A stretch of 64,000 nucleotides of DNA. It comes from Muribaculaceae bacterium (GTDB taxonomy: Bacteria > Bacteroidota > Bacteroidia > Bacteroidales > Muribaculaceae). Shown one piece after another: positions 1 to 64,000 of the stretch (the stretch's first letter is position 1; each line of letters opens with the position of its first letter). Under the pieces are notes generated by a model. It was not told where the DNA came from. It was given only the letters and a program-made list of their open reading frames with translations, and did not search any database. The stretch lies in contig JAFYYG010000050.1 of the NCBI GenBank assembly GCA_017557625.1, positions 62,001 through 126,000 of the forward strand, in the 5' to 3' direction. The translations under genes were made by a program, and so were the position numbers.

Positions 1-25
1 CGAATCTCAAGATACTGAACAAGCT

Positions 26-589
26 ATGAAGTTCTTGATTGTTGGACTGGGAAACATTGGTGCAGAGTATCAAGATACCCGTCACAACATAGGTTTTACA
101 ATATTGGATGCCTTTGCCGAGGCGTCCAATGTTGTTTTTGCCTCGGCACGTTATGGTGCTGTGGCGCAGATGCGCCTCAAGAACCAGCAACTGGTGCTCT
201 TGAAACCATCGACCTACATGAACCGTAGCGGAGAGGCGGTGCGTTACTGGTTGCAGAAGGAGAAAATCGCGCTCGACCACCTGTTGGTGGTCGTTGATGA
301 CCTGGCGTTGCCGTTCGGCACTATCAGGCTGCGTGGCAAGGGCGCCGATGGCGGCCACAACGGACTGAAGAACATCAATGAGTTGGTGGGTTCGCAGAAC
401 TATGCACGCCTGCGTTTTGGCATAGGCAACGACTTCCCTGAAGGCGCGCAGGTCGATTATGTGCTCGGCCCTCTCACCGCCGAGGAGCGACAAATGCTCC
501 CTGAGCGGGTGGACAAAGCCTCCCAAGCCATAAAGGCCTTCTGCCTGAGCGGACTGAGCTTTGCAATGACGAACTTTAATAATAAATAG
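26..589 (+). CDS. pth: Peptidyl-tRNA hydrolase
   Basis: Pth hydrolyses the ester bond of peptidyl-tRNAs that drop off stalled ribosomes, recycling tRNA in the cytoplasm. The 187-residue protein has the full family length. It opens with [19 protein letters not shown], which carries the substrate-binding Asn and the catalytic His of the family. The [10 protein letters not shown] segment and the GGHNGLKNI segment follow in the usual order. The start overlaps, as ATGA, the TGA of a reading frame entering from the left edge whose last codons read NLKILNKL; that upstream gene cannot be identified from so little. An S4-domain gene follows after a repeat-filled gap, an order common in Bacteroidales. 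Identification is secure. Confidence 0.97.
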
Positions 590-680
590 TTATCAGTTTT
601 GAGTTGTCAGTTATGAGTTTCTTACACTGACAACTGAAAACTAAAAACTGACAACTGATAACTGACAACTGACAATTATC
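590..680. repeat. Intergenic simple-word repeat (ACTGACAACTG type)
   Basis: The gap between pth and the S4-domain gene consists almost entirely of variants of the word AACTGACAACTGA and its inverse (TCAGTTGTCAGT). The left part carries the inverted form and the right part the direct form, so the region can fold on itself. Similar short-word repeats fill other gaps in this window. Confidence 0.7.
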
Positions 681-1136
681 ATGACTGAGATGCGAATTGA
701 CAAGTGGCTGTGGGCGACGCGTGTGTTTAAGACGCGGTCGCTGGCTACTGACCAATGTAAATTAGGGCGCGTGACCATTAAGGGCATGAACGTGAAGCCG
801 TCGCACAATATCAAGGTGGGTGACGTGATAGAGGTGCGCAAGCCGCCTATCACATTCACCTTTGAGGTTGTGGGACTGCTTAACAATCGCGTTGGAGCCA
901 AGCTAGTGCCTAATTACCTGAAAAACCTCACTCCCGACGACCAGTACAAGATTCTTGAAATGGCTCGCATTGGTGGCTTCGTGCGCCGCCAGAAGGGTAT
1001 GGGCCGTCCCACTAAAAAGGAGGGCCGAGAGATGGCGGCATTTGCCGACGAGGCATTCCTTGATTTCGATGATTTCGATGACGAGAATCCCCTTTGGACC
1101 GAGGAAGACGAGGCCCAGCTCGAGTCTCAGCGATAG
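681..1136 (+). CDS. RNA-binding S4 domain protein (Hsp15-like)
   Basis: This small cytoplasmic RNA-binding protein belongs to the S4/Hsp15 family. Family members bind ribosomal RNA, and E. coli Hsp15 recognises stalled 50S subunits carrying nascent chains. The S4 fold occupies roughly residues 4-60, with MRIDKWLWATRVFKTRSLA at the start and GDVIEVRKPP closing the domain. A basic region around residues 95-115 (RRQKGMGRPTKKEGR) follows, then a strongly acidic tail rich in Asp and Glu. It lies just downstream of pth in the same direction. The start is set by the conserved MTEMRIDKWLW beginning. The family is clear, but an exact hslR function in Bacteroidales is not demonstrated. Confidence 0.9.
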   Translation: MTEMRIDKWLWATRVFKTRSLATDQCKLGRVTIKGMNVKPSHNIKVGDVIEVRKPPITFTFEVVGLLNNRVGAKLVPNYLKNLTPDDQYKILEMARIGGFVRRQKGMGRPTKKEGREMAAFADEAFLDFDDFDDENPLWTEEDEAQLESQR

Positions 1137-1242
1137 ATTGGCGTTTGGCTAGTTTATATTGTTTCGCTAAGCATGACATTACCATTTTTAGGTGTTGTCA
1201 TGTTTTTTTCTATTATTTTTTTTCTCTTTTTAAAATAATGTG

Positions 1243-1250
1243 TAATTTTG
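1243..1250 (+). promoter_or_regulatory. Bacteroidota -7 promoter box
   Basis: TAATTTTG matches the TAnnTTTG consensus and lies 53 bases before the start of the secreted protein at 1304. The surroundings are AT-rich. Confidence 0.6.
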
Positions 1251-1303
1251 TGAGTTGAAATTCAATAATTCATTCATTTTTATTAACCATAAAACTTAAC
1301 GCA

Positions 1304-3208
1304 ATGAAGAAAATTTTACTTTTAGTTGCTATGATGGCAACATTCATTGGACTAAGTGCCCAAAACCCTTACGCTTACAAGTTGAGCGCAGGCAACCAAA
1401 ACGATGAGGGCATCACTATTCACTACACGCTGAATACTGCAGCCCAGGCAGTACAGCTTCAACTCCTTGATGGAGAGACTGTAGTAAAAGCTATCGACCT
1501 AGATGGCGACTTGCTTGCTGCAGGCGACCACGAGTATGTGCTTAACTTTGCCGAGAATCCTGAGATTCCCGCAGGAAAGCCTATCTCTTGGAATGTTGCC
1601 GTAACAGGTGCGGTAATTGAGACTCCAGTAGAGATCACCAACAAGGTGCTGAAGTTCTATTCACCTGCAGGTGTCGCTGTGGATGTTAATCCTGAAAGCG
1701 AAAACTTTGGTATGATGTATGTTACCGAGTCGTACGCAAGTGCCAGTTCCTCTTATTACACTGCTACAGCTAGTGGCTCTGTAGGTATTGGTCTTTATCA
1801 GTTCGACCCACAGTTCAACGGCATCAAGAACGCTGAAGGCAAGTACGGTTTCAGCTGCGGCATGCAGTCGGCAGGAACAACTCTTGTTGACTGGCGTCCA
1901 GCACGTATGCAGATTAGCGAGGACGGTCGCATGTTCATTCTCTCACAGCGTGTGAACACTGGTTATCCATTGTATGAAATTAACCGTGAGACTTTGCAGG
2001 CAACTCCTTTCTTCAATGGAACTCTCGATACCTCGACAGGTATCGTTACCAATGGTGATGTAGAGGTTGCTGCTGGCGTAGGTGTTGCTTTCGACGTTAT
2101 TGGCAGCGGTGAGAACCTCAAGCTCATGATGATGACCTGCACTCCTGGTACTACTACCGACGTTACAAAGTACAAGACCAATGAGTACAACATAGGAACC
2201 GCAACCTCTTGGGGCGAGGCTCCAAGCCGTAACTTCACTGCCTTCGATAACAAGGCTATCAACTATGCTGGTATCAATCTCGCTTACGACGGTGCTGGTG
2301 GTATCTGGATGAGCCAGTGGCGTGGCGCTCCAACTGATGGTGAGCCAAGCTATGCTCATGCAAGCCTTGAGACCGAAATGATTGACCAACTCATCACCGA
2401 CGTTTACAGTCGCAACGGTGGTATGGCGTTCAACAAGGATCACACTTTAATGGTTCGCGGTGAGGGTTACAGCAAGAAACTGGTTGTTTATTCTGTTGAT
2501 AATGGTGCGCTCACCAAACTTTATGAGTACAGCTGCCCAAGCTTCACTGGCTGGAACCAATTCGCATTTGACTATGCCAATAACATTATCGCTTGCGACA
2601 ACAGCGCTGAGGTATTTGGTATGATTCAGTTGCCTAACGAGGGTGCAGTAGCCACTCCATGTATCGAGGAATATTACTTTGAGATTCCTGCACAGGAGGA
2701 ACCTGGCATTGAGGAACTGTATATTGTTGGCACGTTCAACAACTGGAATTATGAGGAAGAGGACGGTGGCCGCATTGCAATGGTTGCCAATGAAGAGGGC
2801 ACAGAGTTCACTGGCACTGTAGAACTTGAGGCTAACGGCGAGTTCAAGCTCGTTACTCCACGCGAGATTGGATGGCAGTGGTTCGGTGGCGAATCAGATA
2901 ATGGCATGTACTTCTTGATCAACAGCGACATGCTTGACATTAACATCACCCTAATTGATGGCGCGAACTTCCGTGTTGAAGAAGCTGGAAAATACGACCT
3001 CAAGGTTATGTCAAATCCTAGCAAGGCTATTCAAGAACCTCTTGTAATGGTTGTTACTAAGAACACCGAACCTCCTACAGCTATTACAACTATCAACACC
3101 GACAAGGTTGACAACGCTTGGTACAACATGAGCGGCATTCGCTTCGAGAGCAAACCTACCGCTCCAGGCATCTACATCCACAATGGCAAGAAAGTTATTA
3201 TCAAGTAA
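1304..3208 (+). CDS. Secreted protein with SusE/F-like module and C-terminal sorting-like tail
   Basis: This exported protein of 634 residues has no single recognised family. Residues 1-19 form a signal peptide (MKKILLLVAMMATFIGLSA, cut before QNP). The N-terminal part, about residues 20-120, resembles an immunoglobulin-like or FlgD-like fold. The middle, about 125-455, has features of a beta-propeller: repeated short strands and YVTESYASASSS followed by references to cumulative values. Near residues 470-560 comes a module with ELYIVGTFNNWN and FKLVTPREIGWQWFG, similar to SusE/SusF starch-binding or carbohydrate-esterase-associated domains. The last 30 residues (AWYNMSGIRFESKP through GIYIHNGKKVIIK) look like the short C-terminal sorting or anchoring tails common in Bacteroidales secreted proteins. 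It is a single gene with its own promoter and terminator. Polysaccharide binding is inferred only. Confidence 0.7.
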   Translation: MKKILLLVAMMATFIGLSAQNPYAYKLSAGNQNDEGITIHYTLNTAAQAVQLQLLDGETVVKAIDLDGDLLAAGDHEYVLNFAENPEIPAGKPISWNVAVTGAVIETPVEITNKVLKFYSPAGVAVDVNPESENFGMMYVTESYASASSSYYTATASGSVGIGLYQFDPQFNGIKNAEGKYGFSCGMQSAGTTLVDWRPARMQISEDGRMFILSQRVNTGYPLYEINRETLQATPFFNGTLDTSTGIVTNGDVEVAAGVGVAFDVIGSGENLKLMMMTCTPGTTTDVTKYKTNEYNIGTATSWGEAPSRNFTAFDNKAINYAGINLAYDGAGGIWMSQWRGAPTDGEPSYAHASLETEMIDQLITDVYSRNGGMAFNKDHTLMVRGEGYSKKLVVYSVDNGALTKLYEYSCPSFTGWNQFAFDYANNIIACDNSAEVFGMIQLPNEGAVATPCIEEYYFEIPAQEEPGIEELYIVGTFNNWNYEEEDGGRIAMVANEEGTEFTGTVELEANGEFKLVTPREIGWQWFGGESDNGMYFLINSDMLDINITLIDGANFRVEEAGKYDLKVMSNPSKAIQEPLVMVVTKNTEPPTAITTINTDKVDNAWYNMSGIRFESKPTAPGIYIHNGKKVIIK

Positions 3209-3227
3209 TTATTTCTTCCATAAATAA

Positions 3228-3261
3228 CAAAATGCACTCGCAATCATGCGGGTGCATTTTG
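3228..3261. terminator. Terminator hairpin between convergent genes
   Basis: A 15-bp stem (CAAAATGCACTCGCA pairing with TGCGGGTGCATTTTG, one G-T pair) with a 4-base loop is followed by TTTCT. The stem includes A and T runs on both sides, so it could end transcription from either direction. Confidence 0.8.
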
Positions 3262-3318
3262 TTTCTAGGGCGGCTCGCTTCGCTCGCGATTATTTCATTT
3301 TGATGCTTGGGAATGATA

Positions 3319-3380
3319 AACCCGAATCGGTCATTAAGCGACGATAGGATGTTTCCGTGAGGTCTTTCGGAGACCCACGG
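3319..3380 (-). repeat. Dispersed repeat copy A with adjacent hairpin
   Basis: Bases 3319-3344 match, inverted and with one difference, a motif at 61717-61742 (core GACCGATTCGGG). Bases 3355-3380 form a separate hairpin (CCGTG/CACGG and GGTCT/AGACC around a TTCGG loop). Both lie between convergent genes. A function is not known to me. Confidence 0.6.
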
Positions 3381-3388
3381 CATGATAT

Positions 3389-4480
3389 TTATTTTACGAA
3401 TAATTTGTCAATTTGTGCTCTCAAGTGCGGCGCAAGCGGTGGAATGTTGTGTGCTTTCTCATAGCGCAACAGGTCCTCATAGCTCTTATCCACATCGTTG
3501 TCTTTGCGAGTCTGCTTGAACTCTTTTTTATCAATATATGCCGTTTCGGTGGCAAACGACTCTATGATAAGGATGTATTTCTTCTTTGTGCGTTTGAATA
3601 CACCTATGTCGAGCGATTGCTGCATCACGAAATCACCTATTGACGAATGACCATTCTCATCCATGCGGTAAATCTCAAAATAACTATGCTCACTATTTTG
3701 CTCCTTGTCATCAAGCTCGGCTTGCTTTTTCTCTTTCTTTTTCTCGTTCTGCTCATTGGCTATACCAAGATGCTTGTGAAAGAGCCATTCATTGAACGAG
3801 ACAGTGCGTGTGCCGCTTTCCTTTTCCTCAACGATATATCCTAGCACCGATACTGAATCACTAATCACTTGCCTACCGGTGGAGTCGGTGGCAACACTCA
3901 CTTTGGCCCAGTTTCCTTCGTTGCTGTTCACCTTCTGATAGATTGACTTATTATGCAACTTGCATCGGTTTTTTATCAGGTGACCTGCAAGTGAATTGAG
4001 AGTGAATTTGAGCAAAACGTTCTGGGCCTCCGAGATACTTTTCTCCTTGATGTTTACCTTTTCCTTTGCGAACTCGTAGGTGTTGTCAATAATTCCAGCC
4101 CTGTAGTAGATGGGACCTTCCTCATCGATGTAAGTAACGCGATAGTAGGTCTGCACATACAGCAATTCTTTGGGCCTGACAACCACGTCGGGAAGAACAT
4201 AATCAGCATCTTCCATCGTAACCACACCATCAACCACCTCGGCAAGATTTACCGTGAGCGGTTTATAAGCCACTTGCGATAGGCACAAGATTGTGTTCTC
4301 CGTTGTATTCTCAAAAACGCCATTGATGTCAGTAGTCCCAATCAATTTGCCATCCTCGGTCGTCACAGCAGCGTATGGCACGGGAGCCCCATCGGCATCA
4401 ATCACTCGGATTGTCTGTGCATAGCCATTGAAGGCACAGGCAATCATTAAACAAATAAAATAATGTTTGAATATTGTCAT
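3389..4480 (-). CDS. Exported protein with carboxypeptidase-regulatory-like domain
   Basis: This exported protein of 363 residues is of unknown function. An N-terminal signal peptide spans about residues 1-21 (ending GYAQ). Residues 22-100 form a carboxypeptidase-regulatory-like or CNA-B-like beta-sandwich with the familiar IRVIDADGAPVPYAAVTTED and GTTDINGVFE pattern found at the N-terminus of many Bacteroidota outer-membrane proteins. The rest, about 105-363, contains a Lys/Glu-rich stretch around 245-265 and no recognised catalytic motif. It is too short to be a TonB-dependent receptor, and no barrel pattern is visible. The gene stands alone behind its own minus-strand promoter and converges with the gene ending at 3208. 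Confidence 0.75.
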   Translation of the reverse strand: MTIFKHYFICLMIACAFNGYAQTIRVIDADGAPVPYAAVTTEDGKLIGTTDINGVFENTTENTILCLSQVAYKPLTVNLAEVVDGVVTMEDADYVLPDVVVRPKELLYVQTYYRVTYIDEEGPIYYRAGIIDNTYEFAKEKVNIKEKSISEAQNVLLKFTLNSLAGHLIKNRCKLHNKSIYQKVNSNEGNWAKVSVATDSTGRQVISDSVSVLGYIVEEKESGTRTVSFNEWLFHKHLGIANEQNEKKKEKKQAELDDKEQNSEHSYFEIYRMDENGHSSIGDFVMQQSLDIGVFKRTKKKYILIIESFATETAYIDKKEFKQTRKDNDVDKSYEDLLRYEKAHNIPPLAPHLRAQIDKLFVK

Positions 4481-4502
4481 AATAATTATGTTTATTAGAA
4501 TG

Positions 4503-4510
4503 CAAAGGTA
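4503..4510 (-). promoter_or_regulatory. Bacteroidota -7 promoter box (minus strand)
   Basis: Read on the minus strand this is TACCTTTG, 22 bases before the ATG at 4480. Confidence 0.7.
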
Positions 4511-4577
4511 AGGAAAATTTCTGAGGTGGGGCTATTGGGCTCTAGTATTTTGTTGCTTAACACTTGAAACTTACCAC

Positions 4578-6446
4578 TTACATATAGAGCTTGCTGTTCT
4601 CAAAATCCACTTCACCTTCAAGTTGAGTAACGAAATCGTTGAGGACATCGCGCTCCACGTCGCCTAAGTTGAACTCTTTCTCAGCGTCTTTGCGGATTAA
4701 TGATATCCACTCGCGGCGGGCTTCCACATAATCGGCATGGATGTGCTCCACAGTCTCTGCATCGAGGTTGCTGATGTGGTAATAGTCTAGTATCATGCGA
4801 TAGGTCCACGCCCAGCGGTATTCGTCGTAATTTTTGTGAATATTGATGAAGCGTGTGAGTACATCTTCTATTGATTCGAGCTTGCCATCGATTACATCGT
4901 TGACAAGTCGCTGCTCCTCGCTCACGGGAAGCAACATGCCCGATAGGTCTACCCAATCGCCTTCGCCAGTGCTAGAGGCAGGCACCACAGGGCGATGGCG
5001 CTTGAGCACGGCGCCCATGTAGATGCGCAGAGCTAGGTCGTAGTAACGTATTCCCTTGCGCAGCAACGGAGCCTTGATGACATACTCGTGGTAGTTGTAG
5101 GTGCTCACGTTGTCGCCGCTGGCGGCACGCAGGTTCTCGAGTATTTTCTTTCCTCGCAGCACTTCGCTGATGGAGAACGGGCTCAACCAGTCGAAATTGA
5201 CGATGCTCTTGCGGTCGGTGAGGCGTCGCTTGTCGCGCTTGGGCCACTTGCGGATGTCGCGGTAGAGTCCCACAGTGGCAAAGTTGCGGCCAGGCACCAG
5301 ATACATGGTGTCGCTATAGGCGATGAGGTAGGAGAAGGGCAGGTCGCGAGTGTCGGGGTGATACATCAGCTTGCCGAATAGCACACTGAAAGTGCCGATG
5401 TTGGCGGGCATGAGCAAATAGGCTCCACTGGCGGTCTTGGTACCGCGCTCAAGGATGCCGTAATGCATGGGACCCATCTTGTAGGCGTGATTGCTGAAGT
5501 TGGTCGCCGAGCCGGCGTTATAGAATGAGAACTGTCCGCCAATGAGCAGCGAGCTCTTGTGGTGGCTCACGGTAAATGGCCCGCAGAATGCAGCGCAAGC
5601 CTCACCGTTTGACATATAGCTGTTGGCGAAGAATACGCTTGACGCCGCTGTGAAGCCGTTGCTCAGCTCACAAGCCTCGCCCACCATGCAATCAACAATC
5701 TTCACGCTGTTGATAATCTTTGAGCCTCCGCTGATTATTGAGTTCTCGCAAATCACGCCGGTGCCTATTGTGATGGGGTTGTTGATGGCACTGCTGATTG
5801 TGCAGTTGCTGATGCGCGACGCTCCCTTGATGTGGCTGCCGTCGCCTATCACGGCATCGGTAATCTCGTTGGTATTGATGATGGTGACATTGTTGCCTAT
5901 AGTGCAGCAATTCACTTTTTTAGACTTTATGAACTTATCTACAAGCTGCTTTATCGCCTTTTGGAAGGTGGTGTTGCCCTGCTGCTTCACCATGAGGGCC
6001 GCCAGCTGGCTGTTGAGGCCGTCGAAGAGGACGAGGTTGCCTTTTCCCACCTCGTTAAGCACCGAGATAAGGTTGCCTTGCCCATAGGTTGCGTCGGGCC
6101 CTGTGCTCTCGATGGTGCACACGTTTGAGATGTGGCAGTTGTCGCCAATCTCAACATTATTCATATAGTTGCCGATGTTCTCAATGAGGCAGTTGTCACC
6201 AATGGTGACATTGCGCAGCGTTGCGTTGTTGATGCCGCAGCGTTTCACAAATCCGTCACTCACCTCTATGCTTCCGCTGCAGTCGCCAATGGTGACATGT
6301 CCGTAGAATGTCACTCGGTGGATGCAGTTGGGATCAAATTGTGGTGTGGCTTTTACTTTATTCCAATCCTCGGCTTGACAGCCATTAGCTTTTAGTGTCT
6401 CAATCTCATCTTCACGAAGGAAGCGTAAGGTTACTGATTGTTCCAT
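4578..6446 (-). CDS. DUF4954 family left-handed beta-helix protein
   Basis: This cytoplasmic protein of about 622 residues belongs to the DUF4954 family, which is widespread in Bacteroidota. Residues 40-320 carry many hexapeptide-type repeats, for example VTIGDCSG, VTIGDNCLIENIGN, VEIGDNCHISNV and CTIGNNVTI. Such repeats form the left-handed beta-helix seen in sugar-phosphate nucleotidyltransferases and acyltransferases. The C-terminal 300 residues are mostly helical and specific to the family. No nucleotide-binding signature (GxGxRxxPxTxxxPK) is visible, so a sugar nucleotidyltransferase reaction cannot be claimed. ATG at 6446 (MEQSVTLRFL) is preferred over an in-frame TTG four codons upstream. 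The gene is monocistronic. Confidence 0.88.
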   Translation of the reverse strand: MEQSVTLRFLREDEIETLKANGCQAEDWNKVKATPQFDPNCIHRVTFYGHVTIGDCSGSIEVSDGFVKRCGINNATLRNVTIGDNCLIENIGNYMNNVEIGDNCHISNVCTIESTGPDATYGQGNLISVLNEVGKGNLVLFDGLNSQLAALMVKQQGNTTFQKAIKQLVDKFIKSKKVNCCTIGNNVTIINTNEITDAVIGDGSHIKGASRISNCTISSAINNPITIGTGVICENSIISGGSKIINSVKIVDCMVGEACELSNGFTAASSVFFANSYMSNGEACAAFCGPFTVSHHKSSLLIGGQFSFYNAGSATNFSNHAYKMGPMHYGILERGTKTASGAYLLMPANIGTFSVLFGKLMYHPDTRDLPFSYLIAYSDTMYLVPGRNFATVGLYRDIRKWPKRDKRRLTDRKSIVNFDWLSPFSISEVLRGKKILENLRAASGDNVSTYNYHEYVIKAPLLRKGIRYYDLALRIYMGAVLKRHRPVVPASSTGEGDWVDLSGMLLPVSEEQRLVNDVIDGKLESIEDVLTRFINIHKNYDEYRWAWTYRMILDYYHISNLDAETVEHIHADYVEARREWISLIRKDAEKEFNLGDVERDVLNDFVTQLEGEVDFENSKLYM

Positions 6447-6485
6447 TTTTAATATCAAATATTGTTTTTAATCCTTTTCAAGCAA

Positions 6486-6493
6486 CAAAATTA
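6486..6493 (-). promoter_or_regulatory. Bacteroidota -7 promoter box (minus strand)
   Basis: Minus-strand TAATTTTG, 40 bases before the DUF4954 start. The remaining bases up to 6770 are AT-rich and hold nothing else I recognise. Confidence 0.6.
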
Positions 6494-6770
6494 GACAATA
6501 AAAACAATATAAACCTAATGCCCAAGCCTCTTTAACCTATATTGCGAATCATAACCATTTTTTCAAGAATACTGTGCAAAGTAGTAACAACATGAGTGAT
6601 GTCTTTTAATGTCATTCAATAAATCCTCAAAAGTGGGCATTTCGTCACGTAATCGAGCAAAGAAATAATAAGAGTAAGAAATAATTTGGAAAATGACATC
6701 TCAATGTGCTTAATTTGCAATGTGAACATCACAAAACAGTAATTTATTAACTATTAAAAAAAACAGAATT

Positions 6771-7181
6771 ATGAAAGTCGTTAGAATTATATTATTAATT
6801 GCTCTAGTTGGAGTGGTTATAAGTTTGAAAGGCTATAAAGGCTTCAGTAGTATTTCACAGCAAAACAGCACAGTTTCTTACAATACTATACGTCAAAACA
6901 AAATGAAGTCGGAAATCAGCCGTCTAGTTAGTGATATTGATAAGAGGGGAAGGAATATTCAATTTGACCTGGACCATCTTAACAAAATGCTTGACGATCC
7001 AAATTGTGACCAAAATAAGATCAAAAGAGAAAAGCAGGTTTTAATTCAAGAGTTAATGTCTTATATAGACATGCTTAATGAGCTGAAAAATAAAAAAGGC
7101 ACAAAAGATGTTGTCAAAGAATGTGATGAGCGAATAAAGGACGCCAACAGGATGTTAAAAGAGATAAGAAGACTGAGTTAA
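6771..7181 (+). CDS. Small membrane-anchored coiled-coil protein
   Basis: I do not recognise this 136-residue protein. Residues 3-19 are a hydrophobic segment (VVRIILLIALVGVVISL), either an uncleaved anchor or a signal peptide. The rest is highly charged and predicted helical, with heptad-like spacing of Leu/Ile from about residue 45 to 134 (EISRLVSDIDK, LNKMLDDPN, LIQELMSYIDMLNEL), which suggests a coiled coil outside the cytoplasm. The coding region is AT-rich compared with neighbouring genes, and no clear TAnnTTTG box is seen upstream. It converges with the large dockerin-bearing gene. No function is proposed. Confidence 0.7.
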   Translation: MKVVRIILLIALVGVVISLKGYKGFSSISQQNSTVSYNTIRQNKMKSEISRLVSDIDKRGRNIQFDLDHLNKMLDDPNCDQNKIKREKQVLIQELMSYIDMLNELKNKKGTKDVVKECDERIKDANRMLKEIRRLS

Positions 7182-7211
7182 CTTACATGCAAGTCATCTC
7201 ATGATTTGTGG

Positions 7212-7251
7212 CAAAAAAATCAATGGCGGGGCCGTGGTGACCTCGCCATTG
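7212..7251 (-). terminator. Intrinsic terminator for the dockerin/CBM-like gene
   Basis: The stem CAATGGCG/CGCCATTG is followed on the minus strand by A then a run of seven T. It lies 90 bases past the stop at 7343. Confidence 0.8.
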
Positions 7252-7342
7252 TGGTGTGACTAATAAATAGATAATTAATCTTTTAACTGTGATTAATAAA
7301 TAAAAATTAGTTTGTTAAAAGCATTAATTATTGTGCAAATGA

Positions 7343-9655
7343 TTAGTTTGCGGGAGTAATGGTTGCTGTGTACTCACCTGGGCAAACGAGGGTGAGAACC
7401 ACATTGTAGGTGCCAGCCTCTACGGTGATATTTTCACCATTGATTACGAGGTTGTTGAGAGCACCGCCAAAGTTGATGTCCCAGCCATTGTTTGCGCGGA
7501 ACTTGATTTGACCTGCAGTGAGTGTAACCTGGCCTTCCCAAGCGCCAGTCTCGGCGTTGTAAGTGAGAGGAGCCTCGGTAGCCCAATCGGGATTTACTGC
7601 ATCGCCAATTACACCCATGCTGGTGATGTCGGTAACGCTGTAAGTCATGTTGCCGATGTTGGCGTTAACATAAACGAAGCCGTTGGCCTGGATGTTGGCG
7701 CCACCACTTATAAGAGTGCCGTTAGAGCCACCCCAGTTGGTAGCCCAGCTGCCCTGATTCTTTTGAATCTTGAACTCGCCAGTAGCGTTGATGAAGCCGT
7801 AGTAGTTGTTAGCGTCCTTTACCGAAGCAAGCTTGCCGCCATTGCCACTCCAGCCGTCGGCTGTACCAGCAATGTAAACATAGTCGTACTCAGCGGTTGG
7901 ATCAACAATTGGCTCCTGACCATCGGTAGTGATGGTGTAGGTGAGGTTCTCAACATCGATGGTGATGTCGAGGTAAGTGCAGTTGTAGTTGGCTGGGATG
8001 CAGAATGCACCTTGGTTGCCCTGAACGAGATTTCCGCTCAATGCGCTCTCACCGTCGGTGGCAGCGCTTAAGAAGTCACCACTCCAGAAGTCGGCGAGCT
8101 CATAGTTACCCTCGGAAGCAATCTTGAACCAGAAGTCACCGCTCACGTTGTCAACGTGGAGGGTGTAAACATTCTCGTTGGTAGCATCCTGAACGAAAGG
8201 ATAGCTCTTGTCGCTGGTCGACCAACCGTTGGGGGTGCCAATGAGGTACCAGCCGTCGCCGGCAGGCTGTTGTGGAGTGAACTCGCCAGTGATAGTGAGC
8301 TTCATGTTCTCAAGATCAAGGCTCAAGTTGAATGTACCTGGAGCCATCTGGATAGCCTGATAGTTCTCGGCAGTCAGAGGAATCTCAGTGTTGAGCAGTT
8401 CCTCTGTCACGAGGTAGTTGGCATCACCCTGAGCACCGAAGCGGTAGCTTGCGATGCCATCCCAATCATCAGCATTCTCAGCGAGCATGGTGGTGAAGCC
8501 AAAGTAGCTGTAACCACTCTCTTTGGTAGTGATAGCGGCAGTAAAGATCTTACCGTCCTCGCTAGTCATCTGAACGCCAACACTGGGATCCCAGCTGTTG
8601 CCGTTAACCTCGCCAAGGATGTAAACATTCTCTGGTATAAGAGGCATAGTTGGAGTAACTGTCAGTGTCATAGCCTCTAGATTAACTTCGAGAAGATATT
8701 TTCCTTCTGCAATCTTGAAGGCCTGAGGATTCTCGGCAGTGAGATTCAATGGAGTTTCAAACAGTTCGCCAGCAATTAATAAGCCATCGCTCTCAGCTCC
8801 AAAGCGCTGGTCGGCAATAGCATCCCAATCATTATTGTTTTCAGCAAGAGCCTTGGTAAAACTGAAGTAGCTGTAACCGTCGTTCTCGCCGGCAAAATCT
8901 ACTAAAGCAGTGTACATTTTGACTCCTTCAAATTCCGAGTATTCCATCTCCACGCCAGTAGCAGCGCCCCAAGTGTTGCCGTTAGCCTGGCCAAGGATGT
9001 AAACATTGTTGTTTTCAACAGGAATCTCGCCGCCGATTGTCAGTGTCAGGTTCTCAAGATCAACAGTGAGGGTGTACTCTCCAGCTGGAATCTTGTAGGC
9101 CTGAGGATTCTCGGTAGTGAGAGGCAGCGGAGTGTTGAGGGTCTCGTTGGTAACAAGGAAATCGCCTTCGCTCACAGCACCAAAGCGCTGGTCGGCGATA
9201 GCATCCCAATCTTCATTGTTCTCAGCAAGAGCCTTGGTGAAGCTGAAGTAGCTGTAGCCCTCGTTCTCACCAGCGAAGGTTGCGTTAAGGGTGTAGGTTT
9301 TACCATCATTGGTGGTCATCTGCACACCAGTGGCAGCGCCCCAAGTGTTGCCGTTTACCTCACCCAGAACGTAAACATTGTCATACTCAGCAGGAGCGAC
9401 GCCGAGCAAGATGTCATAGATATAAGTGACATCGGAAGCGGTAATGTAACCGTCGCCGTTAACGTCGGCTGTGGTCTGGTAGTCATAGTTTACACCAAGC
9501 AAAATGTCATAAACTGAAGTGACATCGGCCGAAGTGACGAAGCCGTCACCATTCACATCGCCCTTCACCGCAGCATTGCTGTAGTGAGAGATTGCGAAAA
9601 TCCCTGCTAAAGCAAGAACTGCCGCAAACAATGATTTCAGTAACTTTTTGTTCAT
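7343..9655 (-). CDS. Secreted protein: N-terminal dockerin plus tandem SusE/F-like modules
   Basis: This secreted protein of 770 residues is probably a carbohydrate-binding surface or extracellular protein. Signal peptide: about residues 1-28. Residues 31-90 hold two dockerin type I-like calcium-loop repeats, GDVNGDGFVTSADVTSVYDI and DVNGDGYITASDVTYIYDI. Three modules of about 117 residues follow, each starting N-VY-LG--NGN-W and containing YSYF-FT-xLAEN-xDWD-IA--RFGA; modules 1 and 2 are especially alike. Further modules beginning GWYLIGTPNGWS and YVYIAGTADGWS, and a last one with IKFRANNGWDINFGG, resemble SusE/SusF starch-binding domains. No catalytic domain is visible. The near-identical modules suggest recent duplication. 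It has its own promoter and terminator. Confidence 0.82.
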   Translation of the reverse strand: MNKKLLKSLFAAVLALAGIFAISHYSNAAVKGDVNGDGFVTSADVTSVYDILLGVNYDYQTTADVNGDGYITASDVTYIYDILLGVAPAEYDNVYVLGEVNGNTWGAATGVQMTTNDGKTYTLNATFAGENEGYSYFSFTKALAENNEDWDAIADQRFGAVSEGDFLVTNETLNTPLPLTTENPQAYKIPAGEYTLTVDLENLTLTIGGEIPVENNNVYILGQANGNTWGAATGVEMEYSEFEGVKMYTALVDFAGENDGYSYFSFTKALAENNNDWDAIADQRFGAESDGLLIAGELFETPLNLTAENPQAFKIAEGKYLLEVNLEAMTLTVTPTMPLIPENVYILGEVNGNSWDPSVGVQMTSEDGKIFTAAITTKESGYSYFGFTTMLAENADDWDGIASYRFGAQGDANYLVTEELLNTEIPLTAENYQAIQMAPGTFNLSLDLENMKLTITGEFTPQQPAGDGWYLIGTPNGWSTSDKSYPFVQDATNENVYTLHVDNVSGDFWFKIASEGNYELADFWSGDFLSAATDGESALSGNLVQGNQGAFCIPANYNCTYLDITIDVENLTYTITTDGQEPIVDPTAEYDYVYIAGTADGWSGNGGKLASVKDANNYYGFINATGEFKIQKNQGSWATNWGGSNGTLISGGANIQANGFVYVNANIGNMTYSVTDITSMGVIGDAVNPDWATEAPLTYNAETGAWEGQVTLTAGQIKFRANNGWDINFGGALNNLVINGENITVEAGTYNVVLTLVCPGEYTATITPAN

Positions 9656-9741
9656 AAAAAGAATGTGAAGTTTAGGTTAATAAATAAAATGGTATATATC
9701 TCTGCCCCCACCATTATGGATAAGGGCGTTATTTGCAACGA

Positions 9742-9749
9742 CAAAAGTA
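9742..9749 (-). promoter_or_regulatory. Bacteroidota -7 promoter box (minus strand)
   Basis: Minus-strand TACTTTTG, 87 bases before the start at 9655. The rest of the 9656-10072 gap is AT-rich and contains only the radA-side terminator. Confidence 0.55.
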
Positions 9750-9860
9750 TAAATAATAGATTATTAAATCACTCAAAAACAATATATTTTCAAATAAAAA
9801 AAATGCAAACCTTTGCATTTTATCAACCAACATGGATTTACAACCTTGAAGATGCAAGAT

Positions 9861-9886
9861 AAAAAAACTCCAGGCACACCTGGAGT
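9861..9886 (-). terminator. Intrinsic terminator downstream of radA
   Basis: The perfect 8-bp stem ACTCCAGG/CCTGGAGT with a 4-base loop is followed on the minus strand by seven T. It lies about 190 bases past the radA stop. Confidence 0.85.
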
Positions 9887-10072
9887 CTTTTCTCACGTTC
9901 TAACGGTGCAATCACTGCAACAGAACTTATATTGTTTTATTACGAAAAAGTTAATTACCAAACTAAAAAAGTTTGAAGCTATATTTATTATTCGCTACTT
10001 TGACTATGATTTATGCAATCGGTTTAATTAAAAATTTAACTTTAACCTTTGTTAACTTTTAACATTTGATTA

Positions 10073-11461
10073 TTACCCGAAAAGATATTGAAACGCTTCT
10101 TCCACTTTTGCGGCTTCCACAACCTTGATTTTCATACCTTTTGTGCTGACACCCTTGAGGTTGTTGCGGGGCACGATGATGGTGCTGAAGCCGAGTTTCT
10201 CGGCCTCGGCGATGCGTTGCTCGATGCGGGTAATCTGACGGAGCTCGCCACTGAGCCCTACCTCGGCACTGAAGCACACGCCATGTTGAATGGCAATATC
10301 AACATTTGAGGATAGGATGGCACAGATCACCGCCAGGTCGAGGGCGGGGTCGTTGACTTTGAGTCCGCCGGCGATGTTGAGGAACACGTCTTTTTGGGCG
10401 AGTTTAAAGCCCACTCGTTTTTCAAGCACAGCGAGCAGCATGTTCATGCGTCGTTGGTCAAAGCCCGTGACCGAACGTTGGGCAGTGCCGTAGGCAGCTG
10501 TGCTAACCAGAGCCTGCACCTCGATAAGGAAAGGCCTCGCGCCGTCGATAGTCACACCGATGGCGGTACCCGACAGTTCCTGATCCATCGCCGAGAGCAG
10601 CATCTCGCTGGGGTTGGTGACCTCGCGCAGTCCCGTCTCGCGCATCTCATAAATACCCATCTCGCTCGTGGAGCCGAAACGGTTCTTGATGGAACGCAAA
10701 ATCCGGTACATATAGTGACTGTCACCCTCAAACTGCAGCACAGCATCAACGATGTGCTCCAGTACCTTGGGACCTGCTATGGTGCCTTCCTTGTTGATGT
10801 GGCCGATGAGAATCACCGGTACGCCGCTGGTTTTGGCATAGCGCAAGAATGCTGCGGCACACTCGCGCACTTGGCTCACCGAGCCTGCCGCACTGTCGAG
10901 TTCATCGCTGGCAATGGTTTGGATGGAGTCGATAATCACGAGGTCGGGGGTGCTCTCCTTGATGCTGGCGAAGATGCTGCTGAGCGATGTCTCGCAAATG
11001 ATGTAGCACTCGCAGTCCTGGTCGCTGCCAGCAATGCGGTCGGCACGCATGCGCAGCTGCTGCGGACTCTCCTCGCCACTCACATAGAGTACCTTGCGCG
11101 AGCGGATGCGCAGCACATTTTGCAACACCAGCGTACTCTTTCCAATGCCAGGCTCACCGCCAATGAGCACGATAGAGCCAGGCACCAGTCCGCCACCTAG
11201 CACACGGTTCAATTCACCGCTGGGAAGTTTGATGCGTGGCAACTGTTCCGCCTTGATGTCGTTGATTTTCACTGGCACAGCGCTCTTGCGGTGGCCATTG
11301 TCGTCGGTGCCAAACAGCGCACCCTTATTTGACTTAGGCACCACAGGCTCCTCGATATATGTGTTCCACTCGCCGCACGACGGGCACTTGCCAATCCACT
11401 TAGGCGACTCCGCCCCGCAATTCTTGCAGAAATATGTAGTCTTTGTGATTTTCTTTGCCAT
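10073..11461 (-). CDS. radA: DNA repair protein RadA
   Basis: RadA (Sms) is a RecA-like ATPase that helps process branched intermediates in homologous recombination. The 462-residue protein has the full domain set. There is a zinc finger with Cys12, Cys15, Cys26 and Cys29. A RecA-type core follows with Walker A GEPGIGKST at 102-110, Walker B-like LVIIDSIQT and the RadA-specific KNRFG motif. A C-terminal Lon-protease-like domain (from about 340) carries the family pattern around LDLAVICAILSS. The ATG sits 20 bases from a clear promoter box. Monocistronic, with a terminator downstream. Confidence 0.97.
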   Translation of the reverse strand: MAKKITKTTYFCKNCGAESPKWIGKCPSCGEWNTYIEEPVVPKSNKGALFGTDDNGHRKSAVPVKINDIKAEQLPRIKLPSGELNRVLGGGLVPGSIVLIGGEPGIGKSTLVLQNVLRIRSRKVLYVSGEESPQQLRMRADRIAGSDQDCECYIICETSLSSIFASIKESTPDLVIIDSIQTIASDELDSAAGSVSQVRECAAAFLRYAKTSGVPVILIGHINKEGTIAGPKVLEHIVDAVLQFEGDSHYMYRILRSIKNRFGSTSEMGIYEMRETGLREVTNPSEMLLSAMDQELSGTAIGVTIDGARPFLIEVQALVSTAAYGTAQRSVTGFDQRRMNMLLAVLEKRVGFKLAQKDVFLNIAGGLKVNDPALDLAVICAILSSNVDIAIQHGVCFSAEVGLSGELRQITRIEQRIAEAEKLGFSTIIVPRNNLKGVSTKGMKIKVVEAAKVEEAFQYLFG

Positions 11462-11480
11462 AGTACTTGCTTTTGTGCCA

Positions 11481-11488
11481 CAAAGGTA
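11481..11488 (-). promoter_or_regulatory. Bacteroidota -7 promoter box for radA
   Basis: Minus-strand TACCTTTG, 19 bases before the radA ATG, leaving a very short leader. Confidence 0.75.
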
Positions 11489-11510
11489 ATGAAAAGATAT
11501 TAAAATAGCA

Positions 11511-11544
11511 AAAAGTCCTCAAAGGGACTTAACCTTTTGAGGAC
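11511..11544 (-). terminator. Intrinsic terminator downstream of the 203-residue membrane protein
   Basis: A strong hairpin (GTCCTC and AAAGG pairing with CCTTT and GAGGAC, one bulge) followed by a T run on the minus strand. It starts 14 bases past the stop at 11558. Confidence 0.8.
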
Positions 11545-11557
11545 ACATATTAATTTA

Positions 11558-12169
11558 TTAAGCATAAACCGACTGGAAATATTGAACAAGCCATACTATC
11601 TTATCTATAACCCACGAGATTATGAACCAATAGAATGCACCAACGAATATCGCAAATCGCAGGTAGATGTTCAGTATCTCAAGAGCGTTTGGCTTCACTA
11701 CACCATCTATGGCATAATACTTTCTGAAACCAAAGAATGGGAAACCAAAGTTAAACTCCCAGTCGCACATTTCGGCATTATAGCATCCTAATGGGATGAT
11801 AGGAATATAGAAGATGGTTAAGAATTGGTATCTTATATCCTTACCACCAAAGCTTCGATAAGCACGAAACATTGTTGTTCCTATTCCAAAGAATGTTCCA
11901 AGCAGTGGTGAGGCATAATCCATTCTGTTAATGAATCGACCACTGTAGTTCATGGGAACGAAATGGTTGAAGGCGCACATCAGCACAAAAGTGACGATGC
12001 ATGAGTACTTTAATGTGTCGCTTGGATAGTTGTAGTAAGCAACGCATAGCGAAGCAATGATAAGCACCTCTATCAAGCATACTGCCCATGAGGCAAGGAA
12101 ACGTTCTCTCTCGCCGTATGAATAAACATCATAACGACCGTTTTGTGTTATAGTCAAATAGTTGCTCAT
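11558..12169 (-). CDS. Uncharacterised multi-pass membrane protein
   Basis: I do not recognise this 203-residue protein. It has at least four hydrophobic segments: about residues 28-46 (WAVCLIEVLIIASLCVAYY), 54-72 (YSCIVTFVLMCAFNHFVPM), a weaker pair near 88-130, and 165-195 (NIYLRFAIFVGAFYWFIIS). Between the second and last there are many aromatic residues (FGFPFFGFRKYYA). No signal peptide or catalytic motif stands out. The gene is preceded on its own strand by a long inverted repeat (12185-12350) and has a strong terminator downstream. It is an inner-membrane protein of unknown role. Confidence 0.65.
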   Translation of the reverse strand: MSNYLTITQNGRYDVYSYGERERFLASWAVCLIEVLIIASLCVAYYNYPSDTLKYSCIVTFVLMCAFNHFVPMNYSGRFINRMDYASPLLGTFFGIGTTMFRAYRSFGGKDIRYQFLTIFYIPIIPLGCYNAEMCDWEFNFGFPFFGFRKYYAIDGVVKPNALEILNIYLRFAIFVGAFYWFIISWVIDKIVWLVQYFQSVYA

Positions 12170-12184
12170 AGTTGTAATGTTTTA

Positions 12185-12350
12185 AGTAACTATTCAGCGA
12201 TTTTGTTTTTTACTCGCATTATCATCAAACAAACTCAACAAAGAGGGACAAATTCAACAAAAAAATCTAGTATTCTAAAATATTTTCTTGTTGTTTTTGT
12301 CTGGTTTTGTTCTTTTTGTTTGATAATGATGACATCGCTGAATAGTTACT
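12185..12350. repeat. Long inverted repeat, MITE-like or extended hairpin
   Basis: The ends are a perfect 17-bp inverted repeat (agtaactattcagcgat at 12185-12201 and its complement at 12334-12350). Inside them a further pair of similar arms continues (ATTATCATCAAACAAA-like on the left, inverted TTTGTTTGATAATGAT on the right). It sits between two minus-strand genes and contains no gene. Confidence 0.65.
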
Positions 12351-12390
12351 GTATTAATTTGGTTTGTTAAAAAAAATGTTCTTGTCATTG

Positions 12391-12642
12391 TCACCAGCTC
12401 CACTTGCTTTTGTGGCTGCATCGCTCACATTCCATCCATGCCTCGATGTTGCTGGTTCCTAGCACACTTTTCATGTCGTGGCTGTACATGTTTCCGCCAC
12501 ATTTGCCGCATTTCTTGGTGGTTTGCGATACCACGCACTTGCCGCAAGAGTCTTCCTCGCATTTATACACCGTGTCGGCAGCAAATGCTGCTAAAGCCAC
12601 ACACACAGCCAACAAAACACTCAGTAATATTTTCTCTTTCAT
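12391..12642 (-). CDS. Small secreted cysteine-rich protein
   Basis: This 83-residue exported protein is of unknown function. A signal peptide covers about residues 1-21 (LLSVLLAVCVALAAFA). The mature part has seven Cys residues in CxxC-like spacing: YKCEEDSCGKCV, KKCGKCGGNM and MECERCSHK. The second and third pairs resemble a zinc-ribbon, unusual for an exported protein, so they may instead form disulfides or bind metal outside the cytoplasm. There is no close neighbour on the same strand except the membrane protein beyond the inverted repeat. It is a plausible real gene because signal peptide and paired Cys motifs occur together. Confidence 0.65.
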   Translation of the reverse strand: MKEKILLSVLLAVCVALAAFAADTVYKCEEDSCGKCVVSQTTKKCGKCGGNMYSHDMKSVLGTSNIEAWMECERCSHKSKWSW

Positions 12643-12933
12643 AAAATTGAAGTTTTAATAAAAAAGGACAACATATCCTTTCTTCTATATTAACAAAGAC
12701 GGCATGAGGTAATCAGGAGGAAGTGTTAAGTGATAAGTTTTAAGTGTTAAGTAGAACCGTTGCGCGGTTGTGTCGCTCCGCTGGTTTTATCGCTCATAAT
12801 ACTTGTTGATTTTGCCGTTGCGCTCGTTGTGTTGCTACGCAAACTCTCTGACCTCTTGTTTTCTTATTTTCTCGTCACCTTGTCCTTTAAAAATAGAAAA
12901 ATAATACTTTTGTGTATTTTTTACGCAAAATTC

Positions 12934-12964
12934 TTGGAAAATTGAAAAATGTGTTGTAACTTTG
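12934..12964 (+). promoter_or_regulatory. Promoter of the ADP-ribose/RNA-repair-like operon
   Basis: TAACTTTG at 12957-12964 matches the Bacteroidota -7 box, with a TTG at 12934-12936 spaced 20 bases upstream as the -33 element. The ATG of the first gene follows 39 bases later. The rest of the 12643-13003 gap holds short GTTAAGTGTTAAGT-type word repeats (12721-12755) and nothing else recognised. Confidence 0.75.
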
Positions 12965-13003
12965 CAGAAAAATAATATTTATACAACTAATAAAATTTGA
13001 TTT

Positions 13004-14860
13004 ATGTATAACAGAGAATACACACCCGAGAGAATAATTGAACTGAAATCCAATGAGATTTTTGTGTTTGGCAGCAACCTTGCCGGCTCACATGGCGGCG
13101 GGGCGGCAAGTCTCGCCTACAATCGCTTTGGTGCGGTGTGGGGGCAGGGAGTAGGCCTGCAAGGGCAGAGCTATGCTATCCCCACCATGCAAGGCGGTGT
13201 TGAAACCATCAAACCCTATGTGGACCAATTCATTGAGTTTGCTTCCTCGCACCCTGAACTCAAGTTCTTTGTGACGCGCATAGGCTGCGGAATAGCTGGT
13301 TTCAAAATTGAGGAGATCGCGCCGCTTTTTGAGAATGCAATTGACATACCTAATGTCATCTTGCCCAAGGATTTTGTGGAAGTGATGCAACGCCAAATAA
13401 ATGACACAAATCAAAATGTCCACACTTGGGACTCTGAAAAAGACTTTCTTAAAGAGTATCGCGTTTTGATGGAAAAAGTGAAGAGAGGAGTACCTAATGC
13501 TTATTCTCTTGTGAAGAAACTTCGAATAAAAGAGTTCCGCAACACTATTGATATTGTGAACCAAGGCTATTATGTGACCGAGAGCGGAGTGGAATATCGC
13601 TTTCCCAGCGATGCAGACATGACGCGCAACACTGTATTTTATAAAGACGAGGTTCACCTTGCCGACAGTCCAAAAAATGACGAGCCTACGATAGTCGAGG
13701 TAAGAAATATTGATTGCCTGTATGCTGGCGTGGAACTCAAAGAGCAAGGCTACAACCCTGCCGTGTTAAACATGGCAAGCCGTGGAAATCCAGGTGGAGG
13801 AGTGATTTCTGGCGATGGAGCACAGGAAGAGACACTGTTTCGCCGTACCAACCTGTTCCGCTCGCTTTACCAGTTTGCGCCTTATGCAGCGCAGTATCAC
13901 CTCACGCGCTCACGTCACCAATACCCGTTAGACTGGAACTTTGGCGGTATATATACCCCCGATGCCATCTACTTCAGAGAGAGTGAGAAAAAGGGATATG
14001 CCTTGCTTGAGAACCCCGTTAGTCTCTCGTTCATTGCGGTTGCCGGCTTAAAGGATCCAGGCCTAACGGCCGATGGCATGATTGCCGACCACCTTGTGGG
14101 GTCTGTCAAAAACAAGATTCGCACAATCTTCCGCATTGGCCTCCTGCATGGTCATGACGCGTTGGTGCTCGGTGCATTGGGGTGTGGAGCGTTCCGCAAT
14201 CCGCCACGCCATGTCGCACTGCTCTTCCATGAGGTGATGGATGAACCTGAGTTCAAAAATCGGTACCGTAAAATAGTGTTTGCCATCCTTGATGACCATA
14301 ATGCCCACAGAAGTCATAATCCAGAAGGCAATTTCAAGCCTTTTGCCGAGGAGTTTGCCGGCATGGACAAACCTCAGCCATCTCCTGATGTGATTGAAGC
14401 GCTGATGATGTGGAAGATGGGTGCCGGCGATTCGGAAAAACGCTTCAATGGAGAAGATCCCATGCCTTCCAAAAAGGAGGTGGCGACAAAAGACAGTTGG
14501 GACAATATGCCTATGCCCGATATGCACGTCATAATTCCAATGGATGAAACCATCACGAGTGAGGCTATGCGCATTGTGGAGCGTGGCCACATTCCTCATG
14601 GGATGGGCGACCACTGGTTTATGTATTGTGAGGACAACACCATACGATATTATCGCAGTTGGTCGGGAATCTGCATCTATGTAGCCAAATATGAAGACGA
14701 TGGCACAGAATGTCGAATCACCGAACTCATGGTAAATCGTGATCCAGACCAATATGGCAGCACCGACAATGACCATGACAAGGCATTGTTTATGGCTCTG
14801 CTCACCGAGGAATACGGCGGTGATGCGAGGGGGTATTGGAAACAGGTGCATTGTAATTAA
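13004..14860 (+). CDS. Macro-like domain / poly(ADP-ribose) glycohydrolase fusion protein
   Basis: This 618-residue cytoplasmic protein is predicted to bind and remove ADP-ribose. Residues 16-130 form a compact macro-like domain of the A1S_2505 type (IFVFGSNLAGSHGGGAASLA, then FVTRIGCGIAGF). Residues about 150-440 match the bacterial PARG family (TIGR02452/DUF2263): NMASRGNPGGGVISGDGAQEE contains the PARG signature, with GGG at 264-266 and the catalytic Glu pair at 275-276, and VLGALGCGAFRNPP follows. Residues 441-520 are a linker. The last 100 residues, from MPDMHVIIPMDE, form a separate domain with many aromatic residues (DHWFMYCEDNTIRYYRSWSG) that I cannot name. It is first in a four-gene operon; the next gene starts 15 bases later. 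The substrate could be protein or RNA; context favours RNA. Confidence 0.87.
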   Translation: MYNREYTPERIIELKSNEIFVFGSNLAGSHGGGAASLAYNRFGAVWGQGVGLQGQSYAIPTMQGGVETIKPYVDQFIEFASSHPELKFFVTRIGCGIAGFKIEEIAPLFENAIDIPNVILPKDFVEVMQRQINDTNQNVHTWDSEKDFLKEYRVLMEKVKRGVPNAYSLVKKLRIKEFRNTIDIVNQGYYVTESGVEYRFPSDADMTRNTVFYKDEVHLADSPKNDEPTIVEVRNIDCLYAGVELKEQGYNPAVLNMASRGNPGGGVISGDGAQEETLFRRTNLFRSLYQFAPYAAQYHLTRSRHQYPLDWNFGGIYTPDAIYFRESEKKGYALLENPVSLSFIAVAGLKDPGLTADGMIADHLVGSVKNKIRTIFRIGLLHGHDALVLGALGCGAFRNPPRHVALLFHEVMDEPEFKNRYRKIVFAILDDHNAHRSHNPEGNFKPFAEEFAGMDKPQPSPDVIEALMMWKMGAGDSEKRFNGEDPMPSKKEVATKDSWDNMPMPDMHVIIPMDETITSEAMRIVERGHIPHGMGDHWFMYCEDNTIRYYRSWSGICIYVAKYEDDGTECRITELMVNRDPDQYGSTDNDHDKALFMALLTEEYGGDARGYWKQVHCN

Positions 14861-14874
14861 CAATAAAGGTACAA

Positions 14875-16275
14875 ATGACTCAGGACACATATAAAGAAAT
14901 AACAAAATATCTTGGTGGACTTATCAAAGGCACCGAGTGGGAAGGACACGTCTATGCCGTAGGTGGATGCGTGCGTGATGAAATCATGGGCAGCGAGATC
15001 AAGGATATTGATTTGTGCGTAAGTCTGCCCTCGGGAGGAATACGCTTCGCACAGTGGCTGCGTGAAAACGGTCACACTCTCAAGGGTGTTGCTGTCTATC
15101 CCAACTACGGCACCGCGATGCTGCATCTGAAGGCTTTCCCTGATGTAGAGCTGGAGTTTGTGCAGACTCGCAAGGAGAAATATATTGACCACTCCTGCCG
15201 CAACCCTGTGACGGCATTCGGCACCATAGAGGACGACTGCATGCGTCGCGATCTTACTATCAACGCGCTTTACAGCAACGTGTCAACTGGTGAAATAGTT
15301 GACATCACAGGGCGAGGGGTGGACGACATCAAGAACCATGTGATACGCACTCCCAACGACCCCGATGTCATCTACGATGATGACCCGCTGCGCATTTTGC
15401 GTTGCATACGTTTTGCCAGCCGTTACGGGTGGGAGATAGAGCAGGACACCATGGATGGCATGGTGCGCAATGTTCACAGGCTTGACATAATCAGCAAAGA
15501 GCGAGTGAAGGACGAGCTCGACAAGATGCTCACCTGCCAGCATCCGGTTATGGCAATGGAACTGCTGCGCACAACAGGAGCTATGCATTATGTCATCCCG
15601 GAGCTGGAGCAGACCTACAACATGGAGCAGAATGAGTATCACTTCGGCACTGTGTGGGAACACACTTTAGCGGTTATCAAACATTTAAAGAGCGACCGAT
15701 TGGAACTGCGTATGGCTGCGCTGCTGCATGACATCGGTAAGATTCGTAAACGCACTATGGAGGATGGCAAGGTACATTTTTTGGAGCACGAACTGGCAAG
15801 TTCCGACATGGTTGACGAGATTTTGCGTGCTCTCAAGTACAGCAACGAGTTTATCGATGAAGTGGCATTCCTGGTGCGGTATCACATGATTTGCAAGAGA
15901 TGGGGCGACGAGTGCGAGCATTTTAAGATAAAGAGACTGCGCAAACTGCAATATCTGTGCGACACAGAAGAACGCTTCGATGACCTTATGCTGATTATTG
16001 ATGCCGACAACAATAGCCACTCCGCCGACCGATGCATGCCTCGTCAAGTTGAGATTATAAAGCAACGCACCGAGGAGATGAAGGCCGAGGGCTCGGCAAT
16101 GTTTGGCTATAAGCTGCCTCTCACCGGCAAGGATGTTATGGAAATCAAAGGCCTCCAGCCAGGTCCGCAAGTGAAAGAATGCCTGGACTATCTGATGAAG
16201 TTGGCTTTTGTCAACCCTCTCAGAGACAAAGACGAATTTATTGTTCATCTCAAAGGCTATAGACTGAAAAAATGA
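14875..16275 (+). CDS. tRNA nucleotidyltransferase/poly(A) polymerase-like protein with HD domain
   Basis: This 466-residue protein is related to class II CCA-adding enzymes, which rebuild the tRNA 3' CCA end. The nucleotidyltransferase head has GGCVRD at 30-35, the metal-binding D44-x-D46 (KDIDLCVS) and the RRDLTINAL motif around 124-132, all intact. The RNA-binding part includes DDPLRILRCIRFASR. An HD phosphohydrolase domain follows with H263 and H285-D286 (ALLHDIGKI). In E. coli CCA enzyme the HD domain has phosphatase and 2',3'-cyclic phosphodiesterase activity. From family memory this copy looks divergent from the usual Bacteroidales housekeeping enzyme, so it may be a dedicated paralogue. 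Its TGA overlaps the next ATG by 4 bases. Confidence 0.87.
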   Translation: MTQDTYKEITKYLGGLIKGTEWEGHVYAVGGCVRDEIMGSEIKDIDLCVSLPSGGIRFAQWLRENGHTLKGVAVYPNYGTAMLHLKAFPDVELEFVQTRKEKYIDHSCRNPVTAFGTIEDDCMRRDLTINALYSNVSTGEIVDITGRGVDDIKNHVIRTPNDPDVIYDDDPLRILRCIRFASRYGWEIEQDTMDGMVRNVHRLDIISKERVKDELDKMLTCQHPVMAMELLRTTGAMHYVIPELEQTYNMEQNEYHFGTVWEHTLAVIKHLKSDRLELRMAALLHDIGKIRKRTMEDGKVHFLEHELASSDMVDEILRALKYSNEFIDEVAFLVRYHMICKRWGDECEHFKIKRLRKLQYLCDTEERFDDLMLIIDADNNSHSADRCMPRQVEIIKQRTEEMKAEGSAMFGYKLPLTGKDVMEIKGLQPGPQVKECLDYLMKLAFVNPLRDKDEFIVHLKGYRLKK

Positions 16276-16874
16276 ACAAACCAAATCGACATCCCAACGA
16301 TCTTATTGGTATCAAGGAAGATTTTGAGAAGATGATAGCAAACAAGAAACCCATCAAAAACAGCTATCAGGTGACTAGTCAAATCTATGCCGGCGAATAT
16401 CCGCGAGACAAGGACGAAGAACTCAGCATAGCAAAGCTTAAACAGTTTGAGGATTTCGGTGTCACGCATTTCGTGGACTTGACCGAGGATGGTGAGTTGG
16501 CGCCATATCACAACATGCTATATCCTGGCGCATCACACGTGCGATTTCCCATTAGGGATGTGTCGGTGCCTAAGAGTATGGACGATGTGCGAGGTTTGGT
16601 TAAAAGCATCTGTGAAATAGTCAACAACAATCCTGACGCGAAAGTATATATTCACTGTTGGGGAGGAGTGGGCAGGACTGGAGTTATTGTAGGATGTCTC
16701 TTGTCCGAGTTATATCATCAGAGTTTTGATGAAACCATGGCAAAGTTGGAAAACATCTTCTTGGCTTGCCCGAAGTCGGCCTACAGAAAAACACCCGAGA
16801 CGCAAGAGCAACGCCAATTCATCTCAAAGTATGTGAGAGAAAATATACAACAACATAATAACATAGAAATATGA
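16272..16874 (+). CDS. Dual-specificity/tyrosine phosphatase family protein
   Basis: This 200-residue cytoplasmic cysteine phosphatase has the signature HCWGGVGRTG, with nucleophile Cys129 and phosphate-binding Arg135 (HCx5R). An Asp at 96 in FPIRDVSVP is a plausible general acid. The N-terminal segment with QIYAGEYP and FVDLTEDGE matches the dual-specificity fold, whose members act on phosphotyrosine, phosphoserine, phosphoinositides or, in the PIR1/baculovirus group, RNA 5'-triphosphate. There is no signal peptide or membrane segment. It overlaps by 4 bases both the nucleotidyltransferase upstream and the ADP-ribosylglycohydrolase downstream, so all three are translationally coupled. The real substrate cannot be read from the sequence; an RNA end or an ADP-ribose phosphate is possible in this context. 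Confidence 0.88.
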   Translation: MNKPNRHPNDLIGIKEDFEKMIANKKPIKNSYQVTSQIYAGEYPRDKDEELSIAKLKQFEDFGVTHFVDLTEDGELAPYHNMLYPGASHVRFPIRDVSVPKSMDDVRGLVKSICEIVNNNPDAKVYIHCWGGVGRTGVIVGCLLSELYHQSFDETMAKLENIFLACPKSAYRKTPETQEQRQFISKYVRENIQQHNNIEI

Positions 16875-17935
16875 ACACGTTACAAGACAGAATCAGAGGC
16901 TCACTCGTTGGAGGTGCCATTGGCGACGCATTGGGATATCCAGTGGAGTTTATATACTCTTTGGGCAAAATACAGGCAAAATATGGAGTGCGTGGCATCA
17001 CGCGACTTGACACTCACCAATTTTGGCTGGGCGATGATAAACAAAGCGAAAAGGCAGTAGTCTCGGACGACACGCAGATGACGCTGTTCACGGCAAACGG
17101 TTTGCTTAATGCCAAACGCTTGAATATAGAGATGAAATACGGCATCTGTCGCGCCTACATAGAATGGTATCTTACCCAAGTGGGCAAGAAATCAAATAAG
17201 TTCAACGACTGCTGGATTAGCAGTGTGCCTGAATTGAATGCACGCCGTGCGCCAGGCAACACTTGCATGTCGGCTCTGCATGCTATATATAATGGCGGTG
17301 AGACTTATAACAACAGCAAGGGATGCGGTGGCGTGATGCGCGTTGCGCCAATACCCCTGTTTGCGGCGGTTGATTCAAGGATGGATGTGACAGAAGCAGC
17401 AAAACTTGCCGGTGATGCCGCCGAAATCACCCACCAGCATCCGCTCGGTTACATTCCTGCGGCATTGATGGCACACATCATCTATCGTCTGGCACTCGAT
17501 GAACAGCCCACCCGATTGAGCTTAAAGCAATATATTATTGAAGGATTGGAGGCGCTGGAAAAGTTGTATCCCGAGAACAATAAAGATGTTCAGGAGATGC
17601 AGAAGCTTGTGATGAAGGCTATTAGATGTTCCGAAAATGATTGCCCCAACCATGATAACATCATCTCACTTGGAGAGGGGTGGGTAGGAGATGAGGCATT
17701 GGCAATAGCGCTATATTGCTGCCTGCGGCACTTCGACAGCTTTGAGAATGCCCTTATCGCTTCGGTGAATCATGGCGGCGACAGCGACAGCACAGGTGCC
17801 GTGACGGGCAACATCCTCGGTGCGGCAGTGGGCTATGATGCCATCCCTCAGTTCTTCAAGGATGAGTTGGAGATGCACGACCTCATCCTCCATATCGCCG
17901 ACGACCTGTGGTGTGGTGAAGTGACCAAGATGTAA
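16871..17935 (+). CDS. ADP-ribosylglycohydrolase (DraG/ARH family)
   Basis: This 354-residue cytoplasmic enzyme is expected to cleave ADP-ribose from a modified target or to hydrolyse a related ADP-ribose derivative. Both magnesium-binding motifs are intact: SDDTQM at 65-70 near the N-terminus and HGGDSDSTGAVTG starting at 301 near the C-terminus. The family opening LVGGAIGDALGYPVEF is also present. The all-helical length fits DraG/ARH proteins. It ends the operon and overlaps the phosphatase gene by 4 bases. With the macro/PARG fusion at the head, the operon has two unrelated folds for removing ADP-ribose, which suggests different linkages or successive steps. Family assignment is secure; the target is unknown. 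Confidence 0.93.
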   Translation: MNTLQDRIRGSLVGGAIGDALGYPVEFIYSLGKIQAKYGVRGITRLDTHQFWLGDDKQSEKAVVSDDTQMTLFTANGLLNAKRLNIEMKYGICRAYIEWYLTQVGKKSNKFNDCWISSVPELNARRAPGNTCMSALHAIYNGGETYNNSKGCGGVMRVAPIPLFAAVDSRMDVTEAAKLAGDAAEITHQHPLGYIPAALMAHIIYRLALDEQPTRLSLKQYIIEGLEALEKLYPENNKDVQEMQKLVMKAIRCSENDCPNHDNIISLGEGWVGDEALAIALYCCLRHFDSFENALIASVNHGGDSDSTGAVTGNILGAAVGYDAIPQFFKDELEMHDLILHIADDLWCGEVTKM

Positions 17936-18056
17936 ATGAAGCGGGAAGACGATTCTTGTTTCATAATAATATGATTTATTTAAATGTAATTTATGTTCAT
18001 TAGAAGGTAATCAAGCGATTTTATCAATATTTTTTTGTGGTTTTGAGAATATCACT

Positions 18057-18064
18057 TAACTTTG
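18057..18064 (+). promoter_or_regulatory. Bacteroidota -7 promoter box
   Basis: TAACTTTG, 79 bases before the 18143 start. Between them are short repeats of AACTATAAACT/TTAACTAT words. Confidence 0.65.
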
Positions 18065-18142
18065 TAGACGAAAACATGATTTCTTGTTATCGGCAACTAT
18101 GAACTATAAACTCTTAACTATAAACTTTTAACTATTAGTATT

Positions 18143-18718
18143 ATGAAACTACGACTCTCACTCATTTTACTTGCAGTGCTTGCCACTGCTTCAGTACTCA
18201 ATGCTCAGAACAGCAAGCGCATGGCGCAGATTCGTCAGGCCTATGCCGACAGGTTGGAGATAATGAATAACAACCCCTATGGGGATAAGCCTTTTAACGA
18301 AATCAGCGTTGATGTGGCGCAGAACATGCCTGGTTCGGGAATGCGAGAGGTGCACGATAAGTACTACTTCACTCAGGAGCAGTACAGCGCCGACGGTTCA
18401 ATGTGCAGTCAGCTCTATTTTGCCACCAGCACTGTCACCTACGCTTCGGGTATGCACAAGTGGTACTGGGAGTTCCTTTGGGACTCGATGGAAGGCGACC
18501 CCATGTTTGCCTTGCTCGTGCGGTCTGAAGGCGGCGTCAAGAAAGAGTACCGCTTCTATTTCGAGAACGACAAACTCATCAAGGCAGATCCTGAGTTTAA
18601 GCAGTGGCCCAAGGATGATAATCAAAGCCTCCACCCAGAAGTAATCAAAAAACCCGCCGACGTGCTGAAACTCATGAAAGAGAAGCAGACAGAGTTCAAG
18701 ATGCTGATTAAGGAGTAA
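18143..18718 (+). CDS. Secreted protein of unknown function
   Basis: I do not recognise this 191-residue exported protein. Residues 1-21 form a signal peptide (LSLILLAVLATASVLNA). The mature part starts with a basic helix (NSKRMAQIRQAYADRLEIM). It continues with an alternating hydrophobic/charged pattern suggesting a beta-rich fold (MCSQLYFATSTVTYASGMHKW, YWEFLWDSMEGDPMFALLV, KKEYRFYFENDKLIKA), and ends in a helical Lys-rich segment. It has its own promoter and no same-strand partner within 200 bases. Signal peptide and codon use support a real gene. Confidence 0.72.
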   Translation: MKLRLSLILLAVLATASVLNAQNSKRMAQIRQAYADRLEIMNNNPYGDKPFNEISVDVAQNMPGSGMREVHDKYYFTQEQYSADGSMCSQLYFATSTVTYASGMHKWYWEFLWDSMEGDPMFALLVRSEGGVKKEYRFYFENDKLIKADPEFKQWPKDDNQSLHPEVIKKPADVLKLMKEKQTEFKMLIKE

Positions 18719-18760
18719 AGAACTAAGTGTAAAGTGTTAAGTTTTAAGTGTTAAGTTGTG
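18719..18760 (+). repeat. Simple-word repeat (AAGTGTTAAGT type)
   Basis: Tandem variants of AAGTGTTAAGTTTT lie directly after the stop of the secreted protein. The same words recur at 12721-12755 and 59207-59222. Confidence 0.55.
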
Positions 18761-18855
18761 TGTGGTCAATGATTGGCATGTCCTTTTTTGAATCACACAA
18801 CGACAACATTTCACCAATTACCCGCAATATTTTTGGCGGGTAGGTGATTTTTGTC

Positions 18856-18863
18856 TAACTTTG
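18856..18863 (+). promoter_or_regulatory. Bacteroidota -7 promoter box
   Basis: TAACTTTG, 58 bases before the aminotransferase ATG. Confidence 0.7.
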
Positions 18864-18921
18864 CCCGCAGAAACAAAGACGATTTCTGATCAATAAAAAA
18901 ACTAAAAACTATAAAACAACT

Positions 18922-20115
18922 ATGCCTATCATTTCACAACGCGGCATCGACATGCCCGCATCGCCAATTCGCAAGCTTGCGCCATTTGCTGTGGCAGCTA
19001 AGCAAAAGGGAATCAAAGTGTATCACCTCAACATCGGTCAGCCCGATATCGCCACTCCTCAAGAGGGCCTTGACGCTCTCAAGAACGTGGACCGCAAGGT
19101 GCTCGAGTATTCGCCCTCGCAGGGCTATCAGAGCTACCTCGACCGTCTCGTGGGTTATTATGGCCGCTACGACATCAAGCTTGACGCCAGCAACATCATC
19201 GTCACCTGCGGTGGTAGTGAGGCTTTGCAGTTTGCCTTCCTTGCTTGCTTCAATCCTGGCGATGAACTCATCGTTCCCGAGCCAGTGTATGCCAACTATA
19301 TGGGCTTCGCCTGCGAGATGGGCGTGAAAGTGCGCACCATCACCACACAAATCGAGAACGGCTTTGCTCTGCCCTCAATCGAAGAGTTTGAGAAGCTTAT
19401 TACCGACCGTACACGTGCCATCATGATTTGCAACCCAAACAACCCCACTGGCACTCTCTATAGCGACGAGGAGCTACTACAACTTCGTGACCTGGTGAAA
19501 AAGCACGACCTCTACCTCATCAGCGATGAGGTATATCGCGAGTTCCGTTACAGCGACAAGCCATACTTGAGCGCTTTGCATCTTGAGGGCATCGAGGACA
19601 ACGCTATCGTCATCGACTCAGTGTCGAAGCGTTACAGTGAGTGCGGCATCCGCATCGGCGCTTTCATCACCCGCAACAAGCAACTGCTCACCACTGTGAT
19701 GAAATTTGCCCAGGCACGCCTCAGCCCACCGTTAATTGGTCAGATTGTTGCCGAGGCGTCACTTGCCGCTCCACAGGCCTACCATCAGGGTGTGTATGAC
19801 GAGTACATCACTCGCCGTGACTGCCTCGTTGAGGGTCTGAACAAGATTCCTGGCGTGTTTGCGCCAATGCCTACAGGTGCTTTCTATGCAATGGTGAAGC
19901 TCCCAGTGCAAGACTGCGACGACTTCTGCCGCTGGTGTCTTGAGGAGTTCAACTATGAAGGTGAGACAGTAATGATGGCTCCTGCCACTGGCTTCTACGC
20001 CACTCCAGGCGAGGGTAAGAACATCGTGCGCATGGCCTACGTCCTCAAAATAGAAGACCTCAAGCGCGCCCTCATCGTCCTCGAGAAAGCCTTAGAGGCC
20101 TATAACGCAAAATAA
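18922..20115 (+). CDS. Pyridoxal-phosphate aminotransferase, class I/II
   Basis: This 397-residue fold-type I aminotransferase is cytoplasmic and probably acts on an amino acid and a 2-oxo acid. Visible motifs are GGSEALQFAF near residue 95 (PLP phosphate cup), NPNNPTG near 173 (Asn contacting the PLP ring), DEVYREF near 208, and SVSKRYSECGIRIG near 235 with the Schiff-base Lys. The C-terminus has FYATPGEGKNIVRMAYVL, giving the Arg that binds the substrate carboxylate. The substrate cannot be fixed by motif; aspartate-type is most likely. The gene has its own promoter and ends in a strong shared terminator. Confidence 0.93.
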   Translation: MPIISQRGIDMPASPIRKLAPFAVAAKQKGIKVYHLNIGQPDIATPQEGLDALKNVDRKVLEYSPSQGYQSYLDRLVGYYGRYDIKLDASNIIVTCGGSEALQFAFLACFNPGDELIVPEPVYANYMGFACEMGVKVRTITTQIENGFALPSIEEFEKLITDRTRAIMICNPNNPTGTLYSDEELLQLRDLVKKHDLYLISDEVYREFRYSDKPYLSALHLEGIEDNAIVIDSVSKRYSECGIRIGAFITRNKQLLTTVMKFAQARLSPPLIGQIVAEASLAAPQAYHQGVYDEYITRRDCLVEGLNKIPGVFAPMPTGAFYAMVKLPVQDCDDFCRWCLEEFNYEGETVMMAPATGFYATPGEGKNIVRMAYVLKIEDLKRALIVLEKALEAYNAK

Positions 20116-20116
20116 G

Positions 20117-20184
20117 AAAGTTCGCTATCGCGAACTACTTAAGGCGTAATGGGTAATGCGTAATGGGGTTCGCTGTCGCGAACT
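20117..20184. repeat. Palindromic word repeat, left flank of four-helix-bundle gene
   Basis: Two palindromes, agttcgctatcgcgaact (20117-20134) and gttcgctgtcgcgaact (20168-20184), enclose GGTAATGCGTAATGGG words. An inverted version of the same arrangement (GTTCGC palindrome plus ATTACCCA words) lies at 20639-20711 on the other side of the next gene. Confidence 0.65.
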
Positions 20185-20192
20185 GCTTATAT

Positions 20193-20234
20193 AACAATAA
20201 AATGAACCACCACATGGCGGTTCATTTTATTGTT
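20193..20234. terminator. Bidirectional terminator hairpin
   Basis: A perfect 16-bp stem, AACAATAAAATGAACC with GGTTCATTTTATTGTT, around a 10-base loop, between convergent genes. A/T-rich arms give a T run in both directions. Confidence 0.85.
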
Positions 20235-20242
20235 TCATGCTC

Positions 20243-20626
20243 TCATTTGTTCTCTTCCAGCTTTTTTATTTTAGATTTTCGCAAACCGCTAATCAGTTTT
20301 GATGTTGTAAAAATATCAGATTTTATTGATTTCATATCTTCATCAGAAATGTATCCAAGATCTACAGCAAGTTGTAATTGGCAATAAACCTCCATCAAAG
20401 ACCCAAATGCAATCTCAAGAAAATGAATATTTTCTTTAACGGCGACTCTGCCACTGCCTTCGGCAATATTTGATGGTACATAGACTGCTGCACGCTGTAA
20501 CTGATTTGCAAGGGCATATTGCTCTGTTATTGGGAATTTTTCTGTTAGTCGATATGTCTTTGCGACAAGTTTACGCGCCTCTTGCCAAGCGTCAAGTTTC
20601 TCAAATTGAAATTTAAATTCTTCCAT
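20243..20626 (-). CDS. Four-helix-bundle protein (23S rRNA intervening-sequence protein family)
   Basis: This 127-residue helical protein belongs to the S23/IVP family, named for ORFs inside 23S rRNA intervening sequences and related in fold to Avd of diversity-generating retroelements. Family marks are FEKLDAWQEARKLV near the N-terminus, FPITEQYALANQLQRAAVYV and SNIAEGSGR in the middle, and FLEIAFGSLMEVYCQL with LGYISDED towards the end. The surface is basic and probably binds nucleic acid, but no biochemical role is established. It is not inside rRNA here. It stands alone, with related palindromic word repeats on both sides. A second member lies at 38210-38587. Confidence 0.92.
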   Translation of the reverse strand: MEEFKFQFEKLDAWQEARKLVAKTYRLTEKFPITEQYALANQLQRAAVYVPSNIAEGSGRVAVKENIHFLEIAFGSLMEVYCQLQLAVDLGYISDEDMKSIKSDIFTTSKLISGLRKSKIKKLEENK

Positions 20627-20638
20627 ATTATAATTTTA

Positions 20639-20711
20639 AATCGCCTAGCGAATTTCCATTACTCATCACTCATTACCCATTATCCATTACCCAGTTCGCA
20701 TAGCGAACTCT
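20639..20711. repeat. Palindromic word repeat, right flank of four-helix-bundle gene
   Basis: AATCGCCTAGCGAATT, then CATTACTCATCACTCATTACC-type words, then agttcgcatagcgaact. Taken as the reverse complement this resembles the left flank at 20117-20184. Confidence 0.6.
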
Positions 20712-21462
20712 TACACAGTTCACTGATGGTAATTGCTGCGGCGACACCTACGTTTAGACTCTCGCTCTTTGCACCCTTACGGGGCATAGAGGGGATGTGA
20801 AGTCGCTGGGTCACATGCTCTGCAACTTTTGGGCTGATGCCTTGGCCCTCGTTGCCGAATATGACGAACGCTCCGCCTTCGGGCAGCTTGGCGCTGTAGA
20901 TGTTCTCGCCGTCGAGGAAGGTGCCCATCACGGGCATGTCGCTGAAGTCATCGAGGAAGAAGTCGAGGTCGCAGTAATGCACTTTCACTCGGCTGATGGC
21001 ACCCATCGTGGCTTGCACCACCTTGTGATTATAGACATCAACAGTTGATTTGCTGGCGAAGATGTTCTTGATGCCAAACCAGTCGGCAAGGCGCATGATA
21101 GTGCCTAAGTTGCCAGGGTCTTGGATGTTGTCGAGCACGATGTTCAGACTGCTGCGCACCTCGTCGTCGCTGTAATCGACTTTGGGAATCTCATACACCG
21201 CCATCACATCACTTGGCGTGGTGAATTGCGACATTCGTGCCATCTGGCTCTTGTGGGCGAGCACCAGTTTTGGGTAATGCTCGGCGGTTCCTTGCTGCTC
21301 ATACCACGCCTTGGTGGCGATGAGGTAACGGCAGTTGAATGCATTCCACGTGTCGCGCACGCATTTCCATCCCTCAGCGACAAAGAGACCTTCCTTATCG
21401 CGGTATTTCTTCACAGCCAGCGAAGAGACTAGTTTGATTATTCCGTTGTTTATGTCTTGCAT
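20680..21462 (-). CDS. RNA 2'-O-methyltransferase, TrmH/SpoU family
   Basis: This SPOUT-class methyltransferase of 260 residues is predicted to transfer a methyl group from S-adenosylmethionine to a ribose 2'-OH in rRNA or tRNA. The N-terminal third is the substrate-binding domain (KYRDKEGLFVAEGWKCV). The catalytic part has motif 1 NIQDPGNLGTIMRLADWFG, motif 2 FVIFGNEGQGIS and motif 3 LHIPSMPRKGAKSESLNVGV, which forms the trefoil knot. ATG at 21462 (MQDINNG) is preferred to an in-frame TTG four codons upstream. The gene's end lies in the repeat flank of the four-helix-bundle gene. The exact nucleotide target is unknown. Confidence 0.93.
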   Translation of the reverse strand: MQDINNGIIKLVSSLAVKKYRDKEGLFVAEGWKCVRDTWNAFNCRYLIATKAWYEQQGTAEHYPKLVLAHKSQMARMSQFTTPSDVMAVYEIPKVDYSDDEVRSSLNIVLDNIQDPGNLGTIMRLADWFGIKNIFASKSTVDVYNHKVVQATMGAISRVKVHYCDLDFFLDDFSDMPVMGTFLDGENIYSAKLPEGGAFVIFGNEGQGISPKVAEHVTQRLHIPSMPRKGAKSESLNVGVAAAITISELCKSSLCELGNG

Positions 21463-21549
21463 TTTTTTATTCAAGTATTTACTTGAAGATTAGAGTTTAG
21501 TGGTTAGTGTTTTCCACTTTCCACTTTCCTCTTTCCTCGCAGTTTCCTG

Positions 21550-23184
21550 CTACGGCACCTGAAAATTCTGTTTTTTTGATGGTGGAGGAGGCACAGCCAC
21601 ATTGCGGTTGGAACTGGTGGGGTCGTTGTTTGCCTTTTTGCGTGGAGGCACGCCACCTGGCTGCGGCTGTTGCTTAGGTTCATCGTTGTTGGCAACGGGA
21701 GTCTCGGGAATTTCTTTCTCAAGCTCTTTGTAGTCATTCTTGTTGTCAAAAGCATCGGGATAAGGGTCGCCCTCTTTTACTCTTGGCACTGACACATTAC
21801 TGCCTGTGTCGTAACGATTCTTGTCTGGCATAGGAATATCTACTTTTTTCGCTGGCGTTACTGCCACATTGCTGCCGGTAGAAGGTCCGCTCACGTTGTC
21901 GTTGTCGAAGGGTTCTAGACCTTCTTCGGGCACAACATTGTTGGGCAATTCTTTACTTATCGTTACATCAGGGTTTCCTTTTTCCTCGCTTTTGCTTGCA
22001 TCCGACACAACTTTATCACTGTCTTTCTTATTGTTGTAAATTATCATCGCTGTTATGGCTCCAATCAGCAGTAAAGCAGCAAGAATTATCCACAGGATGC
22101 GTTTCAACGATTTTTTCTTGTCGGTTGCTGGAATCGATCGGGTGGGTGGCAGAGGAGATGCAACGGCCGATTGTTCTTCGCTGTCATGAGTGGTGGTTGC
22201 CATCAATTCTTGTGATGTGATTTCGGTGTTGGCTTGCTCGCCAACTTCTATGTCGTCTCCATCGGGGTTCGGTACTGGTGCTGTAGGAGGAGTGTCCACT
22301 GATTCGTGAGGTGGCATGGCCGTTGCTGCCTTAGGCGCAAGAATCACACTGCGCCGCACCATCTTGTCACACATCAGGCGCTCGGTGTTGACGAGCAGGT
22401 GGTCGCCATCTTCATTTTCCACTCTTTCCACTTCAATAAGAAGTATGCTATGATTGGCGGGCACGGTATTGGTAAGCATCTTGAGCGATGCAAGTTTCTG
22501 GGCGTTGCTCAGCTTGCTGTTACAAAGCACGTCCTTGAGTTTCTTGTCGCTCAAGGCACCTGTCATTCCGTCGCAGCACAGCACAAAATAGTCACCAGCC
22601 TTGATGTCGGTGATAAAAGCCACATCGGGGACCGCAGCGTCGCATGGGCTGGGAAGCATAGCGCGGGTGAGTACGTTCTTCTTCTTCGACGCCTCGGCCT
22701 CGGCACGTGTGAGACGACCGGCAACAAAGAGGTCATTGACCAGTGAATGGTCGCGGGAACGGTACAGTATCTCACGTTGAGAAGGGCGAATGTGATAGAC
22801 ACGGGTGTTGCCAATGTGGGCAGCCGCCACACCAAAGTTGCCAATGGCAATCATCGCCATCGTAGTGCCCATAGGGTAACGGCTCACCTCATAGCGGCTA
22901 TAAGTGTTGTCGAGCTTATCCTGTGCATCGACCACAGCACGTCGCACCGTCACGCCAGTGAGCTGTTGCGATAGGTCAACATTGTCGCTCATCCACTTGC
23001 CGAGTGCCTGTGCCACCACAGCACTTGCCACTTCGCTATGGGTGTGACCACTGATGCCATCGCAGAGCACAAACACCTGGTCGCTCGCCTTCACATTGGC
23101 GAGATGCGGGAAGAACGAGTTGCACTGCACTGGATATTGCCCCTTTTCACTTATTCCTAATGGAGCTTTTATCTTTATTTTCAT
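21550..23184 (-). CDS. PP2C-type protein phosphatase with membrane anchor and Pro-rich tail
   Basis: This 544-residue Ser/Thr phosphatase has a catalytic domain at about residues 5-255 with the metal-binding motifs VLCDGISGH (D42, G43), MGTTMAMIAIG (105-115), AHIGNTRVY and CCDGMTGALSD (D205). After a charged linker a single transmembrane helix follows near 365-390 (ILWIILAALLLIGAITAMI). An extracytoplasmic tail of about 150 residues, rich in Pro, Asn and Asp, ends in PPPPSKKQNFQVP. This puts the phosphatase in the cytoplasm and the tail outside. In other bacteria such enzymes usually work with a Hanks-type kinase or FHA protein, but none is present in the window. Confidence 0.92.
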   Translation of the reverse strand: MKIKIKAPLGISEKGQYPVQCNSFFPHLANVKASDQVFVLCDGISGHTHSEVASAVVAQALGKWMSDNVDLSQQLTGVTVRRAVVDAQDKLDNTYSRYEVSRYPMGTTMAMIAIGNFGVAAAHIGNTRVYHIRPSQREILYRSRDHSLVNDLFVAGRLTRAEAEASKKKNVLTRAMLPSPCDAAVPDVAFITDIKAGDYFVLCCDGMTGALSDKKLKDVLCNSKLSNAQKLASLKMLTNTVPANHSILLIEVERVENEDGDHLLVNTERLMCDKMVRRSVILAPKAATAMPPHESVDTPPTAPVPNPDGDDIEVGEQANTEITSQELMATTTHDSEEQSAVASPLPPTRSIPATDKKKSLKRILWIILAALLLIGAITAMIIYNNKKDSDKVVSDASKSEEKGNPDVTISKELPNNVVPEEGLEPFDNDNVSGPSTGSNVAVTPAKKVDIPMPDKNRYDTGSNVSVPRVKEGDPYPDAFDNKNDYKELEKEIPETPVANNDEPKQQPQPGGVPPRKKANNDPTSSNRNVAVPPPPSKKQNFQVP

Positions 23185-23335
23185 TGTAAACTATTTATCT
23201 CAGTATATATAATAACGTAAATATATGCCAATAAATTGCTTTTATGAATCACACCAATAAAAAAACACTTCCAAATAGGCACACTGGCGTGTAAAAAAAT
23301 ATTTGTTTAGGAGAAAATAATTATTTAACTTTGCA

Positions 23336-23343
23336 GTCGAAAA
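23336..23343 (+). promoter_or_regulatory. Bacteroidota -7 promoter box for fba
   Basis: TAACTTTG, 55 bases before the aldolase ATG. Confidence 0.7.
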
Positions 23344-23398
23344 AAAATAGAGATAACAGATTAGAAGTTATTCAATAGTTTAAAACAGTATTTTTATT

Positions 23399-24400
23399 AT
23401 GGTAAGTTACAAGGAATTAGGCCTGGTCAACACCCGCGAGATGTTTGCTAAGGCAATCAATGGAGGTTATGCTATCCCCGCCTTCAATTTCAACAACATG
23501 GAGCAGCTTCAGGCTATCATCAAGGCAAGTGCCGAGACTAAATCGCCTGTGATTCTGCAAGTTTCTAAAGGCGCGCGCAACTACGCCAACCAAACCCTGC
23601 TTCGCTACATGGCACAGGGTGCCGTAGAGTATGCCAAGGAGCTTGGATGGGAGCATCCACAGATTTGTCTGCATCTTGACCACGGCGACTCATTTGAGGT
23701 GTGCAAGAGCTGTGTTGACTTTGGTTTCTCGAGCGTGATGATCGACGGCAGCTCGCTGCCCTATGAGGAGAACATCGCCCTGACAAAGCAAGTTGTTGAG
23801 TATGCTCACCAGTTTGACGTTACCGTAGAGGCAGAGCTTGGCGTGCTCGCTGGCGTTGAAGACGAAGTGCAGGCTGAGGAATCGCACTACACCAAGCCCG
23901 AAGAGGTTATAGACTTCGCCACCCGCACAGGCTGCGACTCGCTGGCAATCTCCATTGGCACCAGCCACGGAGCTTACAAGTTCAAACCCGAGCAGTGCAC
24001 ACGCGACCCACAGACCGGCAAGCTCGTTCCTCCCCCGTTGGCATTCGACGTGCTCGACGCCATCATGGAGAAACTCCCCGGCTTCCCCATCGTGCTTCAC
24101 GGCTCATCGTCAGTGCCCCAAGAGTATGTTGACATCATCAACACTCATGGAGGCAATCTGCCCGATGCAGTAGGTATACCCGAGGAGCAGTTGCGCAAGG
24201 CCGCCAAGAGTGCGGTGTGCAAGATCAACATCGATAGCGACAGCCGCCTCGCCTTCACAGCAGCGGTGCGCAAAGTCTTCGCCGAGAAACCAGGCGAGTT
24301 TGACCCACGCAAGTATTGCGGTCCCGCACGCGACGAGATGACTAAGCTCTACAAGCACAAAATCATCGAAGTGCTTGGCAGCGACGGCAAGGCCGAGTAA
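23399..24400 (+). CDS. fba: Fructose-bisphosphate aldolase, class II
   Basis: This is the glycolytic/gluconeogenic enzyme that reversibly cleaves fructose 1,6-bisphosphate to dihydroxyacetone phosphate and glyceraldehyde 3-phosphate using zinc. It is cytoplasmic, 333 residues, the usual length. The active-site region HLDHGDSFE supplies the catalytic Asp and a zinc His. VEAELGVLAGVEDEV contains the conserved Glu, and IGTSHGAYKF and LHGSSSVPQEY supply the other two zinc His. The KINIDSDSRLAF segment binds phosphate. Monocistronic, between a clear promoter and terminator. Identification is secure; gatY/kbaY-type substrates are less likely given length and sequence. Confidence 0.95.
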   Translation: MVSYKELGLVNTREMFAKAINGGYAIPAFNFNNMEQLQAIIKASAETKSPVILQVSKGARNYANQTLLRYMAQGAVEYAKELGWEHPQICLHLDHGDSFEVCKSCVDFGFSSVMIDGSSLPYEENIALTKQVVEYAHQFDVTVEAELGVLAGVEDEVQAEESHYTKPEEVIDFATRTGCDSLAISIGTSHGAYKFKPEQCTRDPQTGKLVPPPLAFDVLDAIMEKLPGFPIVLHGSSSVPQEYVDIINTHGGNLPDAVGIPEEQLRKAAKSAVCKINIDSDSRLAFTAAVRKVFAEKPGEFDPRKYCGPARDEMTKLYKHKIIEVLGSDGKAE

Positions 24401-24424
24401 AACCTGAAAATCGACCACAATCAT

Positions 24425-24458
24425 AAAACTCACGGGCTAAATGCGCTCGTGAGTTTTT
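24425..24458 (+). terminator. Intrinsic terminator downstream of fba
   Basis: AAACTCACG pairs with CGTGAGTTT and is followed by a T run, 25 bases past the stop. Confidence 0.85.
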
Positions 24459-24506
24459 ATATTAGTTTTTTTGTTAAGAAATATTCTATTATTACCATAA
24501 AAATAG

Positions 24507-24514
24507 TATTTTTG
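24507..24514 (+). promoter_or_regulatory. Bacteroidota -7 promoter box
   Basis: TATTTTTG, 39 bases before the lipoprotein ATG. Confidence 0.65.
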
Positions 24515-24553
24515 CAAGTTGAATTATACTGAGACTCAAATTCAGCTTGTAAT

Positions 24554-25591
24554 ATGAACAAATTTTTCCATATCTGCGCGCTCTTCGTTGCTGTCATGGC
24601 TTTTAGCTCATGCAGCAACAAGGACAAGGGCATCTATCCTTTTAAGGAAGAGGCTAAGTTCTTGGTGGTGAAGTTGCAGGGCAGTGACAAGTGGAGCATT
24701 GTCAATATCAGCAATGGCGACATCGTAGCGAGGAACGCCATTAGCGGTGAACCCTCGGCGGTGCATGAGGATTTGTTCTACGTAAATGACACCACGACTG
24801 GCCTTTACAATTATTACAATGTGCAGAATTGCTTGAAACCCATAAACAGCAAGCCCTACTGCTCGGCAACAAACTTCAACGGTGGATATGCCGTAGCTTG
24901 CTTGCCTGGTGACAACCTGCAGGTCATTGACAAGAACTGCGAGACGGTGAAGAAGCTGCCGTCAAGTATCATTTCGGTGTCACTCTTCTTTAACGAACGT
25001 GCAATAGTCAAGAACGACAAAGACCTTTTTGGGTTCATCGACACTAAGGGTGACATGGTGATAAGTCCTCGCTTTGGCCTCGCCAATCACTTCGTCTTTG
25101 ACGATGCGGCACTGGTGTCAGAGGCCTCGAGCCTGATGGCCATCGACAAAAATGGCGACAAGCTTTTTAGCTTCAACAGCGATAAATACATTCCTATAGG
25201 ACGCTTTTTTGTCAACGGCACGCTCAAGGTGATGACCGCAAAAGATAATTCAATCGTCTATCTCGACAAGAAAGGGAAAGAGACTGCCGACACCCTGGAG
25301 ATTCCAAAGAAAATTAGAGAAATCAACTATCGCGAAGTGAAACATGTGGGGAAAGACCGCTATATGGTTATTAAAGGTGACCGCATGGGACTCGTCGATG
25401 ATGACAACAAGACGCTCATAAGCATTGAGTATGACGCAATCACAAATCTTACCCCCAACCGTTTTGTCGTGGCTGAGGGCGGGGTGATGATGATTGTTGA
25501 CGAGAAAGGCAAGCAAGTGGGCGATGCCAGGTTTGTTGACTTCAAAAACTGTAACAGAATTGACGAAGGCGACATAGCTAGGAAAAAATAA
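24554..25591 (+). CDS. WG-repeat lipoprotein
   Basis: This 345-residue envelope lipoprotein has a lipobox at about residues 17-20 (AFSSC), so Cys20 is probably lipidated. The mature part is made of WG/KWG-type repeats of about 50 residues: DLFGFIDTKGDMVISPRFG, then a degenerate copy at SLMAIDKNGDKLFSF, and DRMGLVDDDNKTLISIEYD with MMIVDEKGKQVG. These repeats form beta-propeller-like or solenoid structures of unknown ligand in many Bacteroidota. No catalytic residues are suggested. It is followed 41 bases later by a small membrane protein gene in the same direction, possibly one transcript. No terminator is visible between them. Confidence 0.85.
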   Translation: MNKFFHICALFVAVMAFSSCSNKDKGIYPFKEEAKFLVVKLQGSDKWSIVNISNGDIVARNAISGEPSAVHEDLFYVNDTTTGLYNYYNVQNCLKPINSKPYCSATNFNGGYAVACLPGDNLQVIDKNCETVKKLPSSIISVSLFFNERAIVKNDKDLFGFIDTKGDMVISPRFGLANHFVFDDAALVSEASSLMAIDKNGDKLFSFNSDKYIPIGRFFVNGTLKVMTAKDNSIVYLDKKGKETADTLEIPKKIREINYREVKHVGKDRYMVIKGDRMGLVDDDNKTLISIEYDAITNLTPNRFVVAEGGVMMIVDEKGKQVGDARFVDFKNCNRIDEGDIARKK

Positions 25592-25632
25592 ACTACAGGA
25601 TTTTTGACATTTCAGATTATAATTCATAACAG

Positions 25633-26004
25633 ATGTCTTGCACGAGAATGATATTAGCGGTTGTGTTCCCGCCCTTAGCAGTAATTGACAAGGGATGCGG
25701 CACATATTTAATCGCTTTTGTCCTCATGTGCTTAGGGTGGATTCCAGGAATAATTTTCGCTTTTGCCGTTCTCTGGCTCGAGCAACGCAAGCAGGGCGGC
25801 AAGTCCAGTCGCCAAGTGGGCAAGTTGCAGAGCAAGGATTCGGGAAGCAATGACAATGATAGAAATGCAGGCCGCAATGCTTCGCAGCAGTCACCCTATA
25901 ACCGCAAGCGCAGGATGAACAATCTGCATCATGAAGGGACAAGGCGTGACTTGCCAGTAGACAATGACAGCGCCAACAGGTCACAAGGTTGGCAAGGATG
26001 GTGA
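25633..26004 (+). CDS. YqaE/Pmp3 family membrane protein with long basic tail
   Basis: This 123-residue membrane protein's first 55 residues are a Pmp3/YqaE domain: two hydrophobic segments (ILAVVFPPLAVID and YLIAFVLMCLGWIPGIIFAFAV) separated by a short turn with the conserved Pro-Pro and Gly pattern. In yeast, Pmp3 influences membrane potential; bacterial YqaE proteins are often stress-induced. The remaining 65 residues are an unusual hydrophilic tail rich in Lys, Arg, Asn, Ser and Gln, longer than in typical YqaE proteins of about 55 residues. Its stop overlaps the start of the Fur-type gene, so the two are probably co-translated. Confidence 0.85.
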   Translation: MSCTRMILAVVFPPLAVIDKGCGTYLIAFVLMCLGWIPGIIFAFAVLWLEQRKQGGKSSRQVGKLQSKDSGSNDNDRNAGRNASQQSPYNRKRRMNNLHHEGTRRDLPVDNDSANRSQGWQGW

Positions 26005-26453
26005 CAATGCACAGGGAGCAACATATCATAGATCTGCTTGAGCAGCGTGGCATCAAGCCCACGGCCATGCGCATCCTCGTCCTCAAGGCGATGACCGCCT
26101 GCGACGACGCCTTCTCGCTGCAAAGCCTGGAGGACAGGCTCGACACTGTGGACAAGTCCACCATCTACCGCTGCATCACCCTGTTTCTTACCAACCACCT
26201 CATCCATGCCATCGACGACGGCACCGGCTCGTTGAAGTATGCTGTGTGTCATGCTGGTTGCCACTGTGGTGAGGAGGGCGCGCACCTCGACGACATGCAT
26301 GCCCATTTCTATTGCGAGCGTTGCCAGCGCACCTTCTGCCTGAGCCGCATTGCCGCACCTGTGGTAGCGTTGCCCGGAAATTTCAAGGTTCACAGCATCA
26401 ACTATGTGCTCAAAGGATTGTGCCCCCAATGCGGTGAGCACCTCAATGACTGA
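25998..26453 (+). CDS. Fur family transcriptional regulator
   Basis: This 151-residue metal-dependent repressor of the Fur superfamily could be Fur, Zur or PerR-like. The winged-helix DNA-binding domain covers about residues 5-80 (RGIKPTAMRILVLKAM, then VDKSTIYRCITLFLTNHLI). The dimerisation and metal part has HFYCERCQRTFCL, giving one CxxC pair, and a terminal CPQCGEH giving the second, as for a structural zinc site. Other metal ligands are likely among the His residues around HLDDMHAHFYC. ATG at 25998 overlaps the upstream gene by 7 bases; ATG at 26007 is equally possible. Cotranscription with a membrane-stress protein hints at metal or envelope stress. Confidence 0.9.
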   Translation: MVTMHREQHIIDLLEQRGIKPTAMRILVLKAMTACDDAFSLQSLEDRLDTVDKSTIYRCITLFLTNHLIHAIDDGTGSLKYAVCHAGCHCGEEGAHLDDMHAHFYCERCQRTFCLSRIAAPVVALPGNFKVHSINYVLKGLCPQCGEHLND

Positions 26454-26657
26454 CAGTTCACAGAATGATTCGTTGAAACTTCTATGGTTTTTGCGCTTTT
26501 GTCTATAAAAAAACACTACTCACCCATTTTGGGTAGGTGGCCACAAAAAATCAATTAAACTTTAGTTTAATTATTTTGTCAAAAAAACAGATTGTCGGTC
26601 TTTGAGTGACTGATGAATACAATAAAAATATTACAAAGACAAAAAATATCAGCGATT

Positions 26658-28133
26658 ATGAAAAGCAAATTATTTAACACATTATCGAGCGTGGCGCTTA
26701 CGGTGGCAGTCTTAGCCTTGTCGGCGCCGGCATTAGCACAGGGTAGAAGACCTGGCGGTCATGGCTCTGGAGGTGGCAACGACCGGCCAAAACCGTCAAT
26801 GCAGCAGGCACCATCTAGCGGTCGCTCCGACCGCAGCGCGGCAACGCCACAATCACGGCCCAGCGGCAACAGTAGCCACAGTTCCCAAGGTGTGAATTCT
26901 AACAATCGACCATCTTACTCAGCACCTAGCGGCGATAACAATCGTCCGCGCGGCGGAGGCAACCACGGAGGAGGCAATAATGGCGGTGGAAGAAACAACG
27001 GCGACAACAAAGGTTATAACAACCAGCGTCCCAACGCCAATCCTGGTCGTCCTGAGAACAGGGATTACAACGACAACAACCGCATCTATCAGCCTGGTCA
27101 ACAGACCAACAAAGGCAACAACGGCATTCAAAGACCAGATGGCGGCAACAATCGTCCTGGAGGTGGACAAGGCGGCAACGTGAATCCTGGTGGCGGTAAC
27201 AATCGTCCCGGCGGTGAACAAGGCGGCAACGTGAATCCCGGTGGCGGCAATAGTCGTCCTGGCGGTGGACACGGTGGACACGGTGGAAACAATGGCGGCT
27301 ACAACCGTCCCGACAATAACCGTCCTGGCGGTGGCCACGGTGGAAACAATGGCGGTGGCTACAACCGTCCCGACAACAACCGTCCTGGCGGCGGACACGG
27401 TGGAAACAATGGCGGTGGCTACAACCGTCCCGACAACAACCGTCCTGGTGGCGGACACGCAGGTCCTGGCAACGGTGGCGGTCCAGGCTACAACCGTCCT
27501 GGCGGGCCGCACCACGGCGGCATAAATCACGGCGGCCCACGTCCCGACTATAACCGCTATCGCTGGCATAGCAGCGTTCGTCCACGCGGACCACGCGACC
27601 GCTGGTACGATTACTATCGCTACAACCGCTGGAGCTGGCATGCACCTATCGCTCCCCCTTATCGTCAGTGGCGTCCACGCATCGTGTGGTACTATCGCCC
27701 CGTTATTCCCGTAGGTTATCGTTACTATGCCTCGGCACCCATCATCTCGGGAGTTTTGGGATTGGAGTTCGGCACCTATCTTGACGCATCGCTCAACTAC
27801 CTCTATTACAATGGCTATGACATCGACGGCTATCAGGACAACGTGGTGTATCTGCGCGACGTGAACATGATGGGATACAGCTGGCCCGATGTGATGCTCC
27901 AGTATGATAACAGCGGCGGAATGTGCTATGCGGAGTTTGTCACCTCAACATCCTATCAAGACGACTACCGCTTCCGCAGCATTTACAACTCGCTTTGCAA
28001 CACATTCGGCACTCCTATAAACAGCGGCAACGGATTCTTCTCATGGTACGGCCGCGACGGTAGCGGATTTGTCAACCTCAACACAGTGTATGACAACGGA
28101 CGTTACTTCACAGTGCTGACATTCGGAGCATAA
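26658..28133 (+). CDS. Secreted Gly/Asn-rich repeat protein
   Basis: This exported protein of about 491 residues starts at the ATG at 26658, where a good signal peptide begins (MKSKLFNTLSS through ALAQG); an upstream ATG at 26613 would place charged residues before it. Residues 30-310 are low complexity, rich in Gly, Asn, Arg, Pro and His. They include tandem copies of about 20 residues around the words NRPGGGHGGNNGGGYNRPD encoded at about 27280-27450. The last 180 residues are a folded domain with many Tyr and Trp (YRWHSSVRPRGPRDRWYDY and later GVLGLEFGTYLDASLNYLYY). Such proteins are often envelope structural or nucleic-acid-binding-like, but no function is known. The DNA repeats make copy-number change likely. 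Confidence 0.78.
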   Translation: MKSKLFNTLSSVALTVAVLALSAPALAQGRRPGGHGSGGGNDRPKPSMQQAPSSGRSDRSAATPQSRPSGNSSHSSQGVNSNNRPSYSAPSGDNNRPRGGGNHGGGNNGGGRNNGDNKGYNNQRPNANPGRPENRDYNDNNRIYQPGQQTNKGNNGIQRPDGGNNRPGGGQGGNVNPGGGNNRPGGEQGGNVNPGGGNSRPGGGHGGHGGNNGGYNRPDNNRPGGGHGGNNGGGYNRPDNNRPGGGHGGNNGGGYNRPDNNRPGGGHAGPGNGGGPGYNRPGGPHHGGINHGGPRPDYNRYRWHSSVRPRGPRDRWYDYYRYNRWSWHAPIAPPYRQWRPRIVWYYRPVIPVGYRYYASAPIISGVLGLEFGTYLDASLNYLYYNGYDIDGYQDNVVYLRDVNMMGYSWPDVMLQYDNSGGMCYAEFVTSTSYQDDYRFRSIYNSLCNTFGTPINSGNGFFSWYGRDGSGFVNLNTVYDNGRYFTVLTFGA

Positions 28134-28139
28134 CTGATA

Positions 28140-28318
28140 GAAGGTGTGTCTAAATGAATTTTAGCTGCTCCTCTAAGATAGAGGAGCTGTCACGAAGTGA
28201 CTGAGGGGTATAATCAACTCATTTAATTCCAATTACTTATCTTTTTTATACTCCCCCTTGCCCCATCTGTCTTAGAGGGGCAACTGACACAGAAGAAGCA
28301 TTTTGACACACCCTCTTC
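28140..28318. repeat. Dispersed palindromic intergenic element
   Basis: The outer ends are inverted repeats (GAAGGTGTGTCTAAATG at 28140-28156 and CATTTTGACACACCCTCTTC at 28299-28318). Inside is a 9-bp hairpin GCTCCTCTA/TAGAGGAGC, then GTCACGAAGTGAC, with a partial mirror on the right (CCCATCTGTCTTAGAGGGG). The end word gagggtgtgtcaaaa recurs at 61687-61701. Confidence 0.7.
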
Positions 28319-28342
28319 TTGAAACTTAAAACTTTTGCCCTG

Positions 28343-28648
28343 ATGATAATTTGCAACACCACATATCACGTGGAGTGCTCGGTGAGCGGCGAGTTCATAG
28401 ACTGGATGAGACAGGTGCTGTTGCCGCAAGTCACCAACCATAAACTTGTGAGTCAACCAAGACTGATGCGGCTCATTGGCCACAACGGGGGTGGGGTGTG
28501 CTTTGCTCTGCAGGTGCAAGCTTCTTCTCTAAAGCACTTGCAGCAATGGAATCTCGCCGAGGGCAAACGCCTCCACAAAGCAATGACCGAGAAGTTTGGC
28601 GACAAAGTGGCAGGATTCACCACTCTGATGGAGGTGATCGAGATTTAA
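28343..28648 (+). CDS. DUF4286 family protein
   Basis: This small 101-residue protein of the DUF4286 family is found in most Bacteroidota. It starts at the ATG at 28343, giving the family opening [14 protein letters not shown]; an in-frame upstream start would add eight residues not seen in the family. The fold resembles a dimeric alpha/beta ferredoxin-like domain, but no reaction is known. Family features present are [13 protein letters not shown], the central [12 protein letters not shown] strand, and [16 protein letters not shown] at the end. It lies just upstream of ruvC, 26 bases apart, a gene order often kept in this group, so a shared transcript is likely. Confidence 0.88.
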
Positions 28649-28674
28649 GTGAAAGTCCCCATTCACCGAAAAAT

Positions 28675-29268
28675 ATGGCAAAAGACGGATTTGACAAAAT
28701 AGTAATAGGCATCGACCCAGGCACTAATGTCATGGGATATGGTCTTTTGGGTGTGAAAGATGGCAAACCTTCGCTAATTGCCATGGGGGTGCTGCAACTC
28801 AACAAGATGGATGACCATTACATGAGGTTGCGGCGCATTTACGAAAGAGTACTTAGCCTTGTTGATGAGTTCCTGCCCGACGAGATGGCGATAGAGGCTC
28901 CATTCTATGGTAAGAACGTTCAATCGATGCTCAAATTAGGTCGGGCGCAAGGTGTGGCAATGGCGGCGGCGCTTGGACGACAAGTGCCAATAGCAGAGTA
29001 TGAGCCCCGTAAAATTAAGATGGCAATCACAGGAAACGGTGCCGCAAGCAAAGAGCAGGTGGCTATGATGCTTCAACGACAACTGGAAATCGACCCCAAC
29101 AGTATGCCTGACCTACTTGACGCCACCGACGCGCTCGCGGCGGCCCTCTGTCACTATCATGAGAGCAAAAAACCTTTTCCCTCCACCAACTCCAAATCTT
29201 GGAAAGATTTCATCAAAAAACACCCCGAAAGGATCGTGAGGCGACAGACTGGTGAGATAGAAAACTAG
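28675..29268 (+). CDS. ruvC: Holliday junction resolvase RuvC
   Basis: RuvC is an endonuclease that cuts Holliday junctions symmetrically during recombination, working with RuvAB. The start at 28675 gives a 197-residue protein; the longer open frame upstream has no family similarity. Catalytic acidic residues lie in [15 protein letters not shown] (first Asp), in [14 protein letters not shown] (Glu) and in [17 protein letters not shown] (Asp pair). The Lys/Arg-rich centre ([12 protein letters not shown]) contacts DNA. The C-terminal extension of about 25 residues is basic. It follows a DUF4286 gene, probably in one operon. Confidence 0.96.
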
Positions 29269-29285
29269 CGAAGTGGCAAGCTGGT

Positions 29286-29813
29286 TTATATCTCACTATA
29301 ATGAAATGTTATCAGGTCAATTATTTTTCTTGCCGCATCACTTTTGTTCTCGCATTCATGTAATTTGGCCTCAGTGTTTGTCAATTGGCAGAAGATTAGC
29401 GGATACCAGCATGGTGTGTGCAGGTGACTTTCTGTCTCTTCATCGTCGTTGTGCTTCACATAAAATAAATGAATGTATTTCTTGAGTGAGTTGGCATACA
29501 TGATTTCGGCGATTGTGCCAGGGCATGACGCTTCATCAAGAACAAAAATGGCATCGGTGCATTTCTCTATCATCTGCTTCTCACACATAATGATGTCTTC
29601 GGCCCTCATGCTCTCGGCCTCAAAGTAAAATGGACCAATGTAGAGAACGTTGTCATTGATAAGAACACCATCCATGTCTTTCGGTTTGAGCAAGGTCTCT
29701 ATGCTGCCAAGAATCTGCGCCCTATAGTCCTCAGCAGCTGCAATATCAAAATCGTCATCACGATAGTCAAATCCAAAAGCGCCTCCGAAAAATAGTTTAT
29801 ACTGTGCGTCCAT
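29286..29813 (-). CDS. Nucleoside 2-deoxyribosyltransferase-like protein
   Basis: This 175-residue cytoplasmic protein has the look of the nucleoside 2-deoxyribosyltransferase-like fold. It opens with LFFGGAFGFDYRDD and has ADIFV-type core strands: KCTDAIFVLDEASCPGTIAEIMYA around residues 84-106 contains the pattern in which the catalytic Glu (here E103) normally follows PGT. Related folds remove or exchange nucleobases or act as NAD-cleaving effectors. The C-terminal 50 residues have no recognised motif. It has its own minus-strand promoter and is convergent with ruvC, only 17 bases apart. The assignment rests on motif resemblance only. Confidence 0.65.
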   Translation of the reverse strand: MDAQYKLFFGGAFGFDYRDDDFDIAAAEDYRAQILGSIETLLKPKDMDGVLINDNVLYIGPFYFEAESMRAEDIIMCEKQMIEKCTDAIFVLDEASCPGTIAEIMYANSLKKYIHLFYVKHNDDEETESHLHTPCWYPLIFCQLTNTEAKLHECENKSDAARKIIDLITFHYSEI

Positions 29814-29848
29814 AAAGGTTATATTTGGTAATCATTAGTTTTCTGCCA

Positions 29849-29856
29849 CAAAGTTA
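29849..29856 (-). promoter_or_regulatory. Bacteroidota -7 promoter box (minus strand)
   Basis: Minus-strand TAACTTTG, 36 bases before the start at 29813. Confidence 0.65.
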
Positions 29857-29954
29857 ATGAATATTTCTAAAAACTCAAAACTTAGAGTTCAGTTCCTTTG
29901 TCAATTAGGTGCAGCTAATTCTGAATTGCGCATTAAACCTTGAGTTATAGGCAC

Positions 29955-30060
29955 AAAAAAAGGGTAAGAAGACTACATCGCGCCGCTACAACCTGTTACC
30001 CTTGCTTCGGTCAAGACCTGGGGGATTGGCAGGGAGCTGGCCGTGTAGGACTTACCCGGG
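29955..30060 (-). ncRNA. ffs: Signal recognition particle RNA, small bacterial type
   Basis: This is the RNA scaffold of the signal recognition particle, which binds Ffh and directs membrane proteins to the translocon. On the minus strand the ends pair (GGGTAAG with CTTACCC, and CCTACA with TGTAG). The apical domain reads CCAGGTC, TTGACCGAAGCAAGG and GTAACAGG, the Ffh-binding asymmetric loop and hairpin of the SRP helix 8 in Bacteroidota form. Transcription starts just after the promoter box at 30063-30070, and the RNA ends in a run of seven T at 29955-29961, so the closing stem doubles as terminator. Ends are accurate to a few bases. Confidence 0.92.
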
Positions 30061-30062
30061 TG

Positions 30063-30093
30063 CAAAGGTACAACTTTTTTTGTTACTGACAAA
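30063..30093 (-). promoter_or_regulatory. Promoter of the SRP RNA gene
   Basis: On the minus strand TTTG (30093-30090), 19 bases, then TACCTTTG (30070-30063): a complete Bacteroidota -33/-7 promoter. Confidence 0.85.
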
Positions 30094-30218
30094 TTTTTAT
30101 AAGAAATCTTTTTGAAAAGGTCTGAAATTTGGCTGAAATTTGGCTGCTGTAATCTGATGATAAAAAGGAAAATCAGGGATATTTATATTGAAATGAATTA
30201 CATTTGGAAAAAAAACCG

Positions 30219-30226
30219 TAACTTTG
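30219..30226 (+). promoter_or_regulatory. Bacteroidota -7 promoter box, almost at the start codon
   Basis: TAACTTTG ends 7 bases before the ATG at 30234. The message would have almost no leader. Confidence 0.65.
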
Positions 30227-30233
30227 CAAAGTT

Positions 30234-31208
30234 ATGAATTTTAAGGCAGCATACAATCGTTTCAAGCAATGGCAGCTCGACCCCTTTAGATATAAGGTCA
30301 ACAGTCATGATATGCATCATTGCAACAATTGTGGTAACGATTTCAAAGGAAATTACTGTCCCATATGTTCACAGAAGGAGAACGTGGGCCGTATCACATG
30401 GAAGAGCGTGGCTCTGAGCATAGTCGAGATATGGGGCTTGCATAACCGTTCATTGTCATACTCGTTGGTTCAGCTTTTTCTTCGCCCAGGCTATTTCATC
30501 AGTGACTATATCAGCGGCAAGCGGCAGGTAAGTTTTCCGCCCGTTAAGATGCTGGCTATTATCTCGCTGTTTGGTATTGTTGTTGATCGTTTGACAGGCG
30601 CTGACGACATTATCGGTGTGTTCAATTACGATTTTGATTTTCAGGGAGATAAGATGGCCTTTCTTGACAATGCATTTGAGTGGATGAATGCCCATCCCGA
30701 TTTGATGTCTATGATTATGCTGTCCTACCTGATTATCCCCATCTACTTCATTTTCCGTTTTGCGCCGCGTAACACGCGCCACACACTGCCCCAGGGGTTT
30801 TTCATCCAAGTGTTCTGTTCAATAATGTTTCTTATATTGAATATGTTATATGATATCACTTCAATGGGGGGCATCGTGTTTGCTTGTGGGTTGCTGCTGC
30901 TCTATTTCACTTACAAGCAACTTTTTGGTTACGACGTTTTGGGAACGCTGTGGCGTTTGGTTGCTACTGTGATATCTGGCATTCTGTTGGCTTCAATCAT
31001 GTTATGGCTTGACTTTTCTATTCATCTGTTTATTGTCGGACAAACTGACACTGCAGCTGGATTTATCATCTTTGAGATTATTTCAATCATTGCGTTTGTT
31101 CTCATCTTGTGGGTCAGCTACCGAATTGGCAAGCCTCGCACCACAAAACGTGAACCTGAAGCCACAGAAACTGAATCAGTGGAAACCGCGCAAACGAAAG
31201 AAGAATAA
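30234..31208 (+). CDS. DUF3667 family membrane protein
   Basis: This 324-residue inner-membrane protein of the DUF3667 family is common in Bacteroidota. A zinc-ribbon sits at about residues 29-48 (HHCNNCGNDFKGNYCPIC), followed by RITWKSVALSIVEIWGLHNR and FLRPGYFISDYISGKRQV, the family signature. At least five hydrophobic segments follow (LAIISLFGIVV, MIMLSYLIIPIYFIF, VFCSIMFLILNMLY, IVFACGLLLLYFTY, VISGILLASIMLW, FEIISIIAFVLILWV). The tail of about 25 residues is rich in Glu and Thr. The first 26 residues read like other family members, which supports the ATG at 30234 despite the nearby promoter. No function is known. Confidence 0.9.
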   Translation: MNFKAAYNRFKQWQLDPFRYKVNSHDMHHCNNCGNDFKGNYCPICSQKENVGRITWKSVALSIVEIWGLHNRSLSYSLVQLFLRPGYFISDYISGKRQVSFPPVKMLAIISLFGIVVDRLTGADDIIGVFNYDFDFQGDKMAFLDNAFEWMNAHPDLMSMIMLSYLIIPIYFIFRFAPRNTRHTLPQGFFIQVFCSIMFLILNMLYDITSMGGIVFACGLLLLYFTYKQLFGYDVLGTLWRLVATVISGILLASIMLWLDFSIHLFIVGQTDTAAGFIIFEIISIIAFVLILWVSYRIGKPRTTKREPEATETESVETAQTKEE

Positions 31209-31217
31209 TCAGTCCTT

Positions 31218-31985
31218 TTACACGATTTCAATCATCTCGTTGAGGGAGAAACCTTCTTCTCCGCCGTGGGTGAGGTAGCCCATCTGGTTGGTGAGGAGGG
31301 TGGTGTCGCCCACGCGGGTGCCGCGCTTGGCGTTCCAATGGGTGTGGCCGAAGATCCAGTAGTCAATGCCACTTTGCTCAATGAACTTCTCAAGGTCTAC
31401 GACAAATGCCGACGAAAGGCCGTTGTCGTCATATCGTGGGTCCTCGGCGATAATAGGGCAGTGGTGGGTGACTACCACCTTGTGCTGTGCAGTTGACTTG
31501 CTTAGAGTGTCTTTGAGCCAGGTGAAGCACTTGTCGTGGGCGCGGGCATAATCGGTGGCGAGCAGGATGTGGTCACCAAAGGCGATGCGGTGGCAGTCGT
31601 TCATGCCCATCTGCACAATAGCAAGCGCATCGTCGCTGATGCGGCTCCACAGAGTGGTGAAAAACAGTTCGGTATCGCCTAAAGTGATGCTGCGGTTGTT
31701 GACGTAGGTGACGTTGCGGCGCAGCGGATAGGTGAAATTGTTGAGCGTGGCGAGCACATCCACTCGGTTGTAATACTCATGGTTGCCAGGCACGATAAAC
31801 GTGTGAGCATAATGGTCGCTGCACCAGTCCCAGAATGGGTGCTCGCTCAGCTGTTTCTCACCAAAGAGCAGAATGTCGCCTGCCAGCACAAGGATATCGC
31901 CCACCACCTCAAGGGGATGCTCCTTGAGGTAGCGGGTGTTTTCCTTGAATTCCAGATGCAAGTCACTGGCATATTGGATTTTCAT
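31218..31985 (-). CDS. Calcineurin-like metallophosphoesterase
   Basis: This 255-residue cytoplasmic metallophosphoesterase has all five family motifs in order: YASDLHLEF (Asp, His), LVLAGDILLFG (Asp), PGNHEYYN (Asn, His), VVVTHHCP (His) and FGHTHWN (His pair), giving a two-metal active site. The substrate may be a phosphodiester, a nucleotide or a phosphoprotein; the family is too broad to say. It is last in a minus-strand run with the 699-residue secreted protein upstream (10-base gap), but a functional link is not evident. Confidence 0.9.
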   Translation of the reverse strand: MKIQYASDLHLEFKENTRYLKEHPLEVVGDILVLAGDILLFGEKQLSEHPFWDWCSDHYAHTFIVPGNHEYYNRVDVLATLNNFTYPLRRNVTYVNNRSITLGDTELFFTTLWSRISDDALAIVQMGMNDCHRIAFGDHILLATDYARAHDKCFTWLKDTLSKSTAQHKVVVTHHCPIIAEDPRYDDNGLSSAFVVDLEKFIEQSGIDYWIFGHTHWNAKRGTRVGDTTLLTNQMGYLTHGGEEGFSLNEMIEIV

Positions 31986-31995
31986 CGTGCTAATC

Positions 31996-34095
31996 TCAAT
32001 TGTTATACTGCTGGAACACTTTGATAATATCGCATTTGGTCATGTAGTCGGCATTGGGGGTGCCGTTGGTGTTGGCAAACTCGAGCAGTATTTCCATTGC
32101 ACGGATGTGTGGATATTTCTCGTTGTCAAATGAATAAGTGTACTTTTTGGCATCCCAATCATAGTCGTATTTAACACAATATCCGTAGTTCTCGGCAGTG
32201 ATGAACGTTTGGGCGAAGTAGCATCTCTGCTTGAAGTCCATGTTCTCGGAGTCGTGTCCGGCGGCCATGAGCAGTCGACGTGCTGTGCCGATGAAGTCGT
32301 ACTCGCTGCGCAGTTTCTCGGAATATTCACCATTCTGGTAGTGCGCTAGATACCAGCAGTCACCCTTGTGGCTTGCCTGATAGAGCATGTTAGCCTTTTT
32401 ATATAGCAGCTGATTTCGTTCTTCTCCGCTGCTGTTGGCGATCTGGTTGTCGAGCGCCACCATGTCGCGGCAGTATTGCAGTTTGGCGTTTGATGTCACA
32501 GGCGTGTTCTCTTCGTTCAGGAAGCTCAGGAACTGGCGTTTCATCCATATCACCTCATTGTAATCTTTGTGAGCCATGTAGTAGCTGATGCCTTGCTCTG
32601 AGATGTAGCTCAGCGGCACTTGCTCAAGGTAGTTGATTGCAGCCTGGAATTCGCCTTCGCGCACGAGTTTGGTGCCCATCATGTCGTTGAACTTGGTGTT
32701 GTCGATGCTGCAATAAGATGCCACCCAGCGTTCGAAGGCGTTGCTGGTGCCGTTGTCGAGGTAGTATTTGAAACCCTCATAGTCGCTTGAGCTGAGGGTG
32801 TCGAGCTGGCAGCTGTACTCTGAGGAATATTCGCTATTGTTTGCCGCCATGCCTAGCAGCGCTGTTGCCTGGTTGGGCATACCCCACTGGTAGTATTTAG
32901 GAACTAGAGCGTCGTAGGTGACGCGTTCAAACACGTCTTGGTAGTGAGCGTCGGCAGGCACATGGTTGCTGTCATATCCAGCCTTTTGCTCCAGCCATTT
33001 ATACTCTCCAAGCATATAGTCGAAGTAGTCGTCGGTAGGCTTCGCGCTTTTGATGCTGGCGAGCATTAGGCATGCGCGGGCGTTGTCCTTCATGCGCTGT
33101 GTGCCGTCTAGGGTCTGAGCGTTGGTAAGCTGCTTGATGGCCTCATCCTGGTTTCCTGCCATGTAGTTGACAAATCCGCGTGCCGCCTCCCACATTGCCG
33201 GCGATTTGGTCTTTTTCTCGTCGAGAACCTTACCGGCAAAAACGATGAAATCGTTCATTTCGTTTTCATAGATGCCTGTCGCCTCCACATATCGCATATA
33301 TTCTGGGTCGCTGCCGTTGTCAAGGGTCTCCTGGGTGTTGTTCACAAAGTCCTGAACGAGGAAGATGAGGGTGGGGGAGTTTGGGTTGGCGGCATATTCC
33401 TCTTTAATGCCCTTGAGGTTGCGTTTCTTGCGCATGCAGTATTTGATGCTAGTCATGTCGCCCAGTTCGGCATAAATCTCGCAGGCCTTGTCCTTCTTGC
33501 CGGTGTTGTAGAGCGCGCCGGCATAGATGTCTTTCATCCAGCGCTTATACACGTTGTCTTTGAGTTTGCTGGCTGTTTTTTCCCAGTAGCTGATGTTGGC
33601 CTGATGGTTCTCGGCAGTCATGTTGCAGCGCATCACCAGCAGGGCATACTGGCTCTTGTATTTTGTGCCTTTATAGGCTTGTGCCTGCTTGAGCACCTGC
33701 TGAATAGTCGCTTTGCGTTGCGCCAATTGTTCTTTGGTGGGATAGTTCCACTCGCAGTCGTCGCTGCCGTCGTTGTTGAGATACTTCACGAGCAGTCGCA
33801 GGTAGTTGAGCGTCTCGGTGTCGCCGCGCTTGCGGGCTGTCTTGAGAATCAGATTGTCGCTTTTGTCAAACTCCTCGGGCTTGACCATGTCGAGCATCTC
33901 GCAGGAGTATTCCGCCGATTCATCGCCACCGGTGTAATCAACCCAATACTGCTTTGTCTCTTGTGAGAACGGGTTTTTCATCAAGTCACGGTTAAACACG
34001 CTGAACATGTAGTAGTTAGGTCTTACCCAACCGCCACATGCCCACGCTTGCAGTGTGGCTACCGCAAGCAGGCTAAGGATTAAAGATTTTTTCAT
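31996..34095 (-). CDS. Large exported helical protein, function unknown
   Basis: I do not recognise this 699-residue exported protein. It starts at the ATG at 34095 (MKKSLILSLLAVATLQAWACGG), since an upstream GTG two codons earlier adds nothing; the signal peptide ends around residue 19 and may be lipidated at Cys20. The body is helical with TPR/Sel1-like spacing: ALYNTGKKDKACEIYAELGD, then MAGNQDEAIKQLTNAQ, and FQAAINYLEQVPLSYIS. It contains many Tyr and Trp in the middle. It overlaps by 23 bases the end of the upstream lipoprotein gene, so they are coexpressed, perhaps as partners at the cell surface. Confidence 0.72.
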   Translation of the reverse strand: MKKSLILSLLAVATLQAWACGGWVRPNYYMFSVFNRDLMKNPFSQETKQYWVDYTGGDESAEYSCEMLDMVKPEEFDKSDNLILKTARKRGDTETLNYLRLLVKYLNNDGSDDCEWNYPTKEQLAQRKATIQQVLKQAQAYKGTKYKSQYALLVMRCNMTAENHQANISYWEKTASKLKDNVYKRWMKDIYAGALYNTGKKDKACEIYAELGDMTSIKYCMRKKRNLKGIKEEYAANPNSPTLIFLVQDFVNNTQETLDNGSDPEYMRYVEATGIYENEMNDFIVFAGKVLDEKKTKSPAMWEAARGFVNYMAGNQDEAIKQLTNAQTLDGTQRMKDNARACLMLASIKSAKPTDDYFDYMLGEYKWLEQKAGYDSNHVPADAHYQDVFERVTYDALVPKYYQWGMPNQATALLGMAANNSEYSSEYSCQLDTLSSSDYEGFKYYLDNGTSNAFERWVASYCSIDNTKFNDMMGTKLVREGEFQAAINYLEQVPLSYISEQGISYYMAHKDYNEVIWMKRQFLSFLNEENTPVTSNAKLQYCRDMVALDNQIANSSGEERNQLLYKKANMLYQASHKGDCWYLAHYQNGEYSEKLRSEYDFIGTARRLLMAAGHDSENMDFKQRCYFAQTFITAENYGYCVKYDYDWDAKKYTYSFDNEKYPHIRAMEILLEFANTNGTPNADYMTKCDIIKVFQQYNN

Positions 34096-35104
34096 AATCA
34101 CTTGGTGAGTAATTGTTTATACTGCTATTATTTAAATGGTAAATTATCACTTGGTCGTTGATGCCAGGTCGCTCGTGACTCAGGGCATCATGCACTTGGA
34201 CTAATGTGGTGGCATCAGGTTTAACCACCATCACCGTGTCGCCAGCATTTAAATAGGTGTAGGTGCTGTTGCTGCTCAGGTAATTGGGCAGGTCGATGCT
34301 GCTGATGACCACATATTTGCCGTTGCCAGCAGGCTGGTAGAGCGTGGTGTCGCTCAGGTCTTCGCTGTATAGGATGTCGCGGAACTTGTCGCCAGTGTAG
34401 AGCAGCTGCCACCCGAAGTTGGGGTAGGCGGCGCACAGCGGCAGGCTGTATTTGGCAAGATATTTGAGATAGGGCTCCACGTCGCGCTTGTCGAGGATGG
34501 GGTTGCGCTGCTTACTGTTTTTGAGGTCGCCGGTGTTGTACATCATGAGTACGCCGTAGTCAACGGGCGGGGCCTTCATGGCAAGCTGGTGAAGCCTGAT
34601 GGTTGCGCTCAGCTTCATGCCTTTAGCGGCAAGCAACTGCCGCACCTGTTCAAGGAACTTGAAGTAGGCGTCTTGTGTCTTCACGGTCCAGTCGCAGTCG
34701 ATTTGTATCTCTTGCACCCCTTTTATGTCGTTGGTCTCGTTCATCTGCAACACTCTGTCAACTAGCAGCGGGGCTATGGTGTCGATGCCTTGATTGACGC
34801 AGTTGTTAACGATAAATATAGTAGGAATCACCTCAATGCCTGCAGGCACCGAATCTTTGAATGTGATGGTTGCATTAGGCCTTAGAACACCTTTTTCGTT
34901 AACTACCACATCAAAATATCGCACATACATCTTCCCCACCTTATGGTCGGCAAGGAATTTGCGCTCCACCTCGTCAAGACTGAACGTGGTGCGCCAGTAA
35001 TAGACCGATGGCTTGGGGTTGTCGATAGCCTTCCTTTCGGGCTTGCACCCAACCGCCGCCAGCAAGGTGGCAATTAAAAAAATGTATGAGATGAGGTTTT
35101 TCAT
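34073..35104 (-). CDS. Lipoprotein with TIM-barrel-like fold
   Basis: This 343-residue envelope lipoprotein has a signal peptide ending LLAAVGCKPE, so Cys20 is probably lipidated. The mature part starts with SVYYWRTTFSLDEVERKFL and has strand-like segments spaced like a beta/alpha barrel: KMYVRYFDVV, IEVIPTIFIVN, GVQEIQIDCDWT (acidic residues at a strand end), LSATIRLHQL, YGVLMMYNTG and LPLCAAYPNFGW. This pattern resembles GH18-like or related glycoside hydrolase folds, but no family signature is certain. Its ATG overlaps the stop of a PIN-domain remnant upstream, and its 3' end overlaps the 699-residue protein's start by 23 bases. The two full-length proteins may form a surface complex. Confidence 0.7.
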   Translation of the reverse strand: MKNLISYIFLIATLLAAVGCKPERKAIDNPKPSVYYWRTTFSLDEVERKFLADHKVGKMYVRYFDVVVNEKGVLRPNATITFKDSVPAGIEVIPTIFIVNNCVNQGIDTIAPLLVDRVLQMNETNDIKGVQEIQIDCDWTVKTQDAYFKFLEQVRQLLAAKGMKLSATIRLHQLAMKAPPVDYGVLMMYNTGDLKNSKQRNPILDKRDVEPYLKYLAKYSLPLCAAYPNFGWQLLYTGDKFRDILYSEDLSDTTLYQPAGNGKYVVISSIDLPNYLSSNSTYTYLNAGDTVMVVKPDATTLVQVHDALSHERPGINDQVIIYHLNNSSINNYSPSDYEKIFNP

Positions 35105-35217
35105 TTATTGGTCAACTGATTATAAAAGTCGATTAAATTAATGATATCAACTTTTGGAAAGTCGATGTTTTTCAACACGTTAAAGTGTTTGTCGTTGGTG
35201 ACAATATATTTTGCCCC
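35101..35217 (-). pseudogene. C-terminal remnant of a PIN-domain toxin-like gene
   Basis: In the minus frame ending at 35101 there are 38 codons reading AKYIVTNDKHFNVLKN and then FPKVDIINLIDFYNQL, the C-terminal part of PIN-family (VapC-like) nucleases: the VTNDKHF piece carries the conserved Asp of the PIN active site. An in-frame TAG precedes it, and no start or N-terminal half is found upstream. Its TGA overlaps the ATG of the following lipoprotein gene (ATGA). Confidence 0.7.
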
Positions 35218-35408
35218 CTAGCGCTCTCACACGATTTCTCTCGATTGGCAAAGTTACATACAATTATCTAAACAACAAAAAGAAAAACATGATTTTTGTG
35301 AATATACCTGATTTGAGATTAACATGCCTGTCAATGCTCCTATAAAAGTCATTATTCAAAAAAATCATTTCATAAGCGCTCAAGATTGTAAATATGGAAT
35401 ATTATGAC

Positions 35409-35416
35409 TACCTTTG
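35409..35416 (+). promoter_or_regulatory. Bacteroidota -7 promoter box for engB
   Basis: TACCTTTG, 16 bases before the engB ATG. The remaining bases of the 35218-35408 gap are AT-rich without other features. Confidence 0.75.
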
Positions 35417-35432
35417 TAAAAAATTATAGATT

Positions 35433-36035
35433 ATGGTAATAAAGACAGCAAAATTTGAGGTTAGCAACAGTGACCACACCAAATGCCCGGTGGGTAATAA
35501 GCCGGAATACGCATTCATAGGCAGGTCAAACGTTGGCAAGTCGTCGCTCATTAATATGCTCACCAACCATAAGGGGATGGCGAAGACATCCTCTACACCT
35601 GGCAAGACGTTGCTCATCAACCACTTCCTGATTAACGACGAGTGGTATATCGTTGACCTGCCTGGCTATGGCTATGCAAAACGAAGCAAAGATAGCCGCG
35701 AACAGCTTAAAAAAATCATTGAGGACTATGTGCTTGAGCGTGAGCAGATGACCAACCTCTTTGTGCTCATCGACAGCCGCCTCAAGCCTCAAAAGATTGA
35801 TTTGGAATTCATGGAGTGGCTTGGCGAGAACGGTGTGCCGTTCAGCATAGTGTTTACGAAGCTCGACAAGCTCGGCAAAGTGGCTGGTGTGCAGGCTGTT
35901 GCCGCCTACAAGCGTCACCTGCTGCACACTTGGGAAGAACTGCCACCGGTGTTCATGACATCGAGCGAGGACGGTCGCGGTCGTGAGGAGATACTTAATT
36001 ATATTGAGGAAATCAACCAATCATTAGAGCAATGA
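35433..36035 (+). CDS. engB: Ribosome biogenesis GTPase EngB (YihA/YsxC)
   Basis: This essential GTPase assists maturation of the 50S ribosomal subunit. The 200-residue protein has the full family motif set: G1 [15 protein letters not shown]2 [15 protein letters not shown]3 [13 protein letters not shown]4 TKLDKLGK and G5-like [10 protein letters not shown]. The N-terminal FIGRSN and C-terminal helix are typical. It sits behind its own promoter with a leader of only a few bases. The last 4 bases overlap the ATG of a sialidase-like exported protein (ATGA), an odd partner for a ribosome assembly factor. Confidence 0.96.
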
Positions 36036-37186
36036 GACGGATAGTTGCTATAACAGCGGCATTTCTTGCTATAGTTTTGGCAGCCAGTGCCAAACCTTCC
36101 ACAAGTGGCATAAAGAAAGTGAAAGACGTGGTGGTTTATTGCGACTCGATGTATTATTCGGCATTCCCCTCAGTAGTGAAACTCGATGACGGCCGGCTGA
36201 TGGTGGCTTTCCGCCGTGCACCTAACCGCCAGATGATGGGCGCAAACCGCTATCGCCACATTGACCCCTGCAGCCAGTTGGTGTCGGTGACCTCGAGCGA
36301 CGGCGGCGACACTTGGACAACAGAGCCGCAGTTGATGTTTGCTCATCCCTTCGGCGGTTCGCAAGACCCATGCATGATAAAGCTGCACAACGGAGACATC
36401 TTGTGCACCAGCTACTTGTGGGTTCAGCTTGGCGAGGGTCTGCTCGAAGAATATAAGGGCAGAGTAGTTGGTGACGACAACTCCTCTTTTGCCGGCGGCT
36501 TCCTTATCCGCTCCACCGACGAAGGCAAGACGTGGCATGGCCCCCTCAACCCTGGCTCGCCGTTGCCTGTGGAGAACCGCCTCACCGTTCTCGGCAAGAT
36601 GCCGCTCTATAACCGCGGCGCACTGTGCCAGGCACAAGACGGCACCATCTACTGGGCTGTGGCGTGCGACAATCCACAGGGCGGTTTTTCGGTGTATCTT
36701 GTTGAGTCGAAGGACAATGGCAGCACTTGGCAATACCGCTCTACAATTGCCGATGACCCCAAAATCAGCTTCAATGAGACCTCAATAATCCAAACCCCAA
36801 AAGGCGACCTCGTGGCATTTATGCGCAGTTTCGACTTTGACGACCACGCCTGCATAGCTCGCTCTACCGATGGTGGCAAATCGTTCACTTGGAACGACAT
36901 GGGTTTTCAGGGACATCCGCTAAATGCCCTAAAGTTGCCTGACGGACGCAGGCTGCTCACTTACGGTTTCCGCCATGAGCCTTACGGCATCAGGGCGCGC
37001 ATCATGGACTCGGAGTGCCAATCTTGGAGCGACGAGATAGTGCTGCGCGACGATGGCGGCAGCACCGACCTGGGTTACTCATGGCCTGTGCTCATCGATG
37101 ACCATCATGCACTGGTTGTCTATTACTTCAACTACGAGGGCATCAAGGGCACTCGTTGCATTGAGGGAACGATTGTTAGTTTTTAA
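36032..37186 (+). CDS. Exported sialidase-like BNR/Asp-box protein
   Basis: This exported protein of 384 residues has a six-bladed beta-propeller of the sialidase superfamily. A signal peptide covers about residues 1-22 ([15 protein letters not shown]). Four Asp-box motifs are visible: [30 protein letters not shown] and [10 protein letters not shown]. The start [14 protein letters not shown] has the Arg-containing motif in a form unlike the classic FRIP of true sialidases, so sialic acid cleavage is uncertain. Related proteins include unsaturated glucuronyl and other exo-glycosidases. It is translationally coupled to engB. The 3' side ends in tandem repeats. Confidence 0.85.
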
Positions 37187-37189
37187 ATT

Positions 37190-37313
37190 TAAAGGAGAAA
37201 GGACAAAGGAGAAAGGACAAAGGATAAAGTAGTAAGGATAAAGTACTAAGGACAAAGTACTAAGGACAAAGTACTAAGGACAAAGTACTAAGGACAAAGG
37301 ATAAAGTACTTCA
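37190..37313 (+). repeat. 14-nt tandem repeat array (AAGGACAAAGTACT)
   Basis: The array starts as AAAGGAGAAAGGACAAAGG-type words and settles into about four exact copies of AAGGACAAAGTACT. It ends directly before the promoter box at 37315. A related array lies downstream of the next gene. Confidence 0.85.
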
Positions 37314-37314
37314 T

Positions 37315-37322
37315 TATTTTTG
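37315..37322 (+). promoter_or_regulatory. Bacteroidota -7 promoter box, almost at the start codon
   Basis: TATTTTTG ends 5 bases before the ATG at 37328. The -33 position would fall inside the 14-nt repeat array. Confidence 0.65.
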
Positions 37323-37327
37323 CAATT

Positions 37328-38119
37328 ATGGACAAAAAGACAAGCAAGCAACGTGTGGTAATGCTTGGGTCGGGCAATGTGGCAACGAATTTTGCCTTAG
37401 CGCTCAAAGACAAGCATGAGATAGTGCAGATTTACAGTCGCAGTCTTGGCAATGCCCAAATGCTTGCCGAGAAAGTGGGATGCGAAGCAGTTGATGACCT
37501 GAAAATGGTGGTCGGAGATGCCCATGTTTACATCGTCGCCGTCAACGACGACGCTATAGCAAGCATTATTGACAACACGCCTTGCAACAACGCCTTGTGG
37601 CTTCACACTTCGGGGTCAACGCCCATTGAGGTGTTTGAGGGCAAGCGCAGCAACTATGGCGTGTGCTGGCCTGTGCAGTCGCTAAGCAAGAGCAATATCG
37701 TAAAAATGGACAACGTGCATATCTTTATTGAGGGAAATACCGACATGGCAACGCGCGAACTAGAGAAATTTGCCTCGGTCATGTCACAAAATGTCCATAA
37801 AGCATCAAGTCACGACCGACTATTGCTGCACATTGCTTCGGTATTCGCGTGCAACTTCGCCAACCACATGTTCACGCTGTCGAGTGAGGTGCTTGACGAG
37901 GCGGGAATACCGTTCGATGCTATGCTGCCACTCATCAAGACCACTGTTGAGAAACTTGACCATCTAACACCCCAAGAGTCACAGACAGGCCCCGCTGCCC
38001 GTGGCGACATCAAAATAATAGAAAAGCACTTGGCAACCCTCAAAGGCGACAAGCGCAAAATCTATAAATTGCTCTCAGAGAGCATAATGCAAAGCAAAGG
38101 AGTAAGGACAAAGGAGTAA
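37328..38119 (+). CDS. Rossmann-fold and DUF2520 domain protein
   Basis: This 263-residue NAD(P)-binding protein has an N-terminal Rossmann domain (VVMLGSGNVATNFALALKD, residues 9-27, with the GxGxxA nucleotide loop) and a C-terminal DUF2520 helical domain from about 135 (LHIASVFACNFANHMFTL, then PLIKTTVEKLDHLTPQES and QTGPAARGD). The arrangement is that of ProC- and F420-dependent oxidoreductase relatives; the reaction is unknown. The last codons (SKGVRTKE and the stop) are made from the start of the downstream 14-nt repeat. The start is leaderless or nearly so. The gene is bracketed by two related tandem arrays. Confidence 0.9.
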   Translation: MDKKTSKQRVVMLGSGNVATNFALALKDKHEIVQIYSRSLGNAQMLAEKVGCEAVDDLKMVVGDAHVYIVAVNDDAIASIIDNTPCNNALWLHTSGSTPIEVFEGKRSNYGVCWPVQSLSKSNIVKMDNVHIFIEGNTDMATRELEKFASVMSQNVHKASSHDRLLLHIASVFACNFANHMFTLSSEVLDEAGIPFDAMLPLIKTTVEKLDHLTPQESQTGPAARGDIKIIEKHLATLKGDKRKIYKLLSESIMQSKGVRTKE

Positions 38120-38200
38120 GGACAAAGGAGTAAGGACAAAGGAGTAAGGACAAAGGAGTAAGGACAAAGGACAAAGGACAAAGGACAAAGGAATAAGAAC
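38094..38200 (+). repeat. 14-nt tandem repeat array (AGTAAGGACAAAGG)
   Basis: About four copies of AGTAAGGACAAAGG, followed by GGACAAA words. The first copies lie inside the coding end of the DUF2520 gene and provide its TAA. Confidence 0.85.
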
Positions 38201-38209
38201 CAAGGACTA

Positions 38210-38587
38210 CTACTTATTTTGACTGCTAATTGTTTTGGTTATTGACAATAATATGGCTATTATCTCAGAGCAGTCTTTCTTTATTGAGTCATATTGATCA
38301 TCTGTGATATAATCACCTTTATATAACAGATTTAACCAATACAATGTTTCATTGGCCTCTTTCAAAGCTATCGAGATGTTGTGTTTAAAATCAGACTTGC
38401 TTTCAGAAAAATCTGCCTCCGCAATATTTGCTCCAATAGAAGTTCCACTTCGCAACACCTGTCTTCTTAAGACATCAACATCTTTATTCTTTAGAAATTT
38501 ATACAGTTTTATAATGCGCTCTGCAAAAAGTATCGATTTTACACTCTTGACATTATATTTCTCTTCATCCAGATCATAACCTAACAT
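38210..38587 (-). CDS. Four-helix-bundle protein (23S rRNA intervening-sequence protein family)
   Basis: This 125-residue second member of the S23/IVP family is divergent from the one at 20243-20626. Family marks are FAERIIKLYKFL, VLRRQVLRSGTSIGANIAEADFSES in two parts, FKHNISIALKEANETLYW and LLYKGDYI. Its surface is basic, as for a nucleic-acid-binding protein. It is not in rRNA. It sits between repeat words: AAAGGACAAAGG on the left and, inverted, TTTGTACTTTGTACT on the right (38590-38630). No partner gene such as a reverse transcriptase is present. Confidence 0.92.
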   Translation of the reverse strand: MLGYDLDEEKYNVKSVKSILFAERIIKLYKFLKNKDVDVLRRQVLRSGTSIGANIAEADFSESKSDFKHNISIALKEANETLYWLNLLYKGDYITDDQYDSIKKDCSEIIAILLSITKTISSQNK

Positions 38588-38589
38588 CG

Positions 38590-38628
38590 ATAGTTCTTTG
38601 TACTTTGTACTTGATTCTTTATACTTTA
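38590..38628. repeat. Simple-word repeat, right flank of second four-helix-bundle gene
   Basis: TTCTTTGTACTTTGTACTTG followed by TTTATACTTTACTT. This is the inverse of the AAGTACAAAG-type words in the arrays at 37190-37313 and 38094-38200. Confidence 0.6.
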
Positions 38629-38629
38629 C

Positions 38630-39415
38630 TTAGAACTTCAACTTGTAATTGATACCCAAGATATGTGAATCTCGGTCGTTGAAGTTGTCGTCTTCCATTA
38701 TGTCCTGAAAACGATAATACACTTCAAAGGAATTATGCTTGCCAGCCGATAACTCACAGCCGGCAGTGTATCGCATTTTCTCGACACCCTTGCCGTGATA
38801 CATCTCTACTGAGACAAACGGCTCAAGCCATAATCCTTTCTTGTCGTAGGTTACCATTACACGCGAACGCCTCACATTCTTGCCCTTGCCTTTCTTGGGA
38901 AGGAACTCATCATCTTCCCAGTCATAGGTAACATCGGCAACCTCGGGGCGGTAGGTATATTGCCATCGCTCACGGAGAGAGAACCTTACATTCTGGTATT
39001 TGTAGCTTGCTGTTGCCGACACATAAAAGCGGTGTTTAGTGCCCCAATATCCTCGACTTTCTCTGTATTTATCCACATCCCATGTGGCACACGAGTGGTC
39101 GCGCATAAATTTGTAACCAGCATCAAGCTTAAGCCATTTGAGCACTTTGAACTCGGCATCCACTCCCAGAGTCCATCGTGCCGGCTCGCCCCATGAGCTG
39201 CCGTCGATGTTGTCTTTGAGACGGTATTCAAAATCGGCGCCAACGCTCCATTTCTTGTTGATTTTCTTCTCGATGCCTGCAGACATCCACAGCCCGAAAT
39301 CGTTGCCTGGCTTTCCAGCAAACTCTTCTCCAGTAGGCTCCCATTCAGCCTTGGCAGGTATCGACAGTGCTATTGCCACAAGAACGGCGACAAGAGATTT
39401 TATAATATTTCTCAT
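38630..39415 (-). CDS. DUF2490 family outer-membrane protein
   Basis: This 261-residue exported protein of the DUF2490 family has a signal peptide at about 1-23 (ending PAKA). The rest is a run of amphipathic beta strands of about 10 residues with aromatic girdle residues (KWSVGADFEYRLKD, WTLGVDAEFKVLKWLKLDAGY, HRFYVSATASYKYQNVRFSLRERWQY) ending in ILGINYKLKF, with the C-terminal Phe typical of outer-membrane barrels. A barrel of 10-12 strands is likely. Its ATG overlaps the stop of the DUF4956 gene by 4 bases. A partnership with the polyphosphate-polymerase-like protein is suggested by gene order only. Confidence 0.88.
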   Translation of the reverse strand: MRNIIKSLVAVLVAIALSIPAKAEWEPTGEEFAGKPGNDFGLWMSAGIEKKINKKWSVGADFEYRLKDNIDGSSWGEPARWTLGVDAEFKVLKWLKLDAGYKFMRDHSCATWDVDKYRESRGYWGTKHRFYVSATASYKYQNVRFSLRERWQYTYRPEVADVTYDWEDDEFLPKKGKGKNVRRSRVMVTYDKKGLWLEPFVSVEMYHGKGVEKMRYTAGCELSAGKHNSFEVYYRFQDIMEDDNFNDRDSHILGINYKLKF

Positions 39416-40095
39416 TTCAATTCATCTTTTGGTATTTTTGTCATTTTATCAACGCTGTTGCTGCCCTTGTCGGTGCTGCGGTAATGCACTCTGAGCACTG
39501 TCATGTCGCGAAGCATATCGATAGCTCCCACCTCTACCTTTGTGATATCAAGGCCAGTGCGCTTTTCCAAGTCGGAGACAAGTTGATCGCGCTTGTCGGG
39601 AGTAATAAGTTCTATCTTGTCATACTGAATAAGCTTCACCGCCTCGGTCTTGAGGCGCCACTCGCATATCACGATAGCTACTATCACAATCAGGTTGGTG
39701 GCAACCAGCTCCTCAAGCCTCATAGTCGATGCCAGTGCGTTGACCACCGCGAGCGAGATGATGATGAACAAGTAGGTCATCTCTCGTACAGGCATGGTGT
39801 CGGTGCGGTAACGCATAATGCTGAAAATGCCAAACAAGCCTATGCCAAGTCCTACTCCCGAGGCCTTACCCTTCATGTCCTCGAGGATGAAAACCATAAA
39901 GAACACAAGGAAGAAGATCGCGACACTTACAAGCATGAATGTGAAGTAGAAATCACGACGCTTGCTCTTTCGGTAATAGAGCTGATCAACGATTATCCAG
40001 TTTACAAGAATGCAGATAGAAAACCTTATCAGCATTTTCAAGAAGGGCGTCAGCCCCATTATGTATTCATGAAATTCTTGAGGTAATAATTGCAT
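39412..40095 (-). CDS. DUF4956 family membrane protein
   Basis: This 227-residue inner-membrane protein of the DUF4956 family has four hydrophobic segments in the first 150 residues: about 15-36 (FLKMLIRFSICILVNWIIVD), 50-70 (YFTFMLVSVAIFFLVFFMVF), 78-95 (ASGVGLGIGLFGIFSIMR) and 108-150 (LFIIISLAVVNALA, then LIVIVAIVICEW). The last 70 residues are a cytoplasmic domain (DLEKRTGLDITKVEVGAIDM). The gene is kept beside a VTC-domain polymerase in many bacteria, and it is directly downstream of one here (35 bases). It overlaps the DUF2490 gene by 4 bases. Confidence 0.92.
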   Translation of the reverse strand: MQLLPQEFHEYIMGLTPFLKMLIRFSICILVNWIIVDQLYYRKSKRRDFYFTFMLVSVAIFFLVFFMVFILEDMKGKASGVGLGIGLFGIFSIMRYRTDTMPVREMTYLFIIISLAVVNALASTMRLEELVATNLIVIVAIVICEWRLKTEAVKLIQYDKIELITPDKRDQLVSDLEKRTGLDITKVEVGAIDMLRDMTVLRVHYRSTDKGSNSVDKMTKIPKDELK

Positions 40096-40130
40096 AATTT
40101 TATGTATCTAAGTTAATGTTATTTGGTTAA

Positions 40131-40880
40131 TTATGCATCTCTCTCGATGAGTCGATGCACATAATGTAATTTCTCTTTTAAGCGGTTCTGCTTTATCGTT
40201 GGATTGGTCAAAGCTGTTCCTATGCAGTACTTGCTAAAGCCGTGGGGTTTAATACGCAGGTCACGTAGCATCGCCAGCAGCGGTGACGGCGCATTGCCAT
40301 CGCGCTTGAGCTCTATAATCACCGCTTGTGACAGGGTTTCATCAATTCCTGAGGCGACGTTATGATATCGCAAATCGACATCGATAGTCACACGCTCAGT
40401 CTTTCCCTTGTTGACAAGCGTGATGCGGTCAAACCAGTTGCGCAGGGCAGGTTTCAAAGTGTCAACATCATAACAGCACAATGGTTCCAAAAAATTGCGT
40501 TTTTCCTCTCCCACGATGTTGAAATCACTTATTGAGATGCGTTTCTTGCGTGTGCGGCGATGGTTGTTCTTGTTTTTCACTTCAAGAAAAGTGAGTCCTG
40601 AGTCAAGATAGCGTCTCACCCTCACCTTTTGCCTTCCCAGACATCCGTTATGATGAGTGAGATACATATCAAAAGCCGGGGTATCATAATATAGACTAGT
40701 GTAGGCGCTAGCACGTTTGCCATCAATCTCCTGCATGAAATATTCATTTTGAGCCAATTTAAGGAGCTTGACAAGTTGTGGCATAGTAGTAACAAACTTA
40801 GTGTCAACACGATTCATCAACTTGACGGAACTCATCTCGTCAAGGGTGATGGGTGAGAAATTATTTATTATCGTGTCCAT
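40131..40880 (-). CDS. VTC-domain polyphosphate polymerase-like protein
   Basis: This 249-residue protein has a VTC-type triphosphate-tunnel fold, as in the yeast Vtc4 polyphosphate polymerase that makes polyphosphate from ATP. Tunnel-lining residues are recognisable: NRVDTKFVTT near residue 24, the basic pair in VRVRRYLDSG near 90, FLEVKNKNNHRRTRKK near 100-113, ERVTIDVDLRYH near 165, and VIIELKRDG near 190 with the Glu-Lys of the metal site. There is no membrane segment, so the protein must rely on the DUF4956 partner for the membrane, if at all. The product could be polyphosphate or another polymer. Confidence 0.88.
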   Translation of the reverse strand: MDTIINNFSPITLDEMSSVKLMNRVDTKFVTTMPQLVKLLKLAQNEYFMQEIDGKRASAYTSLYYDTPAFDMYLTHHNGCLGRQKVRVRRYLDSGLTFLEVKNKNNHRRTRKKRISISDFNIVGEEKRNFLEPLCCYDVDTLKPALRNWFDRITLVNKGKTERVTIDVDLRYHNVASGIDETLSQAVIIELKRDGNAPSPLLAMLRDLRIKPHGFSKYCIGTALTNPTIKQNRLKEKLHYVHRLIERDA

Positions 40881-40940
40881 AGAAGTTTGTTATTGGAGCT
40901 GAAATAAGCTCACAAAAGACTACTGTTATCTTTATAACGA

Positions 40941-40948
40941 CAAAAATA
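40941..40948 (-). promoter_or_regulatory. Bacteroidota -7 promoter box for the VTC/DUF4956/DUF2490 genes
   Basis: Minus-strand TATTTTTG, 61 bases before the start at 40880. Confidence 0.55.
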
Positions 40949-41059
40949 GACAAAAATTAATCACTTCAATCATTTTTTCAACCAGATAGCAAAAAAAATC
41001 AACAAAGTGGTTTTCAGTATAAATTGTTCTAAATTTTCTAGAACAGACCTCTCACCCTT

Positions 41060-41794
41060 CTAGACTTTAAACATGCGCAACAGGTGACGGCAGGCAAATT
41101 TAACATGGCGTAGCATGGTGGGTAGGGTGCCAAAATAGTGGCACATTATATTATAGCGCTCACGCAGCGACTTGCTGTGATTCTGGTTGGTAAGTCCATC
41201 GTTGAGGAAGCTGATGATGGGTTGTTGGCCCATGTAGGCACAAACGTCGCTCTTACGCAGCACCTTTATGCACCAGTCATAGTCGGCGCTGAAGCGGTAA
41301 TTAAGGTCATAATGAATGCATAAATCACGCCTTGCAATAAAAGCCTGGTGGCACACGAGCATGCCATCCTTAAAACTCTGCCAATCTAGTTTTTCGGGAG
41401 CTGTGAGATGCCTCATTCCCACAACTTTCCCTGTGCTGTCAACAAGCTGTGTCTGCCCATAAATCACATCGGGGCTCTCTTGTGCTTTAATGGCAATATG
41501 CGCTAATGTCTCGGCTGTTGCAAAAGCATCGCCAGCGTTTAGGAAAATAAGGTATTGCCCATTGGCCTTGTCTATAGCTTTGTTCATGGCATCATAAAGC
41601 CCGTTGTCGGGCTCGCTCCATACCTTAGTGGTGGGTGTTCCAGCCTGCTCCACGAGTTCTAGCGTGTCGTCGGTCGAAGCTCCGTCAATGACGAGGTACT
41701 CAAAGTCGCGGAACGACTGCTCCTTAACGCTGTCGAGTGTTGTCTTCAACACCTTGCCAGCGTTATAGGTAACTGTTATTATAGAGAAGAGCAT
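41060..41794 (-). CDS. Family 2 glycosyltransferase
   Basis: This 244-residue cytoplasmic GT-A fold glycosyltransferase transfers a sugar from a nucleotide sugar to an acceptor. The opening FSIITVTYNAGKVLKTTLDS and LVIDGASTDDTLEL bind the nucleotide. FLNAGDAFA holds the DxD-equivalent segment, and FSADYDWCIKVLRKSD is the acceptor-side motif. No membrane segment or signal is present; the C-terminal 40 residues are basic (RHVKFACRHLLRMFKV) and may lie on the membrane surface. There is no cluster of other glycan genes nearby, so the product is unknown. Confidence 0.93.
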   Translation of the reverse strand: MLFSIITVTYNAGKVLKTTLDSVKEQSFRDFEYLVIDGASTDDTLELVEQAGTPTTKVWSEPDNGLYDAMNKAIDKANGQYLIFLNAGDAFATAETLAHIAIKAQESPDVIYGQTQLVDSTGKVVGMRHLTAPEKLDWQSFKDGMLVCHQAFIARRDLCIHYDLNYRFSADYDWCIKVLRKSDVCAYMGQQPIISFLNDGLTNQNHSKSLRERYNIMCHYFGTLPTMLRHVKFACRHLLRMFKV

Positions 41795-41817
41795 ATCAGT
41801 GTTTTATTATTGTTGGG

Positions 41818-42198
41818 TCACCAATCATATATGTTTCTGAACACCCACCACAGCACCACAATAATCCCGATAGCTATTATCGTGTAATGGTGGGTTATCA
41901 CCTCATCCACCTTGCTGGGAATGAGTTTGGTATAGTCGTTTAAGAGATAAATGACAATTAATGGTATCGCAAGCACAAAGAATGTGTTGTAGCGCAGCGC
42001 ATCGAGGACATTGCCGTGAAGCAGGGAATGAAGGGCGCGTTGGCTGCCACAACCAGCGCATTTATAACCTGTGAGGGTAAGAAACACACATCGGGGCATA
42101 TATTTGGTCGTGGCAGGATTTATACTGAAGTAGAAAAACGCCGCTACAATAAGCAGTAATAATATTACTCCGATTTTGACTGCACGCTTCTTGCTCAT
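41818..42198 (-). CDS. DUF2752 family membrane protein
   Basis: This 126-residue inner-membrane protein carries the DUF2752 signature CVFLTLTGYKCAGCGSQRAL between its first hydrophobic segment (IGVILLLLIVAAFFYF) and the second (FFVLAIPLIVIYLL); a third is near the end (IIAIGIIVVLWWVF). The family has no known function. ATG at 42198 is used instead of a TTG one codon earlier. It overlaps the upstream GYF-domain gene by a single base (TGATG), so the pair is translationally coupled, and DUF2752 proteins are often found beside CD225/TM2-type membrane proteins. Confidence 0.9.
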   Translation of the reverse strand: MSKKRAVKIGVILLLLIVAAFFYFSINPATTKYMPRCVFLTLTGYKCAGCGSQRALHSLLHGNVLDALRYNTFFVLAIPLIVIYLLNDYTKLIPSKVDEVITHHYTIIAIGIIVVLWWVFRNIYDW

Positions 42199-42884
42199 CA
42201 ACCAAGATTTAGAAGCATTAAGTTAGAACAGCACGACAATGGTGTTGTGATGAGACCAATCATGATAGCAAAGATAATTGACCACGCACTATATTCGCTG
42301 TATTTCTCGGCCTTGCGATAGTCACCTTGTTTGTAATTCTTCTTGGTGAGTGAGGCAAAGATGATAGCAAGAATACCTAGCGGCATACAGCAGCATATGG
42401 TGGCGATAATCGCCCATACCAGGTTGGTGGGGGGGCATTCTGGATTCTCGGCGATAGTGGCCTGGGCAGCAGCAAAGTTTCCGCCAGCATACTGAGGATG
42501 ATTCCTCACTTGATAGGTGGCGTTACCATATTGATTCAAACGATTTGGCGGCAATTCTCGCGCCTCATCGCCTGGCTGATTGGGCATCTCGTTGGTAGAC
42601 AACTCGGGTGCTGGCTCAGGTTCGGGGGGTGAGGTGGTGACTTGCGACACTTCCATAACCTGTGGAGCCACATTCTCTACACTATTAGCATCAGAAGCCG
42701 CAGAACTGCCATTGTACAACTTCTCAAGCATTTCATTCAATTCAGGCACTTTAGTGATTTTCACCCAGTCGTCAAGGCCACTATGCCATACGTAGGCAGT
42801 TTTATCAACACCCATTCTCTCAAGGGCCTCCAAGGAATGAGGTCCTGATTGCTTTCCCTTAAAATTTATCCAATAACGCCTCAT
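42198..42884 (-). CDS. GYF-domain and CD225/dispanin-type membrane protein
   Basis: This 228-residue protein has an N-terminal GYF_2 domain (about residues 3-55, YWINFKGKQSGPHSLEAL and YVWHSGLDDWVKI). A low-complexity Pro/Glu/Asn-rich linker follows, then a two-helix CD225/dispanin-type membrane unit from about 155: TNLVWAIIATICCCMPLGI, then AIIFASLTKKNYKQGDY, and SAWSIIFAIMIGLITT. The cytosolic GYF domain usually binds proline-rich peptides. In bacteria this combination is common and unstudied. It has its own promoter and is first in a two-gene unit with the DUF2752 protein. Confidence 0.92.
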   Translation of the reverse strand: MRRYWINFKGKQSGPHSLEALERMGVDKTAYVWHSGLDDWVKITKVPELNEMLEKLYNGSSAASDANSVENVAPQVMEVSQVTTSPPEPEPAPELSTNEMPNQPGDEARELPPNRLNQYGNATYQVRNHPQYAGGNFAAAQATIAENPECPPTNLVWAIIATICCCMPLGILAIIFASLTKKNYKQGDYRKAEKYSEYSAWSIIFAIMIGLITTPLSCCSNLMLLNLG

Positions 42885-42913
42885 TTTTTTCTCTGCTTTT
42901 TAAATTTCTATTG

Positions 42914-42921
42914 CAAAGGTA
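42914..42921 (-). promoter_or_regulatory. Bacteroidota -7 promoter box (minus strand)
   Basis: Minus-strand TACCTTTG, 30 bases before the start at 42884. Confidence 0.75.
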
Positions 42922-43015
42922 AGCAATAGATTTAAAATATAGTGTATTTTTAGATTATTTCTTTTTTCTCTAATGTTGTAACCATTTATGAATTATTCAT
43001 TCTGCAATGAGAAAA

Positions 43016-44893
43016 TCACTCTTTCTCCAGATAGGTGTATCCGTAAAGCCCTGAACGATAGTTGCGAACGAACTCGTTTCCTTCATCGGCGGTGATTTTC
43101 TTTGTGCGGATAGAGTCGGCAACCCATGCCTCTACGTTGCGAACCAGCTCTTTGGGGCTGAACTGCACGTAGTCAAGCACTTCGGCAACTGTCTCACCGT
43201 CAATAACCTGATCTATTTCGTAATGGTCTTTATATACGTCGATATGCACAGCGTTGGTGTCGCCAAAGAGGTTGTGAAGGTCGCCGAGAATCTCCTGATA
43301 GGCGCCCACAAGGAAAACGCCCAGGTAGTAATGCTCGCCTTCCTTGAGTTGATGCACAGGCAGGTAGTGCGAGAATCCCTGGTTGGAGATGAAGTTGCCT
43401 ATCTTTCCGTCGCTGTCGCAGGTGATGTCCTGGATGGTGGCGAAGCGGTCGGGACGCTCGGTGAGCCTACCCAGCGGCACCACGGGGAACACCTGGTCAA
43501 TGGCCCACGAGTCGGGAAGCGACTGGAAGAGGGAGAAGTTGCAGAAGTATTTCTCGGGCAGCATACGCGCCACGCTGCGCAGCTCCTCGGGGGCGTGCTT
43601 CATGTCGCTGGCTATCATGTTCACCTCTCGCGCCACGCTCCAGAAGAGTTTCTCAACCAGTGCTCGAGTGCGCAGGTCAAGGAAACCGAGGCTGAAACGG
43701 TCGAGGGCTTCCTCACGAATTTGCAGTGCGTCGTGCCAATCTTCAAGCAGGCGCGCCTTGTTGATTTTGTCGTAGATTTCATAAAGGTCAAGCACCAGCT
43801 CGTCCTCGTCTTCGCGCAGGTGGTCGTTGTCGTCATCCCACTGCGGCAGACTCGCCGTCTCAAGTACCTCTAGCACAAGCACCGAGTGGTGAGCCGTGAG
43901 GCTGCGCCCGCTCTCGGTGATGATATTGGGATGCTTTATGTTGTTCTTGTTGCATGCGTCAACGAGTTGATACACCGAGTCATTGACATACTCCTGGATG
44001 GAGTAGTTCATGCTGTTCTCGCTGGCGCTGTTGCGGGTGCCGTCATAATCCACTCCCAAGCCTCCGCCAATGTCGATGAAGTCGATGTCAAAGCCCATCT
44101 GCGATAGCTGCACATAGAACTGGCACGCCTCGCGCAGGGCGTTCTTGATGCGGCGTATCTTGGTCACCTGGCTGCCGATGTGGAAATGGATAAGTTTCAA
44201 GCAGTCGGCCATCTTGTTCTCTTGCAGGTACTCCATCGCCTCCTGCAGCTCGCTGGTGTTGAGGCCAAACTTGCTTCGGTCGCCACCGCTCTCTTCCCAT
44301 TTGCCGCTACCGCTGCTCGAGAGCTTGATGCGAATGCCCACGTTGGGCCTGATGCTGAGACGCTTGGCTATGGTAGTAATGAGCTTAAGCTCATTAAGCT
44401 TCTCCACCACAAGGAAGATGCGGCGTCCCATCTTCTGTGCCAGCAGGGCTAGCTCAATGTAGTTCTCGTCTTTATAACCGTTGCATATTATGAGTGAGTT
44501 TTCCGAGATTTTGCCCATGTTCATCGCGAGCACAGCATGCAGCTCGGGTTTGGAACCTGCCTCTAGACCAATGTTGAACTTCTTGCCGTGGCTCACAATC
44601 TCTTGCACCACAGGCTCCATCTGGTTCACCTTGATGGGATAGATGATGAAGTTTTGAGCCTGGTATTCATATTCTTTTGCCGCCTTCTTGAAGCAGCTTG
44701 ATATCTTCTCGATGCGGTTGTCGAGGATATCGGGGAACCGCAGCAGCACCGGCGCGCTTATGTTGCGCTGGCGCAACTCGTCCATCACTTCTATCAGGTC
44801 AACACCTGTGTAGCTCTGTTTCGGGGTCACTGTCATGTGACCTTTATCATTGATTGAGAAATACTTGAGGCCCCAACCATTGATGTTGTACAT
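43016..44893 (-). CDS. speA: Biosynthetic arginine decarboxylase
   Basis: SpeA is a PLP enzyme that decarboxylates arginine to agmatine, the first step to putrescine/spermidine. The 625 residues from the ATG cover the fold-type III barrel, with the PLP Lys in NFIIYPIKVNQM near residue 85. GSKPELHAVLAM, HFHIGSQVTKI and IDIGGGLGVDYDGT bind PLP phosphate and substrate. The C-terminal beta domain has CDSDGKIG. In-frame upstream of the ATG the codons read KWRIEDSAE, which matches how the family usually begins, but no ATG, GTG or TTG lies before the in-frame stop at 44948-44950. The true start may therefore be a rare ATT at 44924-44926. Confidence 0.95.
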   Translation of the reverse strand: MYNINGWGLKYFSINDKGHMTVTPKQSYTGVDLIEVMDELRQRNISAPVLLRFPDILDNRIEKISSCFKKAAKEYEYQAQNFIIYPIKVNQMEPVVQEIVSHGKKFNIGLEAGSKPELHAVLAMNMGKISENSLIICNGYKDENYIELALLAQKMGRRIFLVVEKLNELKLITTIAKRLSIRPNVGIRIKLSSSGSGKWEESGGDRSKFGLNTSELQEAMEYLQENKMADCLKLIHFHIGSQVTKIRRIKNALREACQFYVQLSQMGFDIDFIDIGGGLGVDYDGTRNSASENSMNYSIQEYVNDSVYQLVDACNKNNIKHPNIITESGRSLTAHHSVLVLEVLETASLPQWDDDNDHLREDEDELVLDLYEIYDKINKARLLEDWHDALQIREEALDRFSLGFLDLRTRALVEKLFWSVAREVNMIASDMKHAPEELRSVARMLPEKYFCNFSLFQSLPDSWAIDQVFPVVPLGRLTERPDRFATIQDITCDSDGKIGNFISNQGFSHYLPVHQLKEGEHYYLGVFLVGAYQEILGDLHNLFGDTNAVHIDVYKDHYEIDQVIDGETVAEVLDYVQFSPKELVRNVEAWVADSIRTKKITADEGNEFVRNYRSGLYGYTYLEKE

Positions 44894-45015
44894 TTCGGCG
44901 CTGTCCTCGATGCGCCACTTATTAATGCTGCTCGTAGTGGTAAGGTTTTATAGTGTGAATAAAATGTTTTTCTCTCGTGTGTAGAGTAGCAAGACGCTAC
45001 CGTCAAATTTATCGG

Positions 45016-45023
45016 CAAAATTA
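45016..45023 (-). promoter_or_regulatory. Bacteroidota -7 promoter box for speA
   Basis: Minus-strand TAATTTTG, about 90 bases before the possible ATT start and 123 before the ATG. The rest of the 44894-45263 gap is AT-rich without other features. Confidence 0.5.
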
Positions 45024-45230
45024 GTGCAAACCGAGTGAAATACAAAATGAAAAGCGAAGTTTTTCATTTTTATTTCCGAGGTACAGCCTAATTTATCCAA
45101 ATATACGATTAAAAAATCAAAAACAAGAATAATTGCGCGGAAAATTCTATCATAAATCAATAATCTGGCATTTACCAGTGATTTTTTAAAAAAAATGCCA
45201 CATTATAGATAATAAGTCACAGAAAATAGA

Positions 45231-45238
45231 TACCTTTG
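45231..45238 (+). promoter_or_regulatory. Bacteroidota -7 promoter box for mtgA
   Basis: TACCTTTG, 34 bases before the mtgA ATG. Confidence 0.7.
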
Positions 45239-45272
45239 TAGTCGGTAAATAGCGGAATTTATTGTGAGAGAT

Positions 45273-46049
45273 ATGAAGTTTATATGGAACAGGCTGTGGA
45301 TTTGGGTTCGCAATATCCTTATCTTCTTCTTTGTGTCATCGATACTGGCTGTGATAGCATTCAAGTGGGTGCCGGTGTATCGCACACCGTTGATGTACAT
45401 CAGGTGCTGTGAGCAGTATATCGCTGGCAAGAATCCGCAGATAAAGCATCAGTGGGTTGACATGAACAAGATTTCGAAACACATGCCTGCGGCGGTCATC
45501 AGCAGCGAGGATGCCCACTTCATGGAGCACAACGGCTTTGACGAGAAGGCCATCCTGCAAGCACGACTCGAAGCATTGGAGGGCGGAAAAGAGCGCGGTG
45601 CCAGCTCTATCTCTCAGCAGACTGCCAAGAACGTGTTCCTGTGGCAGGGGCACAGCTGGGTAAGGAAGGGGCTTGAGGCTTATTTCACTTTCCTTATTGA
45701 GAAAATATGGGGTAAAAAACGCATCATGGAGGTGTATCTCAATTCCATAGAGATGGGCGACGGCATCTATGGCGTTCAAGCGTGCGCCAACGCCAATTTC
45801 GACAAAGACGCCAGTGAGCTCACCCAGAGCGACGCGGCGCTCATTGCCGCCACGCTGCCCAATCCATTGAAGTTTGACTCGGCAAATCCCAGCAAATATA
45901 TGGAGAAGCGCCGCAAGGACATCATAGCTGGCATGAACTATCTGCGCAATACTGGTAATGATCCAGATTGGGGCACTGACCCAGCTGGTGTAAAGCCTGC
46001 CGCCGTCCCTCAAGAGAAAAAGAAAAACAAAAACAGAAAAAAACGATAG
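45273..46049 (+). CDS. mtgA: Monofunctional peptidoglycan glycosyltransferase
   Basis: This GT51 enzyme polymerises lipid II into glycan strands in the periplasm. The 258-residue protein has a short cytoplasmic Arg/Trp start, one transmembrane helix at about residues 8-28 (RNILIFFFVSSILAVIAF), and the GT51 domain: VISSEDAHFMEHNGFD with the catalytic Glu, GASSISQQTAKNVFLW, and EVYLNSIEMGDGIYGVQA with the second Glu. No transpeptidase domain follows. ATG at 45273 (MKFIWNRLW) is preferred to the GTG/ATG three codons upstream. The Lys/Arg-rich tail is unusual but short. Monocistronic. Confidence 0.93.
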   Translation: MKFIWNRLWIWVRNILIFFFVSSILAVIAFKWVPVYRTPLMYIRCCEQYIAGKNPQIKHQWVDMNKISKHMPAAVISSEDAHFMEHNGFDEKAILQARLEALEGGKERGASSISQQTAKNVFLWQGHSWVRKGLEAYFTFLIEKIWGKKRIMEVYLNSIEMGDGIYGVQACANANFDKDASELTQSDAALIAATLPNPLKFDSANPSKYMEKRRKDIIAGMNYLRNTGNDPDWGTDPAGVKPAAVPQEKKKNKNRKKR

Positions 46050-46239
46050 CACAAGCTGAATGCACCAATAGATACTTGAATGGCGCGCTGGCGCTTAAAA
46101 TTATTGAAAATTTAAATATATATTTTTCTCAGGCTAATATGAAATTTTAATTCAATTTTAAGTGAAGCGACCTTCGAGCCTCAATGGCAAACAACGAAAA
46201 ACTATAAAACGAACAACATAAACAATATACAAAACAACT

Positions 46240-47433
46240 ATGGATTTCATTTCGCAAAGACTGCAAGCGCTGTCGCCATCGGCAACACTGGCGATGTCGC
46301 AAAAAAGTAATGAGCTAAAAGCGCAAGGCATTGACGTGATTAACCTAAGCGTGGGAGAGCCCGACTTCTTTACCCCCGACCACATCAAGGAAGCCGCAAA
46401 AAAGGCGGTTGACGACAACTTCTCGTTCTACTCCCCTGTGCCGGGATATTTGTCGCTAAGGCAAGCCATCAGCGACAAACTCAAAAATGAGAACAACCTC
46501 GACTTCACCCCCGAGCAGATAGTGGTGGGCAACGGTGCCAAGCAATCGCTGTGCAACACCGTGATGTGCCTCGTCAACCACGGAGACGAGGTGATAATCC
46601 CTACTCCGGCGTGGGTAAGCTATGTGCAGATGGTGAACCTGTGCGGCGGCAAGAGCGTGCTCGTGCCGGCAACCATAGAGACCGATTTCAAAATCACGCC
46701 CGAGCAGCTTGAGAGCGCCATCACCGAGAAGTCAAAACTTATAATCCTTTGCTCGCCTTCCAACCCCACCGGCAGCATCTACAGCAAGGAAGAACTGGCA
46801 GCATTAGCCGCAGTGCTGGCTCGTCATCCGCAGGTGATGATTATCGCCGACGAGATTTATGAGCACATCAACTACGTGGGCAAACACGAATCGTTCGCAC
46901 AATTCCCCGAACTGAAAGACCGAGTGGCGGTAATCAATGGTGTTTCAAAAGCTTATGCAATGACTGGATGGCGCATTGGTTACGTGGCAGCTCCTTTATG
47001 GCTCGCAAAGGCGGTGAACAAACTGCAAGGACAGTACACTAGCGGCGCCTCGTCAATAGCCCAGAAAGCTGCTGAGGCGGCCTACCGTGGCTCGCAACAG
47101 TGCGTTGAGGATATGCGCCAAGCGTTTATGCGCCGCCGCGACTTGATCACTGGTCTGTTGCAAGATATTCCAGGTATGGAGCTAAAAGTGCCTCACGGAG
47201 CGTTCTATGTATTCCCTAAGGTTGACGCATTCTTTGGCAAAAGCTGTGGCGATTCAGTCATCAACGATGCCAACGACCTCGCTATCTACCTGCTCGAGAA
47301 GGCTCACGTTGCAAGCGTGGCTGGCGATGCCTTCTGCTGCCCGGGCTACTTGCGCATGAGCTATGCCACCAGCGACGAGAATATCATCGAAGCCGTGGCA
47401 CGCATCAAGGCTGCCCTCGCCGAACTGAAGTAG
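46240..47433 (+). CDS. Aspartate-type aminotransferase
   Basis: This 397-residue PLP-dependent aminotransferase is close to prokaryotic aspartate aminotransferases, exchanging the amino group of aspartate (or a similar amino acid) with 2-oxoglutarate. Family points are INLSVGEPDFFTPDHIKEAA, VGNGAKQSLCNTVMCL (PLP phosphate cup), SPSNPTGSIYS, IADEIYEHINY and NGVSKAYAMTGWRIGYVAAP with the Schiff-base Lys. The C-terminus has the substrate-carboxylate Arg in GYLRMSYATSD. A second, more distant aminotransferase lies at 18922-20115. A large hairpin terminator follows. No TAnnTTTG box is clear in the 190 bases upstream. Confidence 0.93.
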   Translation: MDFISQRLQALSPSATLAMSQKSNELKAQGIDVINLSVGEPDFFTPDHIKEAAKKAVDDNFSFYSPVPGYLSLRQAISDKLKNENNLDFTPEQIVVGNGAKQSLCNTVMCLVNHGDEVIIPTPAWVSYVQMVNLCGGKSVLVPATIETDFKITPEQLESAITEKSKLIILCSPSNPTGSIYSKEELAALAAVLARHPQVMIIADEIYEHINYVGKHESFAQFPELKDRVAVINGVSKAYAMTGWRIGYVAAPLWLAKAVNKLQGQYTSGASSIAQKAAEAAYRGSQQCVEDMRQAFMRRRDLITGLLQDIPGMELKVPHGAFYVFPKVDAFFGKSCGDSVINDANDLAIYLLEKAHVASVAGDAFCCPGYLRMSYATSDENIIEAVARIKAALAELK

Positions 47434-47450
47434 GACTTATAAAATTTAAA

Positions 47451-47512
47451 CAAGGGACTGTCCTTTTGATGTGATTTTACTTGTTTTTACATCCAAAGAA
47501 CAGCCCTTTTGA
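47451..47512 (+). terminator. Terminator downstream of the aspartate-type aminotransferase
   Basis: A long hairpin: AAGGGACTGTCCTTTTGATGT on the left pairs with ACATCCAAAGAACAGCCCTT, with small mismatches, followed by TTGATATTG. Confidence 0.75.
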
Positions 47513-47660
47513 TATTGTAGCTTATGGTGCTCTTGGAGGCAGACTCAAGGATGTCGCAAAACCATAATGCCAGCAAGGAGAGCTGCAATAAGGATTTCTA
47601 ATTATTTGAACAAAGGTGGTAAAAAATATATGTAATGCCAATTTGCATAAAAATAGTTTG

Positions 47661-47668
47661 TATCTTTG
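47661..47668 (+). promoter_or_regulatory. Bacteroidota -7 promoter box
   Basis: TATCTTTG, 21 bases before the ATG at 47690. It excludes the longer reading frame that starts at 47666. Confidence 0.75.
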
Positions 47669-47689
47669 CCCAATAAACACAGAATTAAA

Positions 47690-48718
47690 ATGATATCTTT
47701 TACTTGCGACTATATCGAGGGTGCGCATCCCGCGATTTTGAACCGACTGATTGAGACTAATATGACTCAGGTGGAGGGCTATGGTGAGGACCCCTTCTGC
47801 GAGAATGCCCGCACGCGCATCAGGCAGGCTACTGGTTGCCCCGATGCCGATGTGTTTTTTCTGGTGGGCGGCACTCAAACTAATAGCACCGTTATCGATG
47901 CTATGCTGCGTCGCTATGAGGGTGTTGTGGCCGTTGAGACTGGTCATATCGCCGTGCATGAGAGTGGGGCAGTGGAGTTCAGCGGTCACAAGGTGATAAC
48001 TCTGCCCAATCATTTGGGCAAAATGGATGCCAGCGAGCTGCGTGAGTATTTGGCTCATTTCCACGGTGACCCCACTTGGCCTCACATGGTCTATCCAGGC
48101 ATGGTATATATTTCGTTCCCAACGGAATATGGCACTATCTACAGCCTTGACGAGTTGAAGGCTATCAAGAGCATCTGCGAGGAATATGAAATTCCGCTAT
48201 TCATCGACGGCGCTCGCTTGGGTTACGGTCTTGCTAGCCCTGCAGCCGACGTTGACCTGAAAACGCTGGCGCGGCTCTGTGATGTGTTCTACATTGGCGG
48301 CACTAAGGTCGGGGCTTTGTGCGGTGAGGCGGTTGTGTTTCCTAAAGGCAACGCACCTCGTCAGTTCTTTACTATCATAAAACAGCATGGTGCATTGCTG
48401 GCAAAGGGAAGACTGCTGGGCATTCAGTTTGACACACTGTTCACCAATAATCTATATATGAACATCGCCCGCCACGCCATCGACATGGCGATGGAATTGA
48501 AGAATATTTTTGCCAGCAAAGGATTTGAGTTCTATATCGACTCGCCCACCAACCAGCAGTTTCCTATCCTCACACAGGCACAGATGGACGCTCTTGATGG
48601 ACATGTGGCCTTTGAGGTGTGGGACAAGTTGCCCGACGGCCGTTTCATCACCCGTTTCGCCACCAGTTGGGCTACGCCAATAGAGCATATCGACGTGCTT
48701 GCGGGGTTGCTGAGATAA
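47690..48718 (+). CDS. Low-specificity L-threonine aldolase
   Basis: This 342-residue PLP enzyme cleaves threonine or allo-threonine to glycine and acetaldehyde. The beginning FTCDYIEGAHPAILNRLIET and YGEDPFCENARTRI match the family, as do FLVGGTQTNSTVIDAML and GHIAVHESGAVEFSGH (PLP-binding His). IPLFIDGARLGYG carries the PLP-ring Asp and Arg, and YIGGTKVGALCGEAVVF the Schiff-base Lys. ATG at 47690 is chosen because a promoter box overlaps any earlier start. Monocistronic. Exact stereospecificity is not visible. Confidence 0.93.
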   Translation: MISFTCDYIEGAHPAILNRLIETNMTQVEGYGEDPFCENARTRIRQATGCPDADVFFLVGGTQTNSTVIDAMLRRYEGVVAVETGHIAVHESGAVEFSGHKVITLPNHLGKMDASELREYLAHFHGDPTWPHMVYPGMVYISFPTEYGTIYSLDELKAIKSICEEYEIPLFIDGARLGYGLASPAADVDLKTLARLCDVFYIGGTKVGALCGEAVVFPKGNAPRQFFTIIKQHGALLAKGRLLGIQFDTLFTNNLYMNIARHAIDMAMELKNIFASKGFEFYIDSPTNQQFPILTQAQMDALDGHVAFEVWDKLPDGRFITRFATSWATPIEHIDVLAGLLR

Positions 48719-48773
48719 CAAGCGGACAAGAAAACAAGCGGACAAGTCATCCTTCTGACTCTTTCAGCTTCTG

Positions 48774-49391
48774 TCAGCATTCGTAGATCTTCTCGTTCTT
48801 GCGCCTTTTCTCTTTCTCTATCTCTTGTTTTTCTTTCTCGGCATCCTTTTTCTTTTGAACTTTCTGCTTGGGCTTTTCTCTGTCGTTGGGTTTCTTGTTG
48901 TTCCCCTCGCTGAAGCTCTTTATAATGTCCTCAACTACTTCCTGGTTGCCGTAGAGATAGATGACCACAACTTCAATCACCGTACTGGTCTTGTCGCTAA
49001 CCAGATAAGAGATGATGCAACGCGTGCCGTCGGGCATAGTGCCCTCAAGAGCGTGGCATTTGAAGCCTTTTACCTTGATCTTCATCAATTTGGTGTCGTA
49101 CATGTTGAATCCCATGGCGCGGCTTTTCAGGCGTTCCTCAAGGTTTTTCTTATTGGTGTTCTCGTTTTTGATGTAGTGCTGCAGAGTCATCACCATCTCA
49201 TCCCAGTTGATTTGTGCTGAAGATGGGTCTTGGAAAAAGCCGAAAGGCACATAGCCTCCTTCGGGGGCATCGAATGCGATGTCATACTTGTCCCAAGTAT
49301 ATGTTCTGGCATTTGCCGAGAATGTTGACACAAAAGCGATTGTCACCATCAACGCGGCAAATTTGTTCAAATATTTACTTGCTGGTCTCAT
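48774..49391 (-). CDS. Exported protein with Lys-rich C-terminal tail
   Basis: I do not recognise this exported protein of about 205 residues. ATG at 49391 (MRPASKYLNKF) begins a signal peptide (AALMVTIAFVSTFSANA); the open frame extends upstream without similarity. Residues 30-160 form an alpha/beta domain (YTWDKYDIAFDAPEGGYV, ALEGTMPDGTRCIISYLVS, STVIEVVVIYLYGNQEVVED). The last 45 residues are a Lys/Glu-rich helix (KKKDAEKEKQEIEKEKRRK). It overlaps the end of the GH25 gene by 17 bases and so is cotranscribed with it, but a functional link to peptidoglycan is only positional. Confidence 0.7.
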   Translation of the reverse strand: MRPASKYLNKFAALMVTIAFVSTFSANARTYTWDKYDIAFDAPEGGYVPFGFFQDPSSAQINWDEMVMTLQHYIKNENTNKKNLEERLKSRAMGFNMYDTKLMKIKVKGFKCHALEGTMPDGTRCIISYLVSDKTSTVIEVVVIYLYGNQEVVEDIIKSFSEGNNKKPNDREKPKQKVQKKKDAEKEKQEIEKEKRRKNEKIYEC

Positions 49392-50235
49392 AGTTGATAT
49401 CTTCTGTCTTGTTAGTTGAAGTTGTGTCGGCTGGCAGGGGCGCAGCATTGTTGAGCCATTGCTCCCATTCTTTCTCATTTCCATTGAAAACATCGAGGTC
49501 CACGTCGCCATTTATCCCTTGCACTCGGCCATGTTTGCTATACTGCTGTAGGTGGTGTGGAATGTGCTTGATTTCGTCGGGGTCCTTAAACGAGCATAGC
49601 CAAAGGCTGATGTTGACAAGTTGGCGGTCTTTAACATATTTCTTGTAACCATTGCCATTGGTGTAAATCATCACCTTGAATCCGCGAGATTGAAGGTTGT
49701 CAATCATGGCATTTAAGTTCTTCAGGGTGATATCGATGTCAATATCCTTGTTGGAGTCGTTGTCGTCCTCAATGTCAATAACCAGTGGCAAATCGAGTTT
49801 GCGCCAGCCAATGGCCTCTATGAAGTTCTTGGCTTGGCTCACGCCATCTTTGTCCATTTCAAAGTAGTGGTATGCTCCAACCTTTAGACCGTTGGCCTTA
49901 GCTCGGTCATAGTTGCTAGAGAAATTCTCGTCCCGTGTTTTCTTCTCTTTAATACCTTGGCTGGCCTTGATGATGACGAAGCTGTATCCGTCGTTTTTCA
50001 CCTTGTAGAAGTCGATGTCACCATTATGGCTTGAGATGTCAATGCCCACAATAGGGTATTTGCTGCGGTCAACTACCACTTCGCCATGCCACCAATAGTA
50101 GATGGCGTGGCGGTTCTGGTATGCCCACAGGCCTAACAGCAAAACAAGGAGCACAGCAAGCCCTATCAGGACTCGCTTGATGACCTTGCCACGGCGGAGA
50201 GGCTTCGGTGTGCTGCTTGTTGTGCTGTTTTCCAT
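49375..50235 (-). CDS. GH25 family lysozyme, membrane-anchored
   Basis: This 286-residue muramidase of glycoside hydrolase family 25 cuts the beta-1,4 bond between MurNAc and GlcNAc. An N-terminal transmembrane anchor spans about residues 17-42 (RVLIGLAVLLVLLLGLWAYQN). The GH25 domain has IVGIDISSHNGDIDF (first Asp), SFVIIKASQGI, VGAYHYFEMD and LPLVIDIEDDND with the catalytic Asp/Glu pair. The catalytic domain faces the periplasm. It is in a minus-strand run after yidC (26 bases), with an exported unknown protein downstream overlapping it. Confidence 0.92.
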   Translation of the reverse strand: MENSTTSSTPKPLRRGKVIKRVLIGLAVLLVLLLGLWAYQNRHAIYYWWHGEVVVDRSKYPIVGIDISSHNGDIDFYKVKNDGYSFVIIKASQGIKEKKTRDENFSSNYDRAKANGLKVGAYHYFEMDKDGVSQAKNFIEAIGWRKLDLPLVIDIEDDNDSNKDIDIDITLKNLNAMIDNLQSRGFKVMIYTNGNGYKKYVKDRQLVNISLWLCSFKDPDEIKHIPHHLQQYSKHGRVQGINGDVDLDVFNGNEKEWEQWLNNAAPLPADTTSTNKTEDINYETSK

Positions 50236-50261
50236 GCGTGTTTATTGTGTGTGAACGTATA

Positions 50262-52334
50262 TTAACGGCGGCGCTTGGTACTGTTGTTGCGCTTCTGCTG
50301 CTCCTTGAGCGCTTGCTGCTGGCGGCGCTGAGCTTCCTCGAGGCGTGCCATGAATCCGCTCTTCTTCTTGGGTTTCTTGGCATTCTCGGCCATCACGGCT
50401 CTCACCTTGTCTTCCTTAACCATCATGCGAGTCAGGAAGGTCTGGAGGATGGTGATAAGCAGCGATACGAAGTAGTAGTAACTCAGACCGGCAGCGTAGG
50501 TGTTGAAGAACACGAGGAACATGATTGGCATCAAGTACATCATCCACTTCATGCCAGGCATCGAACTCGACGACTGCGACTGCATGTTCACGTAGGTATA
50601 AGCGATGTTGGTGATGGTCATCAGCAAGCAGAAGATGCTCAGGTGGTCACCTAAGAATGGGATGCTGAACGGCAGCGAGATGAGAGCATCGGGAGCACTC
50701 AGGTCGGGAGCCCAGAGGAATGACTGGCCGCGCAGGTCGATACTAGAAGGGAAGAACCAGAACATGGCGATGAGGAATGGCATCTGCAGTAACATCGGCA
50801 AACAGCCACCCATTGGATTAGCACCAGCCTGCTTGTAAAGTTCCATAATCTTCTGCTGCTTCTTCATGGCATCTTCCTGGTCGGGATATTTCTCGTTGAT
50901 GGCTTGGATGTCGGGTTGCAGAATTTTCATCTTCGCTTGCGACATGTAGCTCTTGTAAGTCAATGGCCACAGAACCAGTTTGAGCAGGATAGTGAGAATC
51001 AGGATTACGATGCCCAATGACCATCCAGTCTTGCACAACCAGTTGAACACCGGCATGATGATGCCAGAGTTGATCCATCGGAATAGTTTCCATCCAAGCG
51101 ACACGAGGCGCGTGAGGTGCAGATCCTCGTCCTTCGAGAACTGGTCATAACTCGATAGCAGGTCGTAGCGGTTGGGACCAAAGTAGAAATAGAACGACGC
51201 GGGCGCCGCATTAGAGTAGCTGTAATTGAGACCCGTGTTGATTTCTACATCTTTCAGGTATTTCTCATAGTTGCTGCCATCTTTATCTTTGTTGTATGCT
51301 GTGCTTTTAAAATGCGTGTCGCCGCTGAAACAGTCATTGGCGATTAAAATAGTTGAGAAGAACTGGCTCTTTGCCGCAATCCATTTAACCTTGTCGGTGA
51401 CTTTTTCATTCTCTTCGCCGCTCTCGCTCAAATTGGAGACATCGTTGTCGCCTTGAAGTTTCCAGTACAAGGCACTGTTGCGCTCCTCAAACTGCTTTCC
51501 GGCCTCTTGGCGTTGCATCTTCTGTCTCCAATGGAAATTCATGCTGGAAATGTTGTTGTGCATGATTTTGTCCATATTCTGCTGGAGGATTTCCATTCTC
51601 ACCATATAGGTGCCCTTCACTAGCGTATATCTGATGCTCCACTTGGCGTCTTTGTTATTGGAAATGTTCACCAGTGACATGGTGACCGATGAATCGTTCT
51701 GGTTCTCAGGAACAAAATAGAAGTCCTTGGTGTCGAAACTTTGATCAAGGTTGTTGAGAATGAAACTGTATTCATTGTTTCCGGGGCTGACGAGTTCAAC
51801 AGGAACGCTGTTGTTGTTCTTGTAGTCTTCTTGTGAGTGGTATGCCTTGTAGCCGTTGAGCGTGGCGCGGGTAATCATTCCGCCCTTAGTGCTGATTTCT
51901 ATATTTAGGGAGTCGTTCTTGAGGGTTATAGTCTTGTTCTCACCTTTAAGGCACCCGCTGAACATTTGAGCATTTGTGTATTTTTTTATGGCTTCGCGTA
52001 CTTCTTTTACAGCGTTGACATTAGTGTTTACACTGTCAATACTGATTGTGGAGTTTCCCGTTTTTACTGTGCCTATTAGTTTTTCACCTTTTTGTTGGAT
52101 GTTTACTCCACCATAAACCAGTGAACTGTCATTCTCTGAGACCAGCTTGCTTAATGTCGCCCAGTCGTTTTGCGACAAAGAGTCTTTATGCTCATTATGT
52201 TTGTTGTTAGTAGTGTTTTCGGATTGTTTGTTGTCGCCTTGTTTGGCATCTTTGTTATTGTTTGACTGACAATACATAAAGCCAATGATTACCGCAAACA
52301 TGAGCAACATTCCAATGACCGTGTTTTTGTCCAT
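50262..52334 (-). CDS. yidC: Membrane protein insertase YidC
   Basis: YidC inserts and folds inner-membrane proteins, alone or with SecYEG. The 690-residue protein has the Gram-negative layout: transmembrane helix 1 at about 6-22 (VIGMLLMFAVIIGFMYC), a large periplasmic beta-supersandwich domain from 60 to 420, and five helices in the C-terminal half (about 430-640). The conserved KPVLWPLTY-like segment is seen as KLVLWPLTYKSYMSQAKM, with the positively charged C1 loop (MKKQQKIMELYKQAGANP) after it. The basic tail (EEAQRRQQQALKEQQKRNN) is ribosome-binding-like. It follows pyrG in the same direction with a 50-base gap. Confidence 0.96.
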   Translation of the reverse strand: MDKNTVIGMLLMFAVIIGFMYCQSNNNKDAKQGDNKQSENTTNNKHNEHKDSLSQNDWATLSKLVSENDSSLVYGGVNIQQKGEKLIGTVKTGNSTISIDSVNTNVNAVKEVREAIKKYTNAQMFSGCLKGENKTITLKNDSLNIEISTKGGMITRATLNGYKAYHSQEDYKNNNSVPVELVSPGNNEYSFILNNLDQSFDTKDFYFVPENQNDSSVTMSLVNISNNKDAKWSIRYTLVKGTYMVRMEILQQNMDKIMHNNISSMNFHWRQKMQRQEAGKQFEERNSALYWKLQGDNDVSNLSESGEENEKVTDKVKWIAAKSQFFSTILIANDCFSGDTHFKSTAYNKDKDGSNYEKYLKDVEINTGLNYSYSNAAPASFYFYFGPNRYDLLSSYDQFSKDEDLHLTRLVSLGWKLFRWINSGIIMPVFNWLCKTGWSLGIVILILTILLKLVLWPLTYKSYMSQAKMKILQPDIQAINEKYPDQEDAMKKQQKIMELYKQAGANPMGGCLPMLLQMPFLIAMFWFFPSSIDLRGQSFLWAPDLSAPDALISLPFSIPFLGDHLSIFCLLMTITNIAYTYVNMQSQSSSSMPGMKWMMYLMPIMFLVFFNTYAAGLSYYYFVSLLITILQTFLTRMMVKEDKVRAVMAENAKKPKKKSGFMARLEEAQRRQQQALKEQQKRNNSTKRRR

Positions 52335-52384
52335 AATCGTTAAAGTGTATTTTTTGTGTTTTTGATTGCGTGATTAACTGTTTT

Positions 52385-54007
<1,623 letters not shown>

Positions 54008-54036
54008 TTAAATATTATAATTTTCTTTACAAACTG

Positions 54037-54044
54037 CAAAGATA
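54037..54044 (-). promoter_or_regulatory. Bacteroidota -7 promoter box for pyrG
   Basis: Minus-strand TATCTTTG, 38 bases before the pyrG start. Confidence 0.7.
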
Positions 54045-54102
54045 AGCATTTTCTCGCAACCAATCCTTCCCTCAGTGATAATTTGAATAGATTTTTTTAA
54101 AA

Positions 54103-54177
54103 TCGGCAAAAAAGAACCGACCCCTTTTGCCGAAAATTGTCAAAAAACGGCAAAAAGGAACCGACCCCTTTTGCCGT
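54103..54177 (+). repeat. Two REP-type hairpin repeats, left of the RAYT gene
   Basis: Two near-identical units at 54104-54132 and 54148-54176. Each has stem CGGCAAAA/TTTTGCCG around a loop containing GAACCGACCCC, in the same orientation. Confidence 0.85.
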
Positions 54178-54205
54178 TTTTTTATATTTGCCAACTTTTC
54201 TTTTG

Positions 54206-55015
54206 TTATTTTATGGTTTTGAGTTTCCCCTTTTGTATGAAATGTTTAGTTACTCCTAAATGATTTATTATTTGACTGTATGTTACTCCATATTCTTTTG
54301 CTTTGGTTGATATTGTTAGTTTCACAACCTTGGGCAAGTCTTTCATGTTTTCAATATCTCTGAATTCTTCAGGCACGAGCAATCTCATTATTATCTCTGC
54401 TTCGGTGTCATCAACGCGCTCAATATCAACTGGCGAGATGAACGACATCGGGACTTTCGCTTCAAGAACGATGTCTTTTACTTGGGTTCTTGTGAGGTTT
54501 TCGAATGGGATGGTTTGCTCGCAGATCCCTCTTTCATAAGTCTTTTCGGGCAGTTCATATTCATGCCAGCTGCTCCACTGGTACCATCCTGGCTTCTTTA
54601 CCATTCCGGCTTTTACTGGATTGTAATGTATGTAGTGAAGCAATGTTATAAAATAATTGGTATCATCTACTGGTTCGCTTCTGAACCGTCCTTCAAATAG
54701 AGGCCCGGACCTTTTCCGGCGTTTGTTGAAGTAGCTGACGTAGGCCACACCAAGGCGCTTTACGGTGTCGCTTATTGGCTCGTCAAGTTCGGCGATGAGC
54801 AGATGTATGTGGTTTGTCATCAGGCAATAAGCGAATATCTTACACAATGGAGGTTTTGAGTTGCCGTTCTCATCCACTGGCTTGGCTAGCGAGCGTAAAA
54901 TCTTCTCCATCTTCATGAAGTCGATGTCATCAAGGAAAATGTCGTCTCGGTTGATGCCGCGTAGCATCACGTGATAGATTCCTGATGGACTGGGGACTCT
55001 GAGTTTTCGGGGCAT
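54206..55015 (-). CDS. REP-associated tyrosine transposase (RAYT, Y1 family)
   Basis: This 269-residue HUH-type single-strand transposase-like protein of the Y1/IS200 family is specialised as a RAYT. It starts with PRKLRVPSPSGIYHVMLRG. The metal-binding HUH pair is in CLMTNHIHLLIAE near residue 75, and the catalytic Tyr is likely in LGVAYVSYFNKRRKRSGPLF near 105-120, followed by the typical GRFRS and ITLLHYIHYNPVKAGMV segment. A C-terminal extension of about 120 residues is predicted helical with a DnaA-like helix-turn-helix look. A promoter box at 55049-55056 excludes the longer frame. Matching REP hairpins lie on both sides. Confidence 0.92.
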   Translation of the reverse strand: MPRKLRVPSPSGIYHVMLRGINRDDIFLDDIDFMKMEKILRSLAKPVDENGNSKPPLCKIFAYCLMTNHIHLLIAELDEPISDTVKRLGVAYVSYFNKRRKRSGPLFEGRFRSEPVDDTNYFITLLHYIHYNPVKAGMVKKPGWYQWSSWHEYELPEKTYERGICEQTIPFENLTRTQVKDIVLEAKVPMSFISPVDIERVDDTEAEIIMRLLVPEEFRDIENMKDLPKVVKLTISTKAKEYGVTYSQIINHLGVTKHFIQKGKLKTIK

Positions 55016-55048
55016 AATTTGAGTTTTATGATTGTTATCTTTCGGATG

Positions 55049-55056
55049 CAAAGGTA
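55049..55056 (-). promoter_or_regulatory. Bacteroidota -7 promoter box for the RAYT gene
   Basis: Minus-strand TACCTTTG, 34 bases before the ATG at 55015. It overlaps the only upstream in-frame ATG. Confidence 0.7.
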
Positions 55057-55096
55057 GATGAAAATATTAAAAAAAACAAAATTTTTCAATAAAAAT

Positions 55097-55125
55097 CGGC
55101 AAAAAAGAACCGACCCCTTTTGCCG
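55097..55125 (+). repeat. REP-type hairpin repeat, right of the RAYT gene
   Basis: The third copy of the stem CGGCAAAA/TTTTGCCG with loop GAACCGACCCC, in the same orientation as the two left copies. Confidence 0.85.
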
Positions 55126-55136
55126 CCCTTTTGCTG

Positions 55137-55175
55137 AAAAAATCCCTGCGGCGATTCGCATCGAGCAGGGCTTTT
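55137..55175. terminator. Hairpin with T runs on both sides
   Basis: CCCTGC pairs with GCAGGG around a 15-base loop, with TTTTATT after it on the plus strand and a T run on the minus strand. It may insulate the RAYT unit. The rest of the 55052-55435 gap holds only the REP copy and the next promoter. Confidence 0.6.
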
Positions 55176-55346
55176 ATTGTTTACTTAACTAATTTCAAAC
55201 TATTTTTCTGTTTTGAATTCTCTGATTAAATAAAGTTGTTCAACTAATAACTAATTCACTTTAATTTTCACATTGCAAAGTTAGGGGTGTTGTTTCTGTT
55301 GTACAATCGCTATGATTTGGTATTTTTTTGAAAGAAGTCATTAATA

Positions 55347-55378
55347 TTTGTGTTTTCGCATAAAAATGGCTATTTTTG
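55347..55378 (+). promoter_or_regulatory. Complete Bacteroidota promoter
   Basis: TTTG at 55347-55350, 20 bases, then TATTTTTG at 55371-55378, 57 bases before the TraB/GumN ATG. Confidence 0.8.
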
Positions 55379-55435
55379 CAGGCGATTTTGATAAAAAAAC
55401 ATTTTTAAATAACAATAAAAATTAATACCAAGATT

Positions 55436-56320
55436 ATGAGGAAATTACTGTTTGTTTTATTGCTATTATTGTCTTGCTCGCAAGTCAATGGCCAGCTGTT
55501 GTGGAAGGTGAGTGGCAATGGTTGTTATGAGACATCTTATCTGTTTGGTACTCTGCACCTTGAGACCAGTGAGTTTATTGACAGCGTTCCTGGACTTGCC
55601 ACGGCTATCGAGAATGTGGATGTGATTTTTGGCGAGATAGAAGGAGATAACCTGACGAGCATGAATACTGTGCTTCAGATGATGAAGGACGCTACCGCTC
55701 CCGCCGACAGCACTATCGACAAATTGCTTTCTCCTGAGGACTATAAAATGGTTGACGCGGTGGTCAAGAAGTATATGTTTGGCTTCGGGCTCAAGGAACT
55801 TGGAGTCTTGAAGCCTGCTGTCCTTACAGCCCAGCTCGACGTTATGCAGATGCAGAAGCTATATCCTAACAGTTTAGACCCCAACAATCTGATTGATGTC
55901 GCCATCCAGAATCGCGGTAAGCAATTAGGCAAACGGGTTGATGGTCTTGAAAGTGTAGAGGACCAGACATCGGCCCTGTTTGGCGCGCCGCTAAAGGAGC
56001 AGGCTGAGGATTTGGTGGACTTCTGCCGTAAAGACGGTGAGTTTGCCGAAAGCAACAAGCAGCTTCATGATGCCTATCGTGCCCAGGACCTTGCCGCGAT
56101 AGAGAAAATCGTCTTTGACTCAGAGATGGGCATGGATGACGCCGACATGGACCGCCTGAGCTATGAGCGCAACCGCAAATGGATGGATAAAATCACTCAG
56201 ACACTTCCTGTGCAGCGTGTGCTGGTCGCTGTGGGCGCCGCACATCTAGTGGGTGAACAGGGATTGATTGAGTTATTGCGCTCCCAAGGTTATGTGGTAG
56301 AGGCATTCGGCTCTAAATAG
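55436..56320 (+). CDS. TraB/GumN family protein
   Basis: This 294-residue exported protein of the TraB/PrgY/GumN superfamily has a signal peptide at about 1-19 (FVLLLLLSCSQVNG), possibly with lipidation at the Cys. Family marks are KVSGNGCYETSYLFGTLHLE near the start, with the conserved Gly-Thr-His/Glu region, and VLVAVGAAHLVGEQGLIELL with RSQGYVVE at the end. The superfamily (erythromycin-esterase-like/Tiki fold) includes metalloproteases such as animal Tiki, with two short GX2H-type motifs matching the ones here (GTLH and GAAH). The target is unknown. The gene has a full promoter and no close partner. Confidence 0.92.
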   Translation: MRKLLFVLLLLLSCSQVNGQLLWKVSGNGCYETSYLFGTLHLETSEFIDSVPGLATAIENVDVIFGEIEGDNLTSMNTVLQMMKDATAPADSTIDKLLSPEDYKMVDAVVKKYMFGFGLKELGVLKPAVLTAQLDVMQMQKLYPNSLDPNNLIDVAIQNRGKQLGKRVDGLESVEDQTSALFGAPLKEQAEDLVDFCRKDGEFAESNKQLHDAYRAQDLAAIEKIVFDSEMGMDDADMDRLSYERNRKWMDKITQTLPVQRVLVAVGAAHLVGEQGLIELLRSQGYVVEAFGSK

Positions 56321-56431
56321 TTTGTAGATTGATGATTAATTCTGAATGGGTGTGTCGGTCCACATCCATTTATTAGTCTTGTGTCCTATTGTTTTTAGTA
56401 TATACATAGGTGTTAAATATGTATAAGGAGG

Positions 56432-56462
56432 TTGCATAAAAAATTAAAAAGCTATATTTTTG
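56432..56462 (+). promoter_or_regulatory. Promoter of the export operon
   Basis: TTG at 56432-56434, 20 bases, then TATTTTTG at 56455-56462, 24 bases before the TolC-family ATG at 56487. Confidence 0.8.
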
Positions 56463-56486
56463 CACAATAATAAAAGAAAAGATAAA

Positions 56487-57917
56487 ATGTCAAAGAAAAA
56501 ACTATTATCATTTATAGTGATTATGTTCTTCTTTGGTGTTGCTGGTTTAGGAGCACAGGTGACGCTTGATTCATGCCGTCACATGGCTCTTCGCAACAAC
56601 AAGCAGATGAATATAGAGCAGCTCAAGATAGAGCAGGCAGGCTACCAGCGCAAGCAGGCCGAGGCTGCCTACAAGCCGTCGATAGACTTTGCCGGCACCT
56701 ATATGCACACTGGCCGCAACGTCTCGCTTGTGGATATCAACAACATCACTCCCACCCAGTTTTTCAATCCCGCCACCGGCAACTATGATTTTGCTTTCGA
56801 CGTATTGGCGGGGCTGGGGATTTCTATTGACGGCAAGTATGTGGATGCCGCCACTCAGAAGGTTAAGGATGCACTCACGTTCGACACCCACAATATATTT
56901 GCAGCCGGCATCCTATTGACACAGCCCATCTACATGGGCGGCAAAATCAAGGCATTGAACCAGATCACGAGATATGCCGAGGAGATTGCCCAGCGTCTTC
57001 ACGACAACAAAGCCGAGGACGTGATATGCGAGGTTGACCAGGCCTATTGGCTAGTGGTGTCGCTGAAGTCGAAGGAACGTCTTGCCGAGAGTTACCTCGA
57101 CTTGGTCACCAGTCTCGACAACGACGTGAAGAAGATGATGGAGCAGGGTGTGGCAACGCGCGCCACACTGCTCAGCGTGGATGTGAAGGTCAATGAGGCC
57201 AACGTGGCGCTCACAAAGGTGCGTAACGGCTTGGTGCTCTCACGCATGGCATTGGCGCAGCTCTGCGGCGAGCCACTCGATGAGCCTATGGTACTTGCCG
57301 ATGAGCTGCGCACCGACCTTGATGTGACGCTACACCCAAGCACTATCGAGATGAAACAGGTGTATGACCGTCGCAATGATTTCAATGCTTTGGAGCTTGG
57401 TGTGAAAGTCTATGACGAGAAGGCCAAGGTAGCGCGCAGCGAGATGCTTCCAACAATTGCCGCCGTGGGCACGGTGTTCACTTCCAATCCTCATGTTTAC
57501 AACGGATTCAAAAAAGAGTTTGGTTTTAACTATGCCATTGGCGCAGTTATCAAGATTCCGCTGTGGCACTGGGGCGGGCTGAGCAACAAATACAAGGCAG
57601 CCCTTGTTGATGCCAAGATTAAACATTTGGAGATGGAAGAAGTCAAAGAGAAGATTGAGCTGCAAGTGACTCAGGCCAACTTCAAATATCAGGAGGCTTA
57701 CAAGACCTACGAGGCCACCAAAGCCAATCTCGCCAAGGCCGACGAAAACCTGAGGATTGCCCAGTTAGCGTTCCGGGAGGGTATGGCGACTAGTGATGAG
57801 GTGCTCACAGCTCAGACAGCATGGCTCATGGCTCATAGCGAGAAAATCGACGCCGAGATTGAGGTGATGATGTGCGACATTTATCTCTCGAAAGTTACTG
57901 GTAATTTGAATTATTAG
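56487..57917 (+). CDS. TolC-family outer-membrane efflux protein
   Basis: This 476-residue TolC-like protein forms the trimeric outer-membrane duct of tripartite export systems. ATG at 56487 (MSKKKLLSF) starts a signal peptide ending near GLGAQ; the upstream frame overlaps the promoter. Two long helical repeats of the OEP family are visible, with MALRNNKQMNIEQLKIEQ and DKYKAALVDAKIKHLEM-type segments. The second half has QLAFREGMATSDEVLTAQTAW, the usual TolC helix motif. It is first in an operon with HlyD and two ABC-2-type permeases. Confidence 0.93.
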   Translation: MSKKKLLSFIVIMFFFGVAGLGAQVTLDSCRHMALRNNKQMNIEQLKIEQAGYQRKQAEAAYKPSIDFAGTYMHTGRNVSLVDINNITPTQFFNPATGNYDFAFDVLAGLGISIDGKYVDAATQKVKDALTFDTHNIFAAGILLTQPIYMGGKIKALNQITRYAEEIAQRLHDNKAEDVICEVDQAYWLVVSLKSKERLAESYLDLVTSLDNDVKKMMEQGVATRATLLSVDVKVNEANVALTKVRNGLVLSRMALAQLCGEPLDEPMVLADELRTDLDVTLHPSTIEMKQVYDRRNDFNALELGVKVYDEKAKVARSEMLPTIAAVGTVFTSNPHVYNGFKKEFGFNYAIGAVIKIPLWHWGGLSNKYKAALVDAKIKHLEMEEVKEKIELQVTQANFKYQEAYKTYEATKANLAKADENLRIAQLAFREGMATSDEVLTAQTAWLMAHSEKIDAEIEVMMCDIYLSKVTGNLNY

Positions 57918-57930
57918 AATTCAGACTGAC

Positions 57931-57950
57931 GGACGAGGCAGGCCTCGTCC
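57931..57950. repeat. Palindromic hairpin in the TolC-HlyD gap
   Basis: Stem GGACGAGG/CCTCGTCC with loop CAGG. It lacks a T run directly after it (CTACTAAAAA follows), so a full terminator is unlikely; ACTGACAACT words follow at 57960-57977. Confidence 0.55.
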
Positions 57951-57983
57951 CTACTAAAAAATGATAACTGACAACTTATAATT

Positions 57984-59207
57984 ATGGGAAAGAAAAACGA
58001 CGATAAAAAACACGACGAAGGTACCAAGACTGAAGGCTTCCCTACTTTTGAGGAAAAGAAGGACTCTGCCGAGGTGGTGAAAACTCCAACTCAAGCAGAG
58101 CAATCTTCTAAGCCCCAGGCTAAGGAAGCTTCCGAGAATAAACCTCTGACCGAACAAGAAGAGAAAGCAAAACGCCGCAAGATAAGGCAGGCAAAACGCT
58201 TGGCGCTTATCGCCTCTATGCTCATACTTGTGGCTGTGGTCGCCAGTATGGCAATTTGGGGCATCATGCACCTAAGGCCCAACGATAAGTCCATCCAGGG
58301 TCAGGCCGACTGCGAGGTGGTTCGCGTTAGTGGCAAACTTGGTGGTCGCCTTGTTGAGTTATATGTCAAGGAAGGCGACTATGTACACAAGGGCCAGCGT
58401 TTAGCCAAAATCTATTCCTCGACCACCGATGCCACATATACCAAGGCTAAAGAGATGAAAAACGTGGCTGCCAACCAGAACCAGAAGGTTGAGAGGGGTA
58501 CTCGCTATGAGATTATTGAGTCGGCACGCAAGATGGTTGAGCAGGCTAAGTCGGCTCGACAGCAAGCGATTGCAGCTGAGGAGATTACTCGTAAAACTTA
58601 TGAGCGCATCAACAACCTTTATAACGAAGGCGTAGTCACCGAGCAAAAGCGTGATGAGGCCAAGGCTGCTCTTGATGCCGCTACTGCCGCTGTGGGAACA
58701 GCAACAGCAGCTGTCGAGGCTGCCGAAGCGCAATTGCTGATGGCTAAAAATGGTGCTCAGGCCGAGGACAAGGCTGCGTCGCAAGGCATGGAGAATGTAG
58801 CTCAAGCCACTGTGCGAGAGGTTGAGGCACTTCTCGAAGATGAATACCTTATAGCACCGTGCGATGGAGAGATTACAAGCATATATCCCCATGTGGGCGA
58901 ACTCGTGATTATGGGTTCTCCCATCATGACCATAGCTAATATTGATGACATGTGGGCTGCGTTCAGCGTGCGCGAGGAGAAACTCAATGACCTGCCTATG
59001 GGCAAAGAGATTGATGTTGAGATACCTGCTCTTGGCAACATGAAGGCAAAAATGCAGGTGTTCTATGTTCACGACATGGGCAGCTATGCCACTTGGGCAG
59101 CCACAAAAGCCTACGGTGATTACGACAGCAAAACATTTGAGGTAAAAGCCCGCCCATTGATTCCGATACCTAATTTCCGACCAGGAATGTCTGTCATTCT
59201 TAAGTAA
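57984..59207 (+). CDS. HlyD-family periplasmic adaptor
   Basis: This 407-residue membrane fusion protein links an inner-membrane exporter to the TolC duct. Residues 1-70 form a long, charged cytoplasmic part. One transmembrane helix lies at about 73-93 (LALIASMLILVAVVASMAIWG). The lipoyl halves are at about 108-150 (VVRVSGKLGGRLVELYVKEG) and 290-320 (IAPCDGEITSIYPHVGELV). A long Ala/Lys/Glu-rich coiled coil between them (TAAVGTATAAVEAAEAQLLMA) is the hairpin contacting TolC. The beta-barrel domain follows (FRPGMSVILK at the end). It lies 67 bases past the TolC gene and 8 before the first permease. Confidence 0.92.
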   Translation: MGKKNDDKKHDEGTKTEGFPTFEEKKDSAEVVKTPTQAEQSSKPQAKEASENKPLTEQEEKAKRRKIRQAKRLALIASMLILVAVVASMAIWGIMHLRPNDKSIQGQADCEVVRVSGKLGGRLVELYVKEGDYVHKGQRLAKIYSSTTDATYTKAKEMKNVAANQNQKVERGTRYEIIESARKMVEQAKSARQQAIAAEEITRKTYERINNLYNEGVVTEQKRDEAKAALDAATAAVGTATAAVEAAEAQLLMAKNGAQAEDKAASQGMENVAQATVREVEALLEDEYLIAPCDGEITSIYPHVGELVIMGSPIMTIANIDDMWAAFSVREEKLNDLPMGKEIDVEIPALGNMKAKMQVFYVHDMGSYATWAATKAYGDYDSKTFEVKARPLIPIPNFRPGMSVILK

Positions 59208-59214
59208 GTGTAAG

Positions 59215-60378
59215 GTGTTAAGGATTTTAGTCAATTCAATAATCCGTGGTTGGAAGCAGCTTGCTCGGCGGCCGTTGTACATCTGTATGATGGTCATTGT
59301 GCCGCTTGTGAGCGCCTGGTTCTTCTTCGACCTGATGGGGGATGGCGTTGTGAAACGCGCCCCTGTGGGGATTGTTGACCTTGACAAGAGCGACCTGTCG
59401 CGCAAATTGACGCGTAATCTCAATACATTTCAGCAGGTAGAGATAAAAAACACCTACGGCTCCTATCATGAGGCCATTGATGCTGTGCAGCGTGGCGAGG
59501 TGTTTGGCTTTTTCTTTATTCCCAGTGACTTCTCTACCAAGGCATTGAGCGGTGAAAAGCCCACGTTGAGTTACTATATCAATTATTCCTATTATGCTCC
59601 TGCCTCGATGCAGTTTAAGGGTTTCAAGACCGTCAGTGTGCTTGCCAACGGCGGCATTGTTAGCAGCGTGCTCACCACCGCTGGCATGCCTAAAGAGATG
59701 GTTAGCGCGACCCTTCAACCAGTGGTGACTCATGTTCATCCCCTCAAAAATCCGTGGATGAGCTACAACTACTATTTGAGCAGCTCGTTTGTGCCCTGCC
59801 TGCTGGCACTGATAGTGATGCTTATCACCGTGTTCAGCATAGGCATGGAGTGGCACGCCGGGACGAGCCGCAACTGGCTCCGCACCGCCGACAACTCTAT
59901 AGTCCTCGCCACCTTCACCAAGCTATTCCCGCATACCTTCATCTTTATTAATGTGGGTTTGGCGATACAATACATGATGTATGTGAAGTATGGCTTCCCG
60001 TTGAACTGCAATCCGTGGAACATGATAGCTGCGATGGCACTGCTTGTGCTTGCGTGTCAGGGGTTTGCGCTGTTCATTATAAGCCTTGTTCCCAACTTCC
60101 GCTATGCCTCAACGATATGCACCTTGCTCGGAATGCTGTCGTTCTCGTTCTGCGGCTTCTCCTTGCCCGAGGAGGCGATGTACTCTTGGGTTTCGCCTTT
60201 AGGCTACCTGATGCCCATCAAGTATTATTTCTTGATAAATGCCGACCAGGCGCTGAATGGCATCGACTTGCATTATTCCCGCCTCTACTATGTGATTTTG
60301 ATACTCTACAGCCTCCTTCCTGTCACCATGCTGTGGAAGTTGAGGAAGCATTGTCTTGACCCATTCTATATACCTTAG
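59215..60378 (+). CDS. ABC-2 type permease 1
   Basis: This 387-residue inner-membrane permease of the ABC-2/YhhJ type has a first helix at about 21-41 (ICMMVIVPLVSAWFFFDLMG). A large periplasmic loop of about 130 residues follows (VGIVDLDKSDLSRKLTRNLN). Five more helices occupy the C-terminal half (LLALIVMLITVFSIGM, FINVGLAIQYMMYV, MIAAMALLVLACQGFALFII, STICTLLGMLSFSFCGF, YYVILILYSLLPVTML). No ATP-binding motifs are present. A GTG start follows the HlyD stop after 7 bases. Its paralogue follows with a 4-base gap. Confidence 0.9.
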   Translation: MLRILVNSIIRGWKQLARRPLYICMMVIVPLVSAWFFFDLMGDGVVKRAPVGIVDLDKSDLSRKLTRNLNTFQQVEIKNTYGSYHEAIDAVQRGEVFGFFFIPSDFSTKALSGEKPTLSYYINYSYYAPASMQFKGFKTVSVLANGGIVSSVLTTAGMPKEMVSATLQPVVTHVHPLKNPWMSYNYYLSSSFVPCLLALIVMLITVFSIGMEWHAGTSRNWLRTADNSIVLATFTKLFPHTFIFINVGLAIQYMMYVKYGFPLNCNPWNMIAAMALLVLACQGFALFIISLVPNFRYASTICTLLGMLSFSFCGFSLPEEAMYSWVSPLGYLMPIKYYFLINADQALNGIDLHYSRLYYVILILYSLLPVTMLWKLRKHCLDPFYIP

Positions 60379-60382
60379 AATT

Positions 60383-61675
60383 ATGAAGCGCGACAGTAAG
60401 ATATTAGGGTGGCTGCACAGCATAGTGCTATCGATGAAGCAGGAGTTCAAGCACATCTTCCGCGACGAGGCGGTGGTGATTTTCTTCGTCGTGTTGGCGA
60501 TTGTCTATCCACCTCTCTACTCGCTCATCTATAACCCCGAGGTGGCACGCGACGAGGCAGTGGTAGTAGTTGACGACAGCCACTCTGAGTTGAGCCGACG
60601 TTTTACTCGTAATCTTGACGCCAGTCCCGATGTGAACGTCACCGCCTATGCCCACGACATGGATGAGGCACGTGAGTTAATGGCAACAAAGAAGTGTTAT
60701 GGCATCGTGTATTTTCCCGCCGACTTCGAGACCGAGGTGATGCGTGGCAATCAGGGTCATGTGTCGCTCTACTGCGACATGAGCGTGATGATGCGCTACA
60801 AGGCGATGCTCACTGCGTTGACCAACGTGCAGATGGAGATGTGCTCGGAGTTGCAGAGCGAGAAAGCATTTAGAATCATAAGCCTTGACGGCGGAATAGT
60901 CGATAGTCGCCAGGTGCCGCTTGGCAACACTGCAATGGGTATTGCGTCGGCTGTGTTGCCGTTTGTTTTGGTGTACGTGCTACAGCAGGGAATGATAATG
61001 GGTATCGCCATGCTTCATGCCGGCAGCATGGGCCGTCGTCGCCGCAACCGTGGCATTGACCCCATCGACGAGGTGAAGGCAACTCCTGGAGCGATGCTTA
61101 CAGGCAAGACATTAGTTCACTTGTTCTACTATCTGTTCCCGGCGATATTTGCGCTGCACATAATTCCCATCATTTTCAAGTTTCCGATGAACGGCAATTT
61201 CTTGGAGATTGCCATGATTATGTTCCCGTTCCTAATTGCTTCGTCGCTGTTTGGACAGATAATTCGCGTGTTTGTTAATAATCGTGAGGGAGTGTTCCTC
61301 ATCTTGGCATTTACATCGCTGATTTTTGTGTTCTTAACTGGTGTGTCATGGCCCCACTACCAGATAGCCCCATATTGGGATGTCATCAGTAGGATGATAC
61401 CTGGTTACTGGGCTTCGACGGCCTATGTGCAGATGCAGTCGGGAGGAGCATCCCTTTCGCAGATGAGCGACTACTACATAGCGTTGTGGGGGCTTGTTGT
61501 GGTCTATTTCGTTCTTGCTTATCTGGTGGAACTGTTTGTGCTTCGTCCCCGCTATCGCGCCATGCAGCTCGAGTGCGAACTTGACCCCGAGGCAATGCAA
61601 AAACGCGCTCTCTATTTGCAGGGCGATGATGACATGCTCAATCCCGAGCTTATTGAAGAAGACGAAGACGAATAG
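60383..61675 (+). CDS. ABC-2 type permease 2
   Basis: This second ABC-2 permease, 430 residues, has the same layout as the first: helix 1 at about 30-50 (VIFFVVLAIVYPPLYSLIY), a periplasmic domain (VVVVDDSHSELSRRFTRNLD, like its partner), and five helices in the C-terminal half (FVLVYVLQQGMIMGIAML, TLVHLFYYLFPAIFALHII, IAMIMFPFLIASSLFGQII, FLILAFTSLIFVFLTG, VVVYFVLAYLVELFVL). A Glu/Asp-rich tail ends in IEEDEDE. ATG at 60383 is preferred to the frame overlapping the upstream gene. Together the two would form a heterodimer channel, but no ATPase gene is present in the operon. Confidence 0.9.
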   Translation: MKRDSKILGWLHSIVLSMKQEFKHIFRDEAVVIFFVVLAIVYPPLYSLIYNPEVARDEAVVVVDDSHSELSRRFTRNLDASPDVNVTAYAHDMDEARELMATKKCYGIVYFPADFETEVMRGNQGHVSLYCDMSVMMRYKAMLTALTNVQMEMCSELQSEKAFRIISLDGGIVDSRQVPLGNTAMGIASAVLPFVLVYVLQQGMIMGIAMLHAGSMGRRRRNRGIDPIDEVKATPGAMLTGKTLVHLFYYLFPAIFALHIIPIIFKFPMNGNFLEIAMIMFPFLIASSLFGQIIRVFVNNREGVFLILAFTSLIFVFLTGVSWPHYQIAPYWDVISRMIPGYWASTAYVQMQSGGASLSQMSDYYIALWGLVVVYFVLAYLVELFVLRPRYRAMQLECELDPEAMQKRALYLQGDDDMLNPELIEEDEDE

Positions 61676-61686
61676 GTGCTAAGTAG

Positions 61687-61742
61687 GAGGGTGTGTCAAA
61701 AATTAAAAACAACCTTTCGTCGCCTAATGACCGATTCGGGTT
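61687..61742. repeat. Repeat-word pair: element end and dispersed repeat copy B
   Basis: gagggtgtgtcaaaa (61687-61701) matches the right end of the element at 28140-28318. Bases 61717-61742 match, inverted and with one difference, the motif at 3319-3344. Both lie in the gap between convergent genes (61676-61779). Confidence 0.6.
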
Positions 61743-61779
61743 AAATAAAATGCTCATGCTCTTATGATCGCAATAGGGG

Positions 61780-63279
61780 TTATTGCATGTAACCGAGTAT
61801 CACGTTATAGCCAAATGTGACATCGGCGGAGTTTATTGTTCCGTCTTCATTAAGGTCTAATTTCTCGTTATATTCTGTGTCAATGCCTAGTAGATAGTTG
61901 TATATTTGTGTTATTGTTGCTGCATTGATGACATCGGGCTCCACATAGTCATCGCGCCAGCTCAGTAGTTTGTTTGACAAGAGAGAATGATTGTTTCTAT
62001 ACCATTTCATCACATATTCCACTTCTTTGTATATGTTCTCGGTGATAACGACTCGGTCGTCTTCATCTTCGGGTATGTCTTTCCATAACTCATATTCTCG
62101 TTGCCAAGCGCCGCTCTCCACAAAACGTTGTGCTATAGCGTTGATGTGGTTCTCTAAGTTGGAAGGGGAAAGATATGTGTCTTTCAGTTCTTCCCATCGC
62201 ATCGCAATGCGATTCTTGATTCCGTCGATGTTATAAATGATGAGGCGGTTGAAGGGTCCGAATGAATTAAGACGGTTCAGTTGTGAGGTATAATACCGCG
62301 GATTCCCGTCACTGTCTCGTCCCAGACAGGCGTCCATGTCCCACGGAGTGATCATATAGCGATGGTCGAAGTTTATGTCGGGAACAGATAGGAAGGTGTT
62401 CTTATAGGGCATGTCGTCGATACCGAAAGCTACTAGCAGTATCCAATAATCCACGAGGTTGTCAACGTAGTACCAGTCATTATAGTTGGTCATGAAGTAG
62501 TCTATTTCGGTCTTGCTATTGAAGTCGATGAGGTCCATCAGTGGCTGCCAGCTTTGGAGCGATGGGTAATCATCGGGATATTGCAGCTCAAAGGTGTTCC
62601 ACTTGATGGTGTCGGTGCGGTCTTCCACATAATCGAGGAGGGCATTCGAAACTCCGCTGCCTTTGCCCTTGTAGAGCACACCTTTGATGGTGACGCTATC
62701 GTTGTCCTCCACTTTGGCTTTGCGCAGATTGAGCAACTGACGGTTAACTTTGTCGCTCAGGCAGTAGAGGCCAGCATATTGCTCATTGATAAACACCTCA
62801 ATCATAGCCCCAACAGTTCCGTTGCGGTTGCCGAATTTGGTGTCCCACATCGTGTGGCTGTATTCGTTCCAGATGTCGAAGCACACTCTGTTGCGCATCC
62901 TGAGGTGATCTATGCCCATGGCATCAAGAATCCACGTGTTGTCGTTGCGCAGTCCCAGTAGGTTGGCATCAAGATTCTCGCCTTCGTCGTCAACGAGTTT
63001 AATCGCAAACGACAACTTGGGCAAAAAGAGCGCAGTTTTGCCACGCTGACGTACTAGGCAGTTGTATGTCTGATTTGTTACTGCTCCGTCTTTGTATTCA
63101 AACAGAGTGAATTTCCCTGGTATGAAGTACATAAAGCTCACCGAGTCTATTTCCACTTCCACATTTACCAGAGGCAGTGATTTGTCGCTCATGCCACTCA
63201 CCATGTTGTCAAAGCTCTGACTCCATCCCGTCAGTGGAGTTATCAATAACAATATATATAATACAAAACGTGCCTTCAT
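61780..63279 (-). CDS. CotH-kinase-like protein with C-terminal dockerin
   Basis: This exported protein of 499 residues has a CotH-like protein-kinase fold. The signal peptide is about residues 1-20 (VLYILLLITPLTGWSQ). The CotH core includes LRNDNTWILDAMGIDHLRMR, YAGLYCLSDKVNR and DHRYMITPWDMDACLGRD, the PWDxD motif that carries metal-binding Asp residues. About residues 445-499 form a dockerin-like tail: ATITQIYNYLLGIDTEY, then DLNEDGTINSADVTFGYNV. ATG at 63279 is used because the only earlier in-frame start is a GTG four codons upstream, at 63291, overlapping the previous stop. It is in tandem with a paralogue. Confidence 0.85.
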   Translation of the reverse strand: MKARFVLYILLLITPLTGWSQSFDNMVSGMSDKSLPLVNVEVEIDSVSFMYFIPGKFTLFEYKDGAVTNQTYNCLVRQRGKTALFLPKLSFAIKLVDDEGENLDANLLGLRNDNTWILDAMGIDHLRMRNRVCFDIWNEYSHTMWDTKFGNRNGTVGAMIEVFINEQYAGLYCLSDKVNRQLLNLRKAKVEDNDSVTIKGVLYKGKGSGVSNALLDYVEDRTDTIKWNTFELQYPDDYPSLQSWQPLMDLIDFNSKTEIDYFMTNYNDWYYVDNLVDYWILLVAFGIDDMPYKNTFLSVPDINFDHRYMITPWDMDACLGRDSDGNPRYYTSQLNRLNSFGPFNRLIIYNIDGIKNRIAMRWEELKDTYLSPSNLENHINAIAQRFVESGAWQREYELWKDIPEDEDDRVVITENIYKEVEYVMKWYRNNHSLLSNKLLSWRDDYVEPDVINAATITQIYNYLLGIDTEYNEKLDLNEDGTINSADVTFGYNVILGYMQ

Positions 63280-63287
63280 TTTCAATA

Positions 63288-64000
63288 TCACTGTTTTGAA
63301 TCCAAGAGTATGGTGTAAGCTTCGGTTACATCGCTTGAGGTGATTAATCCGTCTCTGTTAATGTCCAAGTGCTCATAGAAGGTGTTGTCAATGCCTAACA
63401 AATAATTGTAGATAGATGTCAATGTGTGAGCGGTGATTGAGGTATTGGGGTCATAGTCTTCGCGCCATGTGTCAATGTGCTCTCTGATGTTTGACAGGTT
63501 GCCATTATACCAATTGGTGACGTATTCCACTTCGGCGTAAATGTCTCTTCCGATTCTTACTCGCGTGTTTTTCCATCTTTCATATTCGCGTTGCCAGGCA
63601 CCGCTTTCTACAAAACGTTGCGCTATGGCGTTGATGTGGTTCTCGACATTGGCGGGCGACAAGTATGTCTCTATGAGTTCAAACCACCGACTTGCTATTT
63701 TTTGCCTGAAGCCATTGATGTTTTTAATCACAAGGCGGTTGAAAGGGGCAAAATAGTCAAGACGGTGCACAGTAGTGAAGTCGGGCACCGATGAGCCATT
63801 CCACCCTCGTCCTAGGCAAGCGTCCATGTCCCATGGGGTGAGCATGAAACGGTGGTCGAAGTTGATGTCGGGGGTGGAGAGGAAGGTGTTTTTATAGGGC
63901 ATGTCGGTAATTCCGAATGCCACCAGCAAAATCCAGTAATCTACCAGATTGTCATCATAGTACCATTCGTCGTAGTGGGCTTTGAAATACTCGATATCGG
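63288..64000 (-). CDS. Second CotH-kinase-like protein with dockerin tail (N-terminus beyond window)
   Basis: This is the C-terminal part, about 237 codons, of a protein close to the one downstream; it continues past the right edge. The reading frame is open to position 64000, with NLVDYWILLVAFGITDMPYKN leading into FDHRFMLTPWDMDACLGRG, again the PWDxD metal motif. The end is a dockerin-like tail: LTSIYNYLLGID and then LDINRDGLITSSDVTEAYTI. The stop lies 8 bases upstream of the next gene's ATG, so the pair is one transcript. Paralogue identity is high around the motif regions. The start and signal peptide are not visible. Confidence 0.8.
   Translation of the reverse strand, partial: DIEYFKAHYDEWYYDDNLVDYWILLVAFGITDMPYKNTFLSTPDINFDHRFMLTPWDMDACLGRGWNGSSVPDFTTVHRLDYFAPFNRLVIKNINGFRQKIASRWFELIETYLSPANVENHINAIAQRFVESGAWQREYERWKNTRVRIGRDIYAEVEYVTNWYNGNLSNIREHIDTWREDYDPNTSITAHTLTSIYNYLLGIDNTFYEHLDINRDGLITSSDVTEAYTILLDSKQ

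What the first reader, a model, noticed from the sequence alone, without database searches (positions are those of the whole stretch)
13004..17935. Four-gene operon combining two ADP-ribose hydrolase folds with a nucleotidyltransferase/HD protein and a phosphatase: candidate RNA or ADP-ribose repair system
Seen: one promoter, then macro-like/PARG fusion, CCA-type nucleotidyltransferase with intact HD domain, HCx5R phosphatase and DraG-type hydrolase, with a 15-base gap and then two ATGA overlaps. All catalytic motifs are intact. Known: PARG and DraG families remove ADP-ribose; macrodomains bind ADP-ribose or its phosphates; the HD part of E. coli CCA enzyme has 2',3'-cyclic phosphodiesterase and phosphatase activities; some dual-specificity phosphatases act on RNA 5' ends; ADP-ribosylation of RNA ends is documented. 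Inference: the operon reverses ADP-ribosylation of tRNA or RNA ends and rebuilds the 3' end, perhaps after attack by an ADP-ribosylating or tRNA-cleaving toxin. Such operons are not, to my knowledge, standard in Bacteroidales housekeeping gene sets.
Basis: partly seen in the sequence, partly recalled or inferred. Interest (0 to 1): 0.88.

Follow-up and report, generated by a model that had tools for sequence, protein, structure and literature searches.

The report
ADP-ribose operon with sole CCA enzyme
A bacterium carries a four-gene operon in which genes that remove ADP-ribose marks share one promoter region with a tRNA-end-building enzyme of a kind that relatives keep with RNA-repair genes, and that enzyme seems to be the only one of its sort left in this draft genome because the normal housekeeping gene has lost its catalytic part.

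Summary
The four genes are real and intact: A1S_2505 + microbial PARG + an unnamed C-domain; a CCA-type nucleotidyltransferase with HD domain; a DSP/PTP phosphatase; an ARH/DraG hydrolase. Genes 1, 3 and 4 are a Bacteroidaceae form of the published ARG-centric ADP-ribose-reversal systems (PMC9503650). The CCA gene is the odd one: it is beside ARH in 1 of 49 ARH loci. Genes 1-3 lie between the promoter stretch and the start codon of an ARH gene that relatives have at the same place without them. In 5 of the 7 other loci of this CCA subtype from the window's genus or its nearest contigs, WYL, RtcB, RlaP or Ro60 genes are close; Lak megaphages carry the subtype too. Unexpectedly, this genome's housekeeping cca (behind pheS and nth) has lost its nucleotidyltransferase head but keeps HD and Ogt domains, so the operon gene is the only CCA-type head found in the 88%-complete assembly, although 36 of 41 tRNA genes seen lack a 3' CCA. 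The RNA-repair idea is partly supported; a conserved four-gene system is not.

The parts
12889..12967 (+). Promoter stretch with TAACTTTG box (12957-12964), matching the promoter stretch of the ARH gene in relatives
   Evidence: 80% identical over 81 bp to the radA-ARH intergenic stretch of G319 (L218); alignable to that of G295 (L177), where the box reads TATTTTTG. TAnnTTTG as the Bacteroidota -7 box is recalled
13004..14860 (+). Gene 1: A1S_2505 N-domain (about 1-130), microbial PARG (180-434), C-domain without family (about 451-618)
14875..16275 (+). Gene 2: CCA-type nucleotidyltransferase with RNA-binding and HD domains, of a subtype linked to RNA-repair genes; only PolyA_pol head found in this genome
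16272..16874 (+). Gene 3: DSP/PTP-type (rhodanese-phosphatase) phosphatase, HCx5R
   Evidence: joined or close to ARH in 8 of 49 ARH loci, window included
16871..17935 (+). Gene 4: ARH/DraG ADP-ribosylglycohydrolase, the resident gene of this chromosomal locus
   Evidence: same place in G295 and G319 (radA on one side, 191-aa gene on the other) and in G272 (191-aa gene; contig ends on the other side)
12968..16854 (.). Stretch absent from the relatives: genes 1-3 between the ARH promoter stretch and the ARH start
   Evidence: blastn homology to L218 stops at 12967 and resumes at 16855

Best explanation
It is an ADP-ribose-reversal operon of the published ARG-centric kind that has captured an RNA-repair-type CCA-adding enzyme. 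ARH and PARG take ADP-ribose (or short chains) off modified macromolecules, the A1S_2505 domain and the phosphatase process ADP-ribose or phosphorylated products, and gene 2 rebuilds or maintains tRNA 3' CCA ends, its HD domain cleaning phosphorylated 3' ends. In this lineage genes 1-3 were inserted behind the promoter of a resident ARH gene, and the housekeeping cca lost its nucleotidyltransferase head, leaving gene 2 as the cell's only CCA-adding enzyme. SHOWN by sequence: domain content, the extra block behind the conserved promoter stretch, the repair-gene linkage of orthologues, the headless housekeeping gene, no other CCA-type head found in the assembly. INFERRED: enzymatic activities, essentiality, co-transcription, the order of events, and that ADP-ribose removal and CCA repair act on the same damaged RNA (the weakest step, about 0.35).
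For: Module: and PMC9503650 section 3.8. Insertion. RNA-repair subtype: L210 (G333) WYL | Ro60-RtcB-CCA-RlaP; also L211, L111, L212, L033. Tree: window gene with L032, L110 and the WYL-RtcB-linked L033 at 98/94 and 99/98, apart from housekeeping enzymes by a branch of about 2.3. Low dN/dS of gene 2: 0.047 to L032 and 0.10 to L110, with high, near-saturated dS. Sole head: one PF01743 match in G000; the full housekeeping protein as query finds only the headless gene and gene 2; headless ORF 486 aa against 640 in L214, PF01743 absent, RNAbd just below cut-off, HD and both Ogt domains kept, pheS and nth intact beside it; by score and place 92 of the 101 genus genomes searched (G000 counted in the 101) have a housekeeping head (rows). 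Need for CCA addition: 5 of 41 tRNA genes in about 356 kb of this genome encode CCA.
Against: The CCA-ADP-ribose linkage is seen in one genome only (1 of 49 ARH loci), so it may be a chance insertion without functional coupling. The two closest orthologue loci (L032, L110) have neither repair nor ADP-ribose genes within four ORFs. The assembly is a draft, 88.46% complete, so a second head could lie in a gap: 7 of 101 genus drafts (62-83% complete) show no head at all. 39 of the 41 tRNAs examined are in or next to one array (38 in L238, one in L282), only two elsewhere. No ADP-ribosyltransferase was found among the operon proteins.
Confidence: 0.6

Rival explanations
1. Passive co-location: gene 2 was carried into the ARH operon by chance and simply does (now sole) housekeeping CCA addition; it has no functional link to ADP-ribose removal.
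For: Linkage seen in this genome only; a three-gene block behind a ready promoter; loss of the housekeeping head explains retention without any coupling.
Against: Tight packing (14-base gap, ATGA overlaps); gene 2 belongs to a repair-linked subtype rather than the housekeeping type.
Confidence: 0.45
2. One reading: the four proteins act in sequence on ADP-ribosylated or cleaved tRNA/RNA ends, a dedicated RNA-repair system.
For: Repair-gene linkage of orthologues; the own genome has RtcB and WYL beside a 38-tRNA array, and a Ro60 gene elsewhere; PMC7824862 describes CCA enzymes of jumbo phages as tRNA-end restoring enzymes in RNA repair (passages).
Against: Not conserved as a unit; RtcB, WYL and Ro60 of this genome are on other contigs; no substrate evidence.
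Confidence: 0.3
3. The HD part of gene 2 is what matters in the operon: a phosphatase or cyclic phosphodiesterase working on ADP-ribose phosphates, as HD phosphatases occur in ARG-centric systems.
For: PMC9503650 section 3.8 lists HD phosphatases in such systems; HD domain matched and its motif kept in L032 and L033.
Against: The nucleotidyltransferase motifs are conserved in all four proteins aligned and the head is the only one found in the genome; the headless housekeeping protein already supplies an HD domain.
Confidence: 0.1
4. The headless housekeeping cca is an assembly or binning artefact and the species has a normal cca.
For: Draft of 76 contigs, 88.46% complete.
Against: The ORF is open through the junction, pheS and nth are intact and adjacent, and the stretch beside the junction has itself diverged (47% identity to L214 against 78% in the HD part), as expected of an old deletion and not of a misjoin.
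Confidence: 0.12

Closest known systems
ARG-centric host systems (Iyer and others 2022, PMC9503650, section 3.8)
   Same: ARH with a rhodanese/PTP phosphatase and a macro/PARG-type accessory; relatives in this family have NrtR-like Nudix, NADAR, Sir2 or vWA neighbours at some loci.
   Different: No Nudix or WYL regulator in the window operon; a CCA-adding enzyme, which the paper does not mention (0 occurrences of 'CCA' in its main text); Bacteroidota are not among the lineages named in that section; at 2 of 49 ARH loci here a Sir2 gene is close, unlike the paper's template.
RtcB/Ro60/RlaP RNA-repair operons (PMC7790460, PMC7824862)
   Same: Orthologues of gene 2 in congeners lie in WYL-Ro60-RtcB-CCA-RlaP type operons.
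   Different: In the window genome RtcB, WYL and Ro60 are on other contigs, and no RlaP was found with the L210 query.
CCA enzymes of huge phages, incl. Prevotella Lak phages (PMC7162821, PMC7824862)
   Same: Lak-A1, Lak-B4 and a 673-kb IMG/VR contig group together (95/88) inside the subtype, which is split from housekeeping enzymes at 99/98.
   Different: All three phage proteins tested (L296, L298, L299) match the head but not the HD family; the enzyme of the 735-kb phage (L297) falls on the housekeeping side.
Housekeeping Bacteroidaceae Cca (behind pheS and nth, fused to Ogt in this genus)
   Same: Class II head, RNA-binding, HD.
   Different: About 35-42% identical to gene 2 in the rows; no Ogt domain in gene 2; deep split in the tree.

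Membership tests
ARG-centric ADP-ribose-reversal system | ARG (ADP-ribosylglycohydrolase) domain | tested here: met
   PF03747 E 6.5e-67
ARG-centric ADP-ribose-reversal system | Coupled phosphatase, most often of the rhodanese-phosphatase superfamily (a little over 55% of systems) | tested here: met
   Gene 3, PTP-SAK 1.6e-13, ATGA overlap with ARH
ARG-centric ADP-ribose-reversal system | No coupled ADP-ribosyltransferase or sirtuin | tested here: met
   No such Pfam match among the four operon proteins and the three flanking ORFs scanned; ORFs further off were not scanned with Pfam
ARG-centric ADP-ribose-reversal system | Optional: Nudix or WYL regulator (over 42% of systems) | tested here: not met
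   None among the proteins scanned or by marker blastp around the operon; optional, so it does not exclude membership; Nudix present at 12 of 49 ARH loci
ARG-centric ADP-ribose-reversal system | Removes ADP-ribose from macromolecules | not testable with these tools
   biochemistry needed
CCA-adding enzyme (class II) | PolyA_pol head, RNA-binding domain and motifs | tested here: met
CCA-adding enzyme (class II) | Scores as CCA enzyme rather than poly(A) polymerase | tested here: inconclusive
   TIGR02692 244 bits against pcnB 120.6, both below cut-off
CCA-adding enzyme (class II) | Adds C, C and A to tRNA | not testable with these tools
   assay needed
RtcB/Ro60/RlaP RNA-repair operon | RNA ligase or repair partner in the operon | tested here: not met
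   none within four ORFs in the window; present at 5 of the 7 other genus-level loci
Macrodomain (gene 1 N-domain) | Macro fold | tested here: inconclusive
   E 0.55 to 5e3b; model mean pLDDT 46

The most novel reading that the evidence does not exclude
An essential step of tRNA maturation has been handed from the housekeeping gene to an ADP-ribose-conflict operon: the repair-type CCA enzyme under the ARH promoter is the cell's only one, so tRNA 3' ends are built by an enzyme co-expressed with ADP-ribose removers, making tRNA supply responsive to (or resistant against) ADP-ribosylating or CCA-end-attacking effectors, while the headless Cca-Ogt protein survives as an HD end-cleaning partner acting in trans.
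Probability: 0.25. Interest if true: 0.85.

Novelty: new variant of a known kind. Interest (0 to 1): 0.6.

Why it matters
CCA addition is normally a housekeeping function. A genome in which that gene has lost its catalytic head while a repair-type paralogue sits in an ADP-ribose operon is a natural test of whether ADP-ribose reversal and tRNA 3'-end repair work together, and it gives a simple genetic handle: gene 2 should be essential here and dispensable in congeners such as G146, G180, G333 and G300, which keep both heads. It also extends ARG-centric systems to Bacteroidaceae, with fusions such as ARH-PTP-ARH and ARH-A1S.

Tried and rejected
A listed defence system: PADLOC gives no match for genes 1, 3 and 4 and only weak Cas-HD type matches for gene 2. 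Poly(A) polymerase: lower NCBIfam score than the CCA model, both below cut-off. Macro fold of the gene 1 N-domain: the hhalign comparison A3 against A4 is an artefact, because I had put a full-length protein that contains the N-domain (L129) into A4; not used. Structure of gene 1: model too poor, so no fold search was run. G300's low housekeeping-head score goes with masked letters in that gene and is not read as decay. Codon-rate values have high or saturated dS, and that script stopped with an error at its last comparison; only values printed before are quoted. ARH relatives in IMG/VR: none confirmed. Gene 1 on plasmids: 25 records, none covering 80% of the query; the 20 listed match one domain each. 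Neighbour strings: L135, L136, L145, L147, L148 (ADP-ribose set) and L166, L169 (CCA set) had no anchor; the output was cut in the middle. The count of 47 CCA loci is of 51 put in: L166 and L169 (no ORF hit) and L171 and L172 (237 and 239 bits) fell out, and L053 (short contig) was not put in; several loci are cut short by contig ends. The ARH set of 49 was gathered by matches to gene 4 and partly to genes 1 and 3. G336 also shows only the repair-type head but is 82% complete, and I could not locate its pheS-nth locus with the searches left. Literature: searches (3 of 3 papers listed; 9 of 10; 5 of 5; 20 of 61; 17 of 17; 15 of 15; 10 of 22; 15 of 122; 5 of 5); none of the titles and abstract starts listed reports a CCA enzyme in an ADP-ribosylglycohydrolase operon or a headless Cca. 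The 2016 RNA-repair survey that I looked up by DOI is not held, so such a report may exist.
Full report
What is there. The window holds four intact ORFs on the + strand at 13004-17935 with a 14-base gap and two ATGA overlaps. Gene 1 is A1S_2505_Nterm + TIGR02452/microbial PARG + a C-domain of about 168 residues with no Pfam match and no NCBIfam match in five members; gene 2 a CCA-type nucleotidyltransferase with RNA-binding and HD domains; gene 3 a DSP/PTP phosphatase; gene 4 an ARH/DraG hydrolase.

Genes 1, 3 and 4 are one known kind of module. In 49 ARH loci fetched from the family (window included), an A1S domain is fused or within three same-strand ORFs in 18, an NrtR-like Nudix in 12, a gene-3-type phosphatase in 8, a Sir2 gene in 2. 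The loci were gathered by matches to gene 4 and partly to genes 1 and 3, so these shares are not unbiased; across 297 family genomes ARH matches occur in 41, the phosphatase in 7 and gene 1, mostly its N-domain alone, in 183. Fusions occur: ARH-PTP-ARH (L222, L225), PTP-ARH (L143), ARH-A1S-C (L138). PMC9503650 section 3.8 (read whole) describes ARG-centric systems of ARG + rhodanese-phosphatase with Nudix or WYL regulators and accreted Macro and NADAR domains, and proposes that they undo viral ADP-ribosylation. The window operon fits the core but has no regulator gene.

Gene 2 does not belong to the usual set. It is beside ARH in 1 of 49 ARH loci. Of 51 loci of its subtype put in, 47 passed the cut, and among these only the window has the operon's ADP-ribose genes within four ORFs; L128 has another ARH-family gene (Pfam E 1e-33) four ORFs away on the other strand. 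The subtype, at 263 bits or more to gene 2, is in 47 of 297 family genomes, the own one included, whereas the other matches listed reach at most 234 bits. The tree separates the two kinds by a branch of 2.3 and puts the window gene with L032, L110 and L033 (98/94).

The subtype is linked to RNA repair at genus level. The genus search finds it in 6 of 101 genomes; with the near contigs L032 and L033 this gives seven loci besides the window. In 5 of them (L033, L111, L210, L211, L212) WYL, RtcB, RlaP or Ro60 genes lie within four ORFs; L032 and L110 have none; of the 39 counted loci from other genera 0 have them and 4 have ClpB. L210 reads WYL, then Ro60-RtcB-CCA-RlaP, the four partners confirmed by Pfam. 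The eight genus-level rows are not one clade; they lie around the base of the subtype tree, and shared descent means that the counts are not independent. Prevotella Lak phages carry the subtype at 37.6-38.7% identity over nearly the whole protein; two of them plus a 673-kb IMG/VR contig fall inside the subtype, while the enzyme of a 735-kb phage (L297) falls on the housekeeping side. The three phage proteins inside the subtype keep the head but have no HD match.

How the operon arose. In G319 (L218) and G295 (L177) the same locus is radA (named by eye), promoter stretch, ARH (an ARH-ARH fusion in G295), a 191-aa gene. Homology of the window to L218 runs through radA to 11514, reappears at 12889-12967 (80% over 81 bp, the stretch with TAACTTTG), then only at 16855, 16 bases before the ARH start. 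So genes 1-3 lie between the ARH promoter stretch and the ARH gene, and a second insert (11515-12888, ORFs of 203 and 83 aa) lies between radA and the promoter. In G180 and G146, which have both gene 1 and gene 2 relatives, these are on different contigs (the G146 gene 1 match has one stop counted inside).

The housekeeping enzyme has lost its head. In the congener loci L213, L214 and L216 cca follows pheS and nth; the L214 protein is fused to a complete Ogt. In the window's genome pheS and nth are intact, but the cca ORF (L237:4857-6317) is 486 aa against 640 in L214, with the PolyA_pol head gone, the RNA-binding part just below cut-off, and HD and both Ogt domains kept; the frame is open. 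Near the junction identity to L214 is 47%, in the HD part 78%. The genome has one PF01743 match, gene 2, and a search with the full housekeeping protein finds no other head. In one search, 94 of 101 genus genomes have a head (48 of 48 of those at least 90% complete and at most 5% contaminated); by score and place 92 have a housekeeping one, G000 and G336 (82% complete) show only the repair type, G146, G180, G333 and G300 have both, and 7 drafts of 62-83% completeness show none. That last number shows that heads do get lost in gaps, so the direct sight of the headless gene, not the count, carries the argument. Of 41 tRNA genes in about 356 kb of this genome 5 encode CCA; the two outside the array region do not, nor do 7 tRNAs in other congener loci (in the rest of the family 3 of 9 do). 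CCA addition is therefore needed, and gene 2 is the best candidate for it.

Reading. Most likely the operon is an ADP-ribose-reversal module that captured an RNA-repair CCA enzyme, which is now the only CCA enzyme. Whether the two activities meet on one substrate is unknown. Attacks on tRNA 3' ends exist (toxSAS pyrophosphorylation of the CCA end, PMC11559606, start of abstract in the listing; MenT, PMC11541572, listing), and ADP-ribosylation beyond proteins is reviewed in PMC8883491 (start of abstract in the listing), so coupling is plausible, not shown. PMC7824862, PMC7790460 and PMC7162821 were seen as passages. HD activities of E. coli Cca are recalled, from no call.

Verdict. Observation confirmed; interpretation partly supported; new variant of a known kind; interest 0.6, chiefly for the apparent transfer of CCA addition to an ADP-ribose operon.

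Noticed in passing
L238:63-5766 (G000 contig 49, about 46.06-51.77 kb): An array of 38 tRNA genes in 5.7 kb directly beside RtcB (6793-7965, -) and a WYL regulator (8389-9405, +): possibly a damage-inducible tRNA reserve.
   Followed up: partly
L237:4857-6317: Headless housekeeping Cca-Ogt protein, 486 aa, open frame, HD and Ogt domains kept.
   Followed up: yes
L214:8298-10220 (also L213, L216): Housekeeping Cca of this genus is fused to a complete Ogt (Pfam on L214) and overlaps nth by four bases.
   Followed up: partly
L210:842-8310; L211:5476-11903: WYL | Ro60-RtcB-CCA-RlaP RNA-repair operon; in L211 an AAA ATPase stands in the place of Ro60.
   Followed up: partly
L296, L298, L299: Lak megaphages and a 673-kb viral contig carry the same CCA subtype; head kept, no HD match.
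   Followed up: partly
window 14354-14857 and L227:6491-6970, L228:5955-6545, L133, L134: C-domain of gene 1 with conserved W, H, RYYRSW and C residues and no family match; also stands alone or fused to A1S, in L133 and L227 beside NADAR and NrtR-like Nudix.
   Followed up: partly
L137:5767-8323: PARG gene next to a fusion of an ART-like domain with NADAR.
   Followed up: no
L035, L038, L118, L120: In other genera the same CCA subtype follows clpB (Pfam on L038), with a 4-base overlap in L038 and L120.
   Followed up: no
L032:9424-10545 and L133:3289-4386: Related proteins of about 370 aa without Pfam match follow the CCA gene in L032 and the A1S-C gene in L133.
   Followed up: no
window 11515-12888: Separate insert between radA and the ARH promoter stretch with ORFs of 203 and 83 aa of unknown function.
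   Followed up: no
L295:1119-1913: An ORF on the opposite strand splits a phage A1S_2505 gene; looks like a mobile endonuclease gene by eye only.
   Followed up: no
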